64,000 nt of DNA from Balneola sp. (GTDB lineage Bacteria > Bacteroidota > Rhodothermia > Balneolales > Balneolaceae). Below, piece after piece: positions 1 to 64,000 of the stretch. Where the stretch lies: assembly GCA_002696035.1 (NCBI GenBank), contig NZQV01000006.1:124001-188000 (forward strand), in the 5' to 3' direction. The position numbers and the translations under genes were made by a program. Below the pieces are notes generated by a model. That model did no database searches, was not told the origin of the DNA, and saw nothing but the letters and a program-made list of their open reading frames with translations. How positions within the stretch are numbered: position 1 is the stretch's first letter; each line of letters starts with the position of its first letter.

Positions 1-22
1 TCGCTCCCTCATTCTAAAACCA

Positions 23-41
23 TTCACAGAAAATCTGTGAA
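23..41. promoter_or_regulatory. Perfect 8+3+8 inverted repeat upstream of the OsmC gene
   Basis: TTCACAGA and TCTGTGAA are separated by AAA and lie 32 bases before the osmC-like start. The perfect symmetry and position would suit an operator for a dimeric regulator. No T-run follows, so it is a poor terminator. Whether it belongs to this gene or to a gene left of the window cannot be told from here. Confidence 0.3.
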
Positions 42-72
42 CGATCACTCGAACGATTAAAATACACAACCC

Positions 73-612
73 ATGAGTACTCTTACAACTACAAAACCAA
101 AAACTGAAACCAAACTGAATGAAGCCATTTCAGGTGTCATCGCTGCGGTTCAGGAAGATCCCAAAAATGCAGCAGCCACTTTCAGTGTGAATTCAAAACT
201 GGAAGAAGGTTTTCATTCCAGGATCAAAGCACGGGATTTTGACTTTGTGTCTGATGAACCCGAAGCCCTTGGCGGCAAAGATGCCGGACCTAATCCTGTA
301 GAATATGTGTTGGGAGCACTGGCTGCTTGCCAGGAAATTGTGATCAAGGCGCATGCCGGACAGTTGGACATCGATCTGAAATCCGTGAAGGTTGATGTTT
401 CCGGAGATCTGGATCTGCATGGCTTTTTTGCGTTATCTGATGCCCGTCCCGGATTCACCAATGTGCGGTATCAAACGTTCATTGAAACCGAAGAAGAAGA
501 CCCGGTGAAACTTCAGAAACTAAAAGATCTTTCCTTAGAAAATTGTCCCGTACTTGACATCATCAAAAACCCGGTACCGGTTTCTGGTGAGGTCTCATAC
601 ATAAATAATTAA
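73..612 (+). CDS. OsmC/Ohr family protein
   Basis: The protein has 179 residues and matches the OsmC/Ohr fold family, thiol peroxidases that reduce organic hydroperoxides in the cytoplasm. The two family cysteines are visible: Cys86 in LAACQEIV, at the start of the long central helix, and Cys158 in LENCPVLD. The stretch GGKDAGPNPVEYVLGALAAC is the typical OsmC active-site approach. The first 35 or so residues are an extra, less conserved N-terminal segment. The gene stands alone with its own terminator just downstream. Whether it is a true peroxidase or one of the OsmC proteins of unknown substrate cannot be decided from sequence alone. Confidence 0.85.
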   Translation: MSTLTTTKPKTETKLNEAISGVIAAVQEDPKNAAATFSVNSKLEEGFHSRIKARDFDFVSDEPEALGGKDAGPNPVEYVLGALAACQEIVIKAHAGQLDIDLKSVKVDVSGDLDLHGFFALSDARPGFTNVRYQTFIETEEEDPVKLQKLKDLSLENCPVLDIIKNPVPVSGEVSYINN

Positions 613-618
613 TCACAA

Positions 619-652
619 AAGAGGCGGAACTGGATTCCGTCTCTTCTTTTTT
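619..652 (+). terminator. Rho-independent terminator of the OsmC gene
   Basis: An 11-bp stem (AAGAGGCGGAA with TTCCGTCTCTT, one G-T pair) has a 5-base loop and is followed by a T-rich run. It starts 7 bases after the stop codon. Confidence 0.85.
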
Positions 653-680
653 ATCAAACAGAATTTAAACCTTTTATTAA

Positions 681-827
681 TTGTCATTCCGAGTACCCAT
701 TTATAAGAAAAGTGAAGTTGTATTACACTAAGAATCTCAAATCCTGCAATCGGATTGATTTCTTTCTTGAGATCCTTCGCGTAATAAAATTAGCCCTCTA
801 AAAATTTCAATCCGCTCAGGATGATAA
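681..827. repeat. MITE-like dispersed repeat, copy 1
   Basis: This 147-bp element begins TTGTCATTCCGAGTA and ends CGCTCAGGATGATAA, which are near inverted repeats of each other. It shares GTTGTATTAC, GAGATCCTTCGCGT and the right terminus with a second element at 62777-62930. It fills most of the gap before metX. It has no coding capacity. Confidence 0.7.
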
Positions 828-870
828 CTTTTAAATTCAAGCAAATATCTTAACGAGATAACATTAATAA

Positions 871-1911
871 ATGCCGAAACCACAATTACATAATTTTCAA
901 TCTTCCTTCACCACCGAATCCGGCGTGGAAATTCAGCAACCACAAATTGCTCACAGAAGCTGGGGAGAGCTGAATGAAGCAAAAGACAACGTGGTCTTTA
1001 TCTGCCACGCCCTCACCGGAAATACGGATGCAGATGTTTGGTTTGGAGGATTGATCGGGCCCGGGAAAGCCCTGGATCCGGACAAGCATTTTATTATCTG
1101 CCCAAATATTCTGGGAAGTTGCTATGGCACTACCGGACCCACTTCCATCAATCCAAAAACCGGCAAAACCTGGCAAGCTGATTTTCCCGAGATCACCATT
1201 CGGGATATCGTCCGGTTCAACCAAAAGCTACTCGATGACCTGAAAATTACTGAGATTGAGTTGGTGATCGGCGGTTCTCTGGGGGGAATGACGGCGCTTG
1301 AATTTGCCATCATGGATGAACGTGTTCAAAAAGCTGCATTATTTGCGATGGGGAAATCTCATACGCCGTGGGCCATTGGAATTAGCGAAGCACAGCGTAT
1401 GGCTATTTACGCGGATGAATTCTGGAATGATGGTTTTTATGATGAAGAACATCCTCCCAAAAAAGGGCTGGCTGCTGCCCGGGCCATGGCCATGATCACC
1501 TATCGAACGCCGGAAAACTATCAGCAGAAATTTGGGCGTGAAATCCATTCCAAAAATGAAATTTATCAGGTAGAATCGTACCTGAATTATCAAGGCGACA
1601 AATTAGTGCACCGTTTTGATGCCAATGCTTACATCACGCTTACAAAGGCCATGGATTCCCATGATGTGTCGCGAGACCGTGGTAGTTTTGATTCGGTTTT
1701 AAGTGGTCTCACAAAGCCGGTTTTGATCGTTGGTTTTGATAGCGACAAACTGTATCCCATTGAGGAGCAACGCGAACTGGCAGAACTCATACCCCACAGC
1801 CAACTCGCTGAAATTAAATCTCCCTACGGACATGACGCCTTTTTGATCGAATTCGATCAGCTTAACGTTGAATTAACCAAATTCTCTCACTCACTCACCG
1901 AAGCAAAATAA
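871..1911 (+). CDS. metX: Homoserine O-acetyltransferase
   Basis: An alpha/beta-hydrolase of 346 residues of the MetX family, which acylates homoserine as the first committed step of methionine synthesis in the cytoplasm. The nucleophile elbow GGSLGGM places the catalytic serine at Ser136. The rest of the triad fits Asp292 (SDKLYP) and His321 (YGHDAF). HALTGNTDAD near residue 46 and CYGTTGP near residue 84 are family signatures. Length is close to the usual 350-380. It lies 3 bases upstream of homoserine dehydrogenase, so the pair makes and then acylates homoserine. Acetyl versus succinyl specificity is not settled by these motifs. No SAM riboswitch was seen upstream. Confidence 0.9.
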   Translation: MPKPQLHNFQSSFTTESGVEIQQPQIAHRSWGELNEAKDNVVFICHALTGNTDADVWFGGLIGPGKALDPDKHFIICPNILGSCYGTTGPTSINPKTGKTWQADFPEITIRDIVRFNQKLLDDLKITEIELVIGGSLGGMTALEFAIMDERVQKAALFAMGKSHTPWAIGISEAQRMAIYADEFWNDGFYDEEHPPKKGLAAARAMAMITYRTPENYQQKFGREIHSKNEIYQVESYLNYQGDKLVHRFDANAYITLTKAMDSHDVSRDRGSFDSVLSGLTKPVLIVGFDSDKLYPIEEQRELAELIPHSQLAEIKSPYGHDAFLIEFDQLNVELTKFSHSLTEAK

Positions 1912-1914
1912 ACA

Positions 1915-3015
1915 ATGACACTTTCACTCAAGAAATCATCTACAGAATCCCACACCGAAACTTCCATAAAAAAGAAGAAACTGAATGTTTTTATAGCCGG
2001 AATCGGAGCGGTGGGCGGAACATTGACGCAGTTGATCAAAGACCTGAACCACCAGCAATATGAACTGAATATCATTGGAGTTTGCAACAGTAGATACACA
2101 AAATGGTATCCGGATATTGATAAGATCACTAACGGTGAAAAATTGCAGGAAGGTGATCCTACAGATTGGAACCTGATTCCGGATGAGCTTGTAGAACGCA
2201 GCGAAGGCAAACTTATATTTGTGGATGCCACCGGCAGCGAAGTGGTAGCTCATCAGTATCAGCATTTGCTAAATCATGGTGTGCACATTGCCACGCCCAG
2301 CAAGCGGGCCAATACCTTTGGGCAAGATTATTTTGATCACCTCATCAAAGCCAACGATTCCGGCAAAGCACAATATAGATATGAGACTGCGGTTGGAGCC
2401 GGATTACCGATCGTCAGCACCATCAAAACCTTATTAAACAGCGGCGATGAAATCACAGAGATCTCAGGGGTTGCTTCCGGAACTATGACTTTCCTGTTTA
2501 CTCAACTGCAGAATAGCGTTCCTTTCAGTGAGGCAGTTCGAAAGGCAAAAGAAGGTGGTTATTCTGAACCTGATCCGCGCGACGATTTATCAGGTGAAGA
2601 TGTAGCCCGGAAATTTCTGATCCTCGCCCGAACCTGTGGCTACACCTTCGAGCGAAATCAAATTCGGGTGGATACGCTGGTTCCTGAAAAACTGATCTCC
2701 CATTCGATCGAAGAATTCCTGGAACACCTTCCTGACTATGACAGTCACTGGAAAAGCCGGAATGCACAAGCATTGGTTAACAATCGAAAATTGCGGTATG
2801 TGGGAAAATTTACCCCAAAAGGAATTGCTGTGGGTGTTGAAGAGGTAAAAGCAGATTCCCCATTAGCCAATTTGAAAGGAACCGATAATCTCCTTCAGAT
2901 CTACACCAGGCGGTATTCCCAGTCGCCAATTGTTGTGCAAGGCCCCGGTGCAGGTCGTGACGTAACTGCCGCTGGTGTTTTGGGAGATATTATAGATATC
3001 GGAGGGTTTGTTTAA
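1915..3015 (+). CDS. hom: Homoserine dehydrogenase
   Basis: This 366-residue NAD(P)-dependent enzyme reduces aspartate semialdehyde to homoserine. A Rossmann start, GIGAVG, is at residues 29-34 after a charged, poorly conserved N-terminus. The catalytic-domain signature EPDPRDDLSGEDVARK lies near residue 217 and SGTMTFLF near residue 190. There is no aspartokinase domain and no C-terminal ACT domain, so it is a monofunctional, short-type enzyme like the C-terminal half of ThrA/MetL. The start is 3 bases after the metX stop, which indicates one transcript. The true start could be somewhat downstream, because residues 1-20 are Ser/Lys-rich and not family-like. Confidence 0.9.
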   Translation: MTLSLKKSSTESHTETSIKKKKLNVFIAGIGAVGGTLTQLIKDLNHQQYELNIIGVCNSRYTKWYPDIDKITNGEKLQEGDPTDWNLIPDELVERSEGKLIFVDATGSEVVAHQYQHLLNHGVHIATPSKRANTFGQDYFDHLIKANDSGKAQYRYETAVGAGLPIVSTIKTLLNSGDEITEISGVASGTMTFLFTQLQNSVPFSEAVRKAKEGGYSEPDPRDDLSGEDVARKFLILARTCGYTFERNQIRVDTLVPEKLISHSIEEFLEHLPDYDSHWKSRNAQALVNNRKLRYVGKFTPKGIAVGVEEVKADSPLANLKGTDNLLQIYTRRYSQSPIVVQGPGAGRDVTAAGVLGDIIDIGGFV

Positions 3016-3035
3016 GGGATTAAGAATTTTGAATT

Positions 3036-3683
3036 CTAACTGTGGTATTTGTCATAAGCCCATTCATTCGGATTATTCCGAATGTATTCTGAAATCCGAT
3101 CATAGGATTTTCTGTTTCTGATGATGTGATCATGATATTTGGGTTGCCAATTAAAATCAGGATCTATTTTTCGGGCACCTTTGGTAACCCCAATTTTGTA
3201 TCCGCGGATGATGGATGCCAGATTCCTCGATTGCGGCCCAAATTTATTCAACGATTTCTGTCGTCCCGAATGTAGAGACGCAAAATTTTGTGTCTCTACA
3301 TTTTTACGACCATCATCTTTTTTGTCGATGATAATAATCCCATGAACATGATTTGGCATAATGATGTGTGCCCCTAATTTCACAAAAGGAAAATGATCTG
3401 GTATTTCCTTCCAACAGGTTTGTGCAATTTTGCCTATTGGGGACAATTGCATTTCGGCATTCCCATCAGAATTAACCTCTGTATCGGAATTTGACCGTAG
3501 AGACACAAAATCTTGTGTCTCTATGGTGTCACCATTATCTATTTCGGATTTTACAATTTCACCAAAATAGCATTTGCGCTGATGGGTACATATGGTTACA
3601 AAATACACCCCATTCCATCCGTAATCCCACGATTTCAACCTTACGGTTTCTGATCTATATTTCTTAAATCCACGATTTTGCAT
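3036..3683 (-). CDS. REP-associated tyrosine (IS200-like) transposase with two in-frame palindromes
   Basis: This 215-residue Y1/HUH transposase resembles the RAYT group. The metal-binding HUH motif is HVH at residues 112-114 within IIMPNHVHGIII, and the candidate catalytic tyrosine is Tyr200 in SEYIRNNP. Such enzymes cut single-stranded DNA and are tied to REP palindromes. Two extra loops, residues 53-64 and 128-139, read ETQDFVSLRS and ETQNFASLHS. They are encoded by near-perfect 30-bp palindromes within the gene, so the protein is longer than a plain RAYT. No flanking copies of these palindromes are evident, so mobility is uncertain. The N-terminus has the common YFVTICTHQRKCYFG motif. Confidence 0.85.
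   Translation of the reverse strand: MQNRGFKKYRSETVRLKSWDYGWNGVYFVTICTHQRKCYFGEIVKSEIDNGDTIETQDFVSLRSNSDTEVNSDGNAEMQLSPIGKIAQTCWKEIPDHFPFVKLGAHIIMPNHVHGIIIIDKKDDGRKNVETQNFASLHSGRQKSLNKFGPQSRNLASIIRGYKIGVTKGARKIDPDFNWQPKYHDHIIRNRKSYDRISEYIRNNPNEWAYDKYHS
3271..3300. repeat. 30-bp palindrome inside the transposase gene, copy A
   Basis: TGTAGAGACGCAAAA is followed directly by its reverse complement with one mismatch (TTTTGTGTCTCTACA). In the gene's frame it encodes the core of residues 128-139. It is REP-like and matches copy B at 3496-3525 in sequence and reading phase. Confidence 0.85.
3496..3525. repeat. 30-bp palindrome inside the transposase gene, copy B
   Basis: CGTAGAGACACAAAA followed by TCTTGTGTCTCTATG forms an imperfect palindrome closely similar to copy A. 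It encodes the core of residues 53-64 in the same phase as copy A. Confidence 0.8.
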
Positions 3684-3742
3684 ATCTCTTTATTTGAAAC
3701 GACCTTATTCAAAAATAAATCAATTCCATTTAACCGCAAGCC

Positions 3743-4876
3743 ATGAGACTCTTAGCTCTTTTCCTCATCTCCATCCTATCTCTACAGACCGCTTATTCAC
3801 AGGAACGGCAGAGAGCCCGAGACCTGGGGATAAAACCAGGGATTTTGACGCCCGGGCCGTTGAATGCCATAACGGATGTGGATGGAGTTCAAGTTGGACA
3901 CAGAACAATCATTGAAGGCGAAAATATTCGCACAGGGGTTACGGTGATTCTTCCTCATGAAGGAGACCTCTTTAGATCCCGGGTTCCGGCGGCTGTTTAT
4001 GTGGGAAATGGATTCGGGAAAGCACTTGGGTTCACGCAGATCAGAGAGTTGGGAGAAATTGAAACTCCCATAGGATTGACTAATACCCTCAGCGTTCACA
4101 CCGTGGCTAATGGAATTTCGGATTATGTTCTACGTCAGCCCGGGAATGAGAATGTACGATCCGTGAATCCGGTAGTCGGTGAAACCAATGATGGCTGGCT
4201 GAATGACATCCGCGGGCGACATGTGACCATGCAGCATGTTTTTGATGCTATTGAAAATGCGAAAGGCGGTCAGGTGAAGGAAGGCAGCGTTGGTGCAGGA
4301 ACCGGGACTTCCGCGCTCGGATTTAAAGGAGGAATTGGAACTTCATCCCGAACACTCCCTGAAAAGCTTGGCGGTTATACGGTAGGCGTTTTGGTTCAAT
4401 CCAATTTTGGAGGCGTACTTACTATAAACGGTGCACCGGTTGGGGAGGAACTCGAAAATCATTACCTCGCCAGTGAAGTACCCTATGATGTGGACGGCTC
4501 CATCATGATCGTGGTGGCTACTGATGCTCCTCTGCTATCCCGAAATTTGGAGCGATTGGCAAAACGGGCTTTCCTGGGAATTTCGAGAGTAGGCGGTTTT
4601 GCCAGCAACGGAAGCGGCGATTATGTGATCGCTTTTTCTACATCGGAAGATGTGCGCATCAATACGGAAAGAACCGGTTCAACCCAAACCTACACCGAAT
4701 TGAATAATCCGGCCACCACTCCTCTTTTTCTGGCAGCGGTAGAAGCCACAGAAGAAGCTATCCTGAACTCACTATTTATGGCAACAACGGTAACCGGAGA
4801 TCGTGGTCATACGCAAAAAGCTCTTCCTGTTGATCAGGTTTTGAAGATCATAAAGAAATATGATCTGATAGATTAA
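3743..4876 (+). CDS. Secreted P1/S58-family (DmpA-like) aminopeptidase
   Basis: This 377-residue N-terminal-nucleophile hydrolase belongs to the DmpA / beta-aminopeptidase family. A signal peptide (residues 1-19, ending TAYS before QER) supports this start and export to the periplasm. The fold signature PGPLNAITDVDGVQVGH follows at about residues 36-52. The self-cleaving bond should be Gly252-Ser253 in DGSIMIVVATDAPL, making Ser253 the new N-terminal nucleophile of the beta chain. DmpA itself is cut at an equivalent position. The GSVGAGTGTSALGFKGGIGT segment near residue 180 is also typical. Substrate (D-amino acid amides or beta-peptides) cannot be read from sequence. The gene appears to be monocistronic. 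Confidence 0.87.
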   Translation: MRLLALFLISILSLQTAYSQERQRARDLGIKPGILTPGPLNAITDVDGVQVGHRTIIEGENIRTGVTVILPHEGDLFRSRVPAAVYVGNGFGKALGFTQIRELGEIETPIGLTNTLSVHTVANGISDYVLRQPGNENVRSVNPVVGETNDGWLNDIRGRHVTMQHVFDAIENAKGGQVKEGSVGAGTGTSALGFKGGIGTSSRTLPEKLGGYTVGVLVQSNFGGVLTINGAPVGEELENHYLASEVPYDVDGSIMIVVATDAPLLSRNLERLAKRAFLGISRVGGFASNGSGDYVIAFSTSEDVRINTERTGSTQTYTELNNPATTPLFLAAVEATEEAILNSLFMATTVTGDRGHTQKALPVDQVLKIIKKYDLID

Positions 4877-4945
4877 TTGTGATAGTTTTTATTGCATTAA
4901 ATTGATACTATTTAGTACCTGCTAAACAAATAAAAGAGACTCGAT

Positions 4946-5608
4946 ATGAAAGCGCGGTACCTGTTTCTCATCCTGTTCCTGTTCTCAATATCAGCTTGCG
5001 ACACCTATGATTCCGGTGATTTGAATCAAGATCGAATTGCCACCGATTACACCCTTAGCTACAACGCCCAGACAAACACAACCAGAGCCAATGCAGAGTT
5101 CCGCTTTGGTAACGACTATGTTGAACTAAGCAGCCCGGCAAGTATTTACTTCAATAACCAGGAAATGGAAAGATCTACTGCACTGGGTAAAACATGGTAT
5201 AGTATTTCCATCGAGGATTCAGTATCCGCAACGTTTGAATTCACCAACCAGGCAGGAGATGTTTATGAAAACTACACCGAAATTCCCCCGTCACTTTCCA
5301 TTGACTCTGCCTCTCTTTCCCTGAGCTCAACCAGCATAGTTTCATGGCGTGGGCCTTCCCTGAAAGATGATGAAACGGTGACTTTATCCATCCGCGGAGA
5401 AAACGGATCTTTCACAGCCAGAACAAAAGAGGTGAACGCGAGTTCTATCTTTTTACGAGCCGGTGAAATTGATGGTAATTTAGAAGGTCGGGTTATTGTT
5501 ACTTTAACCAGATCTTTTGAACCGGATCTGGTTGAAACCACCCCGGAAGGCGGCAGCCTGAAAGTCGAATATATTTCCTCAGAAATACAGACAACCGTCA
5601 GGGAATAA
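4946..5608 (+). CDS. Lipoprotein of unknown function
   Basis: A 220-residue exported protein with a clear lipoprotein signal: a charged start, a hydrophobic stretch, then a lipobox ending FSISAC with the modified cysteine at residue 18. The mature part is rich in Ser, Thr, Glu and beta-strand-like stretches with no cysteines, suggesting a beta-sandwich at the inner or outer membrane. I recognise no family. It is separated by 69 bases from the peptidase gene and by the mraZ control region from the dcw cluster, so it is probably unrelated to either. Confidence 0.7.
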   Translation: MKARYLFLILFLFSISACDTYDSGDLNQDRIATDYTLSYNAQTNTTRANAEFRFGNDYVELSSPASIYFNNQEMERSTALGKTWYSISIEDSVSATFEFTNQAGDVYENYTEIPPSLSIDSASLSLSSTSIVSWRGPSLKDDETVTLSIRGENGSFTARTKEVNASSIFLRAGEIDGNLEGRVIVTLTRSFEPDLVETTPEGGSLKVEYISSEIQTTVRE

Positions 5609-5625
5609 TTTTTTCTCTGACGACC

Positions 5626-5652
5626 TCCCACGAACTCTCCCACTCTCTCCCA
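5626..5652 (-). promoter_or_regulatory. Inverted array of three GTGGG (MraZ-like) boxes
   Basis: On the minus strand TGGGA occurs three times (5652-5648, 5642-5638, 5630-5626) with 10- and 12-base steps, each preceded by G. The boxes resemble those at the mraZ promoter but point the other way. They begin 17 bases after the lipoprotein stop codon. The match to MraZ sites is an inference. Confidence 0.5.
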
Positions 5653-5815
5653 CAGCTACTCTTTCCAGTAAATTTTCCCGCACTAGAACGTTGATATTCT
5701 TCCTTGAGAAGCAAACTATTGCCATATATGCAAGATATGTTTGTGTTCGTAAAATCAAGCTTCATCAACCAAAAAACACACATAGCCTCTTCTTTAACTT
5801 TCTTGCGGTATAGTC

Positions 5816-5845
5816 TTGACACATAGTGGTGCTTTAGGGTACATT
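5816..5845 (+). promoter_or_regulatory. Candidate sigma70-type promoter of the dcw cluster
   Basis: A perfect TTGACA at 5816-5821 and TACATT at 5840-5845 are separated by 18 bases and lie about 80 bases before mraZ. The -10 region overlaps the MraZ box array, which fits autorepression. The transcription start was not determined. Confidence 0.5.
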
Positions 5846-5871
5846 GTGGGGTGAAGTGGGAGATAGTGGGG
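5827..5871 (+). promoter_or_regulatory. MraZ operator: 10-bp-phased TGGGN boxes
   Basis: TGGGG at 5847, TGGGA at 5857 and TGGGG at 5867 are separated by exactly 5 bases each. Two degenerate units in the same phase (5827 TGGTG, 5837 GGGTA) extend the array. Known MraZ proteins bind direct repeats of TGGGN with 5-base spacers upstream of their own gene, so this is very likely the autoregulatory operator. Confidence 0.85.
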
Positions 5872-5923
5872 ACTACTCTCGATTTACTTAATTTTAGCAA
5901 TCTGAATTTCACGCAGGGATATC

Positions 5924-6391
5924 GTGCCAAGTTTTAAAGGACAATACGAGCATAGTATAGATGCCAAAGGTCGAGTGGCCTTCCCTGCAAAGTTACGCAA
6001 ATCTCTCAGTCCCGATGCACAGGAACGCTTTACTATTGTGCGCGGGCAAGAACCATGTCTTTATTTATATCCCGAAGACGAATGGCAAAATGTGGAGCAG
6101 AAGCTATCCCAGATCAACAACTTCACCAAAAAAGGCCGATTAGCTAAACGAAACTTCTTGCGCTATGCAGAAGATCTGTCCCTGGACAAACAAAACCGAA
6201 TAGCCCTCCCTTCTGACCTGACCGAATATGCCCAAATTAACGGAAAAGCTGTTTTTCTTGGAATGGGTGAATATATAGAGGTTTGGGATCCGGAAATACT
6301 GGCCGAAGCAGATGAAGCACTGGACGATGATGCTTTCGAAGAGATCTTTGAACAGGTTATGAGTGATGAACCGGTAAACGAGGGGGACTGA
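5924..6391 (+). CDS. mraZ: Transcriptional regulator MraZ
   Basis: A 155-residue protein with two tandem SpoVT/AbrB-like beta-barrel repeats. Repeat 1 opens GQYEHSIDAKGRVAFPAKLR and repeat 2 has LDKQNRIALPSDL. MraZ forms rings that bind TGGGN repeats and repress its own dcw operon. The start is GTG, preceded at a short distance by AGGGA. The boxes it should bind are directly upstream. The acidic tail after residue 130 is longer than in the E. coli protein. It is the first gene of the cluster, and its stop codon is one base before the rsmH start. Confidence 0.95.
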   Translation: MPSFKGQYEHSIDAKGRVAFPAKLRKSLSPDAQERFTIVRGQEPCLYLYPEDEWQNVEQKLSQINNFTKKGRLAKRNFLRYAEDLSLDKQNRIALPSDLTEYAQINGKAVFLGMGEYIEVWDPEILAEADEALDDDAFEEIFEQVMSDEPVNEGD

Positions 6392-6392
6392 T

Positions 6393-7319
6393 ATGACTAC
6401 ATATATAGAGCACATCCCGGTTTTATTGCAGGAATCAGTAGATGCCCTCATCACTGACAAGGACGGAGTATATGTTGACGGCACCCTTGGCGGTGGCGGA
6501 CATTCCAAAGAAATTTTAGACAAACTTGGTGAAAACGGACGGCTATACGGCATCGATCAGGATGATGAAGCCCTTGAAGCGGCTTCAAACAGAATTGGCG
6601 ATGACTCCCGTTTCACCCCCATAAAAGGCAATTTTGGCTACCTGACCACTATCTTACCTCCCCAAACCCACGGACAGGTAGCCGGAATCCTTTTGGACCT
6701 TGGCGTATCAACTCATCAGATAAAAGAACCTGAACGTGGTTTTAGCTTTCAGGAAGATGGTCCGCTTGATATGCGGATGGGTAATCTTTCTGGTGTTTCT
6801 GCCTACCAGGTGGTGAATGAATATGATTACGAAACCCTGCGTGATATCATTTTCCATTATGGTGAAGAGAAACAAAGCCGAAAAATTGCTCGCGCCATCA
6901 TTGATAACCGACCTATTGAAACCACCGGTGAATTACAAAAAGTAGTTTCATCGGTAGTTAACAGCCGGTTTGAAGTAAAATCACTGGCCCGTGTATTTCA
7001 AGGTATTCGCATTGAAGTAAACCGCGAGCTGGAGATGCTGGAAAATGTTCTGGAGCAATCGCTGGAAGTGCTAAAACCCGGCGGACGTATAGTTGCTATT
7101 TCCTATCATTCCCTTGAAGACCGCATTGTAAAACGTTTTTTCAAAGCCGGTAACTTCAAAGGCAAAGTGGAAAAAGATTTTTACGGAAACCCGATATCCC
7201 CTATCAAGCCTGTGAATAAGCAGGTGATCACCCCATCTAAAGACGAGGTTTCCAGAAATTCAGCGGCCCGAAGTGCTAAAATGCGGGTTGCTGAAAAAGT
7301 TCAGGGAGGCGAATCATGA
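6393..7319 (+). CDS. rsmH: 16S rRNA (cytosine1402-N4)-methyltransferase
   Basis: This 308-residue SAM-dependent enzyme methylates N4 of C1402 in the decoding centre of 16S rRNA. The SAM-binding motif DGTLGGGGHS is near residue 29, the LLDLGVSTHQ motif near residue 101, and the late signature ISYHSLEDRIVKRFF near residue 236. Length is the family norm. A GAGGGGG ribosome site precedes the ATG. It follows mraZ as in nearly all dcw clusters and overlaps the ftsL start by four bases (ATGA), indicating coupled translation. Confidence 0.96.
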   Translation: MTTYIEHIPVLLQESVDALITDKDGVYVDGTLGGGGHSKEILDKLGENGRLYGIDQDDEALEAASNRIGDDSRFTPIKGNFGYLTTILPPQTHGQVAGILLDLGVSTHQIKEPERGFSFQEDGPLDMRMGNLSGVSAYQVVNEYDYETLRDIIFHYGEEKQSRKIARAIIDNRPIETTGELQKVVSSVVNSRFEVKSLARVFQGIRIEVNRELEMLENVLEQSLEVLKPGGRIVAISYHSLEDRIVKRFFKAGNFKGKVEKDFYGNPISPIKPVNKQVITPSKDEVSRNSAARSAKMRVAEKVQGGES

Positions 7320-7723
7320 TGGTACAATCCCCACTTAAGAAACATGATATTCGTCCCAACCTTCGGAAAGTTGACATCCCTAAAAACGGCGAATCTTCAA
7401 AAAACAGAAGAAAGCATACTGCTAAGCCTTCAGGCAACGGCAAGATCAGCCTTCCAAAGATTAAACCCTGGAAAGTGATTCTTGGCAGCGTTGTAATTGG
7501 AATACTGGGCCTGGCTTACTTGACCCATGTGTTCTCGACCCAGCAATTACTTGAAGAAGTACAAATGCTGGAAGCCGAATACAACAAAACACGTGCTCAA
7601 TACGATGAACTGAAACTTCGCTACGACCGCATGATCGGTCCTGCCGAAATTTATCGGAAAGCGGAAGCACAGGGATTTGTAAATGGCGGCCCTATCGATG
7701 AAGTCATAATTATAAAGGAGTAG
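7316..7723 (+). CDS. ftsL: Cell division protein FtsL-like
   Basis: A small bitopic membrane protein of 135 residues. The N-terminal 57 residues are strongly basic and cytoplasmic, followed by one membrane helix (about 58-78, VILGSVVIGILGLAY) and a periplasmic coiled coil (LLEEVQMLEAEYNKTRAQYD). This architecture and the position between rsmH and ftsI define FtsL. FtsL pairs with FtsQ and FtsB-type proteins to activate septal synthesis. Sequence identity in this family is low, so the call rests on topology and synteny. It ends 2 bases before the ftsI start. Confidence 0.85.
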   Translation: MMVQSPLKKHDIRPNLRKVDIPKNGESSKNRRKHTAKPSGNGKISLPKIKPWKVILGSVVIGILGLAYLTHVFSTQQLLEEVQMLEAEYNKTRAQYDELKLRYDRMIGPAEIYRKAEAQGFVNGGPIDEVIIIKE

Positions 7724-7725
7724 TT

Positions 7726-9897
7726 GTGATGGATCCAAGAACCGCCATATTAAGCCGAATGTTTATAGTCTTAGGGTTGATATTGCTGATTCCGACTGCA
7801 CTTGGATTTCAGCTTATTCGCATCAATTATTTTGAGGGGGATGAACTGCGTACTCTCTGGAGCAAGCAAGCCATCGACCAGATCCCCATTCCCGCACAAC
7901 GCGGAAACATTTACGATGCAAACGGAACACTTCTGGCCACCAACGCTGTGGATTACAAACTGGCCTTCGATCCCAAAGTTACTGTAAATGGCAAGATCGG
8001 TGTTCCACAAAGTGAGATCCAGCGGCTGGCAACCCGCTTAGGTGAACTTACCTCAAAGCCCGCCTCTTTTTATCGAAACAAGATCAAAGAAGCACCGGCC
8101 CGTTCCCGTTATATCGTTTTGGGAAATAATCTCTCTCCTATTGTTAAGGACGAGATCAAGATGCTGGATGTTCCAGGTGTGATCCTTGAAGAAAATTATC
8201 GTCGGAAATACACTTTCGGCACACTTGCAGCACATACGCTCGGTTTTGTAAATCATAATACAGAAGGACGCATTGGCCTTGAGTCATATTATAATGAACA
8301 ACTTAAAGGGGAAGATGGTATCCGTCAGGTTCGGCGCGATCCCTTCAATCGAATTTTTGAATATGTAGGTGCGCCCAAAAAACTACCTCAGAACGGGTAT
8401 TCCCTTCATACGACTATTGACGCATATATTCAGGCCATTTTAGAGGACGAATTACAAGCCGGTGTTGAAAAGCACATGGCCAATTATGGCACCGGTATTA
8501 TTATTGATCCACGAACCGGAGCCATTAAAGCTTTAGCAAACTATCCGACTTTTGATCCGAATTATCCTGGAAATGATGACGACGAAAACCGTCGGAATTT
8601 TGCCATCTCCGATATGATAGAGCCCGGATCCACCTTCAAATTAGTGACAGCAGTCGCTGCCGTAGAGCAAGGTGTAGTAGATTTTGGTGAGATCATTGAA
8701 ACCCCGGAAAATGGAGAAATAGTCATTCACGACCTGATCCTACGAGATCATGATCCGCTTGGCGATCTTACTTTTCAGGAAGTGATCCAGAAATCATCCA
8801 ACATTGCGACGGCTAAAATTGCCATGCGCATGAAACCTGAAGTGTTTTACCAATATGTACGCAACATGGGTTTTGGTACCGAAACCAACATCGACCTGAG
8901 TGGAGAAACCCGCGGCCGACTTGCCAAGCCGTTTGAATGGAGCCTCGTAACACTCCCATGGATGTCACACGGATATGAGATACAAACCACACCCATTCAG
9001 ATTGCACAGGCATATGCTGCCTTTGCCAACGAAGGCCGCTTGATGCGCCCCTATTTAGTAGAGCGAATTGAAAATAAAAATGGGCAGATCATCGAACAGC
9101 ATGAACCTGTTCAGATCAGAAAGATTGCGCGAACTTCAACCCTGAAAAAATTACTTCCAGTTTTTGAAAGTGTAGTTGCAGATTCAGGAACCGGTGACCT
9201 GGCTCAGGTTGAAGGATTACGGATTGCAGGAAAAACCGGAACCGCCAAGAAAGTTGTAAACGGAAGATATACAAACAGATATCGCAGCTCTTTTGTAGGA
9301 TTCTTCCCTGTTGATGCCCCAAAATACGTTTGTCTGATCCTCCTTGATGAGCCAAAAACCACCGGATATGGAGGCGTCACAGCCGGACCGATATTCAAGA
9401 ATATTGCCATGCGCATTGCTGGTTTAGACAGCGACATTCAACAAAATATGAGCCCTGAACAAAGTTCAGAATCTCAGCTGGTCAAAGTTCCCTTTTTGAA
9501 AGGAATGACTCCTTCACAGGCTAAAGAAATTTTATCTCAATTGACCCTGCATCATGACATTAAAGGAAAGGCAGGGTACATCATTTCACAAGAACCCGAA
9601 GCAGGAACTGAAATACTGCCGGGGCAGGAAATTTCCCTGACATTATCGGAAACTTACGCCATTGCAGACAGTGCAAGTGTAAAAGAAGGCTATGCCGAAG
9701 TTCCCGATCTGATCGGAATGAATATGCGAAAGGCACATAATCTGCTTTTGGACTCCGGTTTGAAAACAGAGTTAATCGGTTCAGGAACTGTATTTGCACA
9801 ATACCCTAAAGCCGGTGCCTCCCTTCGTAAAGGATATACGGTAACAGTGAGAGGCAAAGGCCGGTCACTGGAATTAATTAGCAAACTCGAAGACTGA
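7726..9897 (+). CDS. ftsI: Penicillin-binding protein FtsI with two PASTA domains
   Basis: This 723-residue septal transpeptidase crosslinks peptidoglycan at the division site. It has one N-terminal membrane anchor (residues 10-28), a dimerisation region, and the catalytic motifs STFK (Ser302-Lys305), SSN (357-359) and KTGTA (503-507). Two C-terminal PASTA modules follow, starting near residues 588 (VPFLKGMTPSQAKEIL) and 661 (VPDLIGMNMRKAHNLL). The second ends close to the C-terminus. PASTA tails are typical of Gram-positive PBP2x and Bacteroidota FtsI, and make it longer than E. coli FtsI (588). The start is GTG at 7726 or the ATG three bases later. Confidence 0.95.
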   Translation: MMDPRTAILSRMFIVLGLILLIPTALGFQLIRINYFEGDELRTLWSKQAIDQIPIPAQRGNIYDANGTLLATNAVDYKLAFDPKVTVNGKIGVPQSEIQRLATRLGELTSKPASFYRNKIKEAPARSRYIVLGNNLSPIVKDEIKMLDVPGVILEENYRRKYTFGTLAAHTLGFVNHNTEGRIGLESYYNEQLKGEDGIRQVRRDPFNRIFEYVGAPKKLPQNGYSLHTTIDAYIQAILEDELQAGVEKHMANYGTGIIIDPRTGAIKALANYPTFDPNYPGNDDDENRRNFAISDMIEPGSTFKLVTAVAAVEQGVVDFGEIIETPENGEIVIHDLILRDHDPLGDLTFQEVIQKSSNIATAKIAMRMKPEVFYQYVRNMGFGTETNIDLSGETRGRLAKPFEWSLVTLPWMSHGYEIQTTPIQIAQAYAAFANEGRLMRPYLVERIENKNGQIIEQHEPVQIRKIARTSTLKKLLPVFESVVADSGTGDLAQVEGLRIAGKTGTAKKVVNGRYTNRYRSSFVGFFPVDAPKYVCLILLDEPKTTGYGGVTAGPIFKNIAMRIAGLDSDIQQNMSPEQSSESQLVKVPFLKGMTPSQAKEILSQLTLHHDIKGKAGYIISQEPEAGTEILPGQEISLTLSETYAIADSASVKEGYAEVPDLIGMNMRKAHNLLLDSGLKTELIGSGTVFAQYPKAGASLRKGYTVTVRGKGRSLELISKLED

Positions 9898-9904
9898 TAT
9901 TTAC

Positions 9905-11365
9905 TTGGACATCCAAAAAATCATAGAAATCTGTAATCCACTTCACGTCTCCAACAAAGAAGTTGACGGGGAGCTTACTACCTTCGCTATTGATTCACGT
10001 GAGGTGCGGGAGGGCTCTGTTTTTATAGCAATCCGCGGCACGCAGGTAGATGGACACATGTTTCTGGAAGATGCTATGGATCGTGGAGCCCGGGTGATCA
10101 TATGCGAAGAATCGTTCTACACGGATAAAGATGTTTGCGTGATCGAGGTTGAAAACACCCAGAAACTGGCCGGACCTTTGGCTCAGGCTTTTGCAGGAGA
10201 TCCTGCGGAAAATATGGCCATCATCGGCATCACCGGAACCAATGGCAAAACGACGACAGCAACACTGGTATATCAGGTCTTGTCTACCTGCGGAAGAAAA
10301 GCATCGCTGCTCGGTACGGTTCACAAACGCATTTTAGACGAAGAACTAGACAGCAAACTCACCACTTCCGATCCTATTGAACTCGCAGCCGATATGAAGA
10401 AAATGGCCGATGCCGGATCAGAATACCTGGTGATGGAAGTCTCCTCTCATGCTCTGCATCAGCATCGCACGGATGGATTTGATTTCAAAGTTGCAGCATT
10501 TACAAATCTAAGTCAGGATCACCTCGACTACCACGAAACCCTGGAAGAGTATGCGAGTGCTAAAAAATTATTGTTTGATGGATTGCCTGAATCATCTTCA
10601 GCTGTCATAAATAAAGATGACCCACAGGCCGAGTTCATGCTTCAGGAATGCAAGGCAAAGACCGCCTCTCTGAGCTTCAAAAATGAAAGCTCCCACCTTC
10701 TCGAAAATTCTCCAAAGGGAATTAGTTTGGTGGTTGAAGGTCAACGGATCGAAAGTCCACTTGTGGGTACATTCAATGCCTATAATGTGGGTGAAGCTTT
10801 CCTTATCTGTAAAGAACTTGGACTCAACCCTCAGGAAATTGCTGACGCTCTGAAAGAAGCCAAAGGTGCTGCCGGAAGAATGGAAACCATTCAGACCGAT
10901 CATGAGAACCTTCCGGTTGTAATTGTGGATTATGCCCACACTCCGGATGCATTGAGTAACGTACTATCTACATTGGTAGCTGTAAAGGAAGACGATCAGC
11001 ACCTTACCGTTGTTTTTGGAGCCGGCGGCGATCGTGATGCCGGCAAACGACCAAAAATGGCCCGGGCTGCCGCTGAATTTGCCGATAAGATCATCGTGAC
11101 AAGCGATAATCCACGAACTGAGAATCCTGATCTCATCATCACCGACATTCTGGATGGGTTTGAAGATCTTGAGAATGTAAAAAGCATCACCGATCGTAAA
11201 GAAGCTATTGAATACGCCATCTCAGAAGCTGCTTCCAAAGAAATTATTTTGATCGCCGGCAAGGGCCACGAAGATTATCAGGAAGTAAACGGCAAACGCC
11301 ATCATTTTGATGACCGTGAGATTGCCCTCGATTCTCTAACTCAAAAAGCCCGGGGAGGAAACTGA
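9905..11365 (+). CDS. murE: UDP-MurNAc-tripeptide synthetase (meso-DAP-adding)
   Basis: This 486-residue Mur ligase adds the third amino acid to UDP-MurNAc-L-Ala-D-Glu using ATP. The P-loop GTNGKTTT is at residues 111-118 and the DNPR motif at 401-404. DNPR is the known signature for meso-diaminopimelate, so the cell wall should be mDAP type. The start is TTG, the only suitable start with the family N-terminus. The next gene begins on the last base of this stop codon. The next step's enzyme, MurF, is not encoded beside it. Confidence 0.95.
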   Translation: MDIQKIIEICNPLHVSNKEVDGELTTFAIDSREVREGSVFIAIRGTQVDGHMFLEDAMDRGARVIICEESFYTDKDVCVIEVENTQKLAGPLAQAFAGDPAENMAIIGITGTNGKTTTATLVYQVLSTCGRKASLLGTVHKRILDEELDSKLTTSDPIELAADMKKMADAGSEYLVMEVSSHALHQHRTDGFDFKVAAFTNLSQDHLDYHETLEEYASAKKLLFDGLPESSSAVINKDDPQAEFMLQECKAKTASLSFKNESSHLLENSPKGISLVVEGQRIESPLVGTFNAYNVGEAFLICKELGLNPQEIADALKEAKGAAGRMETIQTDHENLPVVIVDYAHTPDALSNVLSTLVAVKEDDQHLTVVFGAGGDRDAGKRPKMARAAAEFADKIIVTSDNPRTENPDLIITDILDGFEDLENVKSITDRKEAIEYAISEAASKEIILIAGKGHEDYQEVNGKRHHFDDREIALDSLTQKARGGN

Positions 11366-12501
11366 TGCTGCACGAACTCTTCACCTGGCTAGATACTGCA
11401 TTTGATGTACCCGGAACAGGGGCCGTTGCTTTTATTTCTACGAGAACGGCGCTGGCAGCCATTACTTCTCTCCTCATCAGTTTGTTTATCGGACGGAAGA
11501 TCATCCAATGGCTTAGCAAATTACAGCTCAAGGAAACGATCCGGGACGATATCGGCCTCGATCACCACTTAGCCAAAGGATCAACCCCAACTATGGGTGG
11601 TGCTATCATTATTCTGTCCATCGTTATTCCAACCATATTGTGGGCCCGACTGGATAGTATTTATAGCTGGCTGATCGTTTTTGTGGTTATTGCATTGGGG
11701 ATCGTCGGTTTTATAGATGACTACATCAAAGTCGTCAAAAAAGACAAAAGCGGACTCGCTGGATGGTTCAAAATAGCCGGACAGGTTAGCGTAGGACTGA
11801 TCGTGGGAGCTGTACTCTACTTTCATCCTGAATTTGACTCTTTCAACTCACTTACAACGGTCCCTTTCCTGAAGAATGTAAACCTCGATTACGCCTTTTT
11901 TGGAGAAGCACTCGGTGGAGTGATCTATCTGGGTGTGGCTGTGTTTGTGATCACAGCGGTATCCAACGCAACCAATTTAACAGACGGACTGGATGGCCTT
12001 GCTGCCGGAACTTCCGCCATATGTGGTATCGTATTTGTCATTTTTGCTTATGTGTCAGGACGCGTTGATTTTTCCGGTTTCCTCGACATCATGTATCTGC
12101 CCGGTGCCGGCGAACTCACCATCTTTACGGCTTCACTGATCGGAGCGTGTATTGGGTTCTTGTGGTATAACACAAATCCGGCCTCCGTTTTTATGGGTGA
12201 TACCGGGTCTCTGGCATTAGGAGGAGCATTCGGCGCACTTGGACTGATGCTCCATAAGGAATTATTACTCCCCTTTATTTGCGGGATCTTTTTTGTTGAA
12301 ACGCTATCAGTGATCATTCAAACCGGCTATTTCAAGTATACCAAATTCAAGTATGGTGAAGGACGACGCGTCTTTCTAATGACTCCGATCCATCACCATT
12401 ATGAAAAGAAAGGCTGGCCCGAACAGAAAATTGTAGTTCGCTTCTGGATCATCACCGTACTGCTGGGAATTCTAAGTCTGTTGACACTCAAAATCCGATG
12501 A
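11365..12501 (+). CDS. mraY: Phospho-N-acetylmuramoyl-pentapeptide transferase
   Basis: A polytopic inner-membrane enzyme of 378 residues with about ten hydrophobic helices. It moves phospho-MurNAc-pentapeptide onto undecaprenyl phosphate to form lipid I. Family motifs are GIVGFIDDYIKVVKKDKSGL (catalytic aspartates), NLTDGLDGLAAG, and the HHHYEKKGWPE loop near the C-terminus. A strong GGGGAGG ribosome site precedes the ATG. It overlaps murE by 1 base and murD by 4 bases. Confidence 0.96.
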   Translation: MLHELFTWLDTAFDVPGTGAVAFISTRTALAAITSLLISLFIGRKIIQWLSKLQLKETIRDDIGLDHHLAKGSTPTMGGAIIILSIVIPTILWARLDSIYSWLIVFVVIALGIVGFIDDYIKVVKKDKSGLAGWFKIAGQVSVGLIVGAVLYFHPEFDSFNSLTTVPFLKNVNLDYAFFGEALGGVIYLGVAVFVITAVSNATNLTDGLDGLAAGTSAICGIVFVIFAYVSGRVDFSGFLDIMYLPGAGELTIFTASLIGACIGFLWYNTNPASVFMGDTGSLALGGAFGALGLMLHKELLLPFICGIFFVETLSVIIQTGYFKYTKFKYGEGRRVFLMTPIHHHYEKKGWPEQKIVVRFWIITVLLGILSLLTLKIR

Positions 12502-13853
12502 AAGACGTGCAAGGCAAACATATCATTGTGATTGGTGCCGCCCGGAGTGGCATTGCCGCAGCCCTTCTCCTTCATAAAAAAGGAGCAGACATTTTTGTGT
12601 CTGATCACGGATCCATCTCAGCTGAAGCAAAACAGAAATTAGATAATGCCGGCATCTCTTACGAGGAGAACGGACATACTAAAAAAGCGAGATCTGCTGA
12701 TTTAGTGGTCTTGAGTCCCGGCGTTCCAACGGAAGCCCCTATCATTCAATATTACCTGAATGAGGGTAAAAGAGTTTTTTCTGAAATTGAAGCTGCAAGC
12801 TGGTTTACCGATCAGAAATTGATCGCTGTTACAGGAAGTAACGGTAAAACAACGGTGGTCAACTGGCTCGATCACCTCTGGAAGATAGCGAATCGGGAAC
12901 ATGCCCTTGCTGGAAACATAGGGGTAGCGTTCTCAGATCAAATTGAGTCAAATAACGGTGATTTCCTTTTGGAGGTCAGCAGTTTTCAGCTTGATCACAT
13001 AAATGATTTTAAACCCGCGGTGAGCATGATATTGAACATCTCCCCGGACCACCTGAATCGGTACCAGAACAGCCTTGAAGCATATGCTGCAGCGAAATTC
13101 AGGATCACAGAAAATCAGACAGCAGATGACCGGTTCATTTTCAATTACGACGATCCGATCATCCAAACGCATGTTGAACACCTGAAACAGAAACAATCGG
13201 CCCCGCAAATGTGGGCATTCTCGAATAAGAATGAAGTACCACAAGGCGCCTTTGTTCGCGACGATCAAATCATCTTCAAATTCAATAACAAGGAAGAACC
13301 ACTTATGCCAACACAAGAATTAGGACTCCGAGGACGGCACAATCTCAGCAATGGACTTGCAACCGCTTTGGCTGCCCGTGCTGCCGAGATCAAGAATGAG
13401 ATCATTCGTGAAAGCCTCAAAACGTTCACCGGTGTTGAACATCGGCTGGAAGTGGCTCGCGAAGTGGATGGCGTGAAATATATCAACGACAGCAAAGCCA
13501 CCAACGTAAATGCCGTCTGGTTTGCACTGGACAGCTTTCAGGTACCGATCACCCTCATACTGGGAGGCCGCGATAAAGGAAATGACTACAGCGAATTGGT
13601 CGATCAGATCAAGGACAAAGTACACACCATTATCGCAATTGGAGAGTCAAAAAGTCGTATAGAAGAACAGCTTGGTGAGGTAGCTCCCAATTTTGTAAAA
13701 GTTGAGACCATGGGTGGAGCCGTTCGCGCCGCACAAAGGGGAGCCAAGAAAGGTGAAGTCGTGTTATTAAGCCCTGCTTGTGCCTCTTTCGATATGTTTG
13801 ACAGTTATGAACACCGCGGAAAAATTTTCAAAGATGAAGTCAATAAACTGTAA
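12498..13853 (+). CDS. murD: UDP-MurNAc-L-alanine:D-glutamate ligase
   Basis: This 451-residue cytoplasmic Mur ligase adds D-glutamate to UDP-MurNAc-L-Ala. It has a Rossmann-like N-terminal domain (VIGAARSGIAAALLL), an ATP site VTGSNGKTTVVNWL near residue 112, the metal-site region EVSSFQLDHI, and a C-terminal domain with YINDSKATN and LGGRDKGNDY. Its ATG overlaps the mraY stop by 4 bases, so translation is likely coupled. The next gene, ftsW, starts 5 bases after its stop. Confidence 0.96.
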   Translation: MKDVQGKHIIVIGAARSGIAAALLLHKKGADIFVSDHGSISAEAKQKLDNAGISYEENGHTKKARSADLVVLSPGVPTEAPIIQYYLNEGKRVFSEIEAASWFTDQKLIAVTGSNGKTTVVNWLDHLWKIANREHALAGNIGVAFSDQIESNNGDFLLEVSSFQLDHINDFKPAVSMILNISPDHLNRYQNSLEAYAAAKFRITENQTADDRFIFNYDDPIIQTHVEHLKQKQSAPQMWAFSNKNEVPQGAFVRDDQIIFKFNNKEEPLMPTQELGLRGRHNLSNGLATALAARAAEIKNEIIRESLKTFTGVEHRLEVAREVDGVKYINDSKATNVNAVWFALDSFQVPITLILGGRDKGNDYSELVDQIKDKVHTIIAIGESKSRIEEQLGEVAPNFVKVETMGGAVRAAQRGAKKGEVVLLSPACASFDMFDSYEHRGKIFKDEVNKL

Positions 13854-13858
13854 CTGAA

Positions 13859-15049
13859 TTGATATACACCAGTCCACATAGCAATATTTCCAACATCATC
13901 GGCACATCGGCTGAGGATATTGATACGCGCAAGCAAGGCAGCGATCGGTTCCTGCTTATGGCTGTGGTAGTCCTGATGACCTTTGGAATACTGGCGGTCT
14001 ATTCGTCTATCGCATTTTTCGCGGAGACCAAATCTACCACTGCCGGAAGCCTGATCATAGGACATTTGGTGAAATTAGGAATTGCATTCATCGTAATGCT
14101 GATCATATCTAAGATCAATTACCACACTCTGGCCAAATTCAGTCGTATAGGAATGGTTATAAGCCTGTTTCTGCTAATGGCCGTACTTGCTTTTGGAACC
14201 GAACAGTTTGGAGCCAAACGCTGGCTGAACATCGCAGGATTTTCATTTCAGCCTTCTATGGTGGCTTCAGTGGCTCTGCTTGTACATATCTGTGTTTTAC
14301 TCAGCGAAAAACAGGAATACATCAAAGACTTCAAAAAGACCTTCCTGCCCATCATGTTTTGGGTCACCCTAACCTGTGGACTGATAGGACTGGAAGACTT
14401 CAGTAGTGCCGGAATCCTACTCGTTATTTGCCTGGTAGTGATGTTTGTAGGCCGCGTTAGTGTGATGCAGCTTGGAAGCTTGATAGCCATTGGAATTTTA
14501 GGCGGAGCACTTTTGATCAATCAATCTGCTAACCGTCAAGATCGAATTGATCAGTATATAACCCAGGTAAAGCAGATTCCCAGCGAGCATATTATTCAGG
14601 GAAGTGGATATCAGGCACAGCAGGCACATATTGCTATTGCACGGGGTGAATTATTTGGTGTTGGAATCGGGAAAAGTGCTCAGCGCGACTTCCTGCCTGC
14701 CCCTTACAACGATTTTATTTTTGCGATCATCGCCGAGGAATATGGCCTTTTTGGAGCTATGTCGCTCATCCTGATCTTTACCCTGATATTGATAAGGGGC
14801 GTCGTCTTCATTGCACGAAATGCTGAAGACCATCTTGGATCCATGCTAGCTGTAGCCTGCACCCTAATGATCGTTTTATATGGATTTGTTAATGCTGGAG
14901 TGGCCAGTGGTATACTTCCGGTCACAGGATTGCCCATGCCCTTTGTGAGTTATGGCGGAACCAGTATGGTTTTTGCCGGAGGAATGGTTGGAATTCTCCT
15001 CAACATCTCGAAACATAACCGGGAAAGGAGGCCTCTATTCTATGGATAA
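13859..15049 (+). CDS. ftsW: Septal peptidoglycan polymerase FtsW
   Basis: A SEDS-family membrane protein of 396 residues with about ten helices. FtsW polymerises lipid II at the septum together with FtsI. Family landmarks are FGAKRWLNIAGFSFQPS near residue 120, ESSQ-type periplasmic loop sequence around residues 260-290 (YNDFIFAIIAEEYGLFGA), and LPVTGLPMPFVSYGGTSMV near the end. The start is taken as TTG at 13859, with a 40-residue hydrophilic N-terminal extension. An internal start is possible, though no ATG gives a better spacing. The end overlaps murG by 8 bases. Confidence 0.93.
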   Translation: MIYTSPHSNISNIIGTSAEDIDTRKQGSDRFLLMAVVVLMTFGILAVYSSIAFFAETKSTTAGSLIIGHLVKLGIAFIVMLIISKINYHTLAKFSRIGMVISLFLLMAVLAFGTEQFGAKRWLNIAGFSFQPSMVASVALLVHICVLLSEKQEYIKDFKKTFLPIMFWVTLTCGLIGLEDFSSAGILLVICLVVMFVGRVSVMQLGSLIAIGILGGALLINQSANRQDRIDQYITQVKQIPSEHIIQGSGYQAQQAHIAIARGELFGVGIGKSAQRDFLPAPYNDFIFAIIAEEYGLFGAMSLILIFTLILIRGVVFIARNAEDHLGSMLAVACTLMIVLYGFVNAGVASGILPVTGLPMPFVSYGGTSMVFAGGMVGILLNISKHNRERRPLFYG

Positions 15050-16148
15050 TCCAAGAATTTTATTGGCAGCCGGCGGAACGGGCGGACATGTATATCCCGC
15101 CATCGCAATTGCGGATGCTTTGAAGAAAGAAGATCCAAGCACGGAGATCCTATTTGTAGGAACCAAAGCCCATATGGAGTGGAAAGCCGTTCCTAAAGCC
15201 GGGTATCCGATCAAGAACGTGTGGATCAGCGGATTCCATCGCCGGTTCACCTTTAAGAACTTGTTGTTTCCGGTAAAATTGATAACGAGCCTGTTTCAGA
15301 GCCTGAGCATTTTATCTGCTTACAAGCCTCAGGTGGTGGTTTCTTGTGGCGGTTATGTGGCGGGGCCTGTTGGATGGGTTGCAGGTAAAAAGGGCCTCCC
15401 GTTAGTGATACAGGAGCAAAATAGTTTTCCCGGTGTTACCAACCGGCTACTGGCGAAGTTTGCCTCTAAGATATTTACTGCATTTAAAGAAGCGGATCAG
15501 TTCCTCCCGAAAGAAAAAACGGAAGTCGTGGGTAATCCAACCCGGGCTACTTTAACGGGAGCTGACCGTGAAAAAGCACTTGCATCCTTTGGGTTCAACA
15601 GTGATAAACCGGTACTGTTGGTAATGGGCGGAAGTGGTGGTGCAAAAACCATCAATGATGCTATGAAAGCCAATATTGAACAACTTCACAATGATTCCAA
15701 CCTCCAGATCATCTGGCAGTGTGGACCAAGATATTATGATGAATTGACGACAGAAGTTAACGAAGAAAAATTAATAAACCTGCGGCTCACCGCCTATCTC
15801 GACAATATGGCGGAAGCGTATGCAGCCGCAGATCTTGTGATCAGTCGCGCCGGGGCAAGTTCTTGCTCCGAATTGATGCTGACGGGTACACCGAGCATCC
15901 TTGTTCCCTCCCCAAACGTTGCGGGAGATCATCAAACACAAAACGCAACGGCGATGGTGCATGCCGGAGCATCAAAAATGCTGGAGGACGGCACTATGAA
16001 AGAAACTATGAGTGAGTTGGTGGAACAACTGATCTACGATCAGGAAACATTGAAGCGGATGAATCAGGCAGCACTGGATCTTGCCAAACCTGAGGCTGCT
16101 AAACTGATCGCCAAAGAAATTTTAGAAATCGCAAAATCCAAGTTATAA
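15042..16148 (+). CDS. murG: UDP-GlcNAc:lipid I N-acetylglucosamine transferase
   Basis: This 368-residue peripheral membrane GT28 enzyme converts lipid I to lipid II. It starts MDNPRILLAAGGTGGHVYPA, with the glycine-rich loop expected at the extreme N-terminus. The ATG at 15042 has a GGAAAGGAGG ribosome site about 10 bases upstream and overlaps the end of ftsW by 8 bases. The open frame runs 30 codons further upstream (to 14952), but that part lies inside ftsW and does not look like MurG. Other motifs: CGGYVAGPVGW, QEQNSFPG, and AADLVISRAGASSCSEL in the UDP-GlcNAc site. Confidence 0.95.
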   Translation: MDNPRILLAAGGTGGHVYPAIAIADALKKEDPSTEILFVGTKAHMEWKAVPKAGYPIKNVWISGFHRRFTFKNLLFPVKLITSLFQSLSILSAYKPQVVVSCGGYVAGPVGWVAGKKGLPLVIQEQNSFPGVTNRLLAKFASKIFTAFKEADQFLPKEKTEVVGNPTRATLTGADREKALASFGFNSDKPVLLVMGGSGGAKTINDAMKANIEQLHNDSNLQIIWQCGPRYYDELTTEVNEEKLINLRLTAYLDNMAEAYAAADLVISRAGASSCSELMLTGTPSILVPSPNVAGDHQTQNATAMVHAGASKMLEDGTMKETMSELVEQLIYDQETLKRMNQAALDLAKPEAAKLIAKEILEIAKSKL

Positions 16149-16154
16149 GCAGAA

Positions 16155-17582
16155 GTGGAAAAACGCATCGAAACACAACCCGTATTTGGCCGCACAAAAC
16201 ATATCCACATGGTGGGTATAGGTGGCATTGGTATGAGCGGGATGGCTGAAATTTTATTACAACGTGGTTATAAAGTAACCGGCTCAGATGGCGCGGTAAC
16301 TGAAACCACCAAGCGTTTGCAAGAACTTGGAGCTACGGTTCACAAAGGCCATAAAGCAGAATTTATTGAAGATGCCGATGTAGTGGTATACACAAGTGCC
16401 GTTAAAGCCAATGAAAATGTAGAAACCAAAGCCGCCATCGAAAACCGTATCCCCACCATAAAGCGGGCAGAAATGCTGGCTGAGCTGATGAAGATGAAGT
16501 TCGGCATCGGTGTGGCAGGAACCCACGGGAAAACAACGACCACAACCATGGTTGGTCATGTAACCCAAGATGGAAATTACGACCCAACCATCATTGTTGG
16601 TGGCAAAGTACACAGTTTTGACAAGACCAATGCCGTAGTTGGGAAAGGAGACCTGATTGTTGTGGAAGCCGATGAATTTGACCGGACCTTCCTCCGCCTC
16701 TCTCCTTCTATTGCCATCATTACAAATATCGAAGCCGAACATCTAGATATTTATGATGATCTGGATGATGTAAAAGAGGCTTTTATCGATTATGCCAACA
16801 AGGTGCCGTTTTACGGAGCCGTTATCGTTTGCCTAGATGACCCAAATGTGCGCAGCATTCTCCCTCAGCTGGAGAAACGCGTTATCACGTATGGCCTTAC
16901 TCCACAGGCGCAGCTTCGGGCTACAGATATTCATACAGATGCTTTTACCAGCACATTCTCTGTAGTCCATGAAGGAGAAAAACTGGGCGTTATCTCCCTC
17001 CGGTCTCCCGGAGAGCACAACGTCAAGAATGCCTTGGCTGCCGTGGCAACAGGAATTGAACTTGGCATCGATTTTAAGTTGATCAAAAAGGGACTGGAAC
17101 GCTATGAAGGAGTTTTCCGACGCTTTCAGCTTAAATATGAAAACGGCTGCATGGTGATCGATGATTACGCGCATCACCCCACAGAAGTACAAGCGACCCT
17201 GCAAGCGGCCCGAAAAGGCTGGCCTGATCGCAGAATTGTTGCCGTATTTCAGCCGCATTTGTATTCCCGTACACAAGATCTGTATAAAGAATTCGGGCTT
17301 TCCTTCTTTGATGCAGAAATGTTGATCTGCACCGACGTATATCCTTCCCGCGAGAAACCCATTGAAGGAGTTACTGGAAAGCTTATCACCGACACGGCCG
17401 TACAGTATGGACACAAGAATGTAGTGTATGTAGAAAACAAGGAAGAGGTCACCAAGACTTTAAAAGAGGTTGCAGAAGAAGGCGACATCATCATTACGAT
17501 GGGTGCCGGAGATATCTACCGTTTTGGAGAAGATTTTATCGAAGCACTGGAATCAGGAAAATTTAAACCGAAAGCCAAATAG
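16155..17582 (+). CDS. murC: UDP-N-acetylmuramate:L-alanine ligase
   Basis: The first Mur ligase, 475 residues, joins L-alanine to UDP-MurNAc. An N-terminal nucleotide fold GIGGIGMSGMAEILL (near 22), the P-loop GVAGTHGKTTTTTM near residue 118, VVEADEFDRTFL, and IDDYAHHPTEV are all present. The start is GTG, six bases after the murG stop. In E. coli ddl and murB lie near here; this cluster goes straight to ftsQ, whose TTG follows the murC stop with no gap. Confidence 0.96.
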   Translation: MEKRIETQPVFGRTKHIHMVGIGGIGMSGMAEILLQRGYKVTGSDGAVTETTKRLQELGATVHKGHKAEFIEDADVVVYTSAVKANENVETKAAIENRIPTIKRAEMLAELMKMKFGIGVAGTHGKTTTTTMVGHVTQDGNYDPTIIVGGKVHSFDKTNAVVGKGDLIVVEADEFDRTFLRLSPSIAIITNIEAEHLDIYDDLDDVKEAFIDYANKVPFYGAVIVCLDDPNVRSILPQLEKRVITYGLTPQAQLRATDIHTDAFTSTFSVVHEGEKLGVISLRSPGEHNVKNALAAVATGIELGIDFKLIKKGLERYEGVFRRFQLKYENGCMVIDDYAHHPTEVQATLQAARKGWPDRRIVAVFQPHLYSRTQDLYKEFGLSFFDAEMLICTDVYPSREKPIEGVTGKLITDTAVQYGHKNVVYVENKEEVTKTLKEVAEEGDIIITMGAGDIYRFGEDFIEALESGKFKPKAK

Positions 17583-18311
17583 TTGAGCAAAAAGGAATCA
17601 AATAAAAGCCTTTTACCCTGGATCACCGCCGTTTTGATGGTGGCTGGAATTGCTGTGCTCGCTGCGATGTACTGGAACCAGAATGTGACCGTACAGGAGA
17701 TCAAGGTAAATACGCTGACTTTCACCGATTACGAAATGGTGAAACAATCGGCTGCAATTCCATTGGGCGTTAAGCCAGACAGCCTCGACCTCAATAATGT
17801 AGTTACACGGGTTGAGCAGCTGGATTATGTGCGGTCGGTGAGTCCTTATATAGAACCAAATGGTAATTTACGATTGAAAGTAGCCGAGCGACAGCCGATC
17901 GCCATGTTGATCAATGGTTCGGACAGGATATATGTAGACGCTGAAGGTGTGAAGCTTCCTCTTTTGGAAGGAAAAACCCGTGATGTGCCCCTTGTCTATG
18001 GGTTTAGAACCAATCAGGGTGACACTTTGAAAAGCGAAGCTTTTGTGCAAGTACGAGATTTTTTGATGCGAGCCAAGATCGATGGTTTTGGCTGGAATAC
18101 CATTAGCGAAGTGGCTTTTGATGCCAATGATGGTGTGATCGCCTTGAGCCACGAAAATGGAGTAAAACTCATTTTTGGGCGCAACAATTTTGAAATCAAA
18201 CTAGAGAACTGGAAAGCATTTTATGGCCAGGTGGTAAAAACCAAGGGTATCAATAAAATGCAGCAGGTCGATCTCCGGTTTACAGATCAGGTGGTTACCC
18301 GTGAAATTTGA
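17583..18311 (+). CDS. ftsQ: Cell division protein FtsQ/DivIB
   Basis: A bitopic membrane protein of 242 residues: a short basic cytoplasmic tail, one membrane helix at about 13-31 (LLPWITAVLMVAGIAVLAAMY), then a periplasmic POTRA-like domain (VQEIKVNTLTFTDYE) and the beta domain with VAERQPIAMLI. FtsQ scaffolds FtsL and FtsB in the divisome. The start is TTG, and the sequence abuts murC. Family conservation is low, but topology, length and synteny agree. The 3' end overlaps the following 100-codon frame by 11 bases. Confidence 0.9.
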   Translation: MSKKESNKSLLPWITAVLMVAGIAVLAAMYWNQNVTVQEIKVNTLTFTDYEMVKQSAAIPLGVKPDSLDLNNVVTRVEQLDYVRSVSPYIEPNGNLRLKVAERQPIAMLINGSDRIYVDAEGVKLPLLEGKTRDVPLVYGFRTNQGDTLKSEAFVQVRDFLMRAKIDGFGWNTISEVAFDANDGVIALSHENGVKLIFGRNNFEIKLENWKAFYGQVVKTKGINKMQQVDLRFTDQVVTREI

Positions 18312-18603
18312 TTTCAGCGACATATCGTTTGCCGACGTGATTGGATATTCCATGTTGAAGGAAGGTTCTGACGCAGAGCGTACGGAACCAGTGTCCAAAG
18401 GAATCTCCTGGGATGACCCGGCACACATGAACCGAAATGGAGCCGAAAAATATGTAGATACTTTTTTGAATCCATCCATCGGGAAATCCAGGGAGCGGGA
18501 TTCCATTACTGATTTTTATTCCGATTTGGCATCGCCATCAACAAAAGAAGAAAAGAACATTAGCAATCAACAAAACACAGCGGATCGTCATGGAAGAACA
18601 TGA
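18301..18603 (+). CDS. Small protein of unknown function between ftsQ and ftsA
   Basis: This 100-residue frame fills the 278-base gap between ftsQ and ftsA. It starts with GTG inside the ftsQ 3' end, with AGGTGG a few bases upstream, and ends 13 bases into the annotated ftsA start. Overlaps at both ends resemble the rest of the cluster and argue that it is translated. The protein is hydrophilic, mixed charge, with no signal, membrane helix or cysteine. The N-terminal third (FDFSDISFADVIGYSML) could form an amphipathic helix, while the rest looks disordered. I recognise no family. It could also be an untranslated spacer. Confidence 0.5.
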   Translation: MKFDFSDISFADVIGYSMLKEGSDAERTEPVSKGISWDDPAHMNRNGAEKYVDTFLNPSIGKSRERDSITDFYSDLASPSTKEEKNISNQQNTADRHGRT

Positions 18604-19849
18604 AAACATAATGGTAGGTCTCGATATCGGGACCACAAAAATTTGCGCAATCGTAGCCTCAATTGATGCTCAGAACCGGATCAATATTCTTGGTGTTGGC
18701 AAAGCCCAGAGCGATGGGCTGAACCGAGGCGTAGTCGTAAACATCGACAAAACGGTCAATGCCATTAAAGATGCCATTGCCCAGGCAGAACTGGCTTCAG
18801 GCATTCAGGTCAATTCCGTGAATGTTGGAATTGCCGGCGATCACATCCGCAGCATGCGAAGTAAAGGGGTGATCACCATAAACAATAAAGACAATGAAAT
18901 TACAGCCCGCGATGTGGAGCGTCTGCTCGAAGATTGTCAGCAGATCATGCTCCCCACCGATCAGCAAATTCTGCACGTGATCCCGCAGGAATTTGTGGTT
19001 GATGGTCAGGATGGCATCAGCGATCCCGTTGGTATGAGTGGCATGCGCATGGAAGCTGAAGTCCACATTATTACCGGACTGGTTTCAGCTGCTAAGAACA
19101 TGTATCGCTGTGTTGAAAAGGCCGGTTACCAGGTAGCCGATCTTATCCTTGAACCACTTGCCTCCTCCTATTCCGTGCTGGATGACGAGGAAAAAGAAGC
19201 CGGCGTGGTGCTGGTTGATATCGGAGGCGGAACTACGGACCTCGCCATTTTCCAGGATAACACCATCCGACATACCGCTGTTGTGGCTATAGCCGGACAA
19301 AAAGTAACGGACGATATCCGACTCGGACTCAGCGTACTCGACGATCAGGCAGAAACACTGAAGCGTAAACATGGCGAATGTTATGCCGATATGATCGAGG
19401 AAGATGAAGTGATCACCGTTCCCGGAATTGCAGGCCGTCCTCCCAAAGAGATCACCAAAAGCATTCTAGCCAAAATTGTACAGGCCCGTATGGAAGAGAT
19501 CCTCGAGATCGTGGGCATTGAGATCAAACGAAGTGGCTACGCAGATGCCATGAGCGCAGGCGTAGTTATAACTGGCGGAGGTTCATTGATCAAGAATATT
19601 TGTCCGCTGGCAAATGAAATTTTAGGATTGGATGCCAAAGTAGGCATCCCAATGGGTATTACAGGTGGACTGAAGGAAGAAGTCAACAGTCCTATTTATG
19701 CCACCGGCGTAGGTCTTGTAATGCATGCACTTAAATCGGGAACAGCCAACAATCAGGTATTGATATCCGATTCATCCAAAGGAACCAACGTAGAGCAGGT
19801 GATGCAGAAGATCACTGAGCGTATGAAAAGTTGGTTCAAAGAACTTTAG
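18590..19849 (+). CDS. ftsA: Cell division protein FtsA
   Basis: An actin-like ATPase of 419 residues that tethers FtsZ to the membrane. The phosphate-1 motif GLDIGTTKICAIV opens the protein, VLVDIGGGTTDLAIF is the phosphate-2 motif (near 206), and VVITGGGSLIKNI the adenosine motif (near 324). The C-terminus ITERMKSWFKEL is the amphipathic membrane-targeting helix. A second ATG at 18611 (MVGLDIGTT) is an equally plausible start. It would put the gene 7 bases after the preceding 100-codon frame. Neither start has a strong ribosome site. Confidence 0.95.
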   Translation: MEEHENIMVGLDIGTTKICAIVASIDAQNRINILGVGKAQSDGLNRGVVVNIDKTVNAIKDAIAQAELASGIQVNSVNVGIAGDHIRSMRSKGVITINNKDNEITARDVERLLEDCQQIMLPTDQQILHVIPQEFVVDGQDGISDPVGMSGMRMEAEVHIITGLVSAAKNMYRCVEKAGYQVADLILEPLASSYSVLDDEEKEAGVVLVDIGGGTTDLAIFQDNTIRHTAVVAIAGQKVTDDIRLGLSVLDDQAETLKRKHGECYADMIEEDEVITVPGIAGRPPKEITKSILAKIVQARMEEILEIVGIEIKRSGYADAMSAGVVITGGGSLIKNICPLANEILGLDAKVGIPMGITGGLKEEVNSPIYATGVGLVMHALKSGTANNQVLISDSSKGTNVEQVMQKITERMKSWFKEL

Positions 19850-19950
19850 ACAAAATCAGCAATCAAGAAGAATGAAGTGAATTCAGTTTTTCGGATCTCA
19901 TTTCATAGCAATCATCTACAATCAACAATCCAGTAAAAAAACAACAACTC

Positions 19951-19958
19951 AAAGGAGT
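19951..19958 (+). promoter_or_regulatory. Strong ribosome binding site of ftsZ
   Basis: AAAGGAGT lies 7 bases before the ftsZ ATG. It is one of the best Shine-Dalgarno sequences in the window and fits the high level of FtsZ a cell needs. The 116-base gap before ftsZ may also hold a promoter, but no clear -35/-10 pair was found. Confidence 0.7.
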
Positions 19959-19965
19959 TAACATC

Positions 19966-21294
19966 ATGGCTAACAATTCACGTTTCTTTTTCGACGAGCA
20001 GAGCCAAGACAACGCTAAGATCAAAGTGATCGGCGTTGGCGGCGGTGGCGGTAACGCTATTAACAATATGATAAACATGGGCCTCGAAAGTGTGGAGTAT
20101 ATCGCTCTTAACACTGATGCCCAGGCACTTAAGAACAGCATGGCAGATATCAAGATCCAGGTGGGTTCAGCCCTTACCAATGGACTTGGAGCCGGAGCAC
20201 GACCAGAGATCGGGCGTGAAGCGGTAGAAGAAAACCGCCATGAGATTGAAGAATCCATTGAAAATGCCGATATGGTTTTTGTAACGGCAGGTATGGGGGG
20301 GGGAACCGGAACCGGAGGCGCTCCTGTGGTAGCCGGTATTGCCAAGCGCCGGGGAATACTGACCGTAGGTATTATAACAACCCCGTTTGAATGCGAAGGC
20401 AAAGTTCGTAAAAAATATGCCCTTGAAGGCATCACCGAACTCAAGAAAAATTGCGACACCGTAATCGTAATTCCAAATGAACGACTGCTTGATATCGCCG
20501 ACGAAAACACCTCGCTTATGGAAGCATTCGCGATGGCTAACGAGGTGCTTTACAATGCAACCCGTGGTATAAGCGACTTAATTCTCATGCCCGGACTCAT
20601 CAACCTTGACTTTGCTGATGTCCGTACGACCATGAGCGACGGTGGAGCCGCCATTATGGGGTCTGCTACAGCTGAGGGACAAGATCGTGCCGAGAAGGCA
20701 GCCCGAGCAGCTATCAACTCTCCCCTGCTTGATGGAGTGAGCATCCGCGGAGCTCGAAATGTACTGGTGAATATCTCAGCCGGTTCCAACCTTGGAATGC
20801 GCGAGACCACCACAGCTACCAATATCATTCATGATGAAGCTGGTGAAAACGCAGAGATCATCCTCGGTACCGTTTTAGATGAGAATTTCGGAGACGACAT
20901 CCGTGTGACTGTTATAGCAACCGGATTTGATCTTGCCGAAGACAGAACCACCGCAAAAGTAGCGGGCAAGAAAGAAGGTTCTCTCAACAAAGCTGCCGAA
21001 AACGCACAATCTAACCTGGAGACAAACCGAAAGGAATCGGATGTTCCCAAACGATATGCACGCAGTACAGGCGATTATTACAAAGGCGAGAATAACCTGA
21101 AGAAACTCGATACGCCTTCTTACCTGCGCCGCGACCTGAATGTGCGCAGTTCGGAAGAAAACATCGAAGTTCCGGAAGAAGAAGAGCAGCGCAAAGAAGC
21201 GCAGGATAACATCGCTCCATTCCAAAGCCGGACCGAACGTATTCGCAAAGACGATACCGATCAGCCTGCTTTCCTAAGAAAGATCATGGACTGA
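19966..21294 (+). CDS. ftsZ: Cell division GTPase FtsZ
   Basis: The tubulin-like ring protein, 442 residues. It has the N-terminal GVGGGGGNAINNM, the tubulin signature GGGTGTGGAPVVA near residue 110, and the T7 synergy loop NLDFADVRTTM. After residue 320 comes a long charged, probably disordered linker rich in Lys, Glu and Arg. It ends in the conserved tail DQPAFLRKIMD, which should bind FtsA. Length exceeds E. coli FtsZ (383) because of the linker, as is common in Bacteroidota. It is the last gene of the cluster; a hairpin at 21405-21438 follows. Confidence 0.97.
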   Translation: MANNSRFFFDEQSQDNAKIKVIGVGGGGGNAINNMINMGLESVEYIALNTDAQALKNSMADIKIQVGSALTNGLGAGARPEIGREAVEENRHEIEESIENADMVFVTAGMGGGTGTGGAPVVAGIAKRRGILTVGIITTPFECEGKVRKKYALEGITELKKNCDTVIVIPNERLLDIADENTSLMEAFAMANEVLYNATRGISDLILMPGLINLDFADVRTTMSDGGAAIMGSATAEGQDRAEKAARAAINSPLLDGVSIRGARNVLVNISAGSNLGMRETTTATNIIHDEAGENAEIILGTVLDENFGDDIRVTVIATGFDLAEDRTTAKVAGKKEGSLNKAAENAQSNLETNRKESDVPKRYARSTGDYYKGENNLKKLDTPSYLRRDLNVRSSEENIEVPEEEEQRKEAQDNIAPFQSRTERIRKDDTDQPAFLRKIMD

Positions 21295-21404
21295 TCAATT
21301 TGCTGAGATATCGATCCAATAACGAATAGCCATGGGATTGGTATCTCTGTAAAACCTGATTTTACTGGATTATAGCTTCATTTAAGCTATAGATTGCTAA
21401 CAAC

Positions 21405-21438
21405 AGAAGAAGCCCTTTGATCGGGGCTTCTTCTTTTT
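21405..21438 (+). terminator. Rho-independent terminator of the dcw cluster
   Basis: A strong stem (AGAAGAAGCCC with GGGCTTCTTCT), a short loop and TTTTTT follow ftsZ by about 110 bases. A separate 8-bp hairpin (TATAGCTT/AAGCTATA, 21371-21391) lies just before it. Confidence 0.9.
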
Positions 21439-21460
21439 TGTTACAGATTTTATGAGTGTA

Positions 21461-21532
21461 GGACGGACAGCTTGTTCTTCCATTTAGTAACACAATATCG
21501 GGCAAGCTGCTCGATCTACCTTTTTAGAAATT
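21461..21532. repeat. GGACGGACAG repeat family, copy 1
   Basis: Begins GGACGGACAGCTTG and ends GATCTACCTTTTTAGAAATT. Its inner parts GGACAGCTTGTTC and GGGCAAGCTGCTC form an inverted repeat. Related copies are at 22289-22301 and 24834-24870. The 21295-21722 gap holds this, the terminator and another palindrome pair, but no gene. Confidence 0.6.
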
Positions 21533-21601
21533 ATTTAGGGATGGAAGGTATCATTCCATTTACTTTGTTCGGTGGTTAACACACTCTACCATCTATGTAT
21601 T

Positions 21602-21647
21602 GGGACCCGGAGGTCCCGAAAAGCATTCCCAACAGGGAGGTTGGGAA
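21602..21647. repeat. Double palindrome, REP-like
   Basis: Two hairpins lie in tandem: GGGACC-CGGA-GGTCCC at 21602-21617 and TTCCCAAC-loop-GTTGGGAA at 21626-21647. No T-run follows, so it reads as a repeat element rather than a terminator. Confidence 0.6.
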
Positions 21648-21722
21648 CGAGAAATAAATTGCGTTGTTAATTAGGTGTTTCTTCAGTAAAATTTCATTCA
21701 TTCCTTAACTAAACTCTTATTT

Positions 21723-22244
21723 GTGGAAGTGATAGAAACTGAGATCGTTGATACAAAGATTCGTGCCAATAAATTATTAACCTTTGGCTTTGCCATACTA
21801 TGGCTCGGTGCAACTATATATATTTTCTTATTACATGATGAGTTTCCAAATAAATACCTGTCTATCTCAAGTTTTATATTTTACTTAATTGGATCTGTCA
21901 TACTTTTTAAGATCACTTTTGTGAAACCTAAAGCCATCGGAGATCTTAGAATTACCGAGGATTTCATTGAATTCAACCTAAACGAGATTCAAAAGAAGTT
22001 TGACCTTTCAGCATTAAAAAAATTAACCCTTACTTATTCCGGATACGCAACCTGGACTTTGAATTTCTGGGGAAGTAAAAATTATCTGCATCTTGAAGGT
22101 GATGACGGTCAAAGCTACAAATTTGAATTCCTGATCAAGAACAAGACTCAGAAAGAAAACCTGAAAAACATCTTCAAGAGCCCGCCGATCAAAGATAAAT
22201 TCAACGTAAAACCACTAAATGATTACGATTTAAATACTTTTTAG
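21723..22244 (+). CDS. Small membrane protein of unknown function
   Basis: This 173-residue protein has two hydrophobic helices (about 19-37 and 47-66) separated by a short loop. The soluble C-terminal part (residues 75-165) has alternating strands and ends in a helix. That layout resembles bacterial PH-like or YcxB-like membrane proteins, but no motif proves it. The start is GTG at 21723, with GTG at 21729 as an alternative. Local base composition is A+T-richer than the neighbours, which may mean later acquisition. It stands alone between copies of the GGACGGACAG repeat. Confidence 0.6.
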   Translation: MEVIETEIVDTKIRANKLLTFGFAILWLGATIYIFLLHDEFPNKYLSISSFIFYLIGSVILFKITFVKPKAIGDLRITEDFIEFNLNEIQKKFDLSALKKLTLTYSGYATWTLNFWGSKNYLHLEGDDGQSYKFEFLIKNKTQKENLKNIFKSPPIKDKFNVKPLNDYDLNTF

Positions 22245-22288
22245 TCTTCGCACCAGCAAGGATACCGGGACGAGAGAAAAAGCAGAAC

Positions 22289-22301
22289 GGACAGCTTGTC
22301 C
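22289..22301. repeat. GGACGGACAG repeat family, partial copy 2
   Basis: GGACAGCTTGTCC, a near palindrome, preceded by AGAAC. It matches the left part of the copies at 21461 and 24834 and lies in the gap before the ion channel gene. Confidence 0.45.
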
Positions 22302-22353
22302 ATCTTTATTATATTCCTTCACTTATTATCAAAAGATCAATACAATTGTACGC

Positions 22354-24321
22354 ATGAAAAAGCTGACACGGAGCATCACTGAATGGTTGAATTTTTTTCT
22401 TGAGCGGCAGTTTGTAAAGGGCACACACATTCAGCTCTTTTTTGTGATCGCCCTGATCGGTTTAATTTCAACTATTGGCGGATTATTGGTTTTACCTGCG
22501 GGTGATCCTACTTCTTCTGTGGGGGAATCTATCTGGTGGGCTTTTCTCCGGTTATCAGATCCCGGCTATCTTGGCGATGATGAAGGCACCTGGCGCAGGA
22601 TCGTTTCTACTTTTCTTACTGTGGCAGGATATGTGGTCTTCATGGGTTCCATGGTTGCCATTATTACCTCATGGCTGAATCGAAAAATACGCAGTCTTGA
22701 ACAAGGGCTCACACCGGTTACTGCAAATAACCATGTGGTAATATTAGGCTGGACAAACCGAACCATTCACATAGCTGCCGAACTATTTCAGTCAAGTAAA
22801 CGGGTCAAGAAGTTTCTTAAACGCCACGGGGCTCGGGTTTTGAAGCTGATTATTCTATCGGATGATGTAACCCCATTTAGGCTACAGGAACTTAAGGATA
22901 ACCAATTGATCGGAAAACGTGCTAAAGAGATCATCTTACGATCCGGAGAACCCATTGACCGTGAACACCTGCGGCGTGTTGACAGCATGCATGCTTCAGC
23001 GATCATCATTCCAAGTCCGGCCGTAGCTAATACCGAACTCATTACTCCTGATGTTGAAACCATTAAAACACTACTTTCCCTGAATGCTGAAGCTCACTCA
23101 TTAAAGCACCATGAAAAGATGCCTTACGTAGTGGCTGAAATTCAGGATGAGAATAAGATAAAAGCTGCACATAGAGCCTATAAAGGGCCATTGGAAGTTA
23201 TTTCGAGTGATACGATCATCAGTAGGCTGATCGCCCAGAATTTACATCATGACGGCCTTTCTGCGGTGTTTAATGAATTACTTTCTCACAGTCTTGACAA
23301 CAACCTTTATTTAATTGAATTACCCGAAGCGGCCGGAAAACCCATCGGAGCAATTCAAAACTATTTCTCAAGATCTATTTTACTTGGAATCGTGAGAGAG
23401 CAGAATGAGATTTTTGCACCCTTTTTAAATCCTCCCAAAGATTTTCTTCTCGAGGAAAGTGATCGATTGATCTTGCTGGCCAGAAAAATGGAAGACACGG
23501 ATATTTCTGCAGAGACAGCCAAACAGATCCCCTCCTCATTGCAGGTCAATTCGCTCAAAGAAAGGCCTAAGGCTGATAATTACTCCGGTTCTTCCCGGTT
23601 GTTAGTACTGGGATGGAATCATCATATTCCATCACTTATCAAGGAGCTAGGAACGTATCAAAACGAACATTTCCATCTCACCTTTGCATCACTTCGTCCA
23701 TTGGAAGCTCGTTATGCTGCTATTGATCACATAGTTTCAGAGGTCACTAATATCACTATTGAGCATACTGTCACCGACTACATCCGTGAATCAGGATTGC
23801 GGGCTGTAGAACCTGAAACTTTTGATCATATATTATTGGTGAGCAGCGATAAAATGGCGGATGAAGAAGAAGCCGATGCCCGCACTATCGTTGGGTACAC
23901 CATGCTTGAAGAGGTTTTAGAGGCTGCCCAAAAAAGGCCGCATATTGTGATGGAACTCACTGATCCGGGTAATGAAACCCTCATCAATGATTTCCGAAGC
24001 GAAACCATTATTGGCCCACTCATATTAAGTAACTTACTGGCAACCATTGCCATGCGCAGGGAGCTATTCAGCGTTTACAATGAACTTTTTACCGTGGGAG
24101 GTGCCGAAATAATATTTCGGGGGCTCGCCGAATACGATCTGAAACCCGGTACTTTGACCTTTAAAGAACTGGAAAAACATATTGGCGAATATCAGGACAC
24201 TGCTCTTGGTATATTTTCTGAAAATGAACACGGCCAAGCCCATTTAAAGCTGAATTTACCACGTCATCAAACCATAAAATTGACGGACAAAACCCGACTT
24301 GTTGTTTTAAGTACGGTTTGA
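22354..24321 (+). CDS. CASTOR/POLLUX-type ion channel with two RCK domains
   Basis: A 655-residue membrane channel of the DMI1/CASTOR/POLLUX group, better known from plant symbiosis signalling but present in many bacteria. It has one helix at about 26-47, a pore loop with LSDPGYLG (residues 67-74) in place of a K+ filter TVGYG, and a second helix at 83-107. Two Rossmann-type RCK halves follow, starting near residues 127 (HVVILGWTNRTIHI) and 412 (RLLVLGWNHHIPSL). The long cytoplasmic part probably forms the gating ring. Selectivity cannot be inferred from the unusual filter. It appears monocistronic. Confidence 0.85.
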   Translation: MKKLTRSITEWLNFFLERQFVKGTHIQLFFVIALIGLISTIGGLLVLPAGDPTSSVGESIWWAFLRLSDPGYLGDDEGTWRRIVSTFLTVAGYVVFMGSMVAIITSWLNRKIRSLEQGLTPVTANNHVVILGWTNRTIHIAAELFQSSKRVKKFLKRHGARVLKLIILSDDVTPFRLQELKDNQLIGKRAKEIILRSGEPIDREHLRRVDSMHASAIIIPSPAVANTELITPDVETIKTLLSLNAEAHSLKHHEKMPYVVAEIQDENKIKAAHRAYKGPLEVISSDTIISRLIAQNLHHDGLSAVFNELLSHSLDNNLYLIELPEAAGKPIGAIQNYFSRSILLGIVREQNEIFAPFLNPPKDFLLEESDRLILLARKMEDTDISAETAKQIPSSLQVNSLKERPKADNYSGSSRLLVLGWNHHIPSLIKELGTYQNEHFHLTFASLRPLEARYAAIDHIVSEVTNITIEHTVTDYIRESGLRAVEPETFDHILLVSSDKMADEEEADARTIVGYTMLEEVLEAAQKRPHIVMELTDPGNETLINDFRSETIIGPLILSNLLATIAMRRELFSVYNELFTVGGAEIIFRGLAEYDLKPGTLTFKELEKHIGEYQDTALGIFSENEHGQAHLKLNLPRHQTIKLTDKTRLVVLSTV

Positions 24322-24373
24322 AAATGCTGGAGTAAGTCATTAGATCAAAGCTCAAAACAGACAAACAATAAGT

Positions 24374-24781
24374 ATGAAGATAGTCCGATGGGTCGTTTTA
24401 ATTCCAGCTGCGATAGCCAGTTTTTATGTGATGTTTGATCTTTCAGTGAGCTCCTTTTTTTTACTTGACTCCCTGCTTTGTCCACCGGAAGATGTGATAT
24501 CAGACACCTGCAACAATGAGACAGTAAGTTCTATCTTGAACGCCTTTATTTACTTCTCTACAGGACTCACAGCCGTCGTGATCGTATTGATCTCTACTGC
24601 CATCGCTCCTTCACACAAAGAATATACCGCCTGGAGTTCCTTTGGTCTGGGAACTCTTGCAGCAACCTATCTTGCCTTTCAGACCGACGCCTGGGATCAA
24701 TATTTAGCTGCTTTGATCGGTGGACTGATCAGTGTATTTGGAGTGGTATATTTTTTAAGACGTAAAAATAACAGGCCCTGA
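24374..24781 (+). CDS. Four-helix membrane protein of unknown function
   Basis: This 135-residue protein has about four hydrophobic helices (5-25, 51-74, 84-102, 106-127) and a loop with two cysteines (CPPEDV and DTCNN, residues 37-47) that could pair outside the membrane. The C-terminus is a short basic tail. No family was recognised. It starts 52 bases after the ion channel gene and might be co-transcribed with it. Confidence 0.6.
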   Translation: MKIVRWVVLIPAAIASFYVMFDLSVSSFFLLDSLLCPPEDVISDTCNNETVSSILNAFIYFSTGLTAVVIVLISTAIAPSHKEYTAWSSFGLGTLAATYLAFQTDAWDQYLAALIGGLISVFGVVYFLRRKNNRP

Positions 24782-24833
24782 TACTGCTTCTTGGTCTCCT
24801 CTTTATATCATCCGAAAAGCATCTAAATACATA

Positions 24834-24870
24834 GGACGGACAGGTTGACCGATCCACATTTTTAGAAATT
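24834..24870. repeat. GGACGGACAG repeat family, copy 3
   Basis: GGACGGACAGGTTG is followed at once by ACCGATCCACATTTTTAGAAATT. It joins the left and right ends of the copy at 21461-21532, as if an internal segment had been deleted. Confidence 0.55.
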
Positions 24871-24969
24871 CGTACAATTATCAACATCACATCTTTTTCT
24901 TACAATATCCGTACGCTTTCATTCAAATTTTACCCTACTTTCAATCCCAATTTTGATCAAACCTTTTGA

Positions 24970-26394
24970 ATGAAAACGTTCCTACTCACGATCTCTGCCC
25001 TGCTTTTTTCTATAATCTCGTTAGAAGCACAATCAACTGATACCCTCTATGCCGAAATTGATCTGTCCGATCCCATAAAAGCCGGTTGGTTCAATCCCGA
25101 TGAAGAGATCGCCGGACTTAGAGGAGACCAGCAGCCTTTGGACTGGGGAGCTACTTTTGAAGCCATCGATACAGACGACGATAGCATCTATCAGGCAGCT
25201 ATTCCTTTTTCCTTCCGATCCGACAGCCTCATCGTATCCCTCAAAATTAAAATAGACGGAACCAATAACCCTGATGATGGATGGCAGGCAGGACGAAATC
25301 ACACCGTTGTCATTCACAAAAACCAGGAAAACAGCTTTTTATTTAAATGGAGTGATGAAGCCCCGACTCCTCCATCAACCATAACGGGACAAGTAGAGAT
25401 ATTCCGGGATTTCCCGAGCGAAGAACTGACAGACCGCGATCTTTATATTTACCTGCCACCCGGATATCAGGAAAGCCAGCTCAGCTATCCTGTTTTATAC
25501 TTGCATGACGGGCAGAATTTATTTGATGCGGCAGCTGCCGGACAGGAATGGCAAGCTGATGAGGCCGCACAGGAACTGATAAAAGCCGATGAAATTGAGC
25601 CAATTATCATTGTTGGAATTGCCAGTACCACCGACCGTTTTGATGAATACACCCCCACCCGGCAGCATTGGCGGCATGAACTCACCCGGGTCGATCCGCC
25701 ACTCAACACTGGGAAACTGGCTGGCTTCACCGGAACTTTCATCACTGCTGAAAATGACACACTTCGGTTCTCAGCCTCACAGGATTCTCTTTTTACCTGG
25801 ATTCCCGGCGGAACTGAATGGCAATACCTTATCAAAGAATCTGATTCCGTGTACTATCAACCCCGCTCAGCTATCAACTTTCGCTTTCACGGAATGCCGG
25901 ATTCACCGGTTCAAACCATCATCGCTGATAAACCTCCGGCAGGCGGCAAGGGCCATGTGTACGGAAATTTCATTCTTAATGAAGTAAAACCTTTTGTGGA
26001 TGAAAACCTGCGCACGCTTCCGGGAAGTGTACATACTTCACTGGGCGGTTCGTCCCTCGGGGGACTCATCACACTCCATATCGGCTTAAAAAACCCGGAT
26101 GTGTTTGGGCAACTTCTGGTAGTATCTCCTTCCATTTGGTGGGATGACCGGCGGATACTGAAGCAGGTTCAGGAATTAGAGATGCCCACCAATCAAAAGA
26201 TCTGGCTGGATATGGGAACCGCCGAAGGAAATCAAGCGGTAGAAAACGCCCGAGCTATGCGGGATGCATTACTGGAGACCGGCTGGTCAGATTCGACCCT
26301 GTATTTTATGGAAGCCGAGGATGCTCCTCACAACGAACGAGCCTGGGCCGAGCGGTTTCCTGAGATGCTGAAGTACTTATACGCGAAGGATTGA
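24970..26394 (+). CDS. Secreted alpha/beta-hydrolase (putative esterase family) with an inserted domain
   Basis: A 474-residue exported protein with a signal peptide (1-20, ending SLEAQ). An N-terminal beta domain (residues 22-130) resembles a carbohydrate-binding or E-set module. An Fes-like esterase domain begins with the strand TGQVEIFRDFPS (near 138) and has YLHDGQNLF near residue 177. The nucleophile elbow is GGSSLGGL, near residue 359. Between GIASTTDRFDEYTP and YGNFILNEVKPFVDENL there is an extra stretch of about 90 residues rich in beta strands, absent from most esterases of this type. His in the C-terminal DAPHNERAW probably completes the triad. The substrate is unknown. Confidence 0.8.
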   Translation: MKTFLLTISALLFSIISLEAQSTDTLYAEIDLSDPIKAGWFNPDEEIAGLRGDQQPLDWGATFEAIDTDDDSIYQAAIPFSFRSDSLIVSLKIKIDGTNNPDDGWQAGRNHTVVIHKNQENSFLFKWSDEAPTPPSTITGQVEIFRDFPSEELTDRDLYIYLPPGYQESQLSYPVLYLHDGQNLFDAAAAGQEWQADEAAQELIKADEIEPIIIVGIASTTDRFDEYTPTRQHWRHELTRVDPPLNTGKLAGFTGTFITAENDTLRFSASQDSLFTWIPGGTEWQYLIKESDSVYYQPRSAINFRFHGMPDSPVQTIIADKPPAGGKGHVYGNFILNEVKPFVDENLRTLPGSVHTSLGGSSLGGLITLHIGLKNPDVFGQLLVVSPSIWWDDRRILKQVQELEMPTNQKIWLDMGTAEGNQAVENARAMRDALLETGWSDSTLYFMEAEDAPHNERAWAERFPEMLKYLYAKD

Positions 26395-26404
26395 TCCGTC
26401 AATC

Positions 26405-26821
26405 TCATGACTCATCTGTATCTAAAGAATCAGATGCTTGTTTGAGCTTTTTAACAGAGTCGATATGAGTTTCAATATAACTGCTTTCCCCTTCCAGCCG
26501 GCGGAGCACTTCCTCTATCCGCACCAACTGCCGTTCTACCTGTTGCTGATAATAGGTGTGTGAAGCTTCAAACTGCTGTTCCGTAATTTCATATCGGTCA
26601 TAGATCACTTGCTTCAATGAATCTGCATTCACACTGTCCTGCTTCACATTCCGCCACGTAATAATATGCTGCATATCCACCAACAGATCCACATAATTAT
26701 TCTCAGAAATGAGATCAACCGGTTTCTTGGGTTGATCCGGACTGATGCAGGAGGACAGTATCCCGCCAAGAATCAAAGATCCTAAAAACAGTCCGCACAG
26801 TTTTGGTTTGAAGGTCTTCAT
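26405..26821 (-). CDS. DUF4296 lipoprotein
   Basis: A 138-residue lipoprotein. The signal ends in a lipobox (GGILSSC, Cys24), followed by the DUF4296 pattern: an NNYVDLLVDMQHIITW helix, then YDRYEITEQQFEASHTYYQ and a long helix VERQLVRIEEVLRRLE. DUF4296 is characteristic of Bacteroidota and relatives and has no known function. It is convergent with the esterase gene (10 bases apart) and starts 14 bases after the stop of the upstream SDR gene, so the two are likely one transcript. Confidence 0.82.
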   Translation of the reverse strand: MKTFKPKLCGLFLGSLILGGILSSCISPDQPKKPVDLISENNYVDLLVDMQHIITWRNVKQDSVNADSLKQVIYDRYEITEQQFEASHTYYQQQVERQLVRIEEVLRRLEGESSYIETHIDSVKKLKQASDSLDTDES

Positions 26822-26835
26822 AATGCCGAACGTGA

Positions 26836-27552
26836 TCAGCTTGGGTCTTTGGGATTCAACGGACGCATAGTGATCTCGTTGATCAAATAGTTGTCATCGG
26901 TTTCCAGCAGGAATTTAACTGTACTTGAAATATCGGTGGTCTTCATCATATTGGGATGATTTTCCATGCCTTCGATCTTGTCAAACAGATCGGTGTTTAT
27001 GGAACCCGGGAATACGGCTGTGACTTTGATACCGTCGTACCGAAGCTCCTTGAATAGAGCTTCACTAAATCCTCTCACCCCAAATTTGCTTGCGTTATAG
27101 CCCGAAATAGATGGATTTCCGAGTAAGCCTGCAATGGAAGCAATGTTGATGATGTGGCATACATTCTCGTTCTCCTTCATAACAGGAACGATCAGTCGGG
27201 TCAGGTAAAATACCCCGTTCAGGTTCACGTTGATCATATTATGCCATTCATCCAGGGAAAGGTCGTCCACGTTGTCAGAGTACATCACCCCTGCATTATT
27301 GATGAGAATATCAGGCTGATGATTACGACCAAACGTTTTGCTCACCCATTTTTCAAGGGCTTCAGGTTTTGTGATATCCATCACCACGGGGTGAAATGCG
27401 TCTCCGAGCTCAGCCTGCAGTTCATTAAGCTTATCTTTGCTGCGCGCCAGGCCGTACACTTCTGTTCCGTTGTGCACCAGCATTCTACTGAACTCCGCAC
27501 CAATTCCTTTACTCGCTCCGGTTACGATGGCAATTTTCGAATCAAGATTCAT
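26836..27552 (-). CDS. Short-chain dehydrogenase/reductase
   Basis: A classical SDR of 238 residues: cofactor motif TGASKGIG (residues 12-19), NNAGV near 86, catalytic Ser in IINIASIAG, and YNASK (the Tyr and Lys of the triad). The basic-residue position in YGLARSKDK after the second strand suggests NADP(H) preference. The substrate is unknown. It is divergent from coaX, with only 51 bases between the starts, so promoters must overlap there. Confidence 0.88.
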   Translation of the reverse strand: MNLDSKIAIVTGASKGIGAEFSRMLVHNGTEVYGLARSKDKLNELQAELGDAFHPVVMDITKPEALEKWVSKTFGRNHQPDILINNAGVMYSDNVDDLSLDEWHNMINVNLNGVFYLTRLIVPVMKENENVCHIINIASIAGLLGNPSISGYNASKFGVRGFSEALFKELRYDGIKVTAVFPGSINTDLFDKIEGMENHPNMMKTTDISSTVKFLLETDDNYLINEITMRPLNPKDPS

Positions 27553-27603
27553 TCTAAAATGGTATTTTGTTTGAAATTCTGTCTGTAAAAATACTACAAA
27601 AAG

Positions 27604-28356
27604 ATGAGCAATATCGATTCCGATCAGTCAAAAAAAATTCTGTACCTGGATGTTGGAAATTCTTCTATAAAAGGAGCTTTCCGGCAAGGTTTGCATTGGG
27701 AGACCATTCACCCGAAAGGAGAATTCACTGCCTCCGACCTGCTCAAATGGATCGACGATCATTGCGAAAAATTCAGTGAGATCATTGTTTCCGGAGTACG
27801 AAAAGATGTGCTTGACGCTATAAAAATGAATATGAGCAAGGTGGCGTTGAGGGAAGTTACCATTAAGGATGTGCCAAGGAATCTATTGGATTACGAGACC
27901 ATTAACTCCTTAGGCATCGATCGTTTTTTGGCTTGTTACGGAGCTACCGATCAGACCTCAAGATCTGTAGTTGTTATTGATGCCGGTACGGCTGTAACCA
28001 TCGACTATATGGATCAGGATGATCTCTACCAAGGTGGGGTGATCGCTCCCGGGTTTTCTCACTTTATGGATATTCTGCCAGACAAAGCTCCTGCCCTTCC
28101 CGGGATTGATCTTGATATCCCCAAAATATGGCCCGGAAAAAGCACCATTGATTCTCTTAAATGGGGGCAGACCGGTTTCTACAAGATGGCACTCGAAAAG
28201 ATGTTAACCAAATATGAAGAAGAGTTTGGCCATTACGAGCTATTCATCACCGGTGGAAATGGATCACTAATTGAAGCCTTGATAGACCGGGAAGCCAAGC
28301 TACGCCCCTTTTTGGTTTTTGATGGCATGGAGCGCCTGGTTAAAGCTATATCCTGA
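27604..28356 (+). CDS. coaX: Type III pantothenate kinase
   Basis: This 250-residue ASKHA-fold kinase phosphorylates pantothenate, the first step of coenzyme A synthesis. The motifs are DVGNSSIKGAF (phosphate loop with the catalytic-site Asp), GIDRFLACYGA (the GxDR motif, near residue 102), IDAGTAVTIDYM (near 123), and GGVIAPGF. Length is typical. The gene is alone, between divergent and convergent neighbours, as coaX often is. Confidence 0.92.
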   Translation: MSNIDSDQSKKILYLDVGNSSIKGAFRQGLHWETIHPKGEFTASDLLKWIDDHCEKFSEIIVSGVRKDVLDAIKMNMSKVALREVTIKDVPRNLLDYETINSLGIDRFLACYGATDQTSRSVVVIDAGTAVTIDYMDQDDLYQGGVIAPGFSHFMDILPDKAPALPGIDLDIPKIWPGKSTIDSLKWGQTGFYKMALEKMLTKYEEEFGHYELFITGGNGSLIEALIDREAKLRPFLVFDGMERLVKAIS

Positions 28357-28411
28357 TTCTCAGGCCTATTAACTGTGCACAGCAATTTTAACAAAGACGG
28401 AAAGTTCAGAC

Positions 28412-29035
28412 CTATTTTTCCATCTGGCTGCGGATGAGCGCGTATACCATTTCAAGCGCAACTTTGTTCTTGCCTCCCCTGGGAATGATCACATCCGCAT
28501 AGCGTTTGCTGGGCTCCACAAACTCAAGATGCATGGGACGTACAAATTTTTGATACTGATTCAGTACACTTTTTACCGACCGACCTCGCTCTTCAATATC
28601 GCGCTGTAGCCGACGCAGAAGCCTCACATCATCGTCTGTGTCCACATAGATCTTTACATCCATCAGCTCGCGAAGCTCGGGCTCACTGAAGATCAGAATG
28701 CCATCTACGAGGATCACCTTGGAGGGCGTGGCGGTAATAGTCTCCTCTTTGCGGGTATGTTTCTCAAAATCATAGACCGGAACTTCAACAGGATATCCTT
28801 CCGTCAGCGCTTTGATGTGTCGGATCATGAGTTCGGTTTCAAGCGAAGCCGGATGATCAAAATTCTGTTGTATGCGTTCTTCAAATGGCAAATGATCGAG
28901 TTCACGATAGTAGGAATCGTGTTCAATTCTGAGAATATTATCCTTTGCAAACTCTTGACAAATGAAATTAACTACTGTTGTTTTACCGGAGCCACTCCCC
29001 CCGGCCACACCAATTATAAGTGGGTTTGCTGACAT
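28412..29035 (-). CDS. udk: Uridine kinase
   Basis: A 207-residue P-loop kinase that phosphorylates uridine and cytidine in pyrimidine salvage. The Walker A GVAGGSGSGKTTVV lies at the N-terminus, HDSYYREL and NFDHPASLE near 40-62, and RRLQRDIEERGR near the lid. Length and motifs match Udk. It starts 6 bases after the stop of the amidase gene on the same strand, so the two are probably co-transcribed. Confidence 0.93.
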   Translation of the reverse strand: MSANPLIIGVAGGSGSGKTTVVNFICQEFAKDNILRIEHDSYYRELDHLPFEERIQQNFDHPASLETELMIRHIKALTEGYPVEVPVYDFEKHTRKEETITATPSKVILVDGILIFSEPELRELMDVKIYVDTDDDVRLLRRLQRDIEERGRSVKSVLNQYQKFVRPMHLEFVEPSKRYADVIIPRGGKNKVALEMVYALIRSQMEK

Positions 29036-29041
29036 GAAATA

Positions 29042-30313
29042 TTAGTTTGAAGACACGTTATATGCTTGTTTCTGCTCATATTCTACTTTGTAATCCCGAA
29101 TAGCTCTGAACAGGGCTGAAGCCATAATGCTTTGCCCATATTCGCTGGTTAAAAAACGTTGTTCGGCTGGATTGGTAATGAACCCCAGCTCCACCAATAC
29201 CGCAGGCATCGAAGCTTCAAAAAGCACCTGGAATCCGGCTTGCTTCACCCCTCTTGATTTTCTCTGTGCCCGATTCTTGAATTGATCTTCTATCATATAG
29301 GCGATCTTTTCACTAGTTGCTATATACCCGCTGTGCGCCAATTCATATACAAGCAGGTCTTCTTCTGAAAGCTCCCGGTCTACTTCATTTTTGAATACGC
29401 TGTTCTCCCGTTTCATCACTTCAAATGCCGCATCACTTTTATGAAGTCCCAAAAAATAAACCTCTGCCCCACGTACATAGGGATTATGGAATGAATTACA
29501 ATGAATAGAGACATAAAGATCGGCTTCCGCCAGGTTTGCAAAATGCCCCAGCTCCGCCAATCCCAGATAACTGTCATCTTCGCGGGTGTATACCACTTCA
29601 ACATCTGGGAGATGTTCCTCAATATACTCTCCCAGTTTCAACCCAACAGCCAGGGTGATCTCTTTTTCCTGAACTCCTTTATAACCAATGGATCCGGGAT
29701 CCCAGCCACCATGCCCCGGATCTATCACAATCTTATCAAAACGTAATTTATTCTTAACGTTGTTGTAGCTAGCTGATACAGGGGCAGAATCAGGTGGGTT
29801 TACGTTCAGGGCATCATCCTCAACAAGTTCCTCGTACCAGTTTATAGCCAGAAACTGCTGGGCATATCTTTCCAGCTCAATCTGCGAGGAGTTTTCAAGG
29901 TTCACTAAAATGTCTTTCCCGTTCTGATCAAAGTAGGCATTGGATTTCAGATAGATATTCTCATCGAGGTAGATATCCACTCCGTACCCGTACTTTAACT
30001 TATAAAGCCGCACCTCTTGCAAAATATTACTCTGTTCGGGAAGGGTGATGCCGGTAGTATCGATATTCTCACCATATAAAGTCATCTGGATGAGATCGGG
30101 GGCAGGCTGTATGATCTCAAAAGAATCAACCGGAGCTGAAAGATGATAACGCATTACATAACCATTACCGTCGCTGCGGGGTGTGTTAGAAACTCTATGC
30201 AGATCCGTGGTTTGTGCAAAACCGTATACAAATGGGCACAAAAGCAAAACAAGCACACCAAGGACTCGAAGTGATAAAGAAGTGCGCATTTTACGCCGTT
30301 GTTTATTAAACAT
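29042..30313 (-). CDS. Exported N-acetylmuramoyl-L-alanine amidase
   Basis: A 423-residue zinc amidase that cuts peptidoglycan stem peptides. The N-terminal signal (through YGFAQ) supports export, with Met1 or Met9 (30289) as start. An AMIN-like beta domain occupies about residues 40-150. The catalytic Amidase_3 domain begins IVIDPGHGGWDPGSIG, and includes VYTREDD, VSIHCNS (second Zn His) and VELGFITNP. AmiC/AmiB-type enzymes act in daughter-cell separation. Divergent from the large ATPase gene. Confidence 0.9.
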   Translation of the reverse strand: MFNKQRRKMRTSLSLRVLGVLVLLLCPFVYGFAQTTDLHRVSNTPRSDGNGYVMRYHLSAPVDSFEIIQPAPDLIQMTLYGENIDTTGITLPEQSNILQEVRLYKLKYGYGVDIYLDENIYLKSNAYFDQNGKDILVNLENSSQIELERYAQQFLAINWYEELVEDDALNVNPPDSAPVSASYNNVKNKLRFDKIVIDPGHGGWDPGSIGYKGVQEKEITLAVGLKLGEYIEEHLPDVEVVYTREDDSYLGLAELGHFANLAEADLYVSIHCNSFHNPYVRGAEVYFLGLHKSDAAFEVMKRENSVFKNEVDRELSEEDLLVYELAHSGYIATSEKIAYMIEDQFKNRAQRKSRGVKQAGFQVLFEASMPAVLVELGFITNPAEQRFLTSEYGQSIMASALFRAIRDYKVEYEQKQAYNVSSN

Positions 30314-30431
30314 TATAGCCTTTGTAGATGATGGTTTAAATGTAAGATATTCTATTAACCATTGAAAGAGTTCAAAAAAAAGGATAAAGTAGCCTGAATG
30401 TTTTGAAATAACTTTCGCTTACGACCATTTG

Positions 30432-30439
30432 TATATTTG
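30432..30439 (+). promoter_or_regulatory. Candidate Bacteroidota-type -7 element before the ATPase gene
   Basis: TATATTTG matches the TAnnTTTG -7 consensus used by Bacteroidota primary sigma factors and lies about 45 bases before the ATG. The -33 TTG is weak, so this is tentative. Confidence 0.3.
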
Positions 30440-30484
30440 TTCTTAAAAAAATGGTTCAGCTTTTGCTAATAATAGGACGTGTTC

Positions 30485-33400
30485 ATGAATTATGAGTTTT
30501 CCAGGGAAGAAATTTTAAGCCGGCTTCAAAAAGAAGTTTTTTCAAATTTTCAGGACTACCTGCGGCAAACCGTTTCTGAGGAAACAAACAGAATGGATGA
30601 GCTTCTTCAGAAAACGAATGAAGCCATTAATGCAGGACAGACCGACCAAGCCTTAAAGAAGCTTATAGAAACTGTAAGCATCTGGTTTGCAGCTTCAGAA
30701 AAAGAGCTTGATGATGAGTCTGAGGATGCACCTTCTCTCCCCTGGCTACAACATCTTGACACGCTCACTTCAGAGCTTGAAGAACACATCCATCTTCCAC
30801 AACAGGAAGAACGATTCCGCGCGATCTCAACGGATTCTCCTTTCATTAAGACCGGAAAGCTGGTAAAGCGATTGGGTCGTGGCTCTCAAAAGATCGGACA
30901 TGCCGTTGGTTCTATTTTCAAACAGGGAAGTGCTGAAGACCCTGTTTGGCGACAGGATGTGCCCTTGCGAAATCTAATTCAATTTTATCTGCTGGAAGCT
31001 TATAAACCCATGCAAAACTGGGAGCATCAGTATCACAAGCTTCAGGCAGAAGTACTTTTAGAAACCGATGCCTGGACCCTTCACTCCAGTGGGTTGATAC
31101 ATCATACACCTGCTGAAAAAACGGAAACCCACTCGGATGGGGAACCCAACAACGAAGCCCAAGAACCTCTTCCCGAAACTGAACCCGATCAGATCCCGGA
31201 TCAGGAGGATATGGAGATCTTTTTTGAAGAAGCAGTAAAGGAACTCCAGGCAATTCACAAAAAGTTTGAGAATGCCCTGCAAGATCAAATGCAGACTATT
31301 ATTGAAAGGGTTACCTCTGCCCTTTCAACAACCGGTACCATCGAGACATCGGCTTCTGATTTTGACCAGCAGGTGATAGTGAATAAAAAACAGCTGGTAG
31401 TTACCGAAACGGGTAACCACGATAAAAAATGGTTGGAGATACTGACGGCACTGCTCAACCGATGCCGGCTTTCCATAGATTTTATTGAACTGTACAAGCA
31501 GTCCAAAGAGCGTATGGATGGGTTCAGTACCTCCCTGGATGAGTTTTTTACACAGAATTTTGAAACGCCGGCACAAACGCTTTTACAACAGCTGGAATCG
31601 GCCCGGGAGATCTTTGAGGATCTGGAATCTGAAAAGAAAACCAAGAAACAAATACAAGAGCTCAGTCAGCAGCATCAGCAGGAGATGACCGAGCATATCG
31701 AAAACAACCTAACCAAGCCCATTGGTGAGCTTATTCAAGATGCTGTACTGGGTACCAAGCTTGAACGATTTACCTCTGCCATTCCCGAGTGGACCAAAAA
31801 TCAGCGCGAAAAAGCCATTTTGGTCGAATCACTGGACCTGACAAAATCACCTCCCACTTTTGAACTCGAGGAAGTGGACTGGCAGTCGCTGGTGCATCGT
31901 GTTCTCAATAATCAGATCGCCAAAGTATTTGTACCCAAAGAAGTTAAACCGGAAGAATTTTTATCCGGAGTAAGCACTGATATTCAGGAAATAGCTCAGA
32001 TCATTCTCACTAATATCGAAATTGCTGAGGAGGTCAAAACATCTGATGAGGAAGATCCCCTTCAGGTTGCCAAAGAAGGAATGGAACGAGCAAAGGGAAA
32101 GCTTGAGGAAGTGATCGGAAAAGTTTCTTCCAAGAACTCAGAATTGCAAAACCGTTTAACCGAAAAGAAGCAGACCTCTTTCTCTAAACTGGCCAAACTG
32201 CTCGATAAACAGAATGTAAATGAAGTACGGCTGGCCGGAGCCCAATATATTGCTAAAGAAACTGCCGTTGACTGGAAAATAAAATTCCAGGTAAAATGGG
32301 CAAAAGTTAAGGAGAAAGGCGAGCTATTTTCACGGTTCCTGTGGAAAAAGCTGAAATCGTATTACGAGGTGGTTTCAAAGTTTCTGGGTTTTGCCGAGAA
32401 GGAAAAACTGGAGGGCGATACCACCGATCTGGCCACTTTTTTATCCGAGACTGATGAACAAATAGCCGGTTTGCCTTTCATCTACAGACGCCTTTTTGAT
32501 TTCAATAAAGAAGTTGAAGACCGTTTCTACATTCGTAAACCCGAACAATTTGACCGGATTAAGAAAGGATACGAACTGTGGCAGAATAACTTTCCTTCAT
32601 CCTTCTCTATTGTGGGAGAAAGGGGCAGTGGAAAAACCTTATTCATTCGATTACTTATGAATGAAGTGCTTACCAAGCATGATGTGATCGAGATCAATTT
32701 CCCTGATACCATATGGAAGCCAGAGGATGTTGTAGCCAACATTTCAAAAGGACTAAAAATTGATGATGCTGAAACCTTTGAAGATCTTATCGCTGCCATA
32801 AAACGGAAAAAGAAAAGGGTTGTGGTGATCCTTGAGAATGTTCAGAACTGTTTTATCCGAAATTTATCTGGTTTTGATGCCATGGAGCAGTTGTTGCTTC
32901 TGATATCCGAAACCAATAAAGAGATTCTCTGGATCGCAAGCAGCACCCGCTATGGCTGGCTCTACCTCGACAAAGTATTAAATGTGGTAGACTACTTTAC
33001 CCATGCTGTGGAAACCGATAATCTTACAGCACAGCAAATTGAGGAACTCGTCCTGAAAAGACATCGTGCCAGTGGGTATCAGCTTAAGTTCTTAGCAGAT
33101 GAAGCCGCAAAAAATAACCGCAGCTATAAGAAGCATCTCGATGATGAAGAAAAATCACAAGAATACCTGAAAGGTCGCTATTTCGAGAAACTGGCAAAGA
33201 TGTCGGAAGGAAATTCATCTGTAGCTATGATTTACTGGATTCGGTCCATCAAAGAACATGATGACACTCATTTCTACATCAATCCATTTGAGTTTGGCGC
33301 CGTAAACAGGATCCAGCAGCTGGACAGTAACGAACTTTTTGCGCTCGCTGCCTTCATTCTTCACGATACGATGACTGCAGATGAGCTTTCTATGACCATA

Positions 33401-33547
33401 CATCAATCCAAGCGAGAGAGTATGTTGCTGGCGTCTCGACTCAGTTCTCAATCCATTTTAGTTGAAGGCGAATATGGTTTTTCCATTAATCAGCTTATTT
33501 ACCGGCAAATTGCCCGGGCACTTAAAGAAGCAAACTTCATACATTAA
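30485..33547 (+). CDS. Very large P-loop (AAA-like) ATPase of unknown function
   Basis: A 1020-residue cytoplasmic protein. Residues 1-650 are charged and mostly helical or coiled coil, with an acidic stretch around 215-250 and no signal or membrane helix. An ATPase domain starts near 700: Walker A GERGSGKT (711-718) and a Walker B-like VVVILEN (779-785, with Glu784). IASSTRYGWLYLD may be a sensor-type segment. A C-terminal winged-helix-like region (about 930-1020) ends the protein. The ATG at 30485 is preferred over the GTG at 30479. Five bases separate it from the MscS channel gene, so they form one unit. The task is unknown. Confidence 0.75.
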   Translation: MNYEFSREEILSRLQKEVFSNFQDYLRQTVSEETNRMDELLQKTNEAINAGQTDQALKKLIETVSIWFAASEKELDDESEDAPSLPWLQHLDTLTSELEEHIHLPQQEERFRAISTDSPFIKTGKLVKRLGRGSQKIGHAVGSIFKQGSAEDPVWRQDVPLRNLIQFYLLEAYKPMQNWEHQYHKLQAEVLLETDAWTLHSSGLIHHTPAEKTETHSDGEPNNEAQEPLPETEPDQIPDQEDMEIFFEEAVKELQAIHKKFENALQDQMQTIIERVTSALSTTGTIETSASDFDQQVIVNKKQLVVTETGNHDKKWLEILTALLNRCRLSIDFIELYKQSKERMDGFSTSLDEFFTQNFETPAQTLLQQLESAREIFEDLESEKKTKKQIQELSQQHQQEMTEHIENNLTKPIGELIQDAVLGTKLERFTSAIPEWTKNQREKAILVESLDLTKSPPTFELEEVDWQSLVHRVLNNQIAKVFVPKEVKPEEFLSGVSTDIQEIAQIILTNIEIAEEVKTSDEEDPLQVAKEGMERAKGKLEEVIGKVSSKNSELQNRLTEKKQTSFSKLAKLLDKQNVNEVRLAGAQYIAKETAVDWKIKFQVKWAKVKEKGELFSRFLWKKLKSYYEVVSKFLGFAEKEKLEGDTTDLATFLSETDEQIAGLPFIYRRLFDFNKEVEDRFYIRKPEQFDRIKKGYELWQNNFPSSFSIVGERGSGKTLFIRLLMNEVLTKHDVIEINFPDTIWKPEDVVANISKGLKIDDAETFEDLIAAIKRKKKRVVVILENVQNCFIRNLSGFDAMEQLLLLISETNKEILWIASSTRYGWLYLDKVLNVVDYFTHAVETDNLTAQQIEELVLKRHRASGYQLKFLADEAAKNNRSYKKHLDDEEKSQEYLKGRYFEKLAKMSEGNSSVAMIYWIRSIKEHDDTHFYINPFEFGAVNRIQQLDSNELFALAAFILHDTMTADELSMTIHQSKRESMLLASRLSSQSILVEGEYGFSINQLIYRQIARALKEANFIH

Positions 33548-33552
33548 ACATT

Positions 33553-34617
33553 ATGCATACACTTAAAAAACCTTTCGTTTTGCTCGTATTTGTGCTGATG
33601 TTTAGTGCAATAACAGTCCCTGCCTCAGCTTTCCAAAATGCAGCCGCTGATAGTGCTACATCTCAGGATACCAGCATGGTACAACGTATTGACTCCCTGA
33701 TCAATGCCAGGCTTACCCAGCTCGACTCCCTCACCAAAGAACTCGAAAATAAACTGGCGGGCAAAGATTCCACCGCTACAGATACCGCAGCAGTAAAAGG
33801 GGAAACTGAACAAGCCCTGGCTCAGCTCGAAGAAGTCATTTCCTGGCGGAAGGTTATTTTGGTTATCATTTTCTTCATCATAGCTTACTATTCCACCGTA
33901 TTTATTGGAAAGATCCTAGATAATTTTTCCGAGCGTATATCGAAGTACCGGCTTAAAATAAAACGGATGGTTCCAATTGTCCGTGTCATCATATGGACTT
34001 TGGCCATCTACATAGCCATTGCAGGTATTATTCAGCCTCCATATGCCACCGTTATCACGGTAATGGCTTCAGTGGGTATTGCCGTGGGTTTGGCTTCTCA
34101 AGATGTACTGAAGAACTTATTCGGCGGTATCATGCTTATTCTTGACCGCCCATTTCAGGTTGGTGATAAGATCCAGTTTGCCGAGCATTATGGCGAAGTT
34201 CAGCAAATAGGACTTCGTTCCAGCCGCATTGTAACCCCCGGCGACTCTGTTGTCACGATTCCAAATGGGGAACTGATCCGAACGGCTGTTTCCAATGCCA
34301 ATTCCGGTGCTCTCGACTGCCTGGTAGTCACCAATATTTACCTGCCTGCCAATTGTCCGGTTGAGGAAGTGAAAGAGATCGCATACAAAGCAGTTGTGTC
34401 TTCACGGTTTGTATTTCTGAAGAAACCCATAAGTATTATGACCGAAAATGAGATGCACGAACGGCGCTTCATCCTAAAACTGAAAGTGAAAGCATATGTA
34501 CTCGACATTCGATACGAGTTTCCATTCCAGAGTGATGTAACGGAGCTTATACTTTCAGAATTGAGCCGTCGAGGATTGGTATCAGATGAAGGTTTTCATG
34601 CCAAGATAGCTGAATAG
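33553..34617 (+). CDS. MscS-family mechanosensitive channel
   Basis: A 354-residue small-conductance channel. A signal peptide (1-26, ending PASAF) is followed by a periplasmic coiled-coil segment (SMVQRIDSLINARLTQLDSL), then membrane helices at about 97-121, 137-158 and 161-180. The pore helix GIAVGLASQDVLKNLFGG is at 176-193. The beta-domain signature LDRPFQVGDKI follows. It should release solutes on hypo-osmotic shock. It is tightly linked to the large ATPase gene upstream, which is unusual for MscS genes and raises the question of whether the ATPase controls it. Confidence 0.88.
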   Translation: MHTLKKPFVLLVFVLMFSAITVPASAFQNAAADSATSQDTSMVQRIDSLINARLTQLDSLTKELENKLAGKDSTATDTAAVKGETEQALAQLEEVISWRKVILVIIFFIIAYYSTVFIGKILDNFSERISKYRLKIKRMVPIVRVIIWTLAIYIAIAGIIQPPYATVITVMASVGIAVGLASQDVLKNLFGGIMLILDRPFQVGDKIQFAEHYGEVQQIGLRSSRIVTPGDSVVTIPNGELIRTAVSNANSGALDCLVVTNIYLPANCPVEEVKEIAYKAVVSSRFVFLKKPISIMTENEMHERRFILKLKVKAYVLDIRYEFPFQSDVTELILSELSRRGLVSDEGFHAKIAE

Positions 34618-34661
34618 AGCGAAACAGCATTTCATTTACTTATTAAACACTGCAGCAGTTT

Positions 34662-35966
34662 TTATTCAGATCTCTTTCCTGCAAGAACCACCTGAAGATC
34701 CATCAGGTTATTACCGGTAGGGTTTGTTTTGATGAGCGTTTCCATTTGCTCGTGAAAATGATACGAATCGTATGCTTGAAGATAGTTTTCCGGTTCCAGC
34801 TTTTGTTTGCGTGCAGCAAGTGTGGTTTTGGAATTTACGATAGCTCCGGCTGCATCAGTGGGACCATCTACTCCATCTGTAGCAAAACTGAGTAACGAGA
34901 TCGGGTGCTGTCCCTCAATAGAAATGGCAGCCGTCAAAGCTAAATGCTGATTTCGCCCCCCTTTTCCACTCCCACTTACATTCACCATGCTTTCCCCAAA
35001 ATAAACCAATGCCGCCGGTGCATTCACCGCTCCCTTTTTGCCCAATACTGAAATGGCATCCCCACACAACTTCTTCGATATTTTATGGGTTTCCATATCG
35101 TAAGCCTGCCCAGCTACCTTTACGTTGAAATCATTCTCGCCCAGCCAGGCTCCTACATTATCGGCTAAGATCTTTGCGCCGGATATCACCCGCAGCTGAT
35201 GCTTTTCCCATACTTCCTCCCCTTTTTGAGGATTTTCAGTAATATCACCATGCATGCCTTTTGAGATATGGATCCGTACAGAATGAGAAACCTGGTCCCA
35301 AAGCTGATATTTCTTTAAGACATGAAATGCATCCCGAAATCTAGTTGAGTCGGCCACAGTTGGTCCACTGCCTACTACATCCACATCATCACCGGGGACG
35401 TCGGAAAGGATCAGGGAAACCAACCGATGATCTGAAAACAATTTGCCAAACTTCCCGCCGCCTGTATCCGAAATGTGTTTCCGAACGGCATTAATTTCGT
35501 GGATGGATGCTCCCGAATTCAAAAGCAATTCATAGGTGTTGCGAAACTCGTCCATCTCAATTCCAGATGAAGGAATACAGAATAACGCCGACGCACCTCC
35601 CGAAAGGCAAAATAAAACCGTATCCGTTTCAGGAATATTCGCAGCAAGCTGACAAAGCTCATAACTGGCTGATACCGAATTTTCATCCGGGTAGGGATGG
35701 GCGCCTTCAAACACTTGTATCCTGTCAAGTTCGCGAGTGCTTTCAGGGGCAACGATCATTCCATCCCTGATAGCATCACCGAAAAGATCCTCCAGCTGTT
35801 TCGCCATCTCAACCGATGCCTTTCCGGCTCCCAGCACCCATACTTTACCCTCAATATCAAGATCGGCAATAACGTCTTTCAGGTTTAGATCAAACAGAGT
35901 CCCTGAGGTAATTTCATCAACCAATTCATGTAATACCGCCTGGTGGTTATCAAGATCTTTGCTCAT
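34662..35966 (-). CDS. Glycerate 2-kinase (DUF4147/MOFRL family)
   Basis: An enzyme of about 434 residues of the GckA/TtuD type, which phosphorylates D-glycerate for entry into glycolysis. The motifs are WVLGAGKASVEMA, GGASALFCIP, SDVPGDDVDVVGSGPTV and the C-terminal MOFRL region with FATDGVDGPTDAAGA. I place the start at the ATG at 35966 (MSKDLDNHQ); the frame is open to 35996. With either start it overlaps the 3' end of the exosortase-partner gene, so the three minus-strand genes appear coupled. Glycerate may link it to the GhrA-like reductase at 49 kb. Confidence 0.88.
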   Translation of the reverse strand: MSKDLDNHQAVLHELVDEITSGTLFDLNLKDVIADLDIEGKVWVLGAGKASVEMAKQLEDLFGDAIRDGMIVAPESTRELDRIQVFEGAHPYPDENSVSASYELCQLAANIPETDTVLFCLSGGASALFCIPSSGIEMDEFRNTYELLLNSGASIHEINAVRKHISDTGGGKFGKLFSDHRLVSLILSDVPGDDVDVVGSGPTVADSTRFRDAFHVLKKYQLWDQVSHSVRIHISKGMHGDITENPQKGEEVWEKHQLRVISGAKILADNVGAWLGENDFNVKVAGQAYDMETHKISKKLCGDAISVLGKKGAVNAPAALVYFGESMVNVSGSGKGGRNQHLALTAAISIEGQHPISLLSFATDGVDGPTDAAGAIVNSKTTLAARKQKLEPENYLQAYDSYHFHEQMETLIKTNPTGNNLMDLQVVLAGKRSE

Positions 35967-36441
35967 TAACAGTACGCTTTTGTAAGGTGAATGCAAGTGG
36001 AACCAAGCCCAGCGAACAAAGTGGATTCAAATATCGAATGGTGAAATCGGTCAGTGAAATAAATTGTAAGCTGATCAGGTTCGTGAATGCTAAAAATACA
36101 ATGGATAACAACCCTGTTGCAAGCTGAATAAGTATCAAATATCCATAATACTTACGTTCTGCCTTTATCATTATCAATCCAATGCAAGCCAATAAAAAGT
36201 GAAGGCCGAATGATACCGTAAAGTAGATCTCTTCAATTCCGATGTCTTCTTCTATCAACAGGTGGTTGGAGACCGTTTTGGCATCTCCGGCAAAAGAAAA
36301 ACCGGGTTGTGCTTGTACTACATATTCAGCCACAGGTTGATATACAGCCTCATTGATCAACCCCCGGGCGGGTCTCAATAGCACAAAATATCCCACAATA
36401 ATTATCAGGATCAGCCCCGAACGTATCCCGATCTCACGCAT
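35950..36441 (-). CDS. Exosortase-associated membrane protein
   Basis: This 163-residue protein has four hydrophobic helices (about 8-23, 73-92, 98-120, 128-150) and a periplasmic loop after helix 1. Its position, overlapping the exosortase gene by 8 bases on the same strand, and its size match the accessory membrane proteins that accompany exosortases in Bacteroidota and relatives. The role is unknown; it may help deliver or anchor substrates. Sequence alone does not identify it beyond this context. Confidence 0.6.
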   Translation of the reverse strand: MREIGIRSGLILIIIVGYFVLLRPARGLINEAVYQPVAEYVVQAQPGFSFAGDAKTVSNHLLIEEDIGIEEIYFTVSFGLHFLLACIGLIMIKAERKYYGYLILIQLATGLLSIVFLAFTNLISLQFISLTDFTIRYLNPLCSLGLVPLAFTLQKRTVNEQRS

Positions 36442-36961
36442 GTGCGGTTTGTTTTTTAGGGGTGAAATTCATGTCTGCAAAATTCACCCAGATCATCCAC
36501 AGTAAGAAGATCACGATATAGAAAATGGCGGTTGTGGAATAGTCGTGGGTGAAATCAAAGAACTGTGGCCAATAAGCTTGTGTGAGTACAAGCGTGATCA
36601 CCCGCAGGATATTGATCAGATAAATGATACCGATGCCGGCCACACAAAAGCTGATCCGGTTTTTTATATCTCCGGGATAGGATAGGATGAAGCCAATGAA
36701 CAAGCCCATAGCTGCAATGCCATTACAGCCATCTACGATCTCGATGCCGGGGAATTCTCCAATGCCAATAATTCGATTGACGGTAAACACATCAACCCCG
36801 AAAACTTCTAACATTCCGGCACTCACTCCAATAATATTCAGCGAAAGCCATTCATCCAGCGAGCCATCGGGCAGCAGCCATAATTCGTAGAGCATGTACC
36901 AGATCACAAATATGGCCAGCGCCTTAAGAACAAAAGCTACAACAGGAGATTTCAAGTCCAT
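36434..36961 (-). CDS. Exosortase/archaeosortase-family transpeptidase
   Basis: A 175-residue polytopic membrane protein with the exosortase catalytic triad: Cys79 in IVDGCNGIAAMG, Arg120 in INILRVITL and His139 in FDFTHDYSTT. Exosortases cut a C-terminal sorting signal and transfer the protein to an acceptor, usually with exopolysaccharide or surface genes nearby. No PEP-CTERM-like substrate was recognised in this window, so targets must be elsewhere. Which subfamily (XrtF, XrtX or other) it belongs to needs profile searches. It is first in a three-gene overlapping unit. Confidence 0.85.
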   Translation of the reverse strand: MDLKSPVVAFVLKALAIFVIWYMLYELWLLPDGSLDEWLSLNIIGVSAGMLEVFGVDVFTVNRIIGIGEFPGIEIVDGCNGIAAMGLFIGFILSYPGDIKNRISFCVAGIGIIYLINILRVITLVLTQAYWPQFFDFTHDYSTTAIFYIVIFLLWMIWVNFADMNFTPKKQTAHA

Positions 36962-37124
36962 TCCACTATTCCTTTTTTATTGATTAGAATTCCTAAAATA
37001 CATGCTTTTAGTTTTTTAAAAACCAATTTCTTTTGAATGATATAAACTGACCTTGATACTAACGAGAGCTCGAAAATACCCTTTGATATGCTCCCATCTC
37101 TAAGCCGTAAAAAACCTTTTCATA

Positions 37125-37151
37125 AAAAAAGCGACTCACTGAGCCGCTTCA
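37125..37151 (-). terminator. Rho-independent terminator (minus strand)
   Basis: Read on the minus strand, AAGCGGCTC-AGT-GAGTCGCTT is a 9-bp stem with one mismatch and a 3-base loop, followed by a run of T. It lies about 50 bases after the stop of the sulfotransferase-like gene. Confidence 0.85.
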
Positions 37152-37198
37152 TATAGTAGTTTCGTAAATGTTACTTAATGGATTGATAATGCCCGGAA

Positions 37199-37927
37199 TT
37201 AATCACCGGCCATTTTCATCAATTTGTCGTAGGCCTCTTGTGAGCGTTCCAGCAGATCTTCCAGCTCTTCCGGAAAAGGATCATTCTTGGATTTATAAGC
37301 TCGAAATCCTGTAGACCGGTGCACGTTGTGATACCAGTATTTGGCCCAAACGCCATCTTCTTTGCGGGGGCCTGCAGGCCATTTCAACATACCTTCATCA
37401 AAAGGGATGCCGAGTGTACCACATAATTCCCGTAATCGAGACTGCGGATATTGAAGAATATCTTTGGCATCCACGATCAGCGGTTTTTTCCCCACTGCTT
37501 TCAGATATTTCGCCACTTCCAGATGCTTTTCGTAGCCTACATCCTGCATAGTTGGGTTCTTCACCTGTTTGGCGTACGATGGCAACATATCTTTTGGAGG
37601 CCGTGTCAGAATTATGTTGGTGGTCTCCTCCATAAAACTCCAGTCCAGGTTCACCAGGTGATGAGTCATATTTTTTATAAATACGATAGGAGTATCATAA
37701 TCTCCAAGAAAGATCTCATCTACTACTTTTTGCCCGTCATTCTCCTGGCTGGCCAATACTTCATCAGCGCCGGGATGATATTCACTGGCATCGGTATTTG
37801 CCAGATAATGAGCATAAAGTGGTTCATCAAACACGGTTGTATCCTGCCGTTGGGCAAATGAGTACATCAGCGCTGTTGAAATGTTACGTGGACCACTCCA
37901 CAAACAAATTCGTTTTGTCTTTAACAT
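37199..37927 (-). CDS. Sulfotransferase-like P-loop protein
   Basis: This 242-residue protein opens with ICLWSGPRNISTALMYSFAQ, the pattern of a PAPS-binding 5'-phosphosulfate loop in sulfotransferases. ILTRPPKDMLPSY resembles the 3'-phosphate-binding Arg/Ser segment. No classical Walker B was seen. It follows, 98 bases downstream on the same strand, a class IV aminotransferase gene. From memory, some plant branched-chain-aminotransferase-like proteins carry a similar P-loop domain fused to an aminotransferase, which would make this pair a split version. Actual sulfotransfer is unproven. Confidence 0.72.
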   Translation of the reverse strand: MLKTKRICLWSGPRNISTALMYSFAQRQDTTVFDEPLYAHYLANTDASEYHPGADEVLASQENDGQKVVDEIFLGDYDTPIVFIKNMTHHLVNLDWSFMEETTNIILTRPPKDMLPSYAKQVKNPTMQDVGYEKHLEVAKYLKAVGKKPLIVDAKDILQYPQSRLRELCGTLGIPFDEGMLKWPAGPRKEDGVWAKYWYHNVHRSTGFRAYKSKNDPFPEELEDLLERSQEAYDKLMKMAGD

Positions 37928-38025
37928 GTATTTTATCTTTGGTTTTGTTGAAGGTCATTTGGATGGCTTCACTTTCAGTTTCGGTTCTAACATCAGCTCA
38001 TCAAAAAGACGGTTCTCATTAATAA

Positions 38026-38976
38026 TTAAGCTTTTAATTTGGCAGACTCTGTTTCAATCGCCTGCTCGTACAAGTTTTGTAAGCGTTTTGTAACGGGTCC
38101 GGGTACTTGTTCCGCAAGAATCCTGCCATCTACTGCTGTGACAGGGGTCAGTCCGCCAAAACTACCGGTTACAAAGGCCTCATCGGCTCCATATACATCA
38201 TATAGCGAAAAATTCTTTTGATGACATGGTATTCCAACAGCCTCACAAACTTCGATCACTTTACCGCGGGTAATGCCATTCATACAATACTGACCGGTGG
38301 AGGTCCATACCTCTGAATCCTTCACCATAAAAAAATTAGTAGCATTACAGGTTGACACAAAACCGTTTACATCCAGCATCAAAGCCTCATCGGCACCGGC
38401 CTCCAACGCCTGTATGAGCGCCTGAACTTCGTGCAATTTACTGTGACAGTTTAGCCTTGGGTCCAAATAATCGGGGGAACCGCGGCGAACGGTGCTGGTG
38501 AATAATTTCACCCCGCGGTCACGGCTTTCAGGGTCGGCCTTCTTGTATTCAGCTATGATCACCAAATTAGGGCCACTTATGGTCAATCGCGGATCCTGAG
38601 ACGGCGTCTTTTTAATGCCACGGGTAAACATCACCCTGATATGGACGCCATCTTCCATCTCATTGGCATCGAGTGTTTTCCGAACGGCCTGGGTGATCTC
38701 ATCGCGGCTCATTCCCAGATCCATACCAACAGCTTTGGCTCCCTGAAAGAGACGGTCATAATGTTCCTTCAGAAAAACCAACACTCCCTTATGGAGACGA
38801 AAGCCTTCCCAGACGCCATCACCTACCAGGTAACCGCTGTCAAAAACGGATATTTTAGCGTCCTTCCGGGGCAACAGTTCCCCGTTTACATAGATCAAAA
38901 TGTCATCGTTTCGCGGATCTTCCACCGCATTATGTGTACCGTGCGTCATAGTCTGTTTTGTAGTGATTGCACCCAA
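38026..38976 (-). CDS. Class IV aminotransferase
   Basis: A 316-residue PLP enzyme of the IlvE/D-amino-acid transaminase/PabC fold. VFDSGYLVGDGVWEGFRLHKG is the N-terminal signature, the Schiff-base lysine is in NCHSKLHEVQAL, and DEALMLDVNGFVSTCNATNFF and TSTGQYCMNGITRG form the cofactor pocket. It differs from the true IlvE encoded at 50.7 kb, so a second role (D-amino acids, branched-chain or other substrates) is likely. An internal Met10 (38949) could be the real start. It probably shares a transcript with the sulfotransferase-like gene. Confidence 0.85.
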   Translation of the reverse strand: MGAITTKQTMTHGTHNAVEDPRNDDILIYVNGELLPRKDAKISVFDSGYLVGDGVWEGFRLHKGVLVFLKEHYDRLFQGAKAVGMDLGMSRDEITQAVRKTLDANEMEDGVHIRVMFTRGIKKTPSQDPRLTISGPNLVIIAEYKKADPESRDRGVKLFTSTVRRGSPDYLDPRLNCHSKLHEVQALIQALEAGADEALMLDVNGFVSTCNATNFFMVKDSEVWTSTGQYCMNGITRGKVIEVCEAVGIPCHQKNFSLYDVYGADEAFVTGSFGGLTPVTAVDGRILAEQVPGPVTKRLQNLYEQAIETESAKLKA

Positions 38977-39144
38977 ATAAAAGAAAATAATAACACGGTT
39001 GCGAATTTCTTTATTTAACGGCGATAAAAGGGGATTTACAGACTAAATACACCCAAATTCAGAATAAAGCTGAGTCAAACCTCCTCAAAGGTACAGCGTT
39101 AAAAAGCTCTCTTTTTCTGGAAGGAATACCAAGGCCTCATCATT

Positions 39145-40446
39145 TCAAGAATCCAGGTACTGTCGGATAGAATCACGAAGCTGTAAAAATGTTTTTTTGA
39201 AAAGTTCCTCATCTTCTTCCAGCAAGGTGACCCGGAATCCCAACAGCTCTGAACAGAACGAAGAGATGGGAACCACACAAATACCTGTTGCACCAAGCAG
39301 GTAATAGACAAACCGAAAATCTAAAGAAACGCCTTCCACCCACTGTTCAACTTGTTTTTGAATGGCCGGACTTTCGAGCTCAAGGGTTTGATCTGCTTCC
39401 AGTACTCCGGGTTTAAATACGATGGTGTTATAGAAAGCCCCGAATGTTTCATTGAACATAAGCTCAGGGATCTCAGCAAGAGTATCGGTGATAAAACGAC
39501 TTCGCCAGCCTATTTTTTCATTCAGTTTTTGCCGGTATTCACCATATCGAGCGTCATCCATGATCTTCGGGATCGCCATTTGAGGTAAGGTCGTAGAACA
39601 AACCTCGATCATCTTGGCATCATCCATAGCTTTACAAAACTGATCGAACTCCGGATTCTCACCCCTGTTGTAGCACTCGATCCACCCGCAGCGAGCTCCG
39701 GGCCAGGGCAACTCTTTGGAAATTCCTTTCATGGCAATCCCAGGTACCTCATCACCTAATACTTCTGCAAGAGCATAGGCCCGAGCCCCGTTATAAGTAA
39801 TGTGATGGTAGATCTCATCCGAGATCAGCATCAGGTCAAACTCCCGGGCCAGCTCCACAATTTCATCCAGGATTTCTTTGGGATACACCATGCCTGTAGG
39901 GTTATCCGGGTTGATGAGCAAAATGGCTAACACGTTCGGGTTGAACTCTACTTTATTTCGCAGATCTTGCATATCCGGATACCAATTGTTGGCCGGATCC
40001 AGCTTATACGTTAAGGGATGATGATTCGCGTGTGCTGCTTCAGCAGAAGAATGAGTGGAATAGGCCGGTGAAGGTCCAATTACCCGCGATGTGGTATCCA
40101 GGTAATGATACAGGGTTGAAATGGCATCACCCAAACCGTTGAAGAAAAGGATGTCTTCGGCTGTGATCTGAGCTCCGCCCTTACTGTTATTCTGCTGAGC
40201 CAAAAACGAACGCGTTTCCGGAATACCTTTGGAATCGCAGTACCCATAGGATTTATCTGTACCTGCCAGTTCCTGAACGATCTCTTTCATCCAGACGGGA
40301 ACCCTGGCATTTTTTTGAATGGGATCACCAATGTTTTCCCAGGTTATTTCTAATCCTTCTTTCTGAAGAATGTTGGCCTTTTTTACGATCTCACGAATTT
40401 CGTAACTGAGCTCTTTGGCTCCTTCGTGTAGCAGCTTCTGTCGCAT
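39145..40446 (-). CDS. Class I/II pyridoxal-phosphate aminotransferase
   Basis: A 433-residue fold-type I aminotransferase related to aspartate and alanine aminotransferases. NPDNPTGMVYP binds the substrate carboxylate and PLP ring, SDEIYHHITY carries the cofactor Asp and Tyr, and the Schiff-base lysine is in KGISKELPWPGARCGW, with the late Arg in the C-terminal domain. GYCDSKGIPETR near residue 75 is typical. The amino donor cannot be told from sequence. It lies alone between inverted-repeat elements. Confidence 0.87.
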   Translation of the reverse strand: MRQKLLHEGAKELSYEIREIVKKANILQKEGLEITWENIGDPIQKNARVPVWMKEIVQELAGTDKSYGYCDSKGIPETRSFLAQQNNSKGGAQITAEDILFFNGLGDAISTLYHYLDTTSRVIGPSPAYSTHSSAEAAHANHHPLTYKLDPANNWYPDMQDLRNKVEFNPNVLAILLINPDNPTGMVYPKEILDEIVELAREFDLMLISDEIYHHITYNGARAYALAEVLGDEVPGIAMKGISKELPWPGARCGWIECYNRGENPEFDQFCKAMDDAKMIEVCSTTLPQMAIPKIMDDARYGEYRQKLNEKIGWRSRFITDTLAEIPELMFNETFGAFYNTIVFKPGVLEADQTLELESPAIQKQVEQWVEGVSLDFRFVYYLLGATGICVVPISSFCSELLGFRVTLLEEDEELFKKTFLQLRDSIRQYLDS

Positions 40447-40529
40447 ATTTCTGTATGTGAATGAGTGAGTTCACACAAAGAAAAGCATTTCTGAAGCTTG
40501 GGCAAAATGGAAATAGAGTACTACTGGCT

Positions 40530-40601
40530 CAAGCGTCCGCTTGGACCTATGTTGAATTTAGTATTTCAGTCTTAATCCAGAACCGCACAAGCGGACGCTT
40601 G
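40530..40601. repeat. Inverted repeat element with palindromic ends
   Basis: CAAGCGTCCGCTTG (40530-40543) and its reverse complement CAAGCGGACGCTTG (40588-40601) flank a 44-base spacer. Each arm is itself nearly palindromic. Similarity extends a few bases outwards (GCTAGT side). It lies in the gap between the aminotransferase and flavin reductase genes. Confidence 0.65.
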
Positions 40602-40621
40602 CGCTAGTTATTATTGTTGAA

Positions 40622-41296
40622 TCATTCCTCAAAAACCAGCGCATCAGGGTTGGCACCGAGTTCTTTCAGATACTTCATCATAGCATCATTGAACGGCCCT
40701 GGCCCACATACGTAGAATGGCTGATCAAAATCATCTATTTGAGATTTCAGGAAGTCTTTGTCTGCAAAGCCATCCAGAAAGATGTGATCTCCTTCCGGTT
40801 CTTCATCGGTAATGGCATTGATGAAATTATCACCAAGTATCTCTTCAAATTCTTCTTTCAGAATGATATCCTTCTCGGTCTTATTGGAAAAAATAAGCTT
40901 ATTGTTACCGATCTCACCGTTCTCATGCAGGTCTCTGAAAATGGCAATGAATGGTGTCACACCAGCTCCCCCGGCCAAAAACACTCCTTCACCATCATAC
41001 TGAATGGTGCCCCATGGTTCGTCCAGTATCAGGGAATCTCCCTTTTTTAGCTTACCGATCTGCTCTGTTACCCCATCGTGTTCCGGGTAGATCTTGATCA
41101 CAAATTGCAGATACTCATCGTCATTCAGGGAGGTAAATGTAAATGGCCGTTTTTCCTCTCTCCAGCCTTCCTTGTCGATGGCGACCTCGGTAGCCTGACC
41201 GGGTTCAAATTCATAGCCATCGGGTTTTTCGAGGGTGAATTGTTTTACGTCGTGCGTTACATCTTGTACATCAATAATTCTGAGTGTATGTGCCAT
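40622..41296 (-). CDS. FAD-dependent ferredoxin/flavodoxin reductase-like protein
   Basis: This 224-residue oxidoreductase is of the ferredoxin-NADP reductase fold. RPFTFTSLND is the FAD-binding RxYS-like motif (near residue 50), VFLAGGAGVTPFIAI the NAD(P)-binding segment (near 105) and YVCGPGPFNDAMM the nicotinamide-pocket cysteine motif (near 195). There is no fused ferredoxin or globin domain, so a separate electron partner is needed. It resembles the reductase halves of flavohaemoproteins and Hmp-like enzymes. The partner is unknown. Confidence 0.85.
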   Translation of the reverse strand: MAHTLRIIDVQDVTHDVKQFTLEKPDGYEFEPGQATEVAIDKEGWREEKRPFTFTSLNDDEYLQFVIKIYPEHDGVTEQIGKLKKGDSLILDEPWGTIQYDGEGVFLAGGAGVTPFIAIFRDLHENGEIGNNKLIFSNKTEKDIILKEEFEEILGDNFINAITDEEPEGDHIFLDGFADKDFLKSQIDDFDQPFYVCGPGPFNDAMMKYLKELGANPDALVFEE

Positions 41297-41399
41297 AATT
41301 GTATCCGTTTATGTTACCTTTGTTTGTTCAGGATACAAGTATTGGCTTTATATCATTCCGAAATAACTGCCTGGCAGGGCATCAGTCATCCAAAAAAAC

Positions 41400-42029
41400 T
41401 TAAAATACATGGCCGGCCGACCCGCTTCTTTCTACCGGGGTAAAACGGATCCTGTAGATAGCACCTTCATCAGTCTGCCAGAAGTTGAATTCTCCTTCGA
41501 TCTGAGATATCAGAACATCCAACAACGTTTTTCCTAATGATGTGGATCTTTCCTGATAGGTCTTAATGGAGCTGCCGTCGCCATTATCCTCTAAGGTGAT
41601 CAGCACGTCATCTCCCTGTTTATCCAATCCGATCTTAATCTGTCCCTTTGATCTTCCATTAAACCCAAATTTCATTGAATTCATGAGCAGCTCGTCGATC
41701 ATCAGCCCCACAGGTATAGCCTGATTTATATTCAGGTCAATATCTTCAACTTCGGTGATAAAGCGAATTTCCTGTTCCTGATTCTTAACCAGTTCCTGGA
41801 TCTTCCGCACCAGCCGCTCAATATATTCGTTGAAAGAGATCTGCGTAAACTGATCCGACTGATATAACATCTCATGCACCTCAGCGATGGCTTTAATACG
41901 CATCTGACTGCTGTGCACAAATTCCTCAATGGTGGTTTCCTCATCTTTGTGATACAAATTCAGCTCCAGCAGTGCTGAGATAATTGCCAGATTATTTTTT
42001 ACACGGTGGTGGATCTCCGAAAGCAACAC
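41400..42029 (-). pseudogene. Histidine kinase, C-terminal kinase part after a frameshift
   Basis: This 209-residue frame holds a HisKA_2 dimerisation and phosphoacceptor segment, SEIHHRVKNNLAIISALLEL with the phospho-His, then a HATPase_c domain (IDELLMNSMKFGFNG and LEDNGDGSS). It opens at a GTG inside the coiled coil that should join it to the upstream PAS frame. Read across a one-base shift near 42058-42064, the join gives ELSESLEEKEVLLSEIHHR, exactly the usual linker. It is therefore most likely the 3' half of one sensor kinase gene. Translation as a separate kinase from the GTG is a less likely alternative. Confidence 0.75.
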
Positions 42030-43309
42030 CTCCTTTTCCTCCAGTGATTCCGAAAGCTCTTTCTCTGCTTGGTCACATCATCCTGTATGGCAATAAACCC
42101 ATTCAGGTTTCCTTTTTTATCCACAATAGGATTTGTGGAATAGCTGATGTAGATCTCTTCTCCCTGCTTAGTCTTATTTATCATTTCGCCCTTCACCACT
42201 TCTTTACTAAGCAATGTTTCCCAATACTCCCGGTAGAATTCCCCCCCATACCTACCGGATTTTATGATCTGAGGAGTTTCGCCCATGATCTCATCTAAAC
42301 TATATCCATACTTTTTCTGGAAAGCTTTATTAGCATATTCAATGCGTCCCTCCGTATCTGTGATGAGGATCATATTTGGGGAATTTTCGATTCCCAGCTT
42401 AAACTTCATCAGTTCTTTCTGGGCCGTTACCCTTTCGGAAATATCGTGCACAATAGAATAGAGAAAATACTTTTCGTCGATAAAGATCATCCCGGAATAC
42501 ACCTCAACATCGCGGATCTCGCCATTCGCCAGACGGTGCTTAAAGTGAAACAGGCTTCGGTTCTCTTTACGAGCCCTTTCCATTTCTTCTCGTACTTTAT
42601 CGGCCGGCAGAATGTTGATATCGCTGATCTTCATTTGGGTGATCTCTTCCTTCGTCCACCCATAATATTTGATCGCTGCTGAGTTGGCATTATAAATGCT
42701 CCCGTCATCAGCATCAATTAACATCATCACGCTTTGGTTTTGCTCAAAAAGGGTGCGGTACCGCTCTTCACTTTGGGCGATCTTTTTCTCTGCCTCATAC
42801 CGCTCTGTGATATCTTCGAGCATGGTTATACCGCCCGTAAGCTCACCATTATTATTGTAATCTGGATGAAATTCAGCCCTGACAGGCAATCTTTTTCCAG
42901 AAGTAATGGACGTATACTGACCTTCATATTTTGTACTCTTGCCTTGCAGGGCCTCCACCATTCCCTGCTTCACCTCTTCATTCTCAAGATTGAAAATGTT
43001 CAGACCAAGTAGATTTTCCCTTGAAGTGCCCAGGATACGTATAAACATTTCGTTACTTGCATCTATGATTCCTTCCTGATCAAAATGAATAATACCAATT
43101 GGAGCCTTTTCAAAGATCTGCTGATATAAGCCAGCGTCCTTTTTCGCTGCTTTCTTTGAATTTTTGATCTGATCTTTCAGATCTTCTGTTATTGATCTTA
43201 ATTCCCGAACCTTGGCAAGAGATGAGCTATTGTGAAACTCGGTGGACAGTGCATCCAGTTTTTCTTCGAGCATACTCAAAGTTTGAGAAAGTTGATCAGA
43301 TGTTCTCAT
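41999..43309 (-). pseudogene. Histidine kinase, N-terminal part with three PAS domains
   Basis: A 436-residue frame with an N-terminal coiled coil (residues 1-55) and three PAS domains starting near residues 68, 195 and 315 (IFEKAPIGIIHFD, LFEQNQSVMMLID, GIENSPNMILITD). PAC motifs such as LEDITERYEAE end each. The last 20 residues after DDVTKQRK do not continue the expected coil; the kinase part follows in another frame. No membrane helix is present, so the intact protein would be a soluble sensor kinase. Signal and partner regulator are unknown; no response regulator gene is adjacent. Confidence 0.75.
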
Positions 43310-43436
43310 AGTTTATTTACGACCTTTATGTCCCATAACTGAACAGATACTACCCGTTTTGTATGAAGATAATATGTATTACAGATTTCTCACTCTTAAT
43401 ACCGTTCCTGTATTATTTTTTCAAGGAACTCTTTGA

Positions 43437-43892
43437 TTAAAATTTCTTTAGATTTTTATAAGCTCTTTTCTGCACCTGTTTCTGGAAGAAAGGCATCCAG
43501 CCCAACAACATCCCGGTTGCCCCAAAAGCCTGTCTGCTCCATCGATAAAAGCGAAAATCATCGCGGTGCCGCAGGATCAAACCATCCTTGAATTTGAATT
43601 TAGCTTCGATCTCATTGTGAACTTTGCGGCTTGTAATAGAAAAAAGATAGCTTGCCTCCACCCGAGCCCTCCCTCGGTTTTCATCTGCATCAAGAACTTC
43701 AAAATCCAGCTCAAATTCCCGGGCGCCACTGCACAACATCCCCCACATTGCTCCAATTTCCTCTTTTGAAGATAGCTGAAATACCGGGTCCTGAAAGGTC
43801 GCTTCGGAGTGGTAGCAACTCATCATAGTTTCTGCATCCAGATCCTGAAGACCAGTGTACAGTTTTTGGATACAGGCTTTGTTTTCATTCAT
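43437..43892 (-). CDS. SnoaL/NTF2-like protein
   Basis: A 151-residue protein with the NTF2-like cone fold pattern: LYTGLQDLDAETMMSCYHSEATFQDPVF at the N-terminus, then strands with VEASYLFSITSRKVHNEIEAKFKF and HRDDFRFYRW. The C-terminal LLGWMPFFQKQVQKRAYKNL helix is typical of a small-molecule-binding NTF2 subgroup. Such proteins are enzymes or ligand binders with diverse roles; none can be assigned. The gene is alone. Confidence 0.78.
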   Translation of the reverse strand: MNENKACIQKLYTGLQDLDAETMMSCYHSEATFQDPVFQLSSKEEIGAMWGMLCSGAREFELDFEVLDADENRGRARVEASYLFSITSRKVHNEIEAKFKFKDGLILRHRDDFRFYRWSRQAFGATGMLLGWMPFFQKQVQKRAYKNLKKF

Positions 43893-44029
43893 TGATCTGC
43901 GGTTTTATTACAAGTTTATGACAATCCCAATTATTTGTAAGAATTCCGGTTTCCCAGGTCATAAAATTCCCATAAACGCGGGTGCTATAGGTTCCCTTTT
44001 AGTGACTTATATCTGCTTAGAAAACTTCA

Positions 44030-45553
44030 TCACTCGAAACCGGATCTCACTTTATGGCTCAATAATCCGACTCCCATCACCACCAAACTTCCGGCTAAGG
44101 TATACAGTGGCCAGGCGATGGCAAGTCCGTCTCCCGGCAATATATTTTGAATGGGACCTTGTACCATAAACAGCAGGGAGATCAACCCACAGAAAAAACC
44201 GGTGATGGCATCGGTCTTATTGGGTTTGGTGAAGAACATCCCCAGCAGAAAAGCACCTAGCAAGCCGCCATAGGTGTACGATGCGATTCCCAACCCTAAT
44301 TCTACGATAGCCGGACGTTCTCCCCCTTGTAGTTGCAATACCGCAAAAAAGATAGCAGAAACGCTTAATATCACTCCCCAGCCCATAGTGAAATTTCTGG
44401 ACATGGAAAGGTCCTGTGCATCGGAGTTGGATTTCCCAAAATAGGGTTTGTAAAGATCGTAGATGGTGGATGACGCCAGCGAGTTCAGGGAGGAACTTAG
44501 ACTACTCATAGCCGCTGCAAACAGTGCTGCTACGATGAGCCCGGAAACTCCAACCGGCAGTTCTTGTACAATGAATTTGGCGAAGATCTCGTCGGTGGTG
44601 GCAAGACCGAGTGCTTCGGCTGGAAGTCCTTCATAGAACATGAAAAGCAGCAGCCCAACTCCCAAAAATAATCCAAATTGAAGCATGGCAACGATTCCGC
44701 TCCAGATCATGGCCTTTTGCCCGGACCTGAGATCGCGGGTAGCCAACACGCGTTGTACCAAGAGCTGATCGGTTCCATGAGAAGCCAGCGAAAAGACGGC
44801 CCCTCCTACTATTGCTGTGATCAATGTGTAAGGCTGAGCGATGAAATCCCGGAAATTCATATCAAAACCAAGGTTGATGATCTGCAGCTTTTCAGTGGGA
44901 AGTTCAAATCCTGTGGGCAGGTTTCCGATCATCACCCCAATGGCGATGAACGCACCGCCGATGTACACGATCATCTGTACAAAATCCATCCAAACCACGG
45001 CTTTGATGCCACCAAAAAAAGTATAGACAAGGGTGATGGAAGTGATCACCACAATGGATAGCGCGTACAATTCCAGGTCTCCCCAACCGGCAAAAGCCCC
45101 GCCCAATCTCAAGATGATAGCCAGGGGGATGGCGGTGGCAAAAAGACGAACGCCATCGGCCAGCAGCCGCGTGATCAGGAAGGTAGAACTGGCGGCATTG
45201 CGCATCACACTTCCAAACCGGTGCTCCAGAAAGGTATAGGCCGTTTGGAGGTCGCCTTCATAGTATTTAGGCAAAAAGTAGAGTGCTACGATCACCCGGC
45301 CGATCACATACCCCACGGTGATCTGCAAAAAGGTGAGATTACCGCCATAGGCCACTGCGGGAATACTGATGAAGGTGAGCGTGCTGGTTTCGGTGGCTAC
45401 AATGGAAAACAGTACGGCCCACCAGGGAATGCCATCACCACCTAAAAAATAATCTTTAGTGGAAGTCTGTTTTCCGGATGCCCGCAATCCTAAAAAGGCT
45501 ACCCCAACCAGGTAGACAATGATCACCAAATAATCTATATAGGAAAATTCCAC
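44030..45553 (-). CDS. Sodium:solute symporter (SSS family)
   Basis: A 507-residue inner-membrane transporter with about 13 helices. The N-terminal LGLRASGKQTSTKDYFLGG, with WWAVLFSIVATETSTLTFISIP, and the Na+-site segment AAAMSSLSSSLNSLAS (near residue 345) are SSS hallmarks. Members carry sugars, amino acids, nucleosides or carboxylates with Na+. The specific solute is not evident. Marine or saline life would fit heavy use of Na+ symport. No co-transcribed neighbour. Confidence 0.9.
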   Translation of the reverse strand: MEFSYIDYLVIIVYLVGVAFLGLRASGKQTSTKDYFLGGDGIPWWAVLFSIVATETSTLTFISIPAVAYGGNLTFLQITVGYVIGRVIVALYFLPKYYEGDLQTAYTFLEHRFGSVMRNAASSTFLITRLLADGVRLFATAIPLAIILRLGGAFAGWGDLELYALSIVVITSITLVYTFFGGIKAVVWMDFVQMIVYIGGAFIAIGVMIGNLPTGFELPTEKLQIINLGFDMNFRDFIAQPYTLITAIVGGAVFSLASHGTDQLLVQRVLATRDLRSGQKAMIWSGIVAMLQFGLFLGVGLLLFMFYEGLPAEALGLATTDEIFAKFIVQELPVGVSGLIVAALFAAAMSSLSSSLNSLASSTIYDLYKPYFGKSNSDAQDLSMSRNFTMGWGVILSVSAIFFAVLQLQGGERPAIVELGLGIASYTYGGLLGAFLLGMFFTKPNKTDAITGFFCGLISLLFMVQGPIQNILPGDGLAIAWPLYTLAGSLVVMGVGLLSHKVRSGFE

Positions 45554-45809
45554 ACTATTACACTAAGATTAACAGTCCCAAAGAAGAACGCAGTTGGGGG
45601 CGTGAATGTCAATGAGTGGTGTGAAGTAGTAATGAGTTTTGTCGTCCTTGCGAATGTTGGAATGGAACACAGAATAAGCAGATTGAGCAGATCTTCACTG
45701 ATTACTATTTACGTTGAAATCTTTAAAACTAAAATTAGTATTTAAGATACAACTCCAGAGAAGTATCATCACTTCAGTACTTCTTAAATACAACAAATTT
45801 AAATCTTTA

Positions 45810-46391
45810 CTACCCAAGAAATTCCACAAACTTCTGAATGGCTCTGCCGCGGTGGGAGATCTTGTTTTTTGTTTCGCTGTCTAATTCTGCAAAGGTTTTT
45901 TCGTAACCATCTGGACGAAAAACAGGATCGTAGCCAAAACCGCCACTTCCCCTTTTTTCTGTAATGATCTCGCCCTTACAAACACCTTCGAAGGTAAACT
46001 CCTCAGCTCCATTCACCAAGGCCACAACCGTCCGAAATTGGGCTTTCCGGGTAGTGGCATTCTTTAACTCCACAAGCAGCTTATCCACATTATCCTGATA
46101 GGAAGCATTTTTGCCTGCATAACGCGCCGAGTACACCCCGGGGGCGCCATCCAATGCTTCTACTTCCAGGCCGGTATCATCCGAAAGAGCTGGAAGACCA
46201 GTTTCAGACGCCACATATCGGGCTTTTTTAAGCGCATTCCCCTGAAGGGTCTCCTTGTCTTCCACCACTTCTTCAAGCTCAGCAAAATCCTGTGTGGAAA
46301 GTACTTCAATTCCAAGCGGTTGCAGGATCTGCTGCATCTCCTGAATTTTATGAGGATTTCGGGATGCTATGACCAGCTGCTTTAAATTCAT
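45810..46391 (-). CDS. rdgB: RdgB/HAM1 non-canonical purine NTP pyrophosphatase
   Basis: This 193-residue enzyme hydrolyses ITP, dITP and XTP to monophosphates, keeping inosine and xanthosine out of nucleic acids. It begins VIASRNPHKIQEMQQIL (substrate-loop SxNxxK-type motif), has ALSDDTGLEVEALDGAPGVYSARYAG, and ends FAELDSETKNKISHRGRA. All are family signatures. Its start overlaps the SemiSWEET stop by 4 bases, and a PfkB kinase gene precedes that, so the three form a purine- or sugar-related unit. Confidence 0.94.
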   Translation of the reverse strand: MNLKQLVIASRNPHKIQEMQQILQPLGIEVLSTQDFAELEEVVEDKETLQGNALKKARYVASETGLPALSDDTGLEVEALDGAPGVYSARYAGKNASYQDNVDKLLVELKNATTRKAQFRTVVALVNGAEEFTFEGVCKGEIITEKRGSGGFGYDPVFRPDGYEKTFAELDSETKNKISHRGRAIQKFVEFLG

Positions 46392-46648
46392 GGCGTAATT
46401 CTGGGGAAAAATTTATAGAACAAGTTTATGCCACTTCCGATCGTGAGCAAAGCATTCAGTGCGGTAAACACAGGGTCGCCAGTCATTACAGAATAAATGG
46501 TAAGCATCAAACTTGATGAAAAATACATGATGATAAATGCGAGATTCATCTGTGTGTTTCCCGCTTTAATGGTGTCAATGGTCTGGGGGATCCAGGCTGC
46601 TACCAATACACCAAAACCGGCCCAACCTAAAATTTCTATTCCTGTCAT
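46388..46648 (-). CDS. SemiSWEET/PQ-loop small transporter
   Basis: An 86-residue protein with three membrane helices and the PQ motif in AAWIPQTIDTIKAG (near residue 20). This is the single triple-helix bundle of bacterial SemiSWEETs, which dimerise to move sugars. It lies 7 bases downstream of the PfkB kinase gene and overlaps rdgB by 4 bases, so it is translated with both. The Asn/Trp substrate residues typical of sugar SemiSWEETs were not checked by structure, so the solute is open. Confidence 0.8.
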   Translation of the reverse strand: MTGIEILGWAGFGVLVAAWIPQTIDTIKAGNTQMNLAFIIMYFSSSLMLTIYSVMTGDPVFTALNALLTIGSGINLFYKFFPRITP

Positions 46649-46655
46649 AAATCTA

Positions 46656-47651
46656 TTATTTCAATTCGTGTAAGAGTTCTTGTACTTCGTGCCATTTCAA
46701 TCTTGGCCCGTATTGTGATACGATTTTTGAACCTGCAAGACTGGCCAGTTTTCCGGAATTGGCAAACCCAAGTCCATTGGTGACACCATATAAAAAAGCT
46801 CCGGCAAACATATCGCCCGCGCCGTTGGTGTCCACTGCGTTCACTTCATAAGGTTCAATATCGATGAAGGTATCTCCATCATATATCATGGCTCCGTTTT
46901 TGCCCTGAGTGATCACAAATCGCTTTGCTTCTTGCTTAAGAGCTTCACGCGCTTCCATCAGATCCTCTTTCTCCGTAAAGGCTTTGGCTTCCTGTTCGTT
47001 GCAAAATAACAGATCCACCGAGGCACCGATCACTTCTCTGAAATTATCCTTAAACGCTTCCACGATCGATGGGTCAGAAAGAGTGAGCGCCGTTTTGATG
47101 TTATTCTCTTCAGCGATCTTCTTGGTGTGCTTAAGAGCTTCCAAACCTCCTGCAGCCGCTACCAGGTATCCTTCCAGATACACGTATTCTGAATCTTTGA
47201 TGGCCCGCTCATCCACTTCATTCTTAGATAATCCGGATGAGATCCCAAGATAGGTGTTCATGGTTCGGTCGGCATCATCTGTGATCATCACCAGGCATTT
47301 CCCGGTCACTCCTTCTTCCCGGTCCTGCCGGTCAAAATTGGTGGGAATTCCTGCATCCTCCATATCCTTCAGGTAAAAATCACCAAATTCGTCGCTGGCT
47401 ACTTTACAGGAATAGAAAGCTTTTCCTCCAAACTGGGAAATAGCGATCACGGTGTTGGCCGCTGAACCACCTGACTTCTTTTTGGTATCGTTATGATTGA
47501 TGGCAGAAATGAGCCGGTGTTGTGTGTCTTCGTCCACCAACGTCATCAGCCCTTTCTTGACCTCATGTTCTTTCAAAAAATCGAGATCGACCTGGAACTC
47601 CAAATCCACAAGTGCGTTCCCGATACCGTATACATTGTATTTTTTACTCAT
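46656..47651 (-). CDS. PfkB-family carbohydrate/adenosine kinase
   Basis: A 331-residue ribokinase-fold enzyme. GGSAANTVIAISQFGGKAFY near residue 62 is the substrate-binding GG motif and DTNGAGDMFAGAFLYG near residue 274 the ATP/anion-hole motif with the catalytic Asp. The YNVYGIGNALVDLEFQ start resembles bacterial adenosine kinase-like proteins, often annotated that way, but fructokinase-like use is possible. It leads a three-gene unit with SemiSWEET and rdgB. A purine-salvage role would suit the rdgB neighbour. Confidence 0.85.
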   Translation of the reverse strand: MSKKYNVYGIGNALVDLEFQVDLDFLKEHEVKKGLMTLVDEDTQHRLISAINHNDTKKKSGGSAANTVIAISQFGGKAFYSCKVASDEFGDFYLKDMEDAGIPTNFDRQDREEGVTGKCLVMITDDADRTMNTYLGISSGLSKNEVDERAIKDSEYVYLEGYLVAAAGGLEALKHTKKIAEENNIKTALTLSDPSIVEAFKDNFREVIGASVDLLFCNEQEAKAFTEKEDLMEAREALKQEAKRFVITQGKNGAMIYDGDTFIDIEPYEVNAVDTNGAGDMFAGAFLYGVTNGLGFANSGKLASLAGSKIVSQYGPRLKWHEVQELLHELK

Positions 47652-47746
47652 ATTGTTTTTTCGCCACGAATGCTCCTGAAATTGCGTGTATTTTTAGGAA
47701 CTTTTTCGTGATCTGTTGATCTCTTTATGCTGAAAATTTTGAGCAT

Positions 47747-47754
47747 CAAAAGTA
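47747..47754 (-). promoter_or_regulatory. Candidate -7 element for the PfkB kinase unit
   Basis: On the minus strand TACTTTTG matches the TAnnTTTG consensus of Bacteroidota promoters. It lies about 100 bases upstream of the kinase start. The -33 region is not a clear TTG, so support is modest. Confidence 0.35.
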
Positions 47755-47831
47755 CGGACACTTCATGAGCTTTGAAAATTCTTTGAAATGGTTGAATGCT
47801 GTTTTAAGTTAGCGCCCCAAACAAAATAAGT

Positions 47832-48470
47832 ATGTCTACATTTGAGCATTATTTAAAGGATAAACTCCAGCGATCTCTGCCCGGAAGGTCTGCCCAGCAA
47901 AAAATGGAACCACATCCTGAAAATGGAAGTAACAGCCCTCGCAATTACGAACCGGCCCACGATGATTTCCGAAACAGCAGCGTACTCGTTCCCCTTATTG
48001 CATGGGGTGATAAGCTTGAGGTTTTATTCACTCTTCGAACTCAGTCCATCAACCATGGCGGGCAGCTAAGCTTTCCCGGTGGTGGCAAAGAAGGTGATGA
48101 AACCATTGAAGAAACCGCACTTCGAGAAGCACAGGAAGAAATTGGCTTACACCCCGATCATGCTGAAATTATCGGACGGCTCACTCCCCTTTATGTTGGT
48201 CATTCCGATAATATGGTAACGCCTGTGGTAGCACTGCTATCTGAGAAACAGGAATTCACGATGAATCCCAACGAAGTAGATGAGATCATTACGGTACCTC
48301 TGAAAGATTTTATGAACAACCAATATTTGATAACCGAAAAATGGCAACTACGTGATGTTCCATATACCGTTCCTTTCTGGGATATCCATCACGTCCCGCT
48401 CTGGGGTGCCACCGCTATGATGATGAGCGAGTTTGTGGAAGTTTGTCGGGATTTTTTTGACGAGGATTAG
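47832..48470 (+). CDS. NUDIX CoA pyrophosphatase-like hydrolase
   Basis: A 212-residue NUDIX enzyme. The NUDIX box GGKEGDETIEETALREAQEEIGL is intact (described here by position, near residues 83-105), preceded by INHGGQLSFPGG, the UPF0035 CoA-pyrophosphatase signature. Such enzymes cut CoA and its oxidised forms to 4'-phosphopantetheine and ADP. It starts with a hydrophilic 40-residue segment. It is divergent from the PfkB unit. Confidence 0.87.
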   Translation: MSTFEHYLKDKLQRSLPGRSAQQKMEPHPENGSNSPRNYEPAHDDFRNSSVLVPLIAWGDKLEVLFTLRTQSINHGGQLSFPGGGKEGDETIEETALREAQEEIGLHPDHAEIIGRLTPLYVGHSDNMVTPVVALLSEKQEFTMNPNEVDEIITVPLKDFMNNQYLITEKWQLRDVPYTVPFWDIHHVPLWGATAMMMSEFVEVCRDFFDED

Positions 48471-48566
48471 GTTATAGCTGTAAGCTTTCAAGCTTCAGCT
48501 TTTGCAAGGTCATTCCATCAAAAGTTGTATGATTCGTTGACAAATTTTAGACGTACTCTGATATAT

Positions 48567-48868
48567 GGCCCTGAAAGGGGCACATATGAATAACCCAGGG
48601 TAAAACCGCATAAGCGGGAGCAACCCTGGGATAAATCATCACAAAAAAGAAAACCCAAGTAAAAACAGTTGGCATTGCCCAAATGGCTTTCGTAGGGTTG
48701 TGGGAAAATGCCTTTAAAGAAATGGTTGCCCAAGCTTCGTCAAACATTAGAGGCTAAGCAATCTATCGGGCGAAGCTTATTATAGTTCTATCTACATTAC
48801 CCCGGACTGCTTCCATGCTATCGCATTTCATTGTCCAGGGCTATTCATATGTAACCCCTTCGGGGTGG
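48567..48868. repeat. 302-bp element with inverted ends and a nested hairpin
   Basis: The left end contains CACATATGAATAACCCAGGG and the right end, on the other strand, reads TTACATATGAATAGCCCTGG, preceded by a run of GGGG in both. Inside the left end is a nested hairpin CCCAGGGT/ACCCTGGG with CCGC/GCGG (48594-48630). The 602-base gap 48471-49072 holds this element and no credible gene; short minus-strand frames within it look like repeat read-through. Confidence 0.65.
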
Positions 48869-49072
48869 TCCTTAAACGAAAGCTTTAAACGAATCAGACA
48901 TCATCTACAATTCGTATGAAAATGAGCTTCTCAATCATACCACTTGTTTATCTGCCACAACTCTTCTTCTTTTGGAATAAGTACCGATTTTAATTAATAC
49001 ATATAACAGCTATTTCTAAATTCGAAGGCATGTAATTCTTATCTTAAAAGCTCAAATTAATCAACCAATTTT

Positions 49073-49999
49073 ATGTCTCTTTTACTGATCGCCAAGAATC
49101 GTGATTTCAGCTCTTTAAAAAATGCCCTGCTTGAAAAAGATCCCAATCTGGATGTAGAGATCTGGCCCCGGTTTGATAATAAAGAACGGGTACATTTTGC
49201 CGTATGCTGGAATCACCCCGAGAAGGTGTTGGGGAATTACCCGAATTTGCGCGCGGTATCTTCGCTGGGTGCCGGCGTGAATCATTTGTTGAATGATGAG
49301 AGTCTGCCGGAGGAGGTTCCCATTTGCCGGCTCATTACCGATTCTTTGCAAGATCAGATGGCCGAATATGTGCTCAATGCCATCGTAAATTACCGGCTCA
49401 ACATGAACGATTATTTCGAAAACAAGCAAAAGGGAATTTGGGATCAGAAAAGTGCCCTTCCTAAGAAATATGCCCCGGTTGGTATCATGGGCTTAGGTGA
49501 AATGGGGAAAAGTGTTGCAACATTGTTGGTACAACATGGATATCAAGTTTCTGCCTGGAGCCGCTCTAAAAAGGATATTAACGGTGTACAATCCTACGCC
49601 AAAGATGAACTGAATGAATTTCTTTCTGAAACCACGATCCTTATAAACCTCCTCCCTCTAACCGATGAGACCGAAGGTATTCTCGATCTGGATCTCTTTA
49701 AAAAACTCAAACAGCCCGGATATTTGATCAATGTAGGACGCGGAGATCACCTGGTGGAAGAAGACCTCATCTATGCCTTCGACATGAATTACCTGGAAGG
49801 CGCATGCCTGGATGTGTTTGAAGAAGAGCCGCTGCCCAAGAATCACTCATTCTGGAATCGTAAACAGATCATGGTGACTCCGCATATCGCAGCAATAACC
49901 CCGGCCAAAGAAGCTGCAGAAGTTTTGGTAGAAAATTACAAACGGGCAATGTCTGGGATGGAGTTATTGTTTGAAGTGGATCGGGAAAGAGGGTATTAG
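49073..49999 (+). CDS. GhrA-like glyoxylate/hydroxypyruvate reductase
   Basis: A 308-residue D-isomer-specific 2-hydroxyacid dehydrogenase. Cofactor loop GIMGLGEMGKSVATLL (near 141), LINVGRGDHLVEEDL with the catalytic Arg, FEEEPLPKNHSFW with the catalytic Glu, and TPHIAAITPAKEAAEVL with the acid His. The SSLGAGVNHLL motif near residue 64 and overall length match GhrA rather than SerA. It would reduce glyoxylate or hydroxypyruvate with NADPH, yielding glycolate or glycerate. The glycerate kinase at 35 kb could use the glycerate. A 7-bp tandem repeat starts 7 bases after its stop. Confidence 0.88.
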   Translation: MSLLLIAKNRDFSSLKNALLEKDPNLDVEIWPRFDNKERVHFAVCWNHPEKVLGNYPNLRAVSSLGAGVNHLLNDESLPEEVPICRLITDSLQDQMAEYVLNAIVNYRLNMNDYFENKQKGIWDQKSALPKKYAPVGIMGLGEMGKSVATLLVQHGYQVSAWSRSKKDINGVQSYAKDELNEFLSETTILINLLPLTDETEGILDLDLFKKLKQPGYLINVGRGDHLVEEDLIYAFDMNYLEGACLDVFEEEPLPKNHSFWNRKQIMVTPHIAAITPAKEAAEVLVENYKRAMSGMELLFEVDRERGY

Positions 50000-50005
50000 G
50001 ATTTA

Positions 50006-50086
50006 AGGTGCTAGGTGCTAGGTGCTAGGTGCTAGGTGCTAGGTGCTAGGTGCTAGGTGCTAGGTGCTAGGTGCTAGGTGCTAGGT
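50006..50086. repeat. Tandem array of a 7-bp unit
   Basis: AGGTGCT occurs 11 times in perfect head-to-tail order (50006-50082) plus AGGT. There is no variation between units. It lies between the ghrA-like gene and the crcB end, in a 323-base gap that otherwise shows nothing recognisable. Such simple repeats can change length by strand slippage. Confidence 0.95.
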
Positions 50087-50322
50087 AGATAGTCAACATT
50101 TAGCAATTTTTTATCTAATTTTGGAAATGCCTCTCCACTTCAAGGAACATTGATTTATTTTAGCGGAATGAAATCAGCTTTAGCTTTTTCTTCCAGCCTT
50201 GACTTTTTTTACTGAGGTTCCTGTCTCGAAAGCCGGGAGGTCAAGCCAAAATGAAGAAGAGCTTGCAGATGGAAAATTAATCAAATAAAGGAACTAGAAG
50301 CCGGAACTTGGTAACCAATTTT

Positions 50323-50712
50323 CTAAAATAACCTAGTAAGCTGATATCCAGCCCAAACAAACGCCAGTCCAAATATTACTTGTATTCCAAGATTAGCTAA
50401 GCTCATCAACAATTTCCCATTTTCAAAGAGCAGAAAGGTGTCGTGAGAGAAGGTTGAGAAAGTAGTAAATCCACCTAAAATTCCCACAAAGATGAAGAGA
50501 CGGAATTCAGGATTGCCCCAGGATTTAAGTTCAAACAATCCCGCCAATAAACCGATTATCAAACAGCCAAGCAGGTTTGCGGCTACAGTTCCATAGGGAA
50601 ATGTACTGTTGGGAAACTGGGATTGTGTAAAAACCGCGATCAGATAACGAAAAACGGCCCCGATGAAACCACCGGAGCCGACTGCGACGATTTTAACTAA
50701 GTCGATTTTCAT
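50323..50712 (-). CDS. crcB: Fluoride channel CrcB/Fluc
   Basis: A 129-residue four-helix membrane protein. GGFIGAVFRYLI opens it, NLLGCLIIG is in helix 2, and GGFTTFSTFSHDT is the conserved central break of helix 3 that lines the pore. It exports fluoride as an antiparallel dimer. It starts 2 bases after the ilvE stop on the same strand, so it appears to be carried on the ppc-ilvE transcript. No fluoride riboswitch was seen upstream, which argues for constitutive expression. Confidence 0.92.
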   Translation of the reverse strand: MKIDLVKIVAVGSGGFIGAVFRYLIAVFTQSQFPNSTFPYGTVAANLLGCLIIGLLAGLFELKSWGNPEFRLFIFVGILGGFTTFSTFSHDTFLLFENGKLLMSLANLGIQVIFGLAFVWAGYQLTRLF

Positions 50713-50714
50713 AC

Positions 50715-51806
50715 TTAGATGCTTACTTTATGCACCCAGTCAAATTTGTCTTCTGCCCGACCGTATTGGATATCGGTGATGGCATCAAAGCATTTCTGTG
50801 CGAATTCGCCGGGTTTCTCTCGATCCAACTCAATGCGTTGACCTTTGTGATCAATGAGCCCAACTGGCGAAACTACCGCAGCGGTTCCCGAACCAAATAC
50901 TTCTTTCAACTCGCCACTGTCGTGAGCTTCGAAAACCTCATCAATGGTGATACGACGTTCTTCTACATTAAGGCCCCACTCTTTGGCGAGTGCGATTACA
51001 GATCGGCGAGTGACTCCGGGAAGAATGGACCCAGTAAGTGCAGGCGTTACCAACGTATCGCCAATAAGAAAGTGGATATTCATGGTTCCCACTTCTTCCA
51101 CATATTTATGTTCCTTGGCATCCAACCAGAGTACCTGAGTGTATCCCTCAGCTTTTGCTTTCTTCGCCGGCAGAAAACTTCCGGCATAATTACCAGCTGC
51201 CTTGGCTTCTCCGGTTCCCCCCTTTACAGCTCTCACATATTCATCCATGGTCGTCAGAGAAACAGGATTGAACCCTTCCTCGTAATACGCTCCTACCGGT
51301 GAGGTGATGATCTGATAGGTAAATTTATCGGATGAGCGCGCTGCAAGTAAGTCATCTGAAGCAAAAATAAATGGCCGTATATAAAGTGCAGTACCTGATC
51401 TCTTTGGGATCCACTTTTGATCTAATTTGATCAGTGTTTCCAGAGCTTCAATAAAGGTATCATAATCCGTTTCCGGGATGCACATGCGCCGGCACGAGTT
51501 ATTAAATCGCTCGTGATGAGCTTTAGGCCTGAAAATATGTACGGTGTTCTCGTCGGCATAATATGCCTTCATTCCTTCAAACACGGCCTGACCATAATGA
51601 AGCACGTTGGTAGCGGGAGTCATTTCAAAAGGAGCATAGGGTTTGATAAAAGGTTCCCCCCAATTATCCTCCTGAAACTCCATTTCAAACATATGGTCAG
51701 AGAATTTCCGGCCAAATACAAGGTTATCAAAATCAACCTCTTGGATGCGGCTGTTTTCAACCGGTGTTACGTTAATTTTGGTATTAGAAATAATTTCTTT
51801 CATCAT
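50715..51806 (-). CDS. ilvE: Branched-chain amino acid aminotransferase
   Basis: A 363-residue fold-type IV PLP enzyme making and degrading valine, leucine and isoleucine. NVLHYGQAVFEGMKAYYA and IFRPKAHHERFNNSC are the N-terminal signatures, GGTGEAKAAGNYAGSFLPA holds the Schiff-base lysine, QVLWLDAKEHKYVEEVGTMN the middle and GSGTAAVVSPVGLI the C-terminal. This is the larger, mitochondrial-like BCAT type. It lies between ppc and crcB on the same strand. Confidence 0.94.
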   Translation of the reverse strand: MMKEIISNTKINVTPVENSRIQEVDFDNLVFGRKFSDHMFEMEFQEDNWGEPFIKPYAPFEMTPATNVLHYGQAVFEGMKAYYADENTVHIFRPKAHHERFNNSCRRMCIPETDYDTFIEALETLIKLDQKWIPKRSGTALYIRPFIFASDDLLAARSSDKFTYQIITSPVGAYYEEGFNPVSLTTMDEYVRAVKGGTGEAKAAGNYAGSFLPAKKAKAEGYTQVLWLDAKEHKYVEEVGTMNIHFLIGDTLVTPALTGSILPGVTRRSVIALAKEWGLNVEERRITIDEVFEAHDSGELKEVFGSGTAAVVSPVGLIDHKGQRIELDREKPGEFAQKCFDAITDIQYGRAEDKFDWVHKVSI

Positions 51807-51833
51807 ACTTTTAAAATACTACGTTTCGGGTTT

Positions 51834-51898
51834 AAAAAACAGCAGCGGGTTTATTTGATATCCCAAAGGGATCACCCCGTACTCTGCATAGCCGCTGC
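51834..51898 (-). terminator. Possible attenuating hairpin between ppc and ilvE
   Basis: On the minus strand GCAGCGG near the end of ppc can pair with CCGCTGC, which is followed by TG and six T. The intervening loop itself contains ATCCC-TTT-GGGAT. It would end or reduce transcription between ppc and ilvE. The outer stem is short (7 bp) and includes coding bases. Confidence 0.45.
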
Positions 51899-54673
51899 TA
51901 TACCGTTTATATTAAGGAATAACACTTCCGTTAATTCCTCTTTTTCTTTTTCAGAATCCGCGTTTTTCCAGCGTTCCAACAACTCAGCCTGTATGAAATT
52001 CAGAGGATAAGTAAACGGATTTCTGAAAGCAATGGAGTTTTGTATTACTTTGTTGTGTGCTAACACACGATCGTAACCAGTGATTGAAGTTACCCAGTCT
52101 TCGGCATCCTCAAATTGACCGGTCAACTTTTCATGAAACGGTTCTCCTTCATTATTATAAAGGGCTGAAGTTGCAAGATGCGTCCGTGCCATTTCACGTT
52201 GCGAATTGTTCAGTACTGTTCGGAAGAACGTCCATTCTTCATTCCATCTTTTCAAGATGTCAAGAGCCCCCTCATGGTCTTCTTTCACTTTATTAAGTCC
52301 TTCAGCAAAACCGTACCAGCCGGGTGCATTGTACCGGACTTGAGTCCACGCAAAAACCCATGGAATAGCTCTCAGCGTATTGAAGGTCATATCATCAGAA
52401 GATCCCCGTGATACCGGACGGGATGCGATCGGTAATTTACCAATATGTTCGATTGGGGTGATACCTGAATACCAGTCCCAGAATTCTGGATCGTCGATCA
52501 GATCACGATAAGCCTTCATAGAAGTTTCCGCCAGCTGTTCTATGACCTGGCGCTCCTGTTCTTTTCCGGAAAGATATCCGGGGGATTCAGAATACTGAGC
52601 CATCGTAACGCGTGCCACAGCATTCACGATCTGCTCCAAATGACGATGCGTGATGGATGAAAGCATGTAACGGAATGAAATAACTTCACCCTGTTCAGTA
52701 AATCGAATTCGGCCATTATTAGCGACGGCGGGCATTGCAACGATCGCTTGATTTGACTGGCCACCGCCACGACCTACCGTTCCACCTCGGCCATGAAACA
52801 ATCTGAAGTCCACATTATGTTCACGGCAAACGGTTCCGAGCTCATACTGGGCTTTATTGAGTGCCCAGTTGGCCATCCAGTATCCGCCGTCTTTGTTGGA
52901 ATCGGAATAGCCGAGCATGATTTCCTGAAATCCATTCCGGGATTTGAGGTGATTGGAATACAGGTCATGCTCATACATCTGTCCCATCAGATCAGCACTG
53001 TTTTCCAGATCTTCGATGGTTTCAAAAAGCGGGACCACATCCAGTTTACTGTCTACCTTGTCATTTTCGTAGCTCCACAGCCCTACTTCTTTGGCTATGA
53101 GCATCACTTCCAGCATATCGCTGATGCCGTGCGTCATACTGATGATATAGCTCCCGAAAATATCCGGGTTCAGCTCCAGCATGTCGCGGATCTCTTCAAA
53201 TACCGTCATTACTTTGGCTGCCACTTCCGAACGTTTACTACGCACCGGACTCAATGGCCGCGGATTCGATAATTCATTTACTAGAACATCAATTTTCTCA
53301 TCTTCACTGAGCTCACCATAATTATCTAATACATTGGCTTTAGCCAAAAGCTCTTCCACGGTTTCTTCATGCAGACCACTATGCTGACGAATATCCAATC
53401 CACTTAGATGAAACCCAAAGGTTTTTGCGCGGATGATCATATCTTGCAATTTGCCCTGCTCAGCCAAACCCGGCAAGCCGTTTTCTACTAATCCATCCCG
53501 TAATAATTCGAGATCAGCGATAAATTCCTGAGCCGTATATTCTGCTGACTTTTGGAGGATCTCTTTCTTATCACTGTCAAGCACATCCAGTAAAAAATCG
53601 ATCTTAGCCATGATGTGAACCACTTTCCGCCGATACGGCTCATGCACATAACGCCGTTTAATCCGCTCCGAAATCGGGAATTCTTCTTCATCTTTGGAAA
53701 TGGAAGCCCTAAGTTTTTCAGATACTCCTGCCTGCTTATGCGATACGCTCAAATAGCGACGAAGCTCATTCAGGTCTTTCTTGAACTTGCTCAAAACGGT
53801 ACGGCGCTGCTGAAGAACCGTTTGCCAGGTTACATGCGATGTTACATTTGGATTTCCATCGCGGTCACTTCCGATCCAGGATCGATATTTCAGTACAATG
53901 GGGACTTCCGGTCGTTTATTGTAATAGGTATCAAAAGCCTGGCGAATATCACGATATAATACCGGAATAGAATCCCAGATAGAATGCGTAAAATAGAACA
54001 AGCCGTTTTCAACCTCATCTTCCACAGAAAGTCGTTCTGCACGAACTTCATCAGTCAGTAACAGCAAATTCAGTTGATTCAGGATCTCGCGGCGAAGATC
54101 GATCTTTTCATCAGGAGTGATGTCACTGTCACCCAGGCGCGAAACCATAGAAGCCAGCTCCTGCTGCTTCAATAATACGCTGCGCCGGCGTGCTTCGGTT
54201 GGGTGAGCCGTAATGGTAGGCTGAATATCCATTTGCCGGAATATATCCAGTGCCTCTTCGTAGCTATAGCCGGCTTCTTTCATTCTATACACGGCTTCTG
54301 CAATACTTTCTTTTCGGGGTGATTCCGGTGTCTCTTCAAACTCCCGGCTTCGGTTCACACGACTGATCTCATACTGCTCCAGCGAATTCACCAGATGGAA
54401 AAACGTGGTGTACATTTGCAGCACACTTTTGATCTCCGTCAAAGAAAGGTCCCTCATTTCACGCTGAAGACGACCAAGCACTTTTTCATCTCCCTCATCC
54501 AAAGCTTTCATGCTCTCAAGTGGAAGGCGGCCTAATTTTTTGATCAGCTCTTCACCGTGATGTTCAACAACCAGCTCTTCCAGAATTTCGGTGAGATTGA
54601 TAACTCTTTTTGAAAGACTTTGACTAATTCCGCTGCTTTCAGCGAGATCTTGGACAGTTTCTTTCCAATGCAT
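51872..54673 (-). CDS. ppc: Phosphoenolpyruvate carboxylase
   Basis: A 933-residue enzyme that adds bicarbonate to PEP to give oxaloacetate, refilling the TCA cycle. ITAHPTEARRRSVL (catalytic His, near residue 156), GYSDSNKDGGYWMANW (near 605), FHGRGGTVGRGGGQSN (near 640) and SRPVSRGS near the C-terminal third are the family motifs. It ends in NINGIAAAMQSTG, the conserved extreme C-terminus. Length is normal. It leads the ppc-ilvE-crcB group and is divergent from tag. Confidence 0.96.
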   Translation of the reverse strand: MHWKETVQDLAESSGISQSLSKRVINLTEILEELVVEHHGEELIKKLGRLPLESMKALDEGDEKVLGRLQREMRDLSLTEIKSVLQMYTTFFHLVNSLEQYEISRVNRSREFEETPESPRKESIAEAVYRMKEAGYSYEEALDIFRQMDIQPTITAHPTEARRRSVLLKQQELASMVSRLGDSDITPDEKIDLRREILNQLNLLLLTDEVRAERLSVEDEVENGLFYFTHSIWDSIPVLYRDIRQAFDTYYNKRPEVPIVLKYRSWIGSDRDGNPNVTSHVTWQTVLQQRRTVLSKFKKDLNELRRYLSVSHKQAGVSEKLRASISKDEEEFPISERIKRRYVHEPYRRKVVHIMAKIDFLLDVLDSDKKEILQKSAEYTAQEFIADLELLRDGLVENGLPGLAEQGKLQDMIIRAKTFGFHLSGLDIRQHSGLHEETVEELLAKANVLDNYGELSEDEKIDVLVNELSNPRPLSPVRSKRSEVAAKVMTVFEEIRDMLELNPDIFGSYIISMTHGISDMLEVMLIAKEVGLWSYENDKVDSKLDVVPLFETIEDLENSADLMGQMYEHDLYSNHLKSRNGFQEIMLGYSDSNKDGGYWMANWALNKAQYELGTVCREHNVDFRLFHGRGGTVGRGGGQSNQAIVAMPAVANNGRIRFTEQGEVISFRYMLSSITHRHLEQIVNAVARVTMAQYSESPGYLSGKEQERQVIEQLAETSMKAYRDLIDDPEFWDWYSGITPIEHIGKLPIASRPVSRGSSDDMTFNTLRAIPWVFAWTQVRYNAPGWYGFAEGLNKVKEDHEGALDILKRWNEEWTFFRTVLNNSQREMARTHLATSALYNNEGEPFHEKLTGQFEDAEDWVTSITGYDRVLAHNKVIQNSIAFRNPFTYPLNFIQAELLERWKNADSEKEKEELTEVLFLNINGIAAAMQSTG

Positions 54674-54777
54674 ATAATAAAATTTAGTTAATGAGTAAGT
54701 GAGTGTGATGAGAGTTAGAAACTAACAAAGTATTGGGTATTTTCGGAATCAGAACCCAATTTAATTTAAACTATACC

Positions 54778-55374
54778 ATGAAAAAACGCTGCAACTGGGC
54801 GAAAAACACCTTTCCCGAATACATCCAATATCACGATGAAGAATGGGGCGTTCCCGTTCATGACGACCGAACTCATTTCGAATTTCTGATTCTTGAAGGA
54901 GCCCAGGCCGGACTCAGTTGGTCCACCATCCTGAAGCGCCGGGAAGGCTATCGAAAAGCCTTTGCCAATTTTAATCCTGAGAAAGTAGCTCAGTTTGATG
55001 AAACTAAAATTCAGGAACTCCTTCAGAATGAAGGCATTATTCGTAATAAATTAAAAGTAAGATCTGCCGTTACAAACGCTCAACTATTTCTGGACATCCA
55101 GGAAGAACTCGGCAGCTTTGATGAATACATCTGGCAGTTTGTTGGGGGTGAACCGATTATGAATCACTGGAAAAGTTTGAAGGAAGTCCCGGCCACCACC
55201 AAAGAATCAGATGCGCTTGCAAAAGACCTCAAAAAACGTGGTTTCAAATTCGCAGGAAGCACCATCATGTACGCTTACATGCAAGCCTGTGGTTTGGTGA
55301 TGGATCATACGGCAGATTGCTTTCGCTACGAAGATTTGAACACCGAACAAGGAACATCCAACATCGAAGGCTGA
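54778..55374 (+). CDS. tag: DNA-3-methyladenine glycosylase I
   Basis: This 198-residue base-excision enzyme removes 3-methyladenine from alkylated DNA. It starts MKKRCNWAKN; the Cys here and a His in YHDEEWG, with His and Cys in VMDHTADCF near the end, match the Zn site of Tag. DRTHFEFLILEGAQAGLSW is the HhH-core signature. The frame opens 15 codons earlier (54733), but that part is not Tag-like. The last 11 residues (NTEQGTSNIEG) are encoded by one arm of an intergenic inverted repeat, so the natural C-terminus has been replaced or extended. Confidence 0.92.
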   Translation: MKKRCNWAKNTFPEYIQYHDEEWGVPVHDDRTHFEFLILEGAQAGLSWSTILKRREGYRKAFANFNPEKVAQFDETKIQELLQNEGIIRNKLKVRSAVTNAQLFLDIQEELGSFDEYIWQFVGGEPIMNHWKSLKEVPATTKESDALAKDLKKRGFKFAGSTIMYAYMQACGLVMDHTADCFRYEDLNTEQGTSNIEG

Positions 55375-55421
55375 ACAGTTTACTTCTTCATTGGATGTTC
55401 CTTGTTCAATATTCGGTGTTC
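55338..55421. repeat. Inverted repeat that encodes two convergent C-termini
   Basis: Left arm 55338-55361 and right arm 55391-55421 are inverted copies (GAACACCGAA then CAAGGAACATCCAA); the left arm lacks 7 bases (TATTGAA) present in the right. The left arm encodes the end of tag and the right arm the end of the convergent MBL/rhodanese gene, both reading Asn-Thr-Glu. A hairpin here could also serve as a two-way terminator. Confidence 0.8.
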
Positions 55422-56818
55422 TTAAGCCACTCCTCGATCGTATCATCCACATACTTCACCACAAAATCTTCTCGCTCAAGTAAAGCAGAAGCAACCGCAG
55501 AACGCCGTCCACTGCGACAGGAAACCATTACCGGCTTATCTTTGGGCACTTCATCAAGACGATCCAGCAGACGAGTGTGTGCAATGTTTTGAGCACCAGG
55601 AATATGACCTTCTTCAAACTCAGATTGCTTGCGTACATCCAGTAAATGTGCTTCACCCTCATCGAGATATTCTTTCGTTTTTTTGAAGTCTATGGTTTCT
55701 GTGGTAAAGAGCTCTCCGCCTTTTTCTGCAAATTCCTTAAGCTGATTAGGTGTTACGAACCCGGCAATATTGTCCAGCCCAATTCTAATCAGATCCAAAA
55801 CTGCTTCTTGCACCTTTTCCATATCAACGATCAAATAGATCTGCTCCTCTTCCCGGATGTATGAACCGGCCACGGTGTTAAATGCTTTATTCAATGGAGA
55901 AAGCAGCGAACCCTGAATATGTCCATCCATAAATTCATGACGGTCGCGAGTGTCAAGGATCACTCCTCCAGAAATTCGCACTTTCCCGATCATTTGTTCG
56001 ATGCTCATTCGCTCAGGCTGCGGAATTTCACCAAGCACTTTGGGTCCCTTTCTGTTGTCTCGCTTCATCCGTGCAAAATATAGTGGTGGCTCTGGCTGAC
56101 CATCTAAAATGTAATCTACAAACTCCTCTTCATTAATGGCTGCAAGAATCGAGTTGTTAAATCTCTGTTCATACCCTACTGTTGATTCAGGAATCGCGCC
56201 AAGAGCTTTTCCACATGCACTGCCAGCACCGTGCCCCGGCCAAACCTGCCAGTACTCAGGCATCTCTTTAAATTTCTGAATAGACTCATACATCACTTTT
56301 GCCGATTCCTGCATCGCTCCTTTTTGTCCGGCCGCGGTTTCAAGCAGATCGGGGCGGCCTACATCACCCACAAAAATAAAATCGCCAGAGAGAATACCCA
56401 TCGGTTCTTCGGTGGCAGCGCCATCGGCTACCAGAAAGCTGAGGTGTTCAGGAGTGTGTCCCGGCGTATGTTTTACGGTGAACTTGATATTGCCGATGGA
56501 AAAATCATCCCCATCTTTCAGCAGCTCATGTTCATAATCACTTCCTATCACCCATTCATATTTCCAGTCCGCGTTGCCTTCATCTGAAACCAAAACCTTC
56601 ACCCCATTTTCAGCAAACTCCCGTAATCCGGATAGATAATCAGCATGAATGTGCGTTTCCGTAGCTGCTATAATCTTCATGTTATTCTTTTCGGCAATTT
56701 CTATGTACCGGTTGATATCTCGCATCGGATCTACAACGATTGCTTCTCCGGTAGCCTGACAGCCGATCAGGTAGGCATATTGAGCTAATTTCTCTTCAAA
56801 GATCTGCTGAAAAAACAT
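55406..56818 (-). CDS. MBL-fold persulfide dioxygenase with two rhodanese domains (copy 1)
   Basis: This 470-residue fusion has an N-terminal ETHE1-like metallo-beta-lactamase domain: ETHIHADYLSG, HTPGHTPEHLSF and GDFIFVGDVGRPDLL supply the iron-binding His and Asp residues. Rhodanese domain 1 (about 265-355) has no catalytic Cys. Rhodanese domain 2 (about 370-470) has an active loop VMVSCRSGRRSA. This is the layout of CstB-like enzymes, which oxidise persulfide to sulfite or thiosulfate in the cytoplasm. A paralogue lies at 60.1-61.5 kb. The final KNTEY comes from the adjacent repeat. Confidence 0.88.
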   Translation of the reverse strand: MFFQQIFEEKLAQYAYLIGCQATGEAIVVDPMRDINRYIEIAEKNNMKIIAATETHIHADYLSGLREFAENGVKVLVSDEGNADWKYEWVIGSDYEHELLKDGDDFSIGNIKFTVKHTPGHTPEHLSFLVADGAATEEPMGILSGDFIFVGDVGRPDLLETAAGQKGAMQESAKVMYESIQKFKEMPEYWQVWPGHGAGSACGKALGAIPESTVGYEQRFNNSILAAINEEEFVDYILDGQPEPPLYFARMKRDNRKGPKVLGEIPQPERMSIEQMIGKVRISGGVILDTRDRHEFMDGHIQGSLLSPLNKAFNTVAGSYIREEEQIYLIVDMEKVQEAVLDLIRIGLDNIAGFVTPNQLKEFAEKGGELFTTETIDFKKTKEYLDEGEAHLLDVRKQSEFEEGHIPGAQNIAHTRLLDRLDEVPKDKPVMVSCRSGRRSAVASALLEREDFVVKYVDDTIEEWLKNTEY

Positions 56819-56892
56819 GAATCAGTTTGTGTTCTTATTGATTTTTCTTTGTTGTGTAAAGTAACCTCGAAGCGTCCCGACCTACGTCGGAT

Positions 56893-56966
56893 CCTGCGAG
56901 CGTTACGCTGCATGAACTGCTTACTTACTTTACCGAACGCTGCGAGGAGCACGGCACGCTCGCAGG
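56893..56966. repeat. Short inverted-repeat element
   Basis: CCTGCGAGCGT (56893-56903) and ACGCTCGCAGG (56956-56966) are perfect inverted repeats around a spacer with GAACGCTGCGAGGA. It sits in the divergent gap between the MBL/rhodanese gene and the methyltransferase gene. Confidence 0.6.
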
Positions 56967-57025
56967 TTCTATATTGTTCCTAAGCCGAAAGAAAATACTA
57001 CATCTTGAAACCATCAAAAACCATA

Positions 57026-57622
57026 ATGAAAGATTTTTGGAATGAACGTTACGCGGAATCCGAATTTGTATATGGAACCGAACCGAACAAATTCTTTGCG
57101 GATCAATTAAAACTGCTAGAACCAGGAAAGATCGTTATTCCTGCAGATGGTGAAGGCCGAAATGCCGTGCATGCCGCCCAAAAAGGCTGGGATGTAACTG
57201 CTGTTGATTACAGTGATTCGGGCAAAGAAAAAGCACTGAAGCTGGCCTCAGAAAAAGGAGTTGAGATCAACTATGATCTCAGCGACCTGGCTGAATATGA
57301 CTTTGGGACTGAAGTTTATGATTCAGCGGCATTCATCTATGTGCATCTGCCGCGATCAATTATCGAAGAAGTGTATAAAAATGTTATCAAGAGTCTCAAA
57401 CCGGGTGGAAAGGTAATCGTGGAAGTGTATTCGGTGAGTCAGCTTGGAAGAGATTCCGGTGGCCCTAAGGACGAACGTGTTTTATATACCGAAGGAAACT
57501 TACGGAACTTGCTTTCCGGTACCAACATAGAGTGGATAGAGGAAATGGAGATTGATCTCAGTGAAGGAAAATATCACATTGGGAAAGCGATGGTGATTCG
57601 GGCAGTAGCGAAGAAGGGTTAG
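57026..57622 (+). CDS. Class I SAM-dependent methyltransferase
   Basis: A protein of 198 residues. VIPADGEGRNAVHAAQKGWDV is a SAM-binding motif I with the following acidic residue in VTAVDYSDSG, and LKPGGKVIVEVYS is the late strand. It begins MKDFWNERYAESEFVYG, typical of TehB-like and thiopurine-type methyltransferases. The frame opens 7 codons upstream with a TTG (57005), but the ATG start is more family-like. It is the only plus-strand gene in the sulfur cluster, so a role in sulfur or metalloid methylation is a guess. Confidence 0.8.
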   Translation: MKDFWNERYAESEFVYGTEPNKFFADQLKLLEPGKIVIPADGEGRNAVHAAQKGWDVTAVDYSDSGKEKALKLASEKGVEINYDLSDLAEYDFGTEVYDSAAFIYVHLPRSIIEEVYKNVIKSLKPGGKVIVEVYSVSQLGRDSGGPKDERVLYTEGNLRNLLSGTNIEWIEEMEIDLSEGKYHIGKAMVIRAVAKKG

Positions 57623-57669
57623 GCTGTTTTTGCTACACGTTGGAAGCTATAGCTTGGAAACGAGCTCCT

Positions 57670-57777
57670 CGGTCTCTCCCCAAAGAGAGCCAGGTTCTTG
57701 CCATAAAAACTTTGTGATTCGATCGTAATCCTAGATACTAGATACTGGCAAGAACTTGTGTCCCTCCGGAGAGACCG
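57670..57777. repeat. Long inverted repeat (about 33-bp arms)
   Basis: The arms at 57670-57703 and 57746-57777 match as inverted repeats with a few mismatches and a small indel (CGGTCTCTCC at one end, GGTTCTTGCCA versus TGGCAAGAACTTG at the other). The 42-base spacer includes TAGATAC twice. It lies between the convergent methyltransferase and rhodanese genes. Confidence 0.7.
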
Positions 57778-57825
57778 AAAGTACAGCTTGCTGTTACTTT
57801 CAGGGAGGATAGTCAAAATCTCAAC

Positions 57826-58236
57826 TTACTCAGTCTCAAAACCAGCGCCGGCAAGTTCCTCAAATCCTCCTACGTTGTACACCTTTTCGAATCCGGCTTT
57901 TTTCATAATTCGGGCAGCCTGTCCGCTTCGGTTACCACTTCTGCAGTAGAGATAATAGGTTTTGTCTTTATCCAGACTATCGAGCTGGGACTGAAATTCT
58001 CCGTTCATCAGGTCGTATTGAAAATCGGCTTCGGCAAGGTGACCTTCATTATATTCATCCTGTGTACGCACATCGATGATCACCCCTTCTGTTTCGGCTC
58101 TCTTTTCTTTGAATTCTACGGTACTGATGTCAATGCTCATAGTTGATTTTGTTTCGGAATTTGATTTGTTGAATATATTAAACATGATGATTCCTAAAAT
58201 TAAAAGTGTCGCTATTGTTAAAATCGTTTTCCACAT
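57826..58236 (-). CDS. Membrane-anchored rhodanese
   Basis: A 136-residue protein with an N-terminal membrane helix (3-22, TILTIATLLILGIIMF) and one rhodanese domain. The active-site loop is YYLYCRSGNRSGQAA, with the Cys at about residue 108. A TQDEYNEGHL motif precedes it. It would transfer sulfane sulfur on the periplasmic side. It is followed by no close gene and preceded by SulP with 39 bases between, so the two probably share a transcript. Confidence 0.88.
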   Translation of the reverse strand: MWKTILTIATLLILGIIMFNIFNKSNSETKSTMSIDISTVEFKEKRAETEGVIIDVRTQDEYNEGHLAEADFQYDLMNGEFQSQLDSLDKDKTYYLYCRSGNRSGQAARIMKKAGFEKVYNVGGFEELAGAGFETE

Positions 58237-58275
58237 GGTTATTCACTTTGTTCAAAAATATCGGACAGGTGGAAG

Positions 58276-60003
58276 TTACACATTAGTTTGAAGGGGTGAG
58301 AACTCTCGATCAGGTTTTTCTTCTGATTTGTAGGCTTCAATTGCGCTCGCCACATCAAAGTAAAAATTGGTGATGCTGAGCCCATCAGTAATACCTGCCA
58401 CCTTCAACTTGTCTCTTACCGGTCCTATGGCTCCTGCGAAATACAATTCAACACCTTGTTCACTAAGGTCTTTGATGAGTTCTTCGAGCGCATGTACTCC
58501 GGTTGAATCCACGCTGTTGATGGCCGATGCATCCAATACAACTAATTTCAGGTTCTCTCCTTTTTGATCGACCAAAGCATCAATAGAAGACCGGAAATGT
58601 TCTACATTCGCAAAGTACAATTCAGAATCAAAGCGGAACACCAAGATCTCTTCTTCCGTTTTCGCTTCTTTATATCGATTGACATTTCTGAAGTTTTTAG
58701 ACTCTCCCAATCTTCCCAATTCCGTGCTGTGTGGCTTGGTGCTGTTATAGATCACCATCACCAGGGATAACAACACACCGATCGCAATGCCTTCTTCAAT
58801 ACCTAAAGTAAGCGTAGCGATAAAGGTGGCCAATAGCATCGCGAGGTCTTTCTTGTCGGTTTTCCAGAGGTACTTCATTTCATGCAAATCAAACAAACCC
58901 GCTACGGCAACAATAATGATCGCTCCCAAAACCGCTTTGGGCAGATAGTAAAAGAGTGGTGTCAAAAACAGTACCGTCAATGCAATGATCATCGCACTGA
59001 TAATAGAAGCCATTCCTGTTTTTGATCCGGCCTGATCGTTCACGGCTGTTCTGGAAAATCCACCGGTAGTTGGGTAGCTCTGAAACAGTGCACCTCCGAT
59101 GTTTGCCACACCTAAACCAATTAATTCCTGATTGGCATCTACTTTATAGCCGTGTTTATTGGCAATGGCTTTGGCCACGGCAATGGATTCCATATATCCC
59201 ACCAGCGAGATCACCAGAATAGTGGGAAATATCACTTCAAAATCGGCCCAGCTGAATTCAGTGAGCTTGAAACTTGGTAATCCTTCCGGCACCTGCCCTA
59301 CAATAGCCACTCCTGATTCATGCAAACTAAAGAAGTAGGTAACCAGTGTTCCCAATCCTACCACAACCAACGCAGATGGAAAGGTCTTTTTCCATTTTCG
59401 GAGCAAAATGATCGTAGCTATAGAACCGAAACCGATCAACGCAGTAAACGGGTCGATCTCGCTGGCTTTCTGGATCGTATTCATCACGATCTCATGCACA
59501 TAATTGGTGCGGGGAATATCGATCCCTAAAATGCTCTTAACCTGACTTCCTCCGATGATCAAAGCCGCCGCTGAAGTAAATCCACTTAGAACAGGATGCG
59601 ATAAAAAATTCACCAAAAAGCCCATCCTGAAGACGCCCATAAAGAATTGGAACAGCCCAACGCCCATGGCCGTCATGATAGCCAACTGAATGAATCGGTC
59701 ACTTCCGACTTCGGCTACTTCTCCAACTCCGGCTAAAACCAGCAGAGAAACCATCGCAACCGGCCCCACAGCCAACTGCCTCGATGTTCCAAAAATAGCA
59801 TACAAAATGAGTGGTACGATGGAAGCATAAAGTCCGTAAATGGGTGGAAGTCCTGCAAGCATTGCATAGGCCATGCCTTGAGGAATAAGCATGATTCCTA
59901 CCGTAATACCGGCATTGAGATCACCTTTGGCTTCATCACCGGAGTAGGATTTGATCCAATCCAGGATGGGAATGTATTTGGTTATGGATGGTTTGGATTT
60001 CAT
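58276..60003 (-). CDS. SulP-family inorganic anion transporter
   Basis: A 575-residue membrane protein. The SulP signature GDLNAGITVGIMLIPQGMAYAMLAGLPPIYGLY lies near residues 26-58 (positions given, sequence not in full in any longer run), followed by about 12-14 helices and a C-terminal STAS domain (about 440-555) with DASAINSVDSTGVHALEEL. It transports sulfate, bicarbonate or related anions. Its place amid rhodanese, persulfide dioxygenase and YeeE/YedE genes suggests sulfate or another sulfur oxyanion, probably export or uptake of the product. Confidence 0.9.
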   Translation of the reverse strand: MKSKPSITKYIPILDWIKSYSGDEAKGDLNAGITVGIMLIPQGMAYAMLAGLPPIYGLYASIVPLILYAIFGTSRQLAVGPVAMVSLLVLAGVGEVAEVGSDRFIQLAIMTAMGVGLFQFFMGVFRMGFLVNFLSHPVLSGFTSAAALIIGGSQVKSILGIDIPRTNYVHEIVMNTIQKASEIDPFTALIGFGSIATIILLRKWKKTFPSALVVVGLGTLVTYFFSLHESGVAIVGQVPEGLPSFKLTEFSWADFEVIFPTILVISLVGYMESIAVAKAIANKHGYKVDANQELIGLGVANIGGALFQSYPTTGGFSRTAVNDQAGSKTGMASIISAMIIALTVLFLTPLFYYLPKAVLGAIIIVAVAGLFDLHEMKYLWKTDKKDLAMLLATFIATLTLGIEEGIAIGVLLSLVMVIYNSTKPHSTELGRLGESKNFRNVNRYKEAKTEEEILVFRFDSELYFANVEHFRSSIDALVDQKGENLKLVVLDASAINSVDSTGVHALEELIKDLSEQGVELYFAGAIGPVRDKLKVAGITDGLSITNFYFDVASAIEAYKSEEKPDREFSPLQTNV

Positions 60004-60065
60004 GTTTTATTTGTTTGAAGCCGCGTTAAATGGTCGGGCAATCTGCCCGACCTATGATTCATTAA

Positions 60066-61484
60066 TTAAGCAGTGGCTGCAGTTTTGGTTTTGTAGTTTT
60101 CCCAATTGTCATCGATCAGAACTACCTCGTAATCATTCCGTTGAAGCAGAGCTGCTGCTACTGCAGAACGACCACCAGCCTGGCAGTGAACAACGATCTT
60201 GCGCTCGGTTGGCACTTCTTCCATTCTTGACAGCAATCGGGTGTGGGCAATATTTTGCGCTCCTTCTATATTACCTTCTTCAAATTCAGAAGCTTTGCGA
60301 ACATCAAGGATCTGGTAATCATCATTTCCTACATACTGATCGACCTTATCGAATTTCTGTACTGAAATAGTTTCCAACTCACCGCCTTGCTCTTTGTAAT
60401 GATCAAGATCTGTTGGTGTTACAAATCCAACGATATTATCCAGTCCGATTCGGTACAAGTCGCGAACGGCTTCTTTCACTCTATGCTCTTCCACGATCAG
60501 AAAGATCTCTTCATCTTCGGTGATGTAAGAACCTGCTACCGTGTTGAATTGCTTGTTCAGCGGAGAAAGTAGTGATCCGGGAATGTGTCCTTCGGAAAAC
60601 TCATCACGCTCGCGAGTATCAAGAAGAGCAACATCGGTATTTCCGGCCAGTTTTTTCAACTCGTTCAGGTTGAGATGTTTGGGCTGTGGAAGTCCTTTCA
60701 GCACTTTGGGTCCGAGCTTATTGTCGCGCTTCATTCGTGCAAAATACAATGGGGGCTCAGGCTGACCTTCAAGGATAAACTTCACAAAATCATCTTCCGA
60801 AGTCGCTGATTTGATGGAATTGTTGTATCGAAGCTCATATCCAACGGTAGTTTCAGGAATCGCGCCTAAGGCTTTTCCGCAGGCACTACCCGCTCCGTGT
60901 CCCGGCCAGATCTGCATGAATTCCGGCATGCTCTTGAAGTCTTCTACTGATTTATAAAGCGTTCGGGCAGAAGGCTCCATCACATTGGCTTGACCGGCAG
61001 CTGATTCCAGCAAGTCGGGGCGACCAACATCACCTACAAAAACAAAGTCTCCTGTAGCAATACCGATAGGCTCATCCGCAGCAGCTCCATCCGTGATGAA
61101 ATAGCTTAGGTGCTCTGGGGTGTGACCCGGGGTATGCCAGGCTTTTATGGTGATGTTTCCGATACTGAATTCATCGCCGTCTTTTAAAAATTCGAAGTCG
61201 TAACCGCTGTTGATCAGCCATTCGTACTTCCAGTCTTTGTCGCCTTCATCTGAGGCATAGACTTTCACTCCGCGCTCGGCAAACTCCCGAAGACCGGAAA
61301 TGTAATCGGCATGAATGTGGGTATCAGCTGCGCCAACAATATTCAAGTTTTGGCTGGCTGCGTGTTCAATATACTGATCGATATCCCGCATCGGGTCAAT
61401 TACGATGGCAGTGCCATTTGCCTGGCAACCGATCATATACGCATATTGTGCTAGTCGTTCGTCAAAGAATTGTTTGAAATACAT
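60066..61484 (-). CDS. MBL-fold persulfide dioxygenase with two rhodanese domains (copy 2)
   Basis: A 472-residue paralogue of the protein at 55.4 kb, alike along its whole length. DTHIHADYISGL, HTPGHTPEHLSYF and GDFVFVGDVGRPDLLES form the iron site. The first rhodanese domain lacks a Cys; the second has IVVHCQAGGRSAVAA. It lies 62 bases upstream of the SulP gene on the same strand. Differences in the second rhodanese loop (RSGRRS versus QAGGRS) could mean different sulfur donors. Confidence 0.88.
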   Translation of the reverse strand: MYFKQFFDERLAQYAYMIGCQANGTAIVIDPMRDIDQYIEHAASQNLNIVGAADTHIHADYISGLREFAERGVKVYASDEGDKDWKYEWLINSGYDFEFLKDGDEFSIGNITIKAWHTPGHTPEHLSYFITDGAAADEPIGIATGDFVFVGDVGRPDLLESAAGQANVMEPSARTLYKSVEDFKSMPEFMQIWPGHGAGSACGKALGAIPETTVGYELRYNNSIKSATSEDDFVKFILEGQPEPPLYFARMKRDNKLGPKVLKGLPQPKHLNLNELKKLAGNTDVALLDTRERDEFSEGHIPGSLLSPLNKQFNTVAGSYITEDEEIFLIVEEHRVKEAVRDLYRIGLDNIVGFVTPTDLDHYKEQGGELETISVQKFDKVDQYVGNDDYQILDVRKASEFEEGNIEGAQNIAHTRLLSRMEEVPTERKIVVHCQAGGRSAVAAALLQRNDYEVVLIDDNWENYKTKTAATA

Positions 61485-61520
61485 GGTGTTTCTCCTGTGT
61501 TGTGTTGTTTAATATTCTTG

Positions 61521-61582
61521 GAACTCAGAATTCAGAACTCTGCAGTCAGAATATTCTCTACTGAGTTCGGATTTCTGAGTTC
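61521..61582. repeat. Inverted repeat GAACTCAGAA element
   Basis: The 20-base arm at 61521 and its inverted copy at 61563-61582 match at most positions, around a 22-base spacer containing CTGCAG. It lies in the gap between the YeeE/YedE and MBL/rhodanese genes and could form a hairpin in their shared transcript. Confidence 0.6.
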
Positions 61583-61589
61583 TTCTTCA

Positions 61590-62015
61590 TTAATGAGGTA
61601 AAGTGTCTCTAAGCATACCATAGACGTAGGTTCCTGCAATTGCTGAAAGAATCGGAATGATCATCACCGTGAGGCCGCTACCAAGCAGGGCAAACATGGG
61701 GCCTGGGCAAGCACCTAACAGCGCCCATCCAAGACCAAACATGCTTCCGCCGATGATATAACGCTTCCACTGGGAGGCATCTTTAGGAGGAATGGTGATG
61801 GGATTTCCTTTTGAGTCTTTGATGTTGTTTCGTTTGATGATCTGTATGGAAATGATTCCTACCACTATAGCAAGGCCGATAATTCCGTACATGTGGAATG
61901 AATCGAACCGGAACATTTCCTGAATTCGAAACCAGGAAACCACTTCAGATTTCACAAGGATGAATCCAAAAGCAGTACCGATCACTAAGTATTTGAGATA
62001 TTCTAAAAATTTCAT
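61590..62015 (-). CDS. YeeE/YedE-family half transporter (second half)
   Basis: A 141-residue membrane protein with four helices and the conserved cysteine motif LLGACPGPMFALLGSG in the third. It is one of the two half-size YeeE/YedE proteins often encoded side by side; together they equal a full-length thiosulfate transporter of the TsuA type. It follows its partner by 18 bases on the same strand. The cytosolic end is basic and hydrophilic around residue 60. Confidence 0.87.
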   Translation of the reverse strand: MKFLEYLKYLVIGTAFGFILVKSEVVSWFRIQEMFRFDSFHMYGIIGLAIVVGIISIQIIKRNNIKDSKGNPITIPPKDASQWKRYIIGGSMFGLGWALLGACPGPMFALLGSGLTVMIIPILSAIAGTYVYGMLRDTLPH

Positions 62016-62033
62016 TGTTCTGCCTTATTTCGA

Positions 62034-62591
62034 TTATAAAATGATTGGGTAAATGAGATAGGTCATCAGCAAGCCGCCGATAAAGAAGCCAACTACGGCC
62101 ATCAATGAGGCAAGCTGCAGATCAGAAAGTCCTGAGATAGCATGACCTGAGGTACATCCTCCGGCGTATCGAGCACCAAATCCTACCAGGAATCCGCCCA
62201 ATACTAATACGATTAGTCCGGTTGGAGTGCCAAGAGCTTCCCAGGAAATCAGATCAGCAGGAACCAGTCCGTCAAAATCCTGAATTCCAAGAGCCTGAAG
62301 GTCTGTTATAGTCGATTGAGCAAGAGCGATCGGCTCGGGGTTAGCGAATACATATCCACCTAAAAACCCGCCGAGTATGGATCCCACTAAAAAAGTTATG
62401 TTCCACCAGCCGGCTTCTTTCCAGTCGTAATTGAAAAATTCCACATTGCCAAAATTACAGGCCGCACAAGCGTGTCGTAAATTTGCCGAGACACCGAACA
62501 TTCTTCCTCCCAGAATAAGAAGGATGGGAACGGTGAGGCCGATTATCGGTCCTGCAATGTACCAGGGCATAGGTTGTGAAAGTATGTCCAT
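62034..62591 (-). CDS. YeeE/YedE-family half transporter (first half)
   Basis: A 185-residue membrane protein with about five helices. Cysteines in ACAACNFGNVEFF (near 38-42) and GARYAGGCTSGHAISGL (near 145) are the family hallmarks; the second binds and relays thiosulfate in TsuA. It is the first gene of the minus-strand sulfur group and so probably leads its transcript. The role is import of thiosulfate or another sulfane-sulfur compound. Confidence 0.88.
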   Translation of the reverse strand: MDILSQPMPWYIAGPIIGLTVPILLILGGRMFGVSANLRHACAACNFGNVEFFNYDWKEAGWWNITFLVGSILGGFLGGYVFANPEPIALAQSTITDLQALGIQDFDGLVPADLISWEALGTPTGLIVLVLGGFLVGFGARYAGGCTSGHAISGLSDLQLASLMAVVGFFIGGLLMTYLIYPIIL

Positions 62592-62776
62592 CAGTTTCGT
62601 TTTGTTAATTGATTATCGTTTAATTTTTTCTTCGCTCCAATGATACAGGAGTTGTATTGTTTGTAACAACATGTTATAACAAGTATATTGAATCTCCAAT
62701 AAATGGTGAATTTTGGAGCAAGTTAATTGAACCTTTAATCTAAATTAGATCAGTTTAAGTCAAAGTAATTCTTTCG

Positions 62777-62930
62777 TTGTCACCCTGAGCGTACGTAGCA
62801 GATAATTAAGAGCATATAGTATTCGGCGAAAGGGGCTCAAAGTATAATTAATTGGGTTGTATTACTGTTTGAGATCCTTCGCGTTCAACTAGTTGTGCTT
62901 AAATATTTTTTAAGGCGCTCAGGATGACAA
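62777..62930. repeat. MITE-like dispersed repeat, copy 2
   Basis: A 154-bp element with 15-bp terminal inverted repeats, TTGTCACCCTGAGCG and CGCTCAGGATGACAA (one mismatch). It shares internal blocks with the copy at 681-827. Its right end supplies an ATG at 62924 that opens the long frame of the GntR gene, which is not the true start. Otherwise the 62592-63016 gap holds nothing obvious. Confidence 0.75.
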
Positions 62931-63016
62931 CTTCTAAGATCCTACTTGAACTCACCTTTATTAGCAGTATGGGTGCTTGGTCTTGCACATTTACTGCAGG
63001 TATAAACAATACAATC

Positions 63017-63805
63017 ATGGAACAACAAGCATCAAAACACGAAAAAGTTAAACAGCATTTACAGAAAGAGATCACCGGAGGATATTATGATGGCGGCGAT
63101 AAACTTCCTTCTGAAAAAATGCTGTGTGATTATTTTGATGTAAGTCGGGTTACCATCCGACATGCCCTTCAAAATTTAGAAAACGATGGGTTGATCTACC
63201 GCAAACAGGGTGTTGGTGCTTTTGTAAGTGATCAAACCTATAAAAGTAACCTTGTCAAGCTAACCGACTTTTCTGAAGATATGCGCAAGGCAGGCCTGGA
63301 AAGCAGCTCAAGGCTCATTGCACTAAAAAAAGTTGATCCCATCAAGGAAGTGAATGAGATCCTGGACATCCGGCCGGACATGAAGCTCATCCGTGTAGAT
63401 CGTGTTCGTTTGGGAAGCGGGAAGCCGGTGGCCTTCGATATCACCTGGATGCCCCCCGGATATGGACAGCTGCTGTTTGATGAAGACCTGACCACACAAA
63501 CCATTTACAATGTGATCGAGGAAAAATATGAGATTCCCATCATTGCCGGCAGTTATAGATTCACCGCTGTTAAAGCAGACAAATACATTGCCGGGCATCT
63601 GAACCTGGAAACCGGAGATGCATTGTTTGAGATCGATCGCTGCTCCCGTACCACAGGCGATAAAAAAGTCTATTTCCAGAAGCGTTATTACAATCCCGCT
63701 TACGTGAATTATGTAATGGAGCTATCCCGAAATGAAGATTCCGAAGAAATAAGTTCCAAAGAGGGTTTACCCCTTAAAGAATTCTCTCCTCAGTTTGTGA
63801 AATAG
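63017..63805 (+). CDS. GntR/UTRA-family transcriptional regulator
   Basis: A 262-residue regulator. The winged helix-turn-helix is at about residues 8-75 (DKLPSEKMLCDYFDVSRVTIRHAL, reported by position, with recognition helix SRVTIRHAL). The UTRA ligand-binding domain follows (about 95-240), with DIRPDMKLIRVDRVRL and PVAFDITWMPPGYG. I choose the ATG at 63017 (MEQQASKHEK), because the frame upstream to 62924 runs into a repeat. HutC-type proteins respond to small sugars, amino sugars or histidine products. A candidate target is the exported protein just downstream. Confidence 0.88.
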   Translation: MEQQASKHEKVKQHLQKEITGGYYDGGDKLPSEKMLCDYFDVSRVTIRHALQNLENDGLIYRKQGVGAFVSDQTYKSNLVKLTDFSEDMRKAGLESSSRLIALKKVDPIKEVNEILDIRPDMKLIRVDRVRLGSGKPVAFDITWMPPGYGQLLFDEDLTTQTIYNVIEEKYEIPIIAGSYRFTAVKADKYIAGHLNLETGDALFEIDRCSRTTGDKKVYFQKRYYNPAYVNYVMELSRNEDSEEISSKEGLPLKEFSPQFVK

Positions 63806-63857
63806 AAATAAAAGCATCATTTTCTGATTTCCTATTCACTTAAAAAACACATATATC

Positions 63858-64000
63858 ATGGGGAACTTAAAAAATAGTATACACGTAGTTGCATTGATCC
63901 TTATTTCGGGGTTATCAATGTCGCAAATGAATGCAATTGCACAAGAGCAAAGTGCCGATGAATGGCTGGATAAAATGGCGGATGCCGTAATTGAGGCCGG
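63858..64000 (+). CDS. N-terminal part of an exported protein (truncated by window end)
   Basis: An ATG opens a frame that runs 47 codons to the end of the window with no stop. It begins MGNLKNSIHVV followed by a hydrophobic stretch and an Ala-rich cleavage region near AIAQEQ, so a signal peptide is likely. The mature part starts SADEWLDKMADAVIEA. That is reminiscent of the first helix of LolA-like lipoprotein carriers, but too little is visible to name it. It lies 52 bases after the GntR regulator. Confidence 0.6.
   Translation, partial: MGNLKNSIHVVALILISGLSMSQMNAIAQEQSADEWLDKMADAVIEA

Follow-up and report, generated by a model that had tools for sequence, protein, structure and literature searches.

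Rickettsia palindromic elements (RPE) are palindromic repeats that lie in frame within protein genes and are translated, and in this they resemble the REPs described here. We know of no transposase gene of their own that carries an RPE, and the RPE sequences are longer or unrelated.

The nearest described system is subclass 2.4 of the TnpA_REP enzymes, equivalent to RAYT group 4. According to the main text of Quentin et al. (2018, PMC6006769), this subclass is characterized by the motifs NH[IFV]H, WQ and YIxNNP and by a highly variable insert between beta3 and alphaC. The same text describes its REPs as double-foot palindromes of the form GT[AG]G ... C[TC]AC, and names as 'a remarkable and unique feature' of the subclass the presence of frame-preserving REPs within the tnpA_REP genes, generally between the HuH motif and the catalytic tyrosine (HuH-Y). 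The E. coli TnpA_REP with its REP hairpin (PDB 4ER8) belongs to subclass 2.2 and has a bulged REP, and no REP within its gene is described in that main text (PMC6006769). GTAG REPs, as well as in-frame intragenic REPs in other genes, have been reported by Di Nocera et al. (2013, PMC3733652); the hosts named in the main text are DNA repair and other genes, not the RAYT itself.

The gene analysed here agrees with the published account of subclass 2.4 (PMC6006769, main text) in its motifs, the lack of a C-terminal extension, the variable HuH-Tyr insert, the double-foot GTAG...CTAC REP and the in-frame internal REP. Unlike the norm of the subclass, it has a second REP insert upstream of HuH, and, unlike the frequent REPtron layout (PMC6006769), it has no flanking REP nearby. 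With the GTAG-tagged REPs of the main text of PMC3733652 it shares short GTAG-foot palindromes, mostly intergenic and sometimes in frame in genes, including double insertions. Self-insertion was already published in 2018 as the hallmark of subclass 2.4; the present gene is a further case, and this prior publication limits the surprise of the basic phenomenon. The main text of Quentin et al. (2018, PMC6006769) contains neither a hairpin-retention test nor the use of two reading phases. Added here are the palindromic state of one insert in all six related species compared, despite heavy silent-site divergence, the internal palindrome in 70 of 98 genes, the usual match to the REPs of the own genome and the evidence of recurrent insertion.

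The RAYT gene and its surroundings

The tnpA_REP (RAYT) gene is located on the minus strand at 3036..3683 of the window, that is, of the whole 64-kb stretch of DNA that was analysed, and forms an intact ORF of 215 aa. The HuH (MPNHVH), WQ and YIRNNP motifs are all intact. The naming of the gene as a RAYT in the earlier note is borne out by two matches: the NCBIfam family REP_Tyr_transpos was matched with E 1.8e-11, at 44 bits and thereby below the curated cut-off of 80 bits, and the E. coli TnpA_REP 4ER8 is the one solved structure matched by the family profile (E 2.4e-7). The Pfam search of the 215-aa protein gave no family at E 0.001. The fold predicted for the protein has a mean pLDDT of 79.7, with a core above 90; in Foldseek its best match is again 4ER8, the REP-hairpin complex (E 2.5e-6), followed by IS200/IS605 transposases, and the likeness to the E. 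coli enzyme extends to fold and catalytic motifs.

The protein matches TnpA_REP subclass 2.4 (RAYT group 4), as judged by motifs and features rather than by a subclass tree or HMM. These features are: (i) MPNHVH at residues 109-114, in agreement with NH[IFV]H; (ii) W179-Q180 and Y200-IRNNP, in agreement with WQ and YIxNNP; (iii) a variable HuH-Tyr insert (beta3 to alphaC), with a HuH-to-Y distance of 54-119 aa over a comparison set of 98 distinct homologous genes and a loop at residues 121-154 of the model; (iv) the end of the protein 10 residues after NP, hence no C-terminal extension; (v) two in-frame copies of a REP within the gene; (vi) a double-foot REP of the form GT[AG]G...C[TC]AC (GTAGAGAC...GTCTCTAC), one foot base being altered at the upstream site (site A, below). 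Flanking REPs are frequent in subclass 2.4 and not required; no further copy was found in the 64-kb window, and no family palindrome near the gene.

On one side the gene is adjoined by a homoserine dehydrogenase-like gene (1915..3015, plus strand) and on the other by a P1/DmpA-type peptidase-like gene (3743..4876, plus strand), both named from sequence reading and not from a family search. The two neighbours are conserved and serve as synteny markers, the order homoserine dehydrogenase-like gene, RAYT, P1-peptidase-like gene being common to the six orthologues of the genus. A promoter/terminator scan of the region revealed terminator-like sites at chance level and six promoter-like sites against 2.7 expected. 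PADLOC gave no match, so membership of a defence system is not indicated.

Two in-frame palindromes and their reading phase

The two nearly identical palindromes reported in the earlier note are indeed present inside the RAYT ORF; counted as perfect or near-perfect inverted repeats, they reach a little beyond the 30 bp given there. The site A REP (3494..3527, minus strand) is a GTAG...CTAC double-foot palindrome with 15-bp arms and a 4-nt loop; it is located upstream of HuH and codes for residues about 54-63 (IETQDFVSLR). The site B REP (3269..3302, minus strand), also double-foot, has 17-bp arms that are 94% complementary; it lies in the variable loop that separates HuH from the catalytic Tyr and codes for residues about 129-138 (VETQNFASLH). 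With one further residue each, the peptides read through the palindromes are IETQDFVSLRS (54-64) and VETQNFASLHS (129-139). Matches to the consensus numbered four in the window (two sites, both strands) against none in 100 shuffles. As single-stranded DNA the inserts fold into hairpins with energies between -8 and -10.4 kcal/mol (z between -5.8 and -7.4). In the structure model both fall in predicted disordered loops, where pLDDT is about 50 or lower against more than 90 in the core, and the site A loop runs between two strands upstream of HuH.

Comparison with the homologues clearly indicates that site A is an insertion, because the palindrome-free relatives have a fixed spacer there: of the 75 measurable genes that have no palindrome at this place, 69 show a distance of 37 or 39 aa from the FG motif to HuH, against 45-68 aa in the seven genes with one. 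These palindrome-free relatives are without the extra loop, the presence of which would have spoken against insertion. The site A insert is common to all orthologues of the genus, and a few distant genes have acquired one independently. Site B is likely an insertion too, less sharply delimited than site A because the length of the loop varies even where no palindrome is detectable: the HuH-to-Y loop comprises 64-119 aa with a palindrome (median 78) and 54-111 aa without (median 70). On inspection, many genes that have no detectable palindrome in this loop show eroded palindrome remains. The proposal of insertion into the own transposase gene thus holds firmly at site A and less firmly in the hypervariable loop of site B; a self-recognition site, the alternative offered in the note, would be a putative role.

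It had also been claimed that only one phase of the palindrome is free of stops, and that insertion in the same phase twice suggests selection for an open frame. The first point is incorrect: two of the three phases are open (GTA GAG ... and .. AGA GAC ...), the closed phase is the one reading TAG, and relatives use both open ones. An ORF on the plus strand (3139-3345) crosses site B in another phase, as RDAKFCVST. Of the dyads in the related genes, 58 separate codon positions 2 and 3, 17 coincide with a codon boundary and six, owing to odd length, fall on a base; the single palindrome in the TAG phase is not a REP. Two sites would share a phase with a prior probability of about one half, so their agreement is no evidence of its own, and same-phase insertion was rejected as proof of selection, with both open phases in use (58 vs 17 dyads). 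Selection for an open frame is nonetheless supported by the absence of any REP in the TAG phase over the whole set, and the distribution of dyad phases is the one that a filter against stop codons predicts.

The REP family and its recurrence in related genes

The genome search suggested by the earlier note revealed a dispersed repeat family of seven copies (three or fewer mismatches), two of them in the RAYT gene; the remaining five lie in no ORF of at least 100 aa. The chance that two of seven random copies fall within 648 bp of 3.97 Mb is about 6e-7 (21 x (648/3965636)^2). In another genome of the genus, G028, four REP copies of the family were found with no RAYT match, and these are orphan REPs.

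An internal palindrome with an arm score of 11 or more is present in 70 of the 98 homologous genes and in 2 of 98 codon-shuffled controls. Because the genes were collected with HuH and Y peptide patterns and through similarity to a palindrome-bearing family, this proportion should not be taken as an unbiased frequency. The palindromes are located between HuH and Y in 65 cases and before HuH in 16, and for 52 of the 70 genes that have an internal REP, no further one was detected within 400 bp. The internal REPs usually match the dispersed REPs of their own genome. Stem variants common to both kinds of copy are GTAGTGAC in G021/G027, GTAGGGAC in most of the neighbouring genus g2 and GTAGAGACACAA in G023/G026, and in G154, G189, G206 and G318 the internal and dispersed cores are identical; in G104 and for the two RAYTs of G160, the internal REP had no other exact copy that could be found. 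Two REPs within one gene are also more alike (0.83) than REPs across genes (0.66; permutation P 0.0015).

On a poorly resolved tree of the related genes, the phase switched at least eight times and the N-terminal (site-A-region) palindrome appeared or disappeared at least 13 times, which implies recurrent REP insertion or loss across the family. Among the REP-centred loci examined, copies inside convincing genes are nearly all in RAYTs, a tiny fraction of the genome.

One convincing intragenic REP lies outside the RAYTs (L175, G318 contig C9 near 91950-91977). It is a GTAG REP in frame in a 413-aa gene (peptide ENVETRHALSLHE) that is named KdtA/WaaA-like from sequence reading only. Five distant RAYT genes (L068, L098, L099, L113 and L126) possess two or more tandem REPs in the HuH-Tyr loop, which look as if inserts had been added beside older ones.

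Retention of the hairpin and possible explanations

The six orthologues of the genus include two near-identical pairs (L011/L012 and L014/L015) and represent about four independent lineages. Their third-base agreement at fourfold sites is 0.31-0.54 between the main lineages and 0.88 for the close pair L014/L015. At site A, 11-13 of the 14 pairs are kept in all six, with P 0.0002 to 0.0024 per orthologue against synonymous re-coding of the same peptide; each lineage therefore has at least one foldable copy. In L011/L012 two pairs at site A have changed in a compensatory manner, matching the dispersed copies in those genomes. The pairing at site B is significant in two of the six orthologues and indistinguishable from random re-coding in the other four. 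The pairing of site A despite diverged synonymous sites points to maintenance of the hairpin or to its renewal in place, not to a fossil. A hairpin under selection and one renewed from the REP pool would look alike among these orthologues.

The explanation considered probable is that a subclass 2.4 RAYT received the REP of its own genome twice by self-insertion in frame, and that site A has been kept foldable. Most likely the enzyme, acting on single-stranded DNA, would have inserted the REPs into its own gene in the ancestor of the genus, and similar self-insertion would have recurred in other lineages. Of these inserts, only those that fell in surface loops and were read in either of the two phases without a stop would have survived. 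The site A copy would then have been kept able to fold, through selection on the DNA hairpin or through renewal in place from other REPs, the outcome being a gene that retains a copy of its own substrate. We infer both the role of the enzyme as the inserter and the reason for which the copy is kept; REP mobility by subclass 2.4 enzymes would follow by analogy with what is inferred for the whole TnpA_REP family. More tentatively, the internal REP may be a selected part of the element. The gene would keep one foldable substrate copy, at site A, by hairpin selection or enzyme-driven renewal, and the transposase would thereby remain linked to its substrate and change in step with it on inheritance or transfer. 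These results bear on the spread of REPs and on the persistence of RAYTs as single-copy, apparently domesticated transposases. They also offer a natural system for tests of enzyme-REP co-evolution, in which each gene states its own cognate REP.

Neutral tolerance, by which REPs jump anywhere, are purged from structured protein and are tolerated without benefit in the loops of RAYTs, appears unlikely, even though both sites fall in predicted disordered loops, a REP also lies in frame in the KdtA/WaaA-like gene, the pairing of site B has been lost in four of six orthologues and REPs persist in broken RAYT genes. It does not readily account for the near restriction of the examined in-gene REPs to RAYTs, nor for a site A that remains paired in all six orthologues against strongly diverged synonymous sites. 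Autoregulation, in which the enzyme would limit its own expression by binding a hairpin in the RAYT mRNA or coding DNA, or the hairpin would do so by an effect on translation, would fit the stability of the hairpins and their maintenance at site A; it is improbable, given that among the pairs disrupted on one strand G.U is not more frequent in the sense direction (9 sense vs 18 antisense), and an mRNA hairpin as the thing kept finds no support in this asymmetry. An ancient insertion that occurred once at site B and passed to all subclass 2.4 genes, its stem drifting along with the REP family, would explain why most palindromes occupy one HuH-to-Tyr loop and mostly one phase (46 with the dyad at 2|3), and was rejected as very improbable on the alternation of the two dyad phases over the tree and on a position in the loop that varies between 18 and 62 residues after HuH; tandem or N-terminal copies in several genes also speak against it.

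In the neighbouring genus g2, an in-frame stop or a frameshift disrupts four of the five RAYT orthologues (L016, L017, L019 and L022), in which 12-14 of the 14 pairs of the internal palindrome are still formed; the intactness of a palindrome does not, therefore, imply that its gene is active. The genome of the window encodes a second RAYT (L002, G000 contig C20:35017-35523), 40% identical to the first, which has its own internal palindrome with a different core (GTAGGGACGTTGTATGCAACGTCCCTAC) and the same dyad phase as the window gene.
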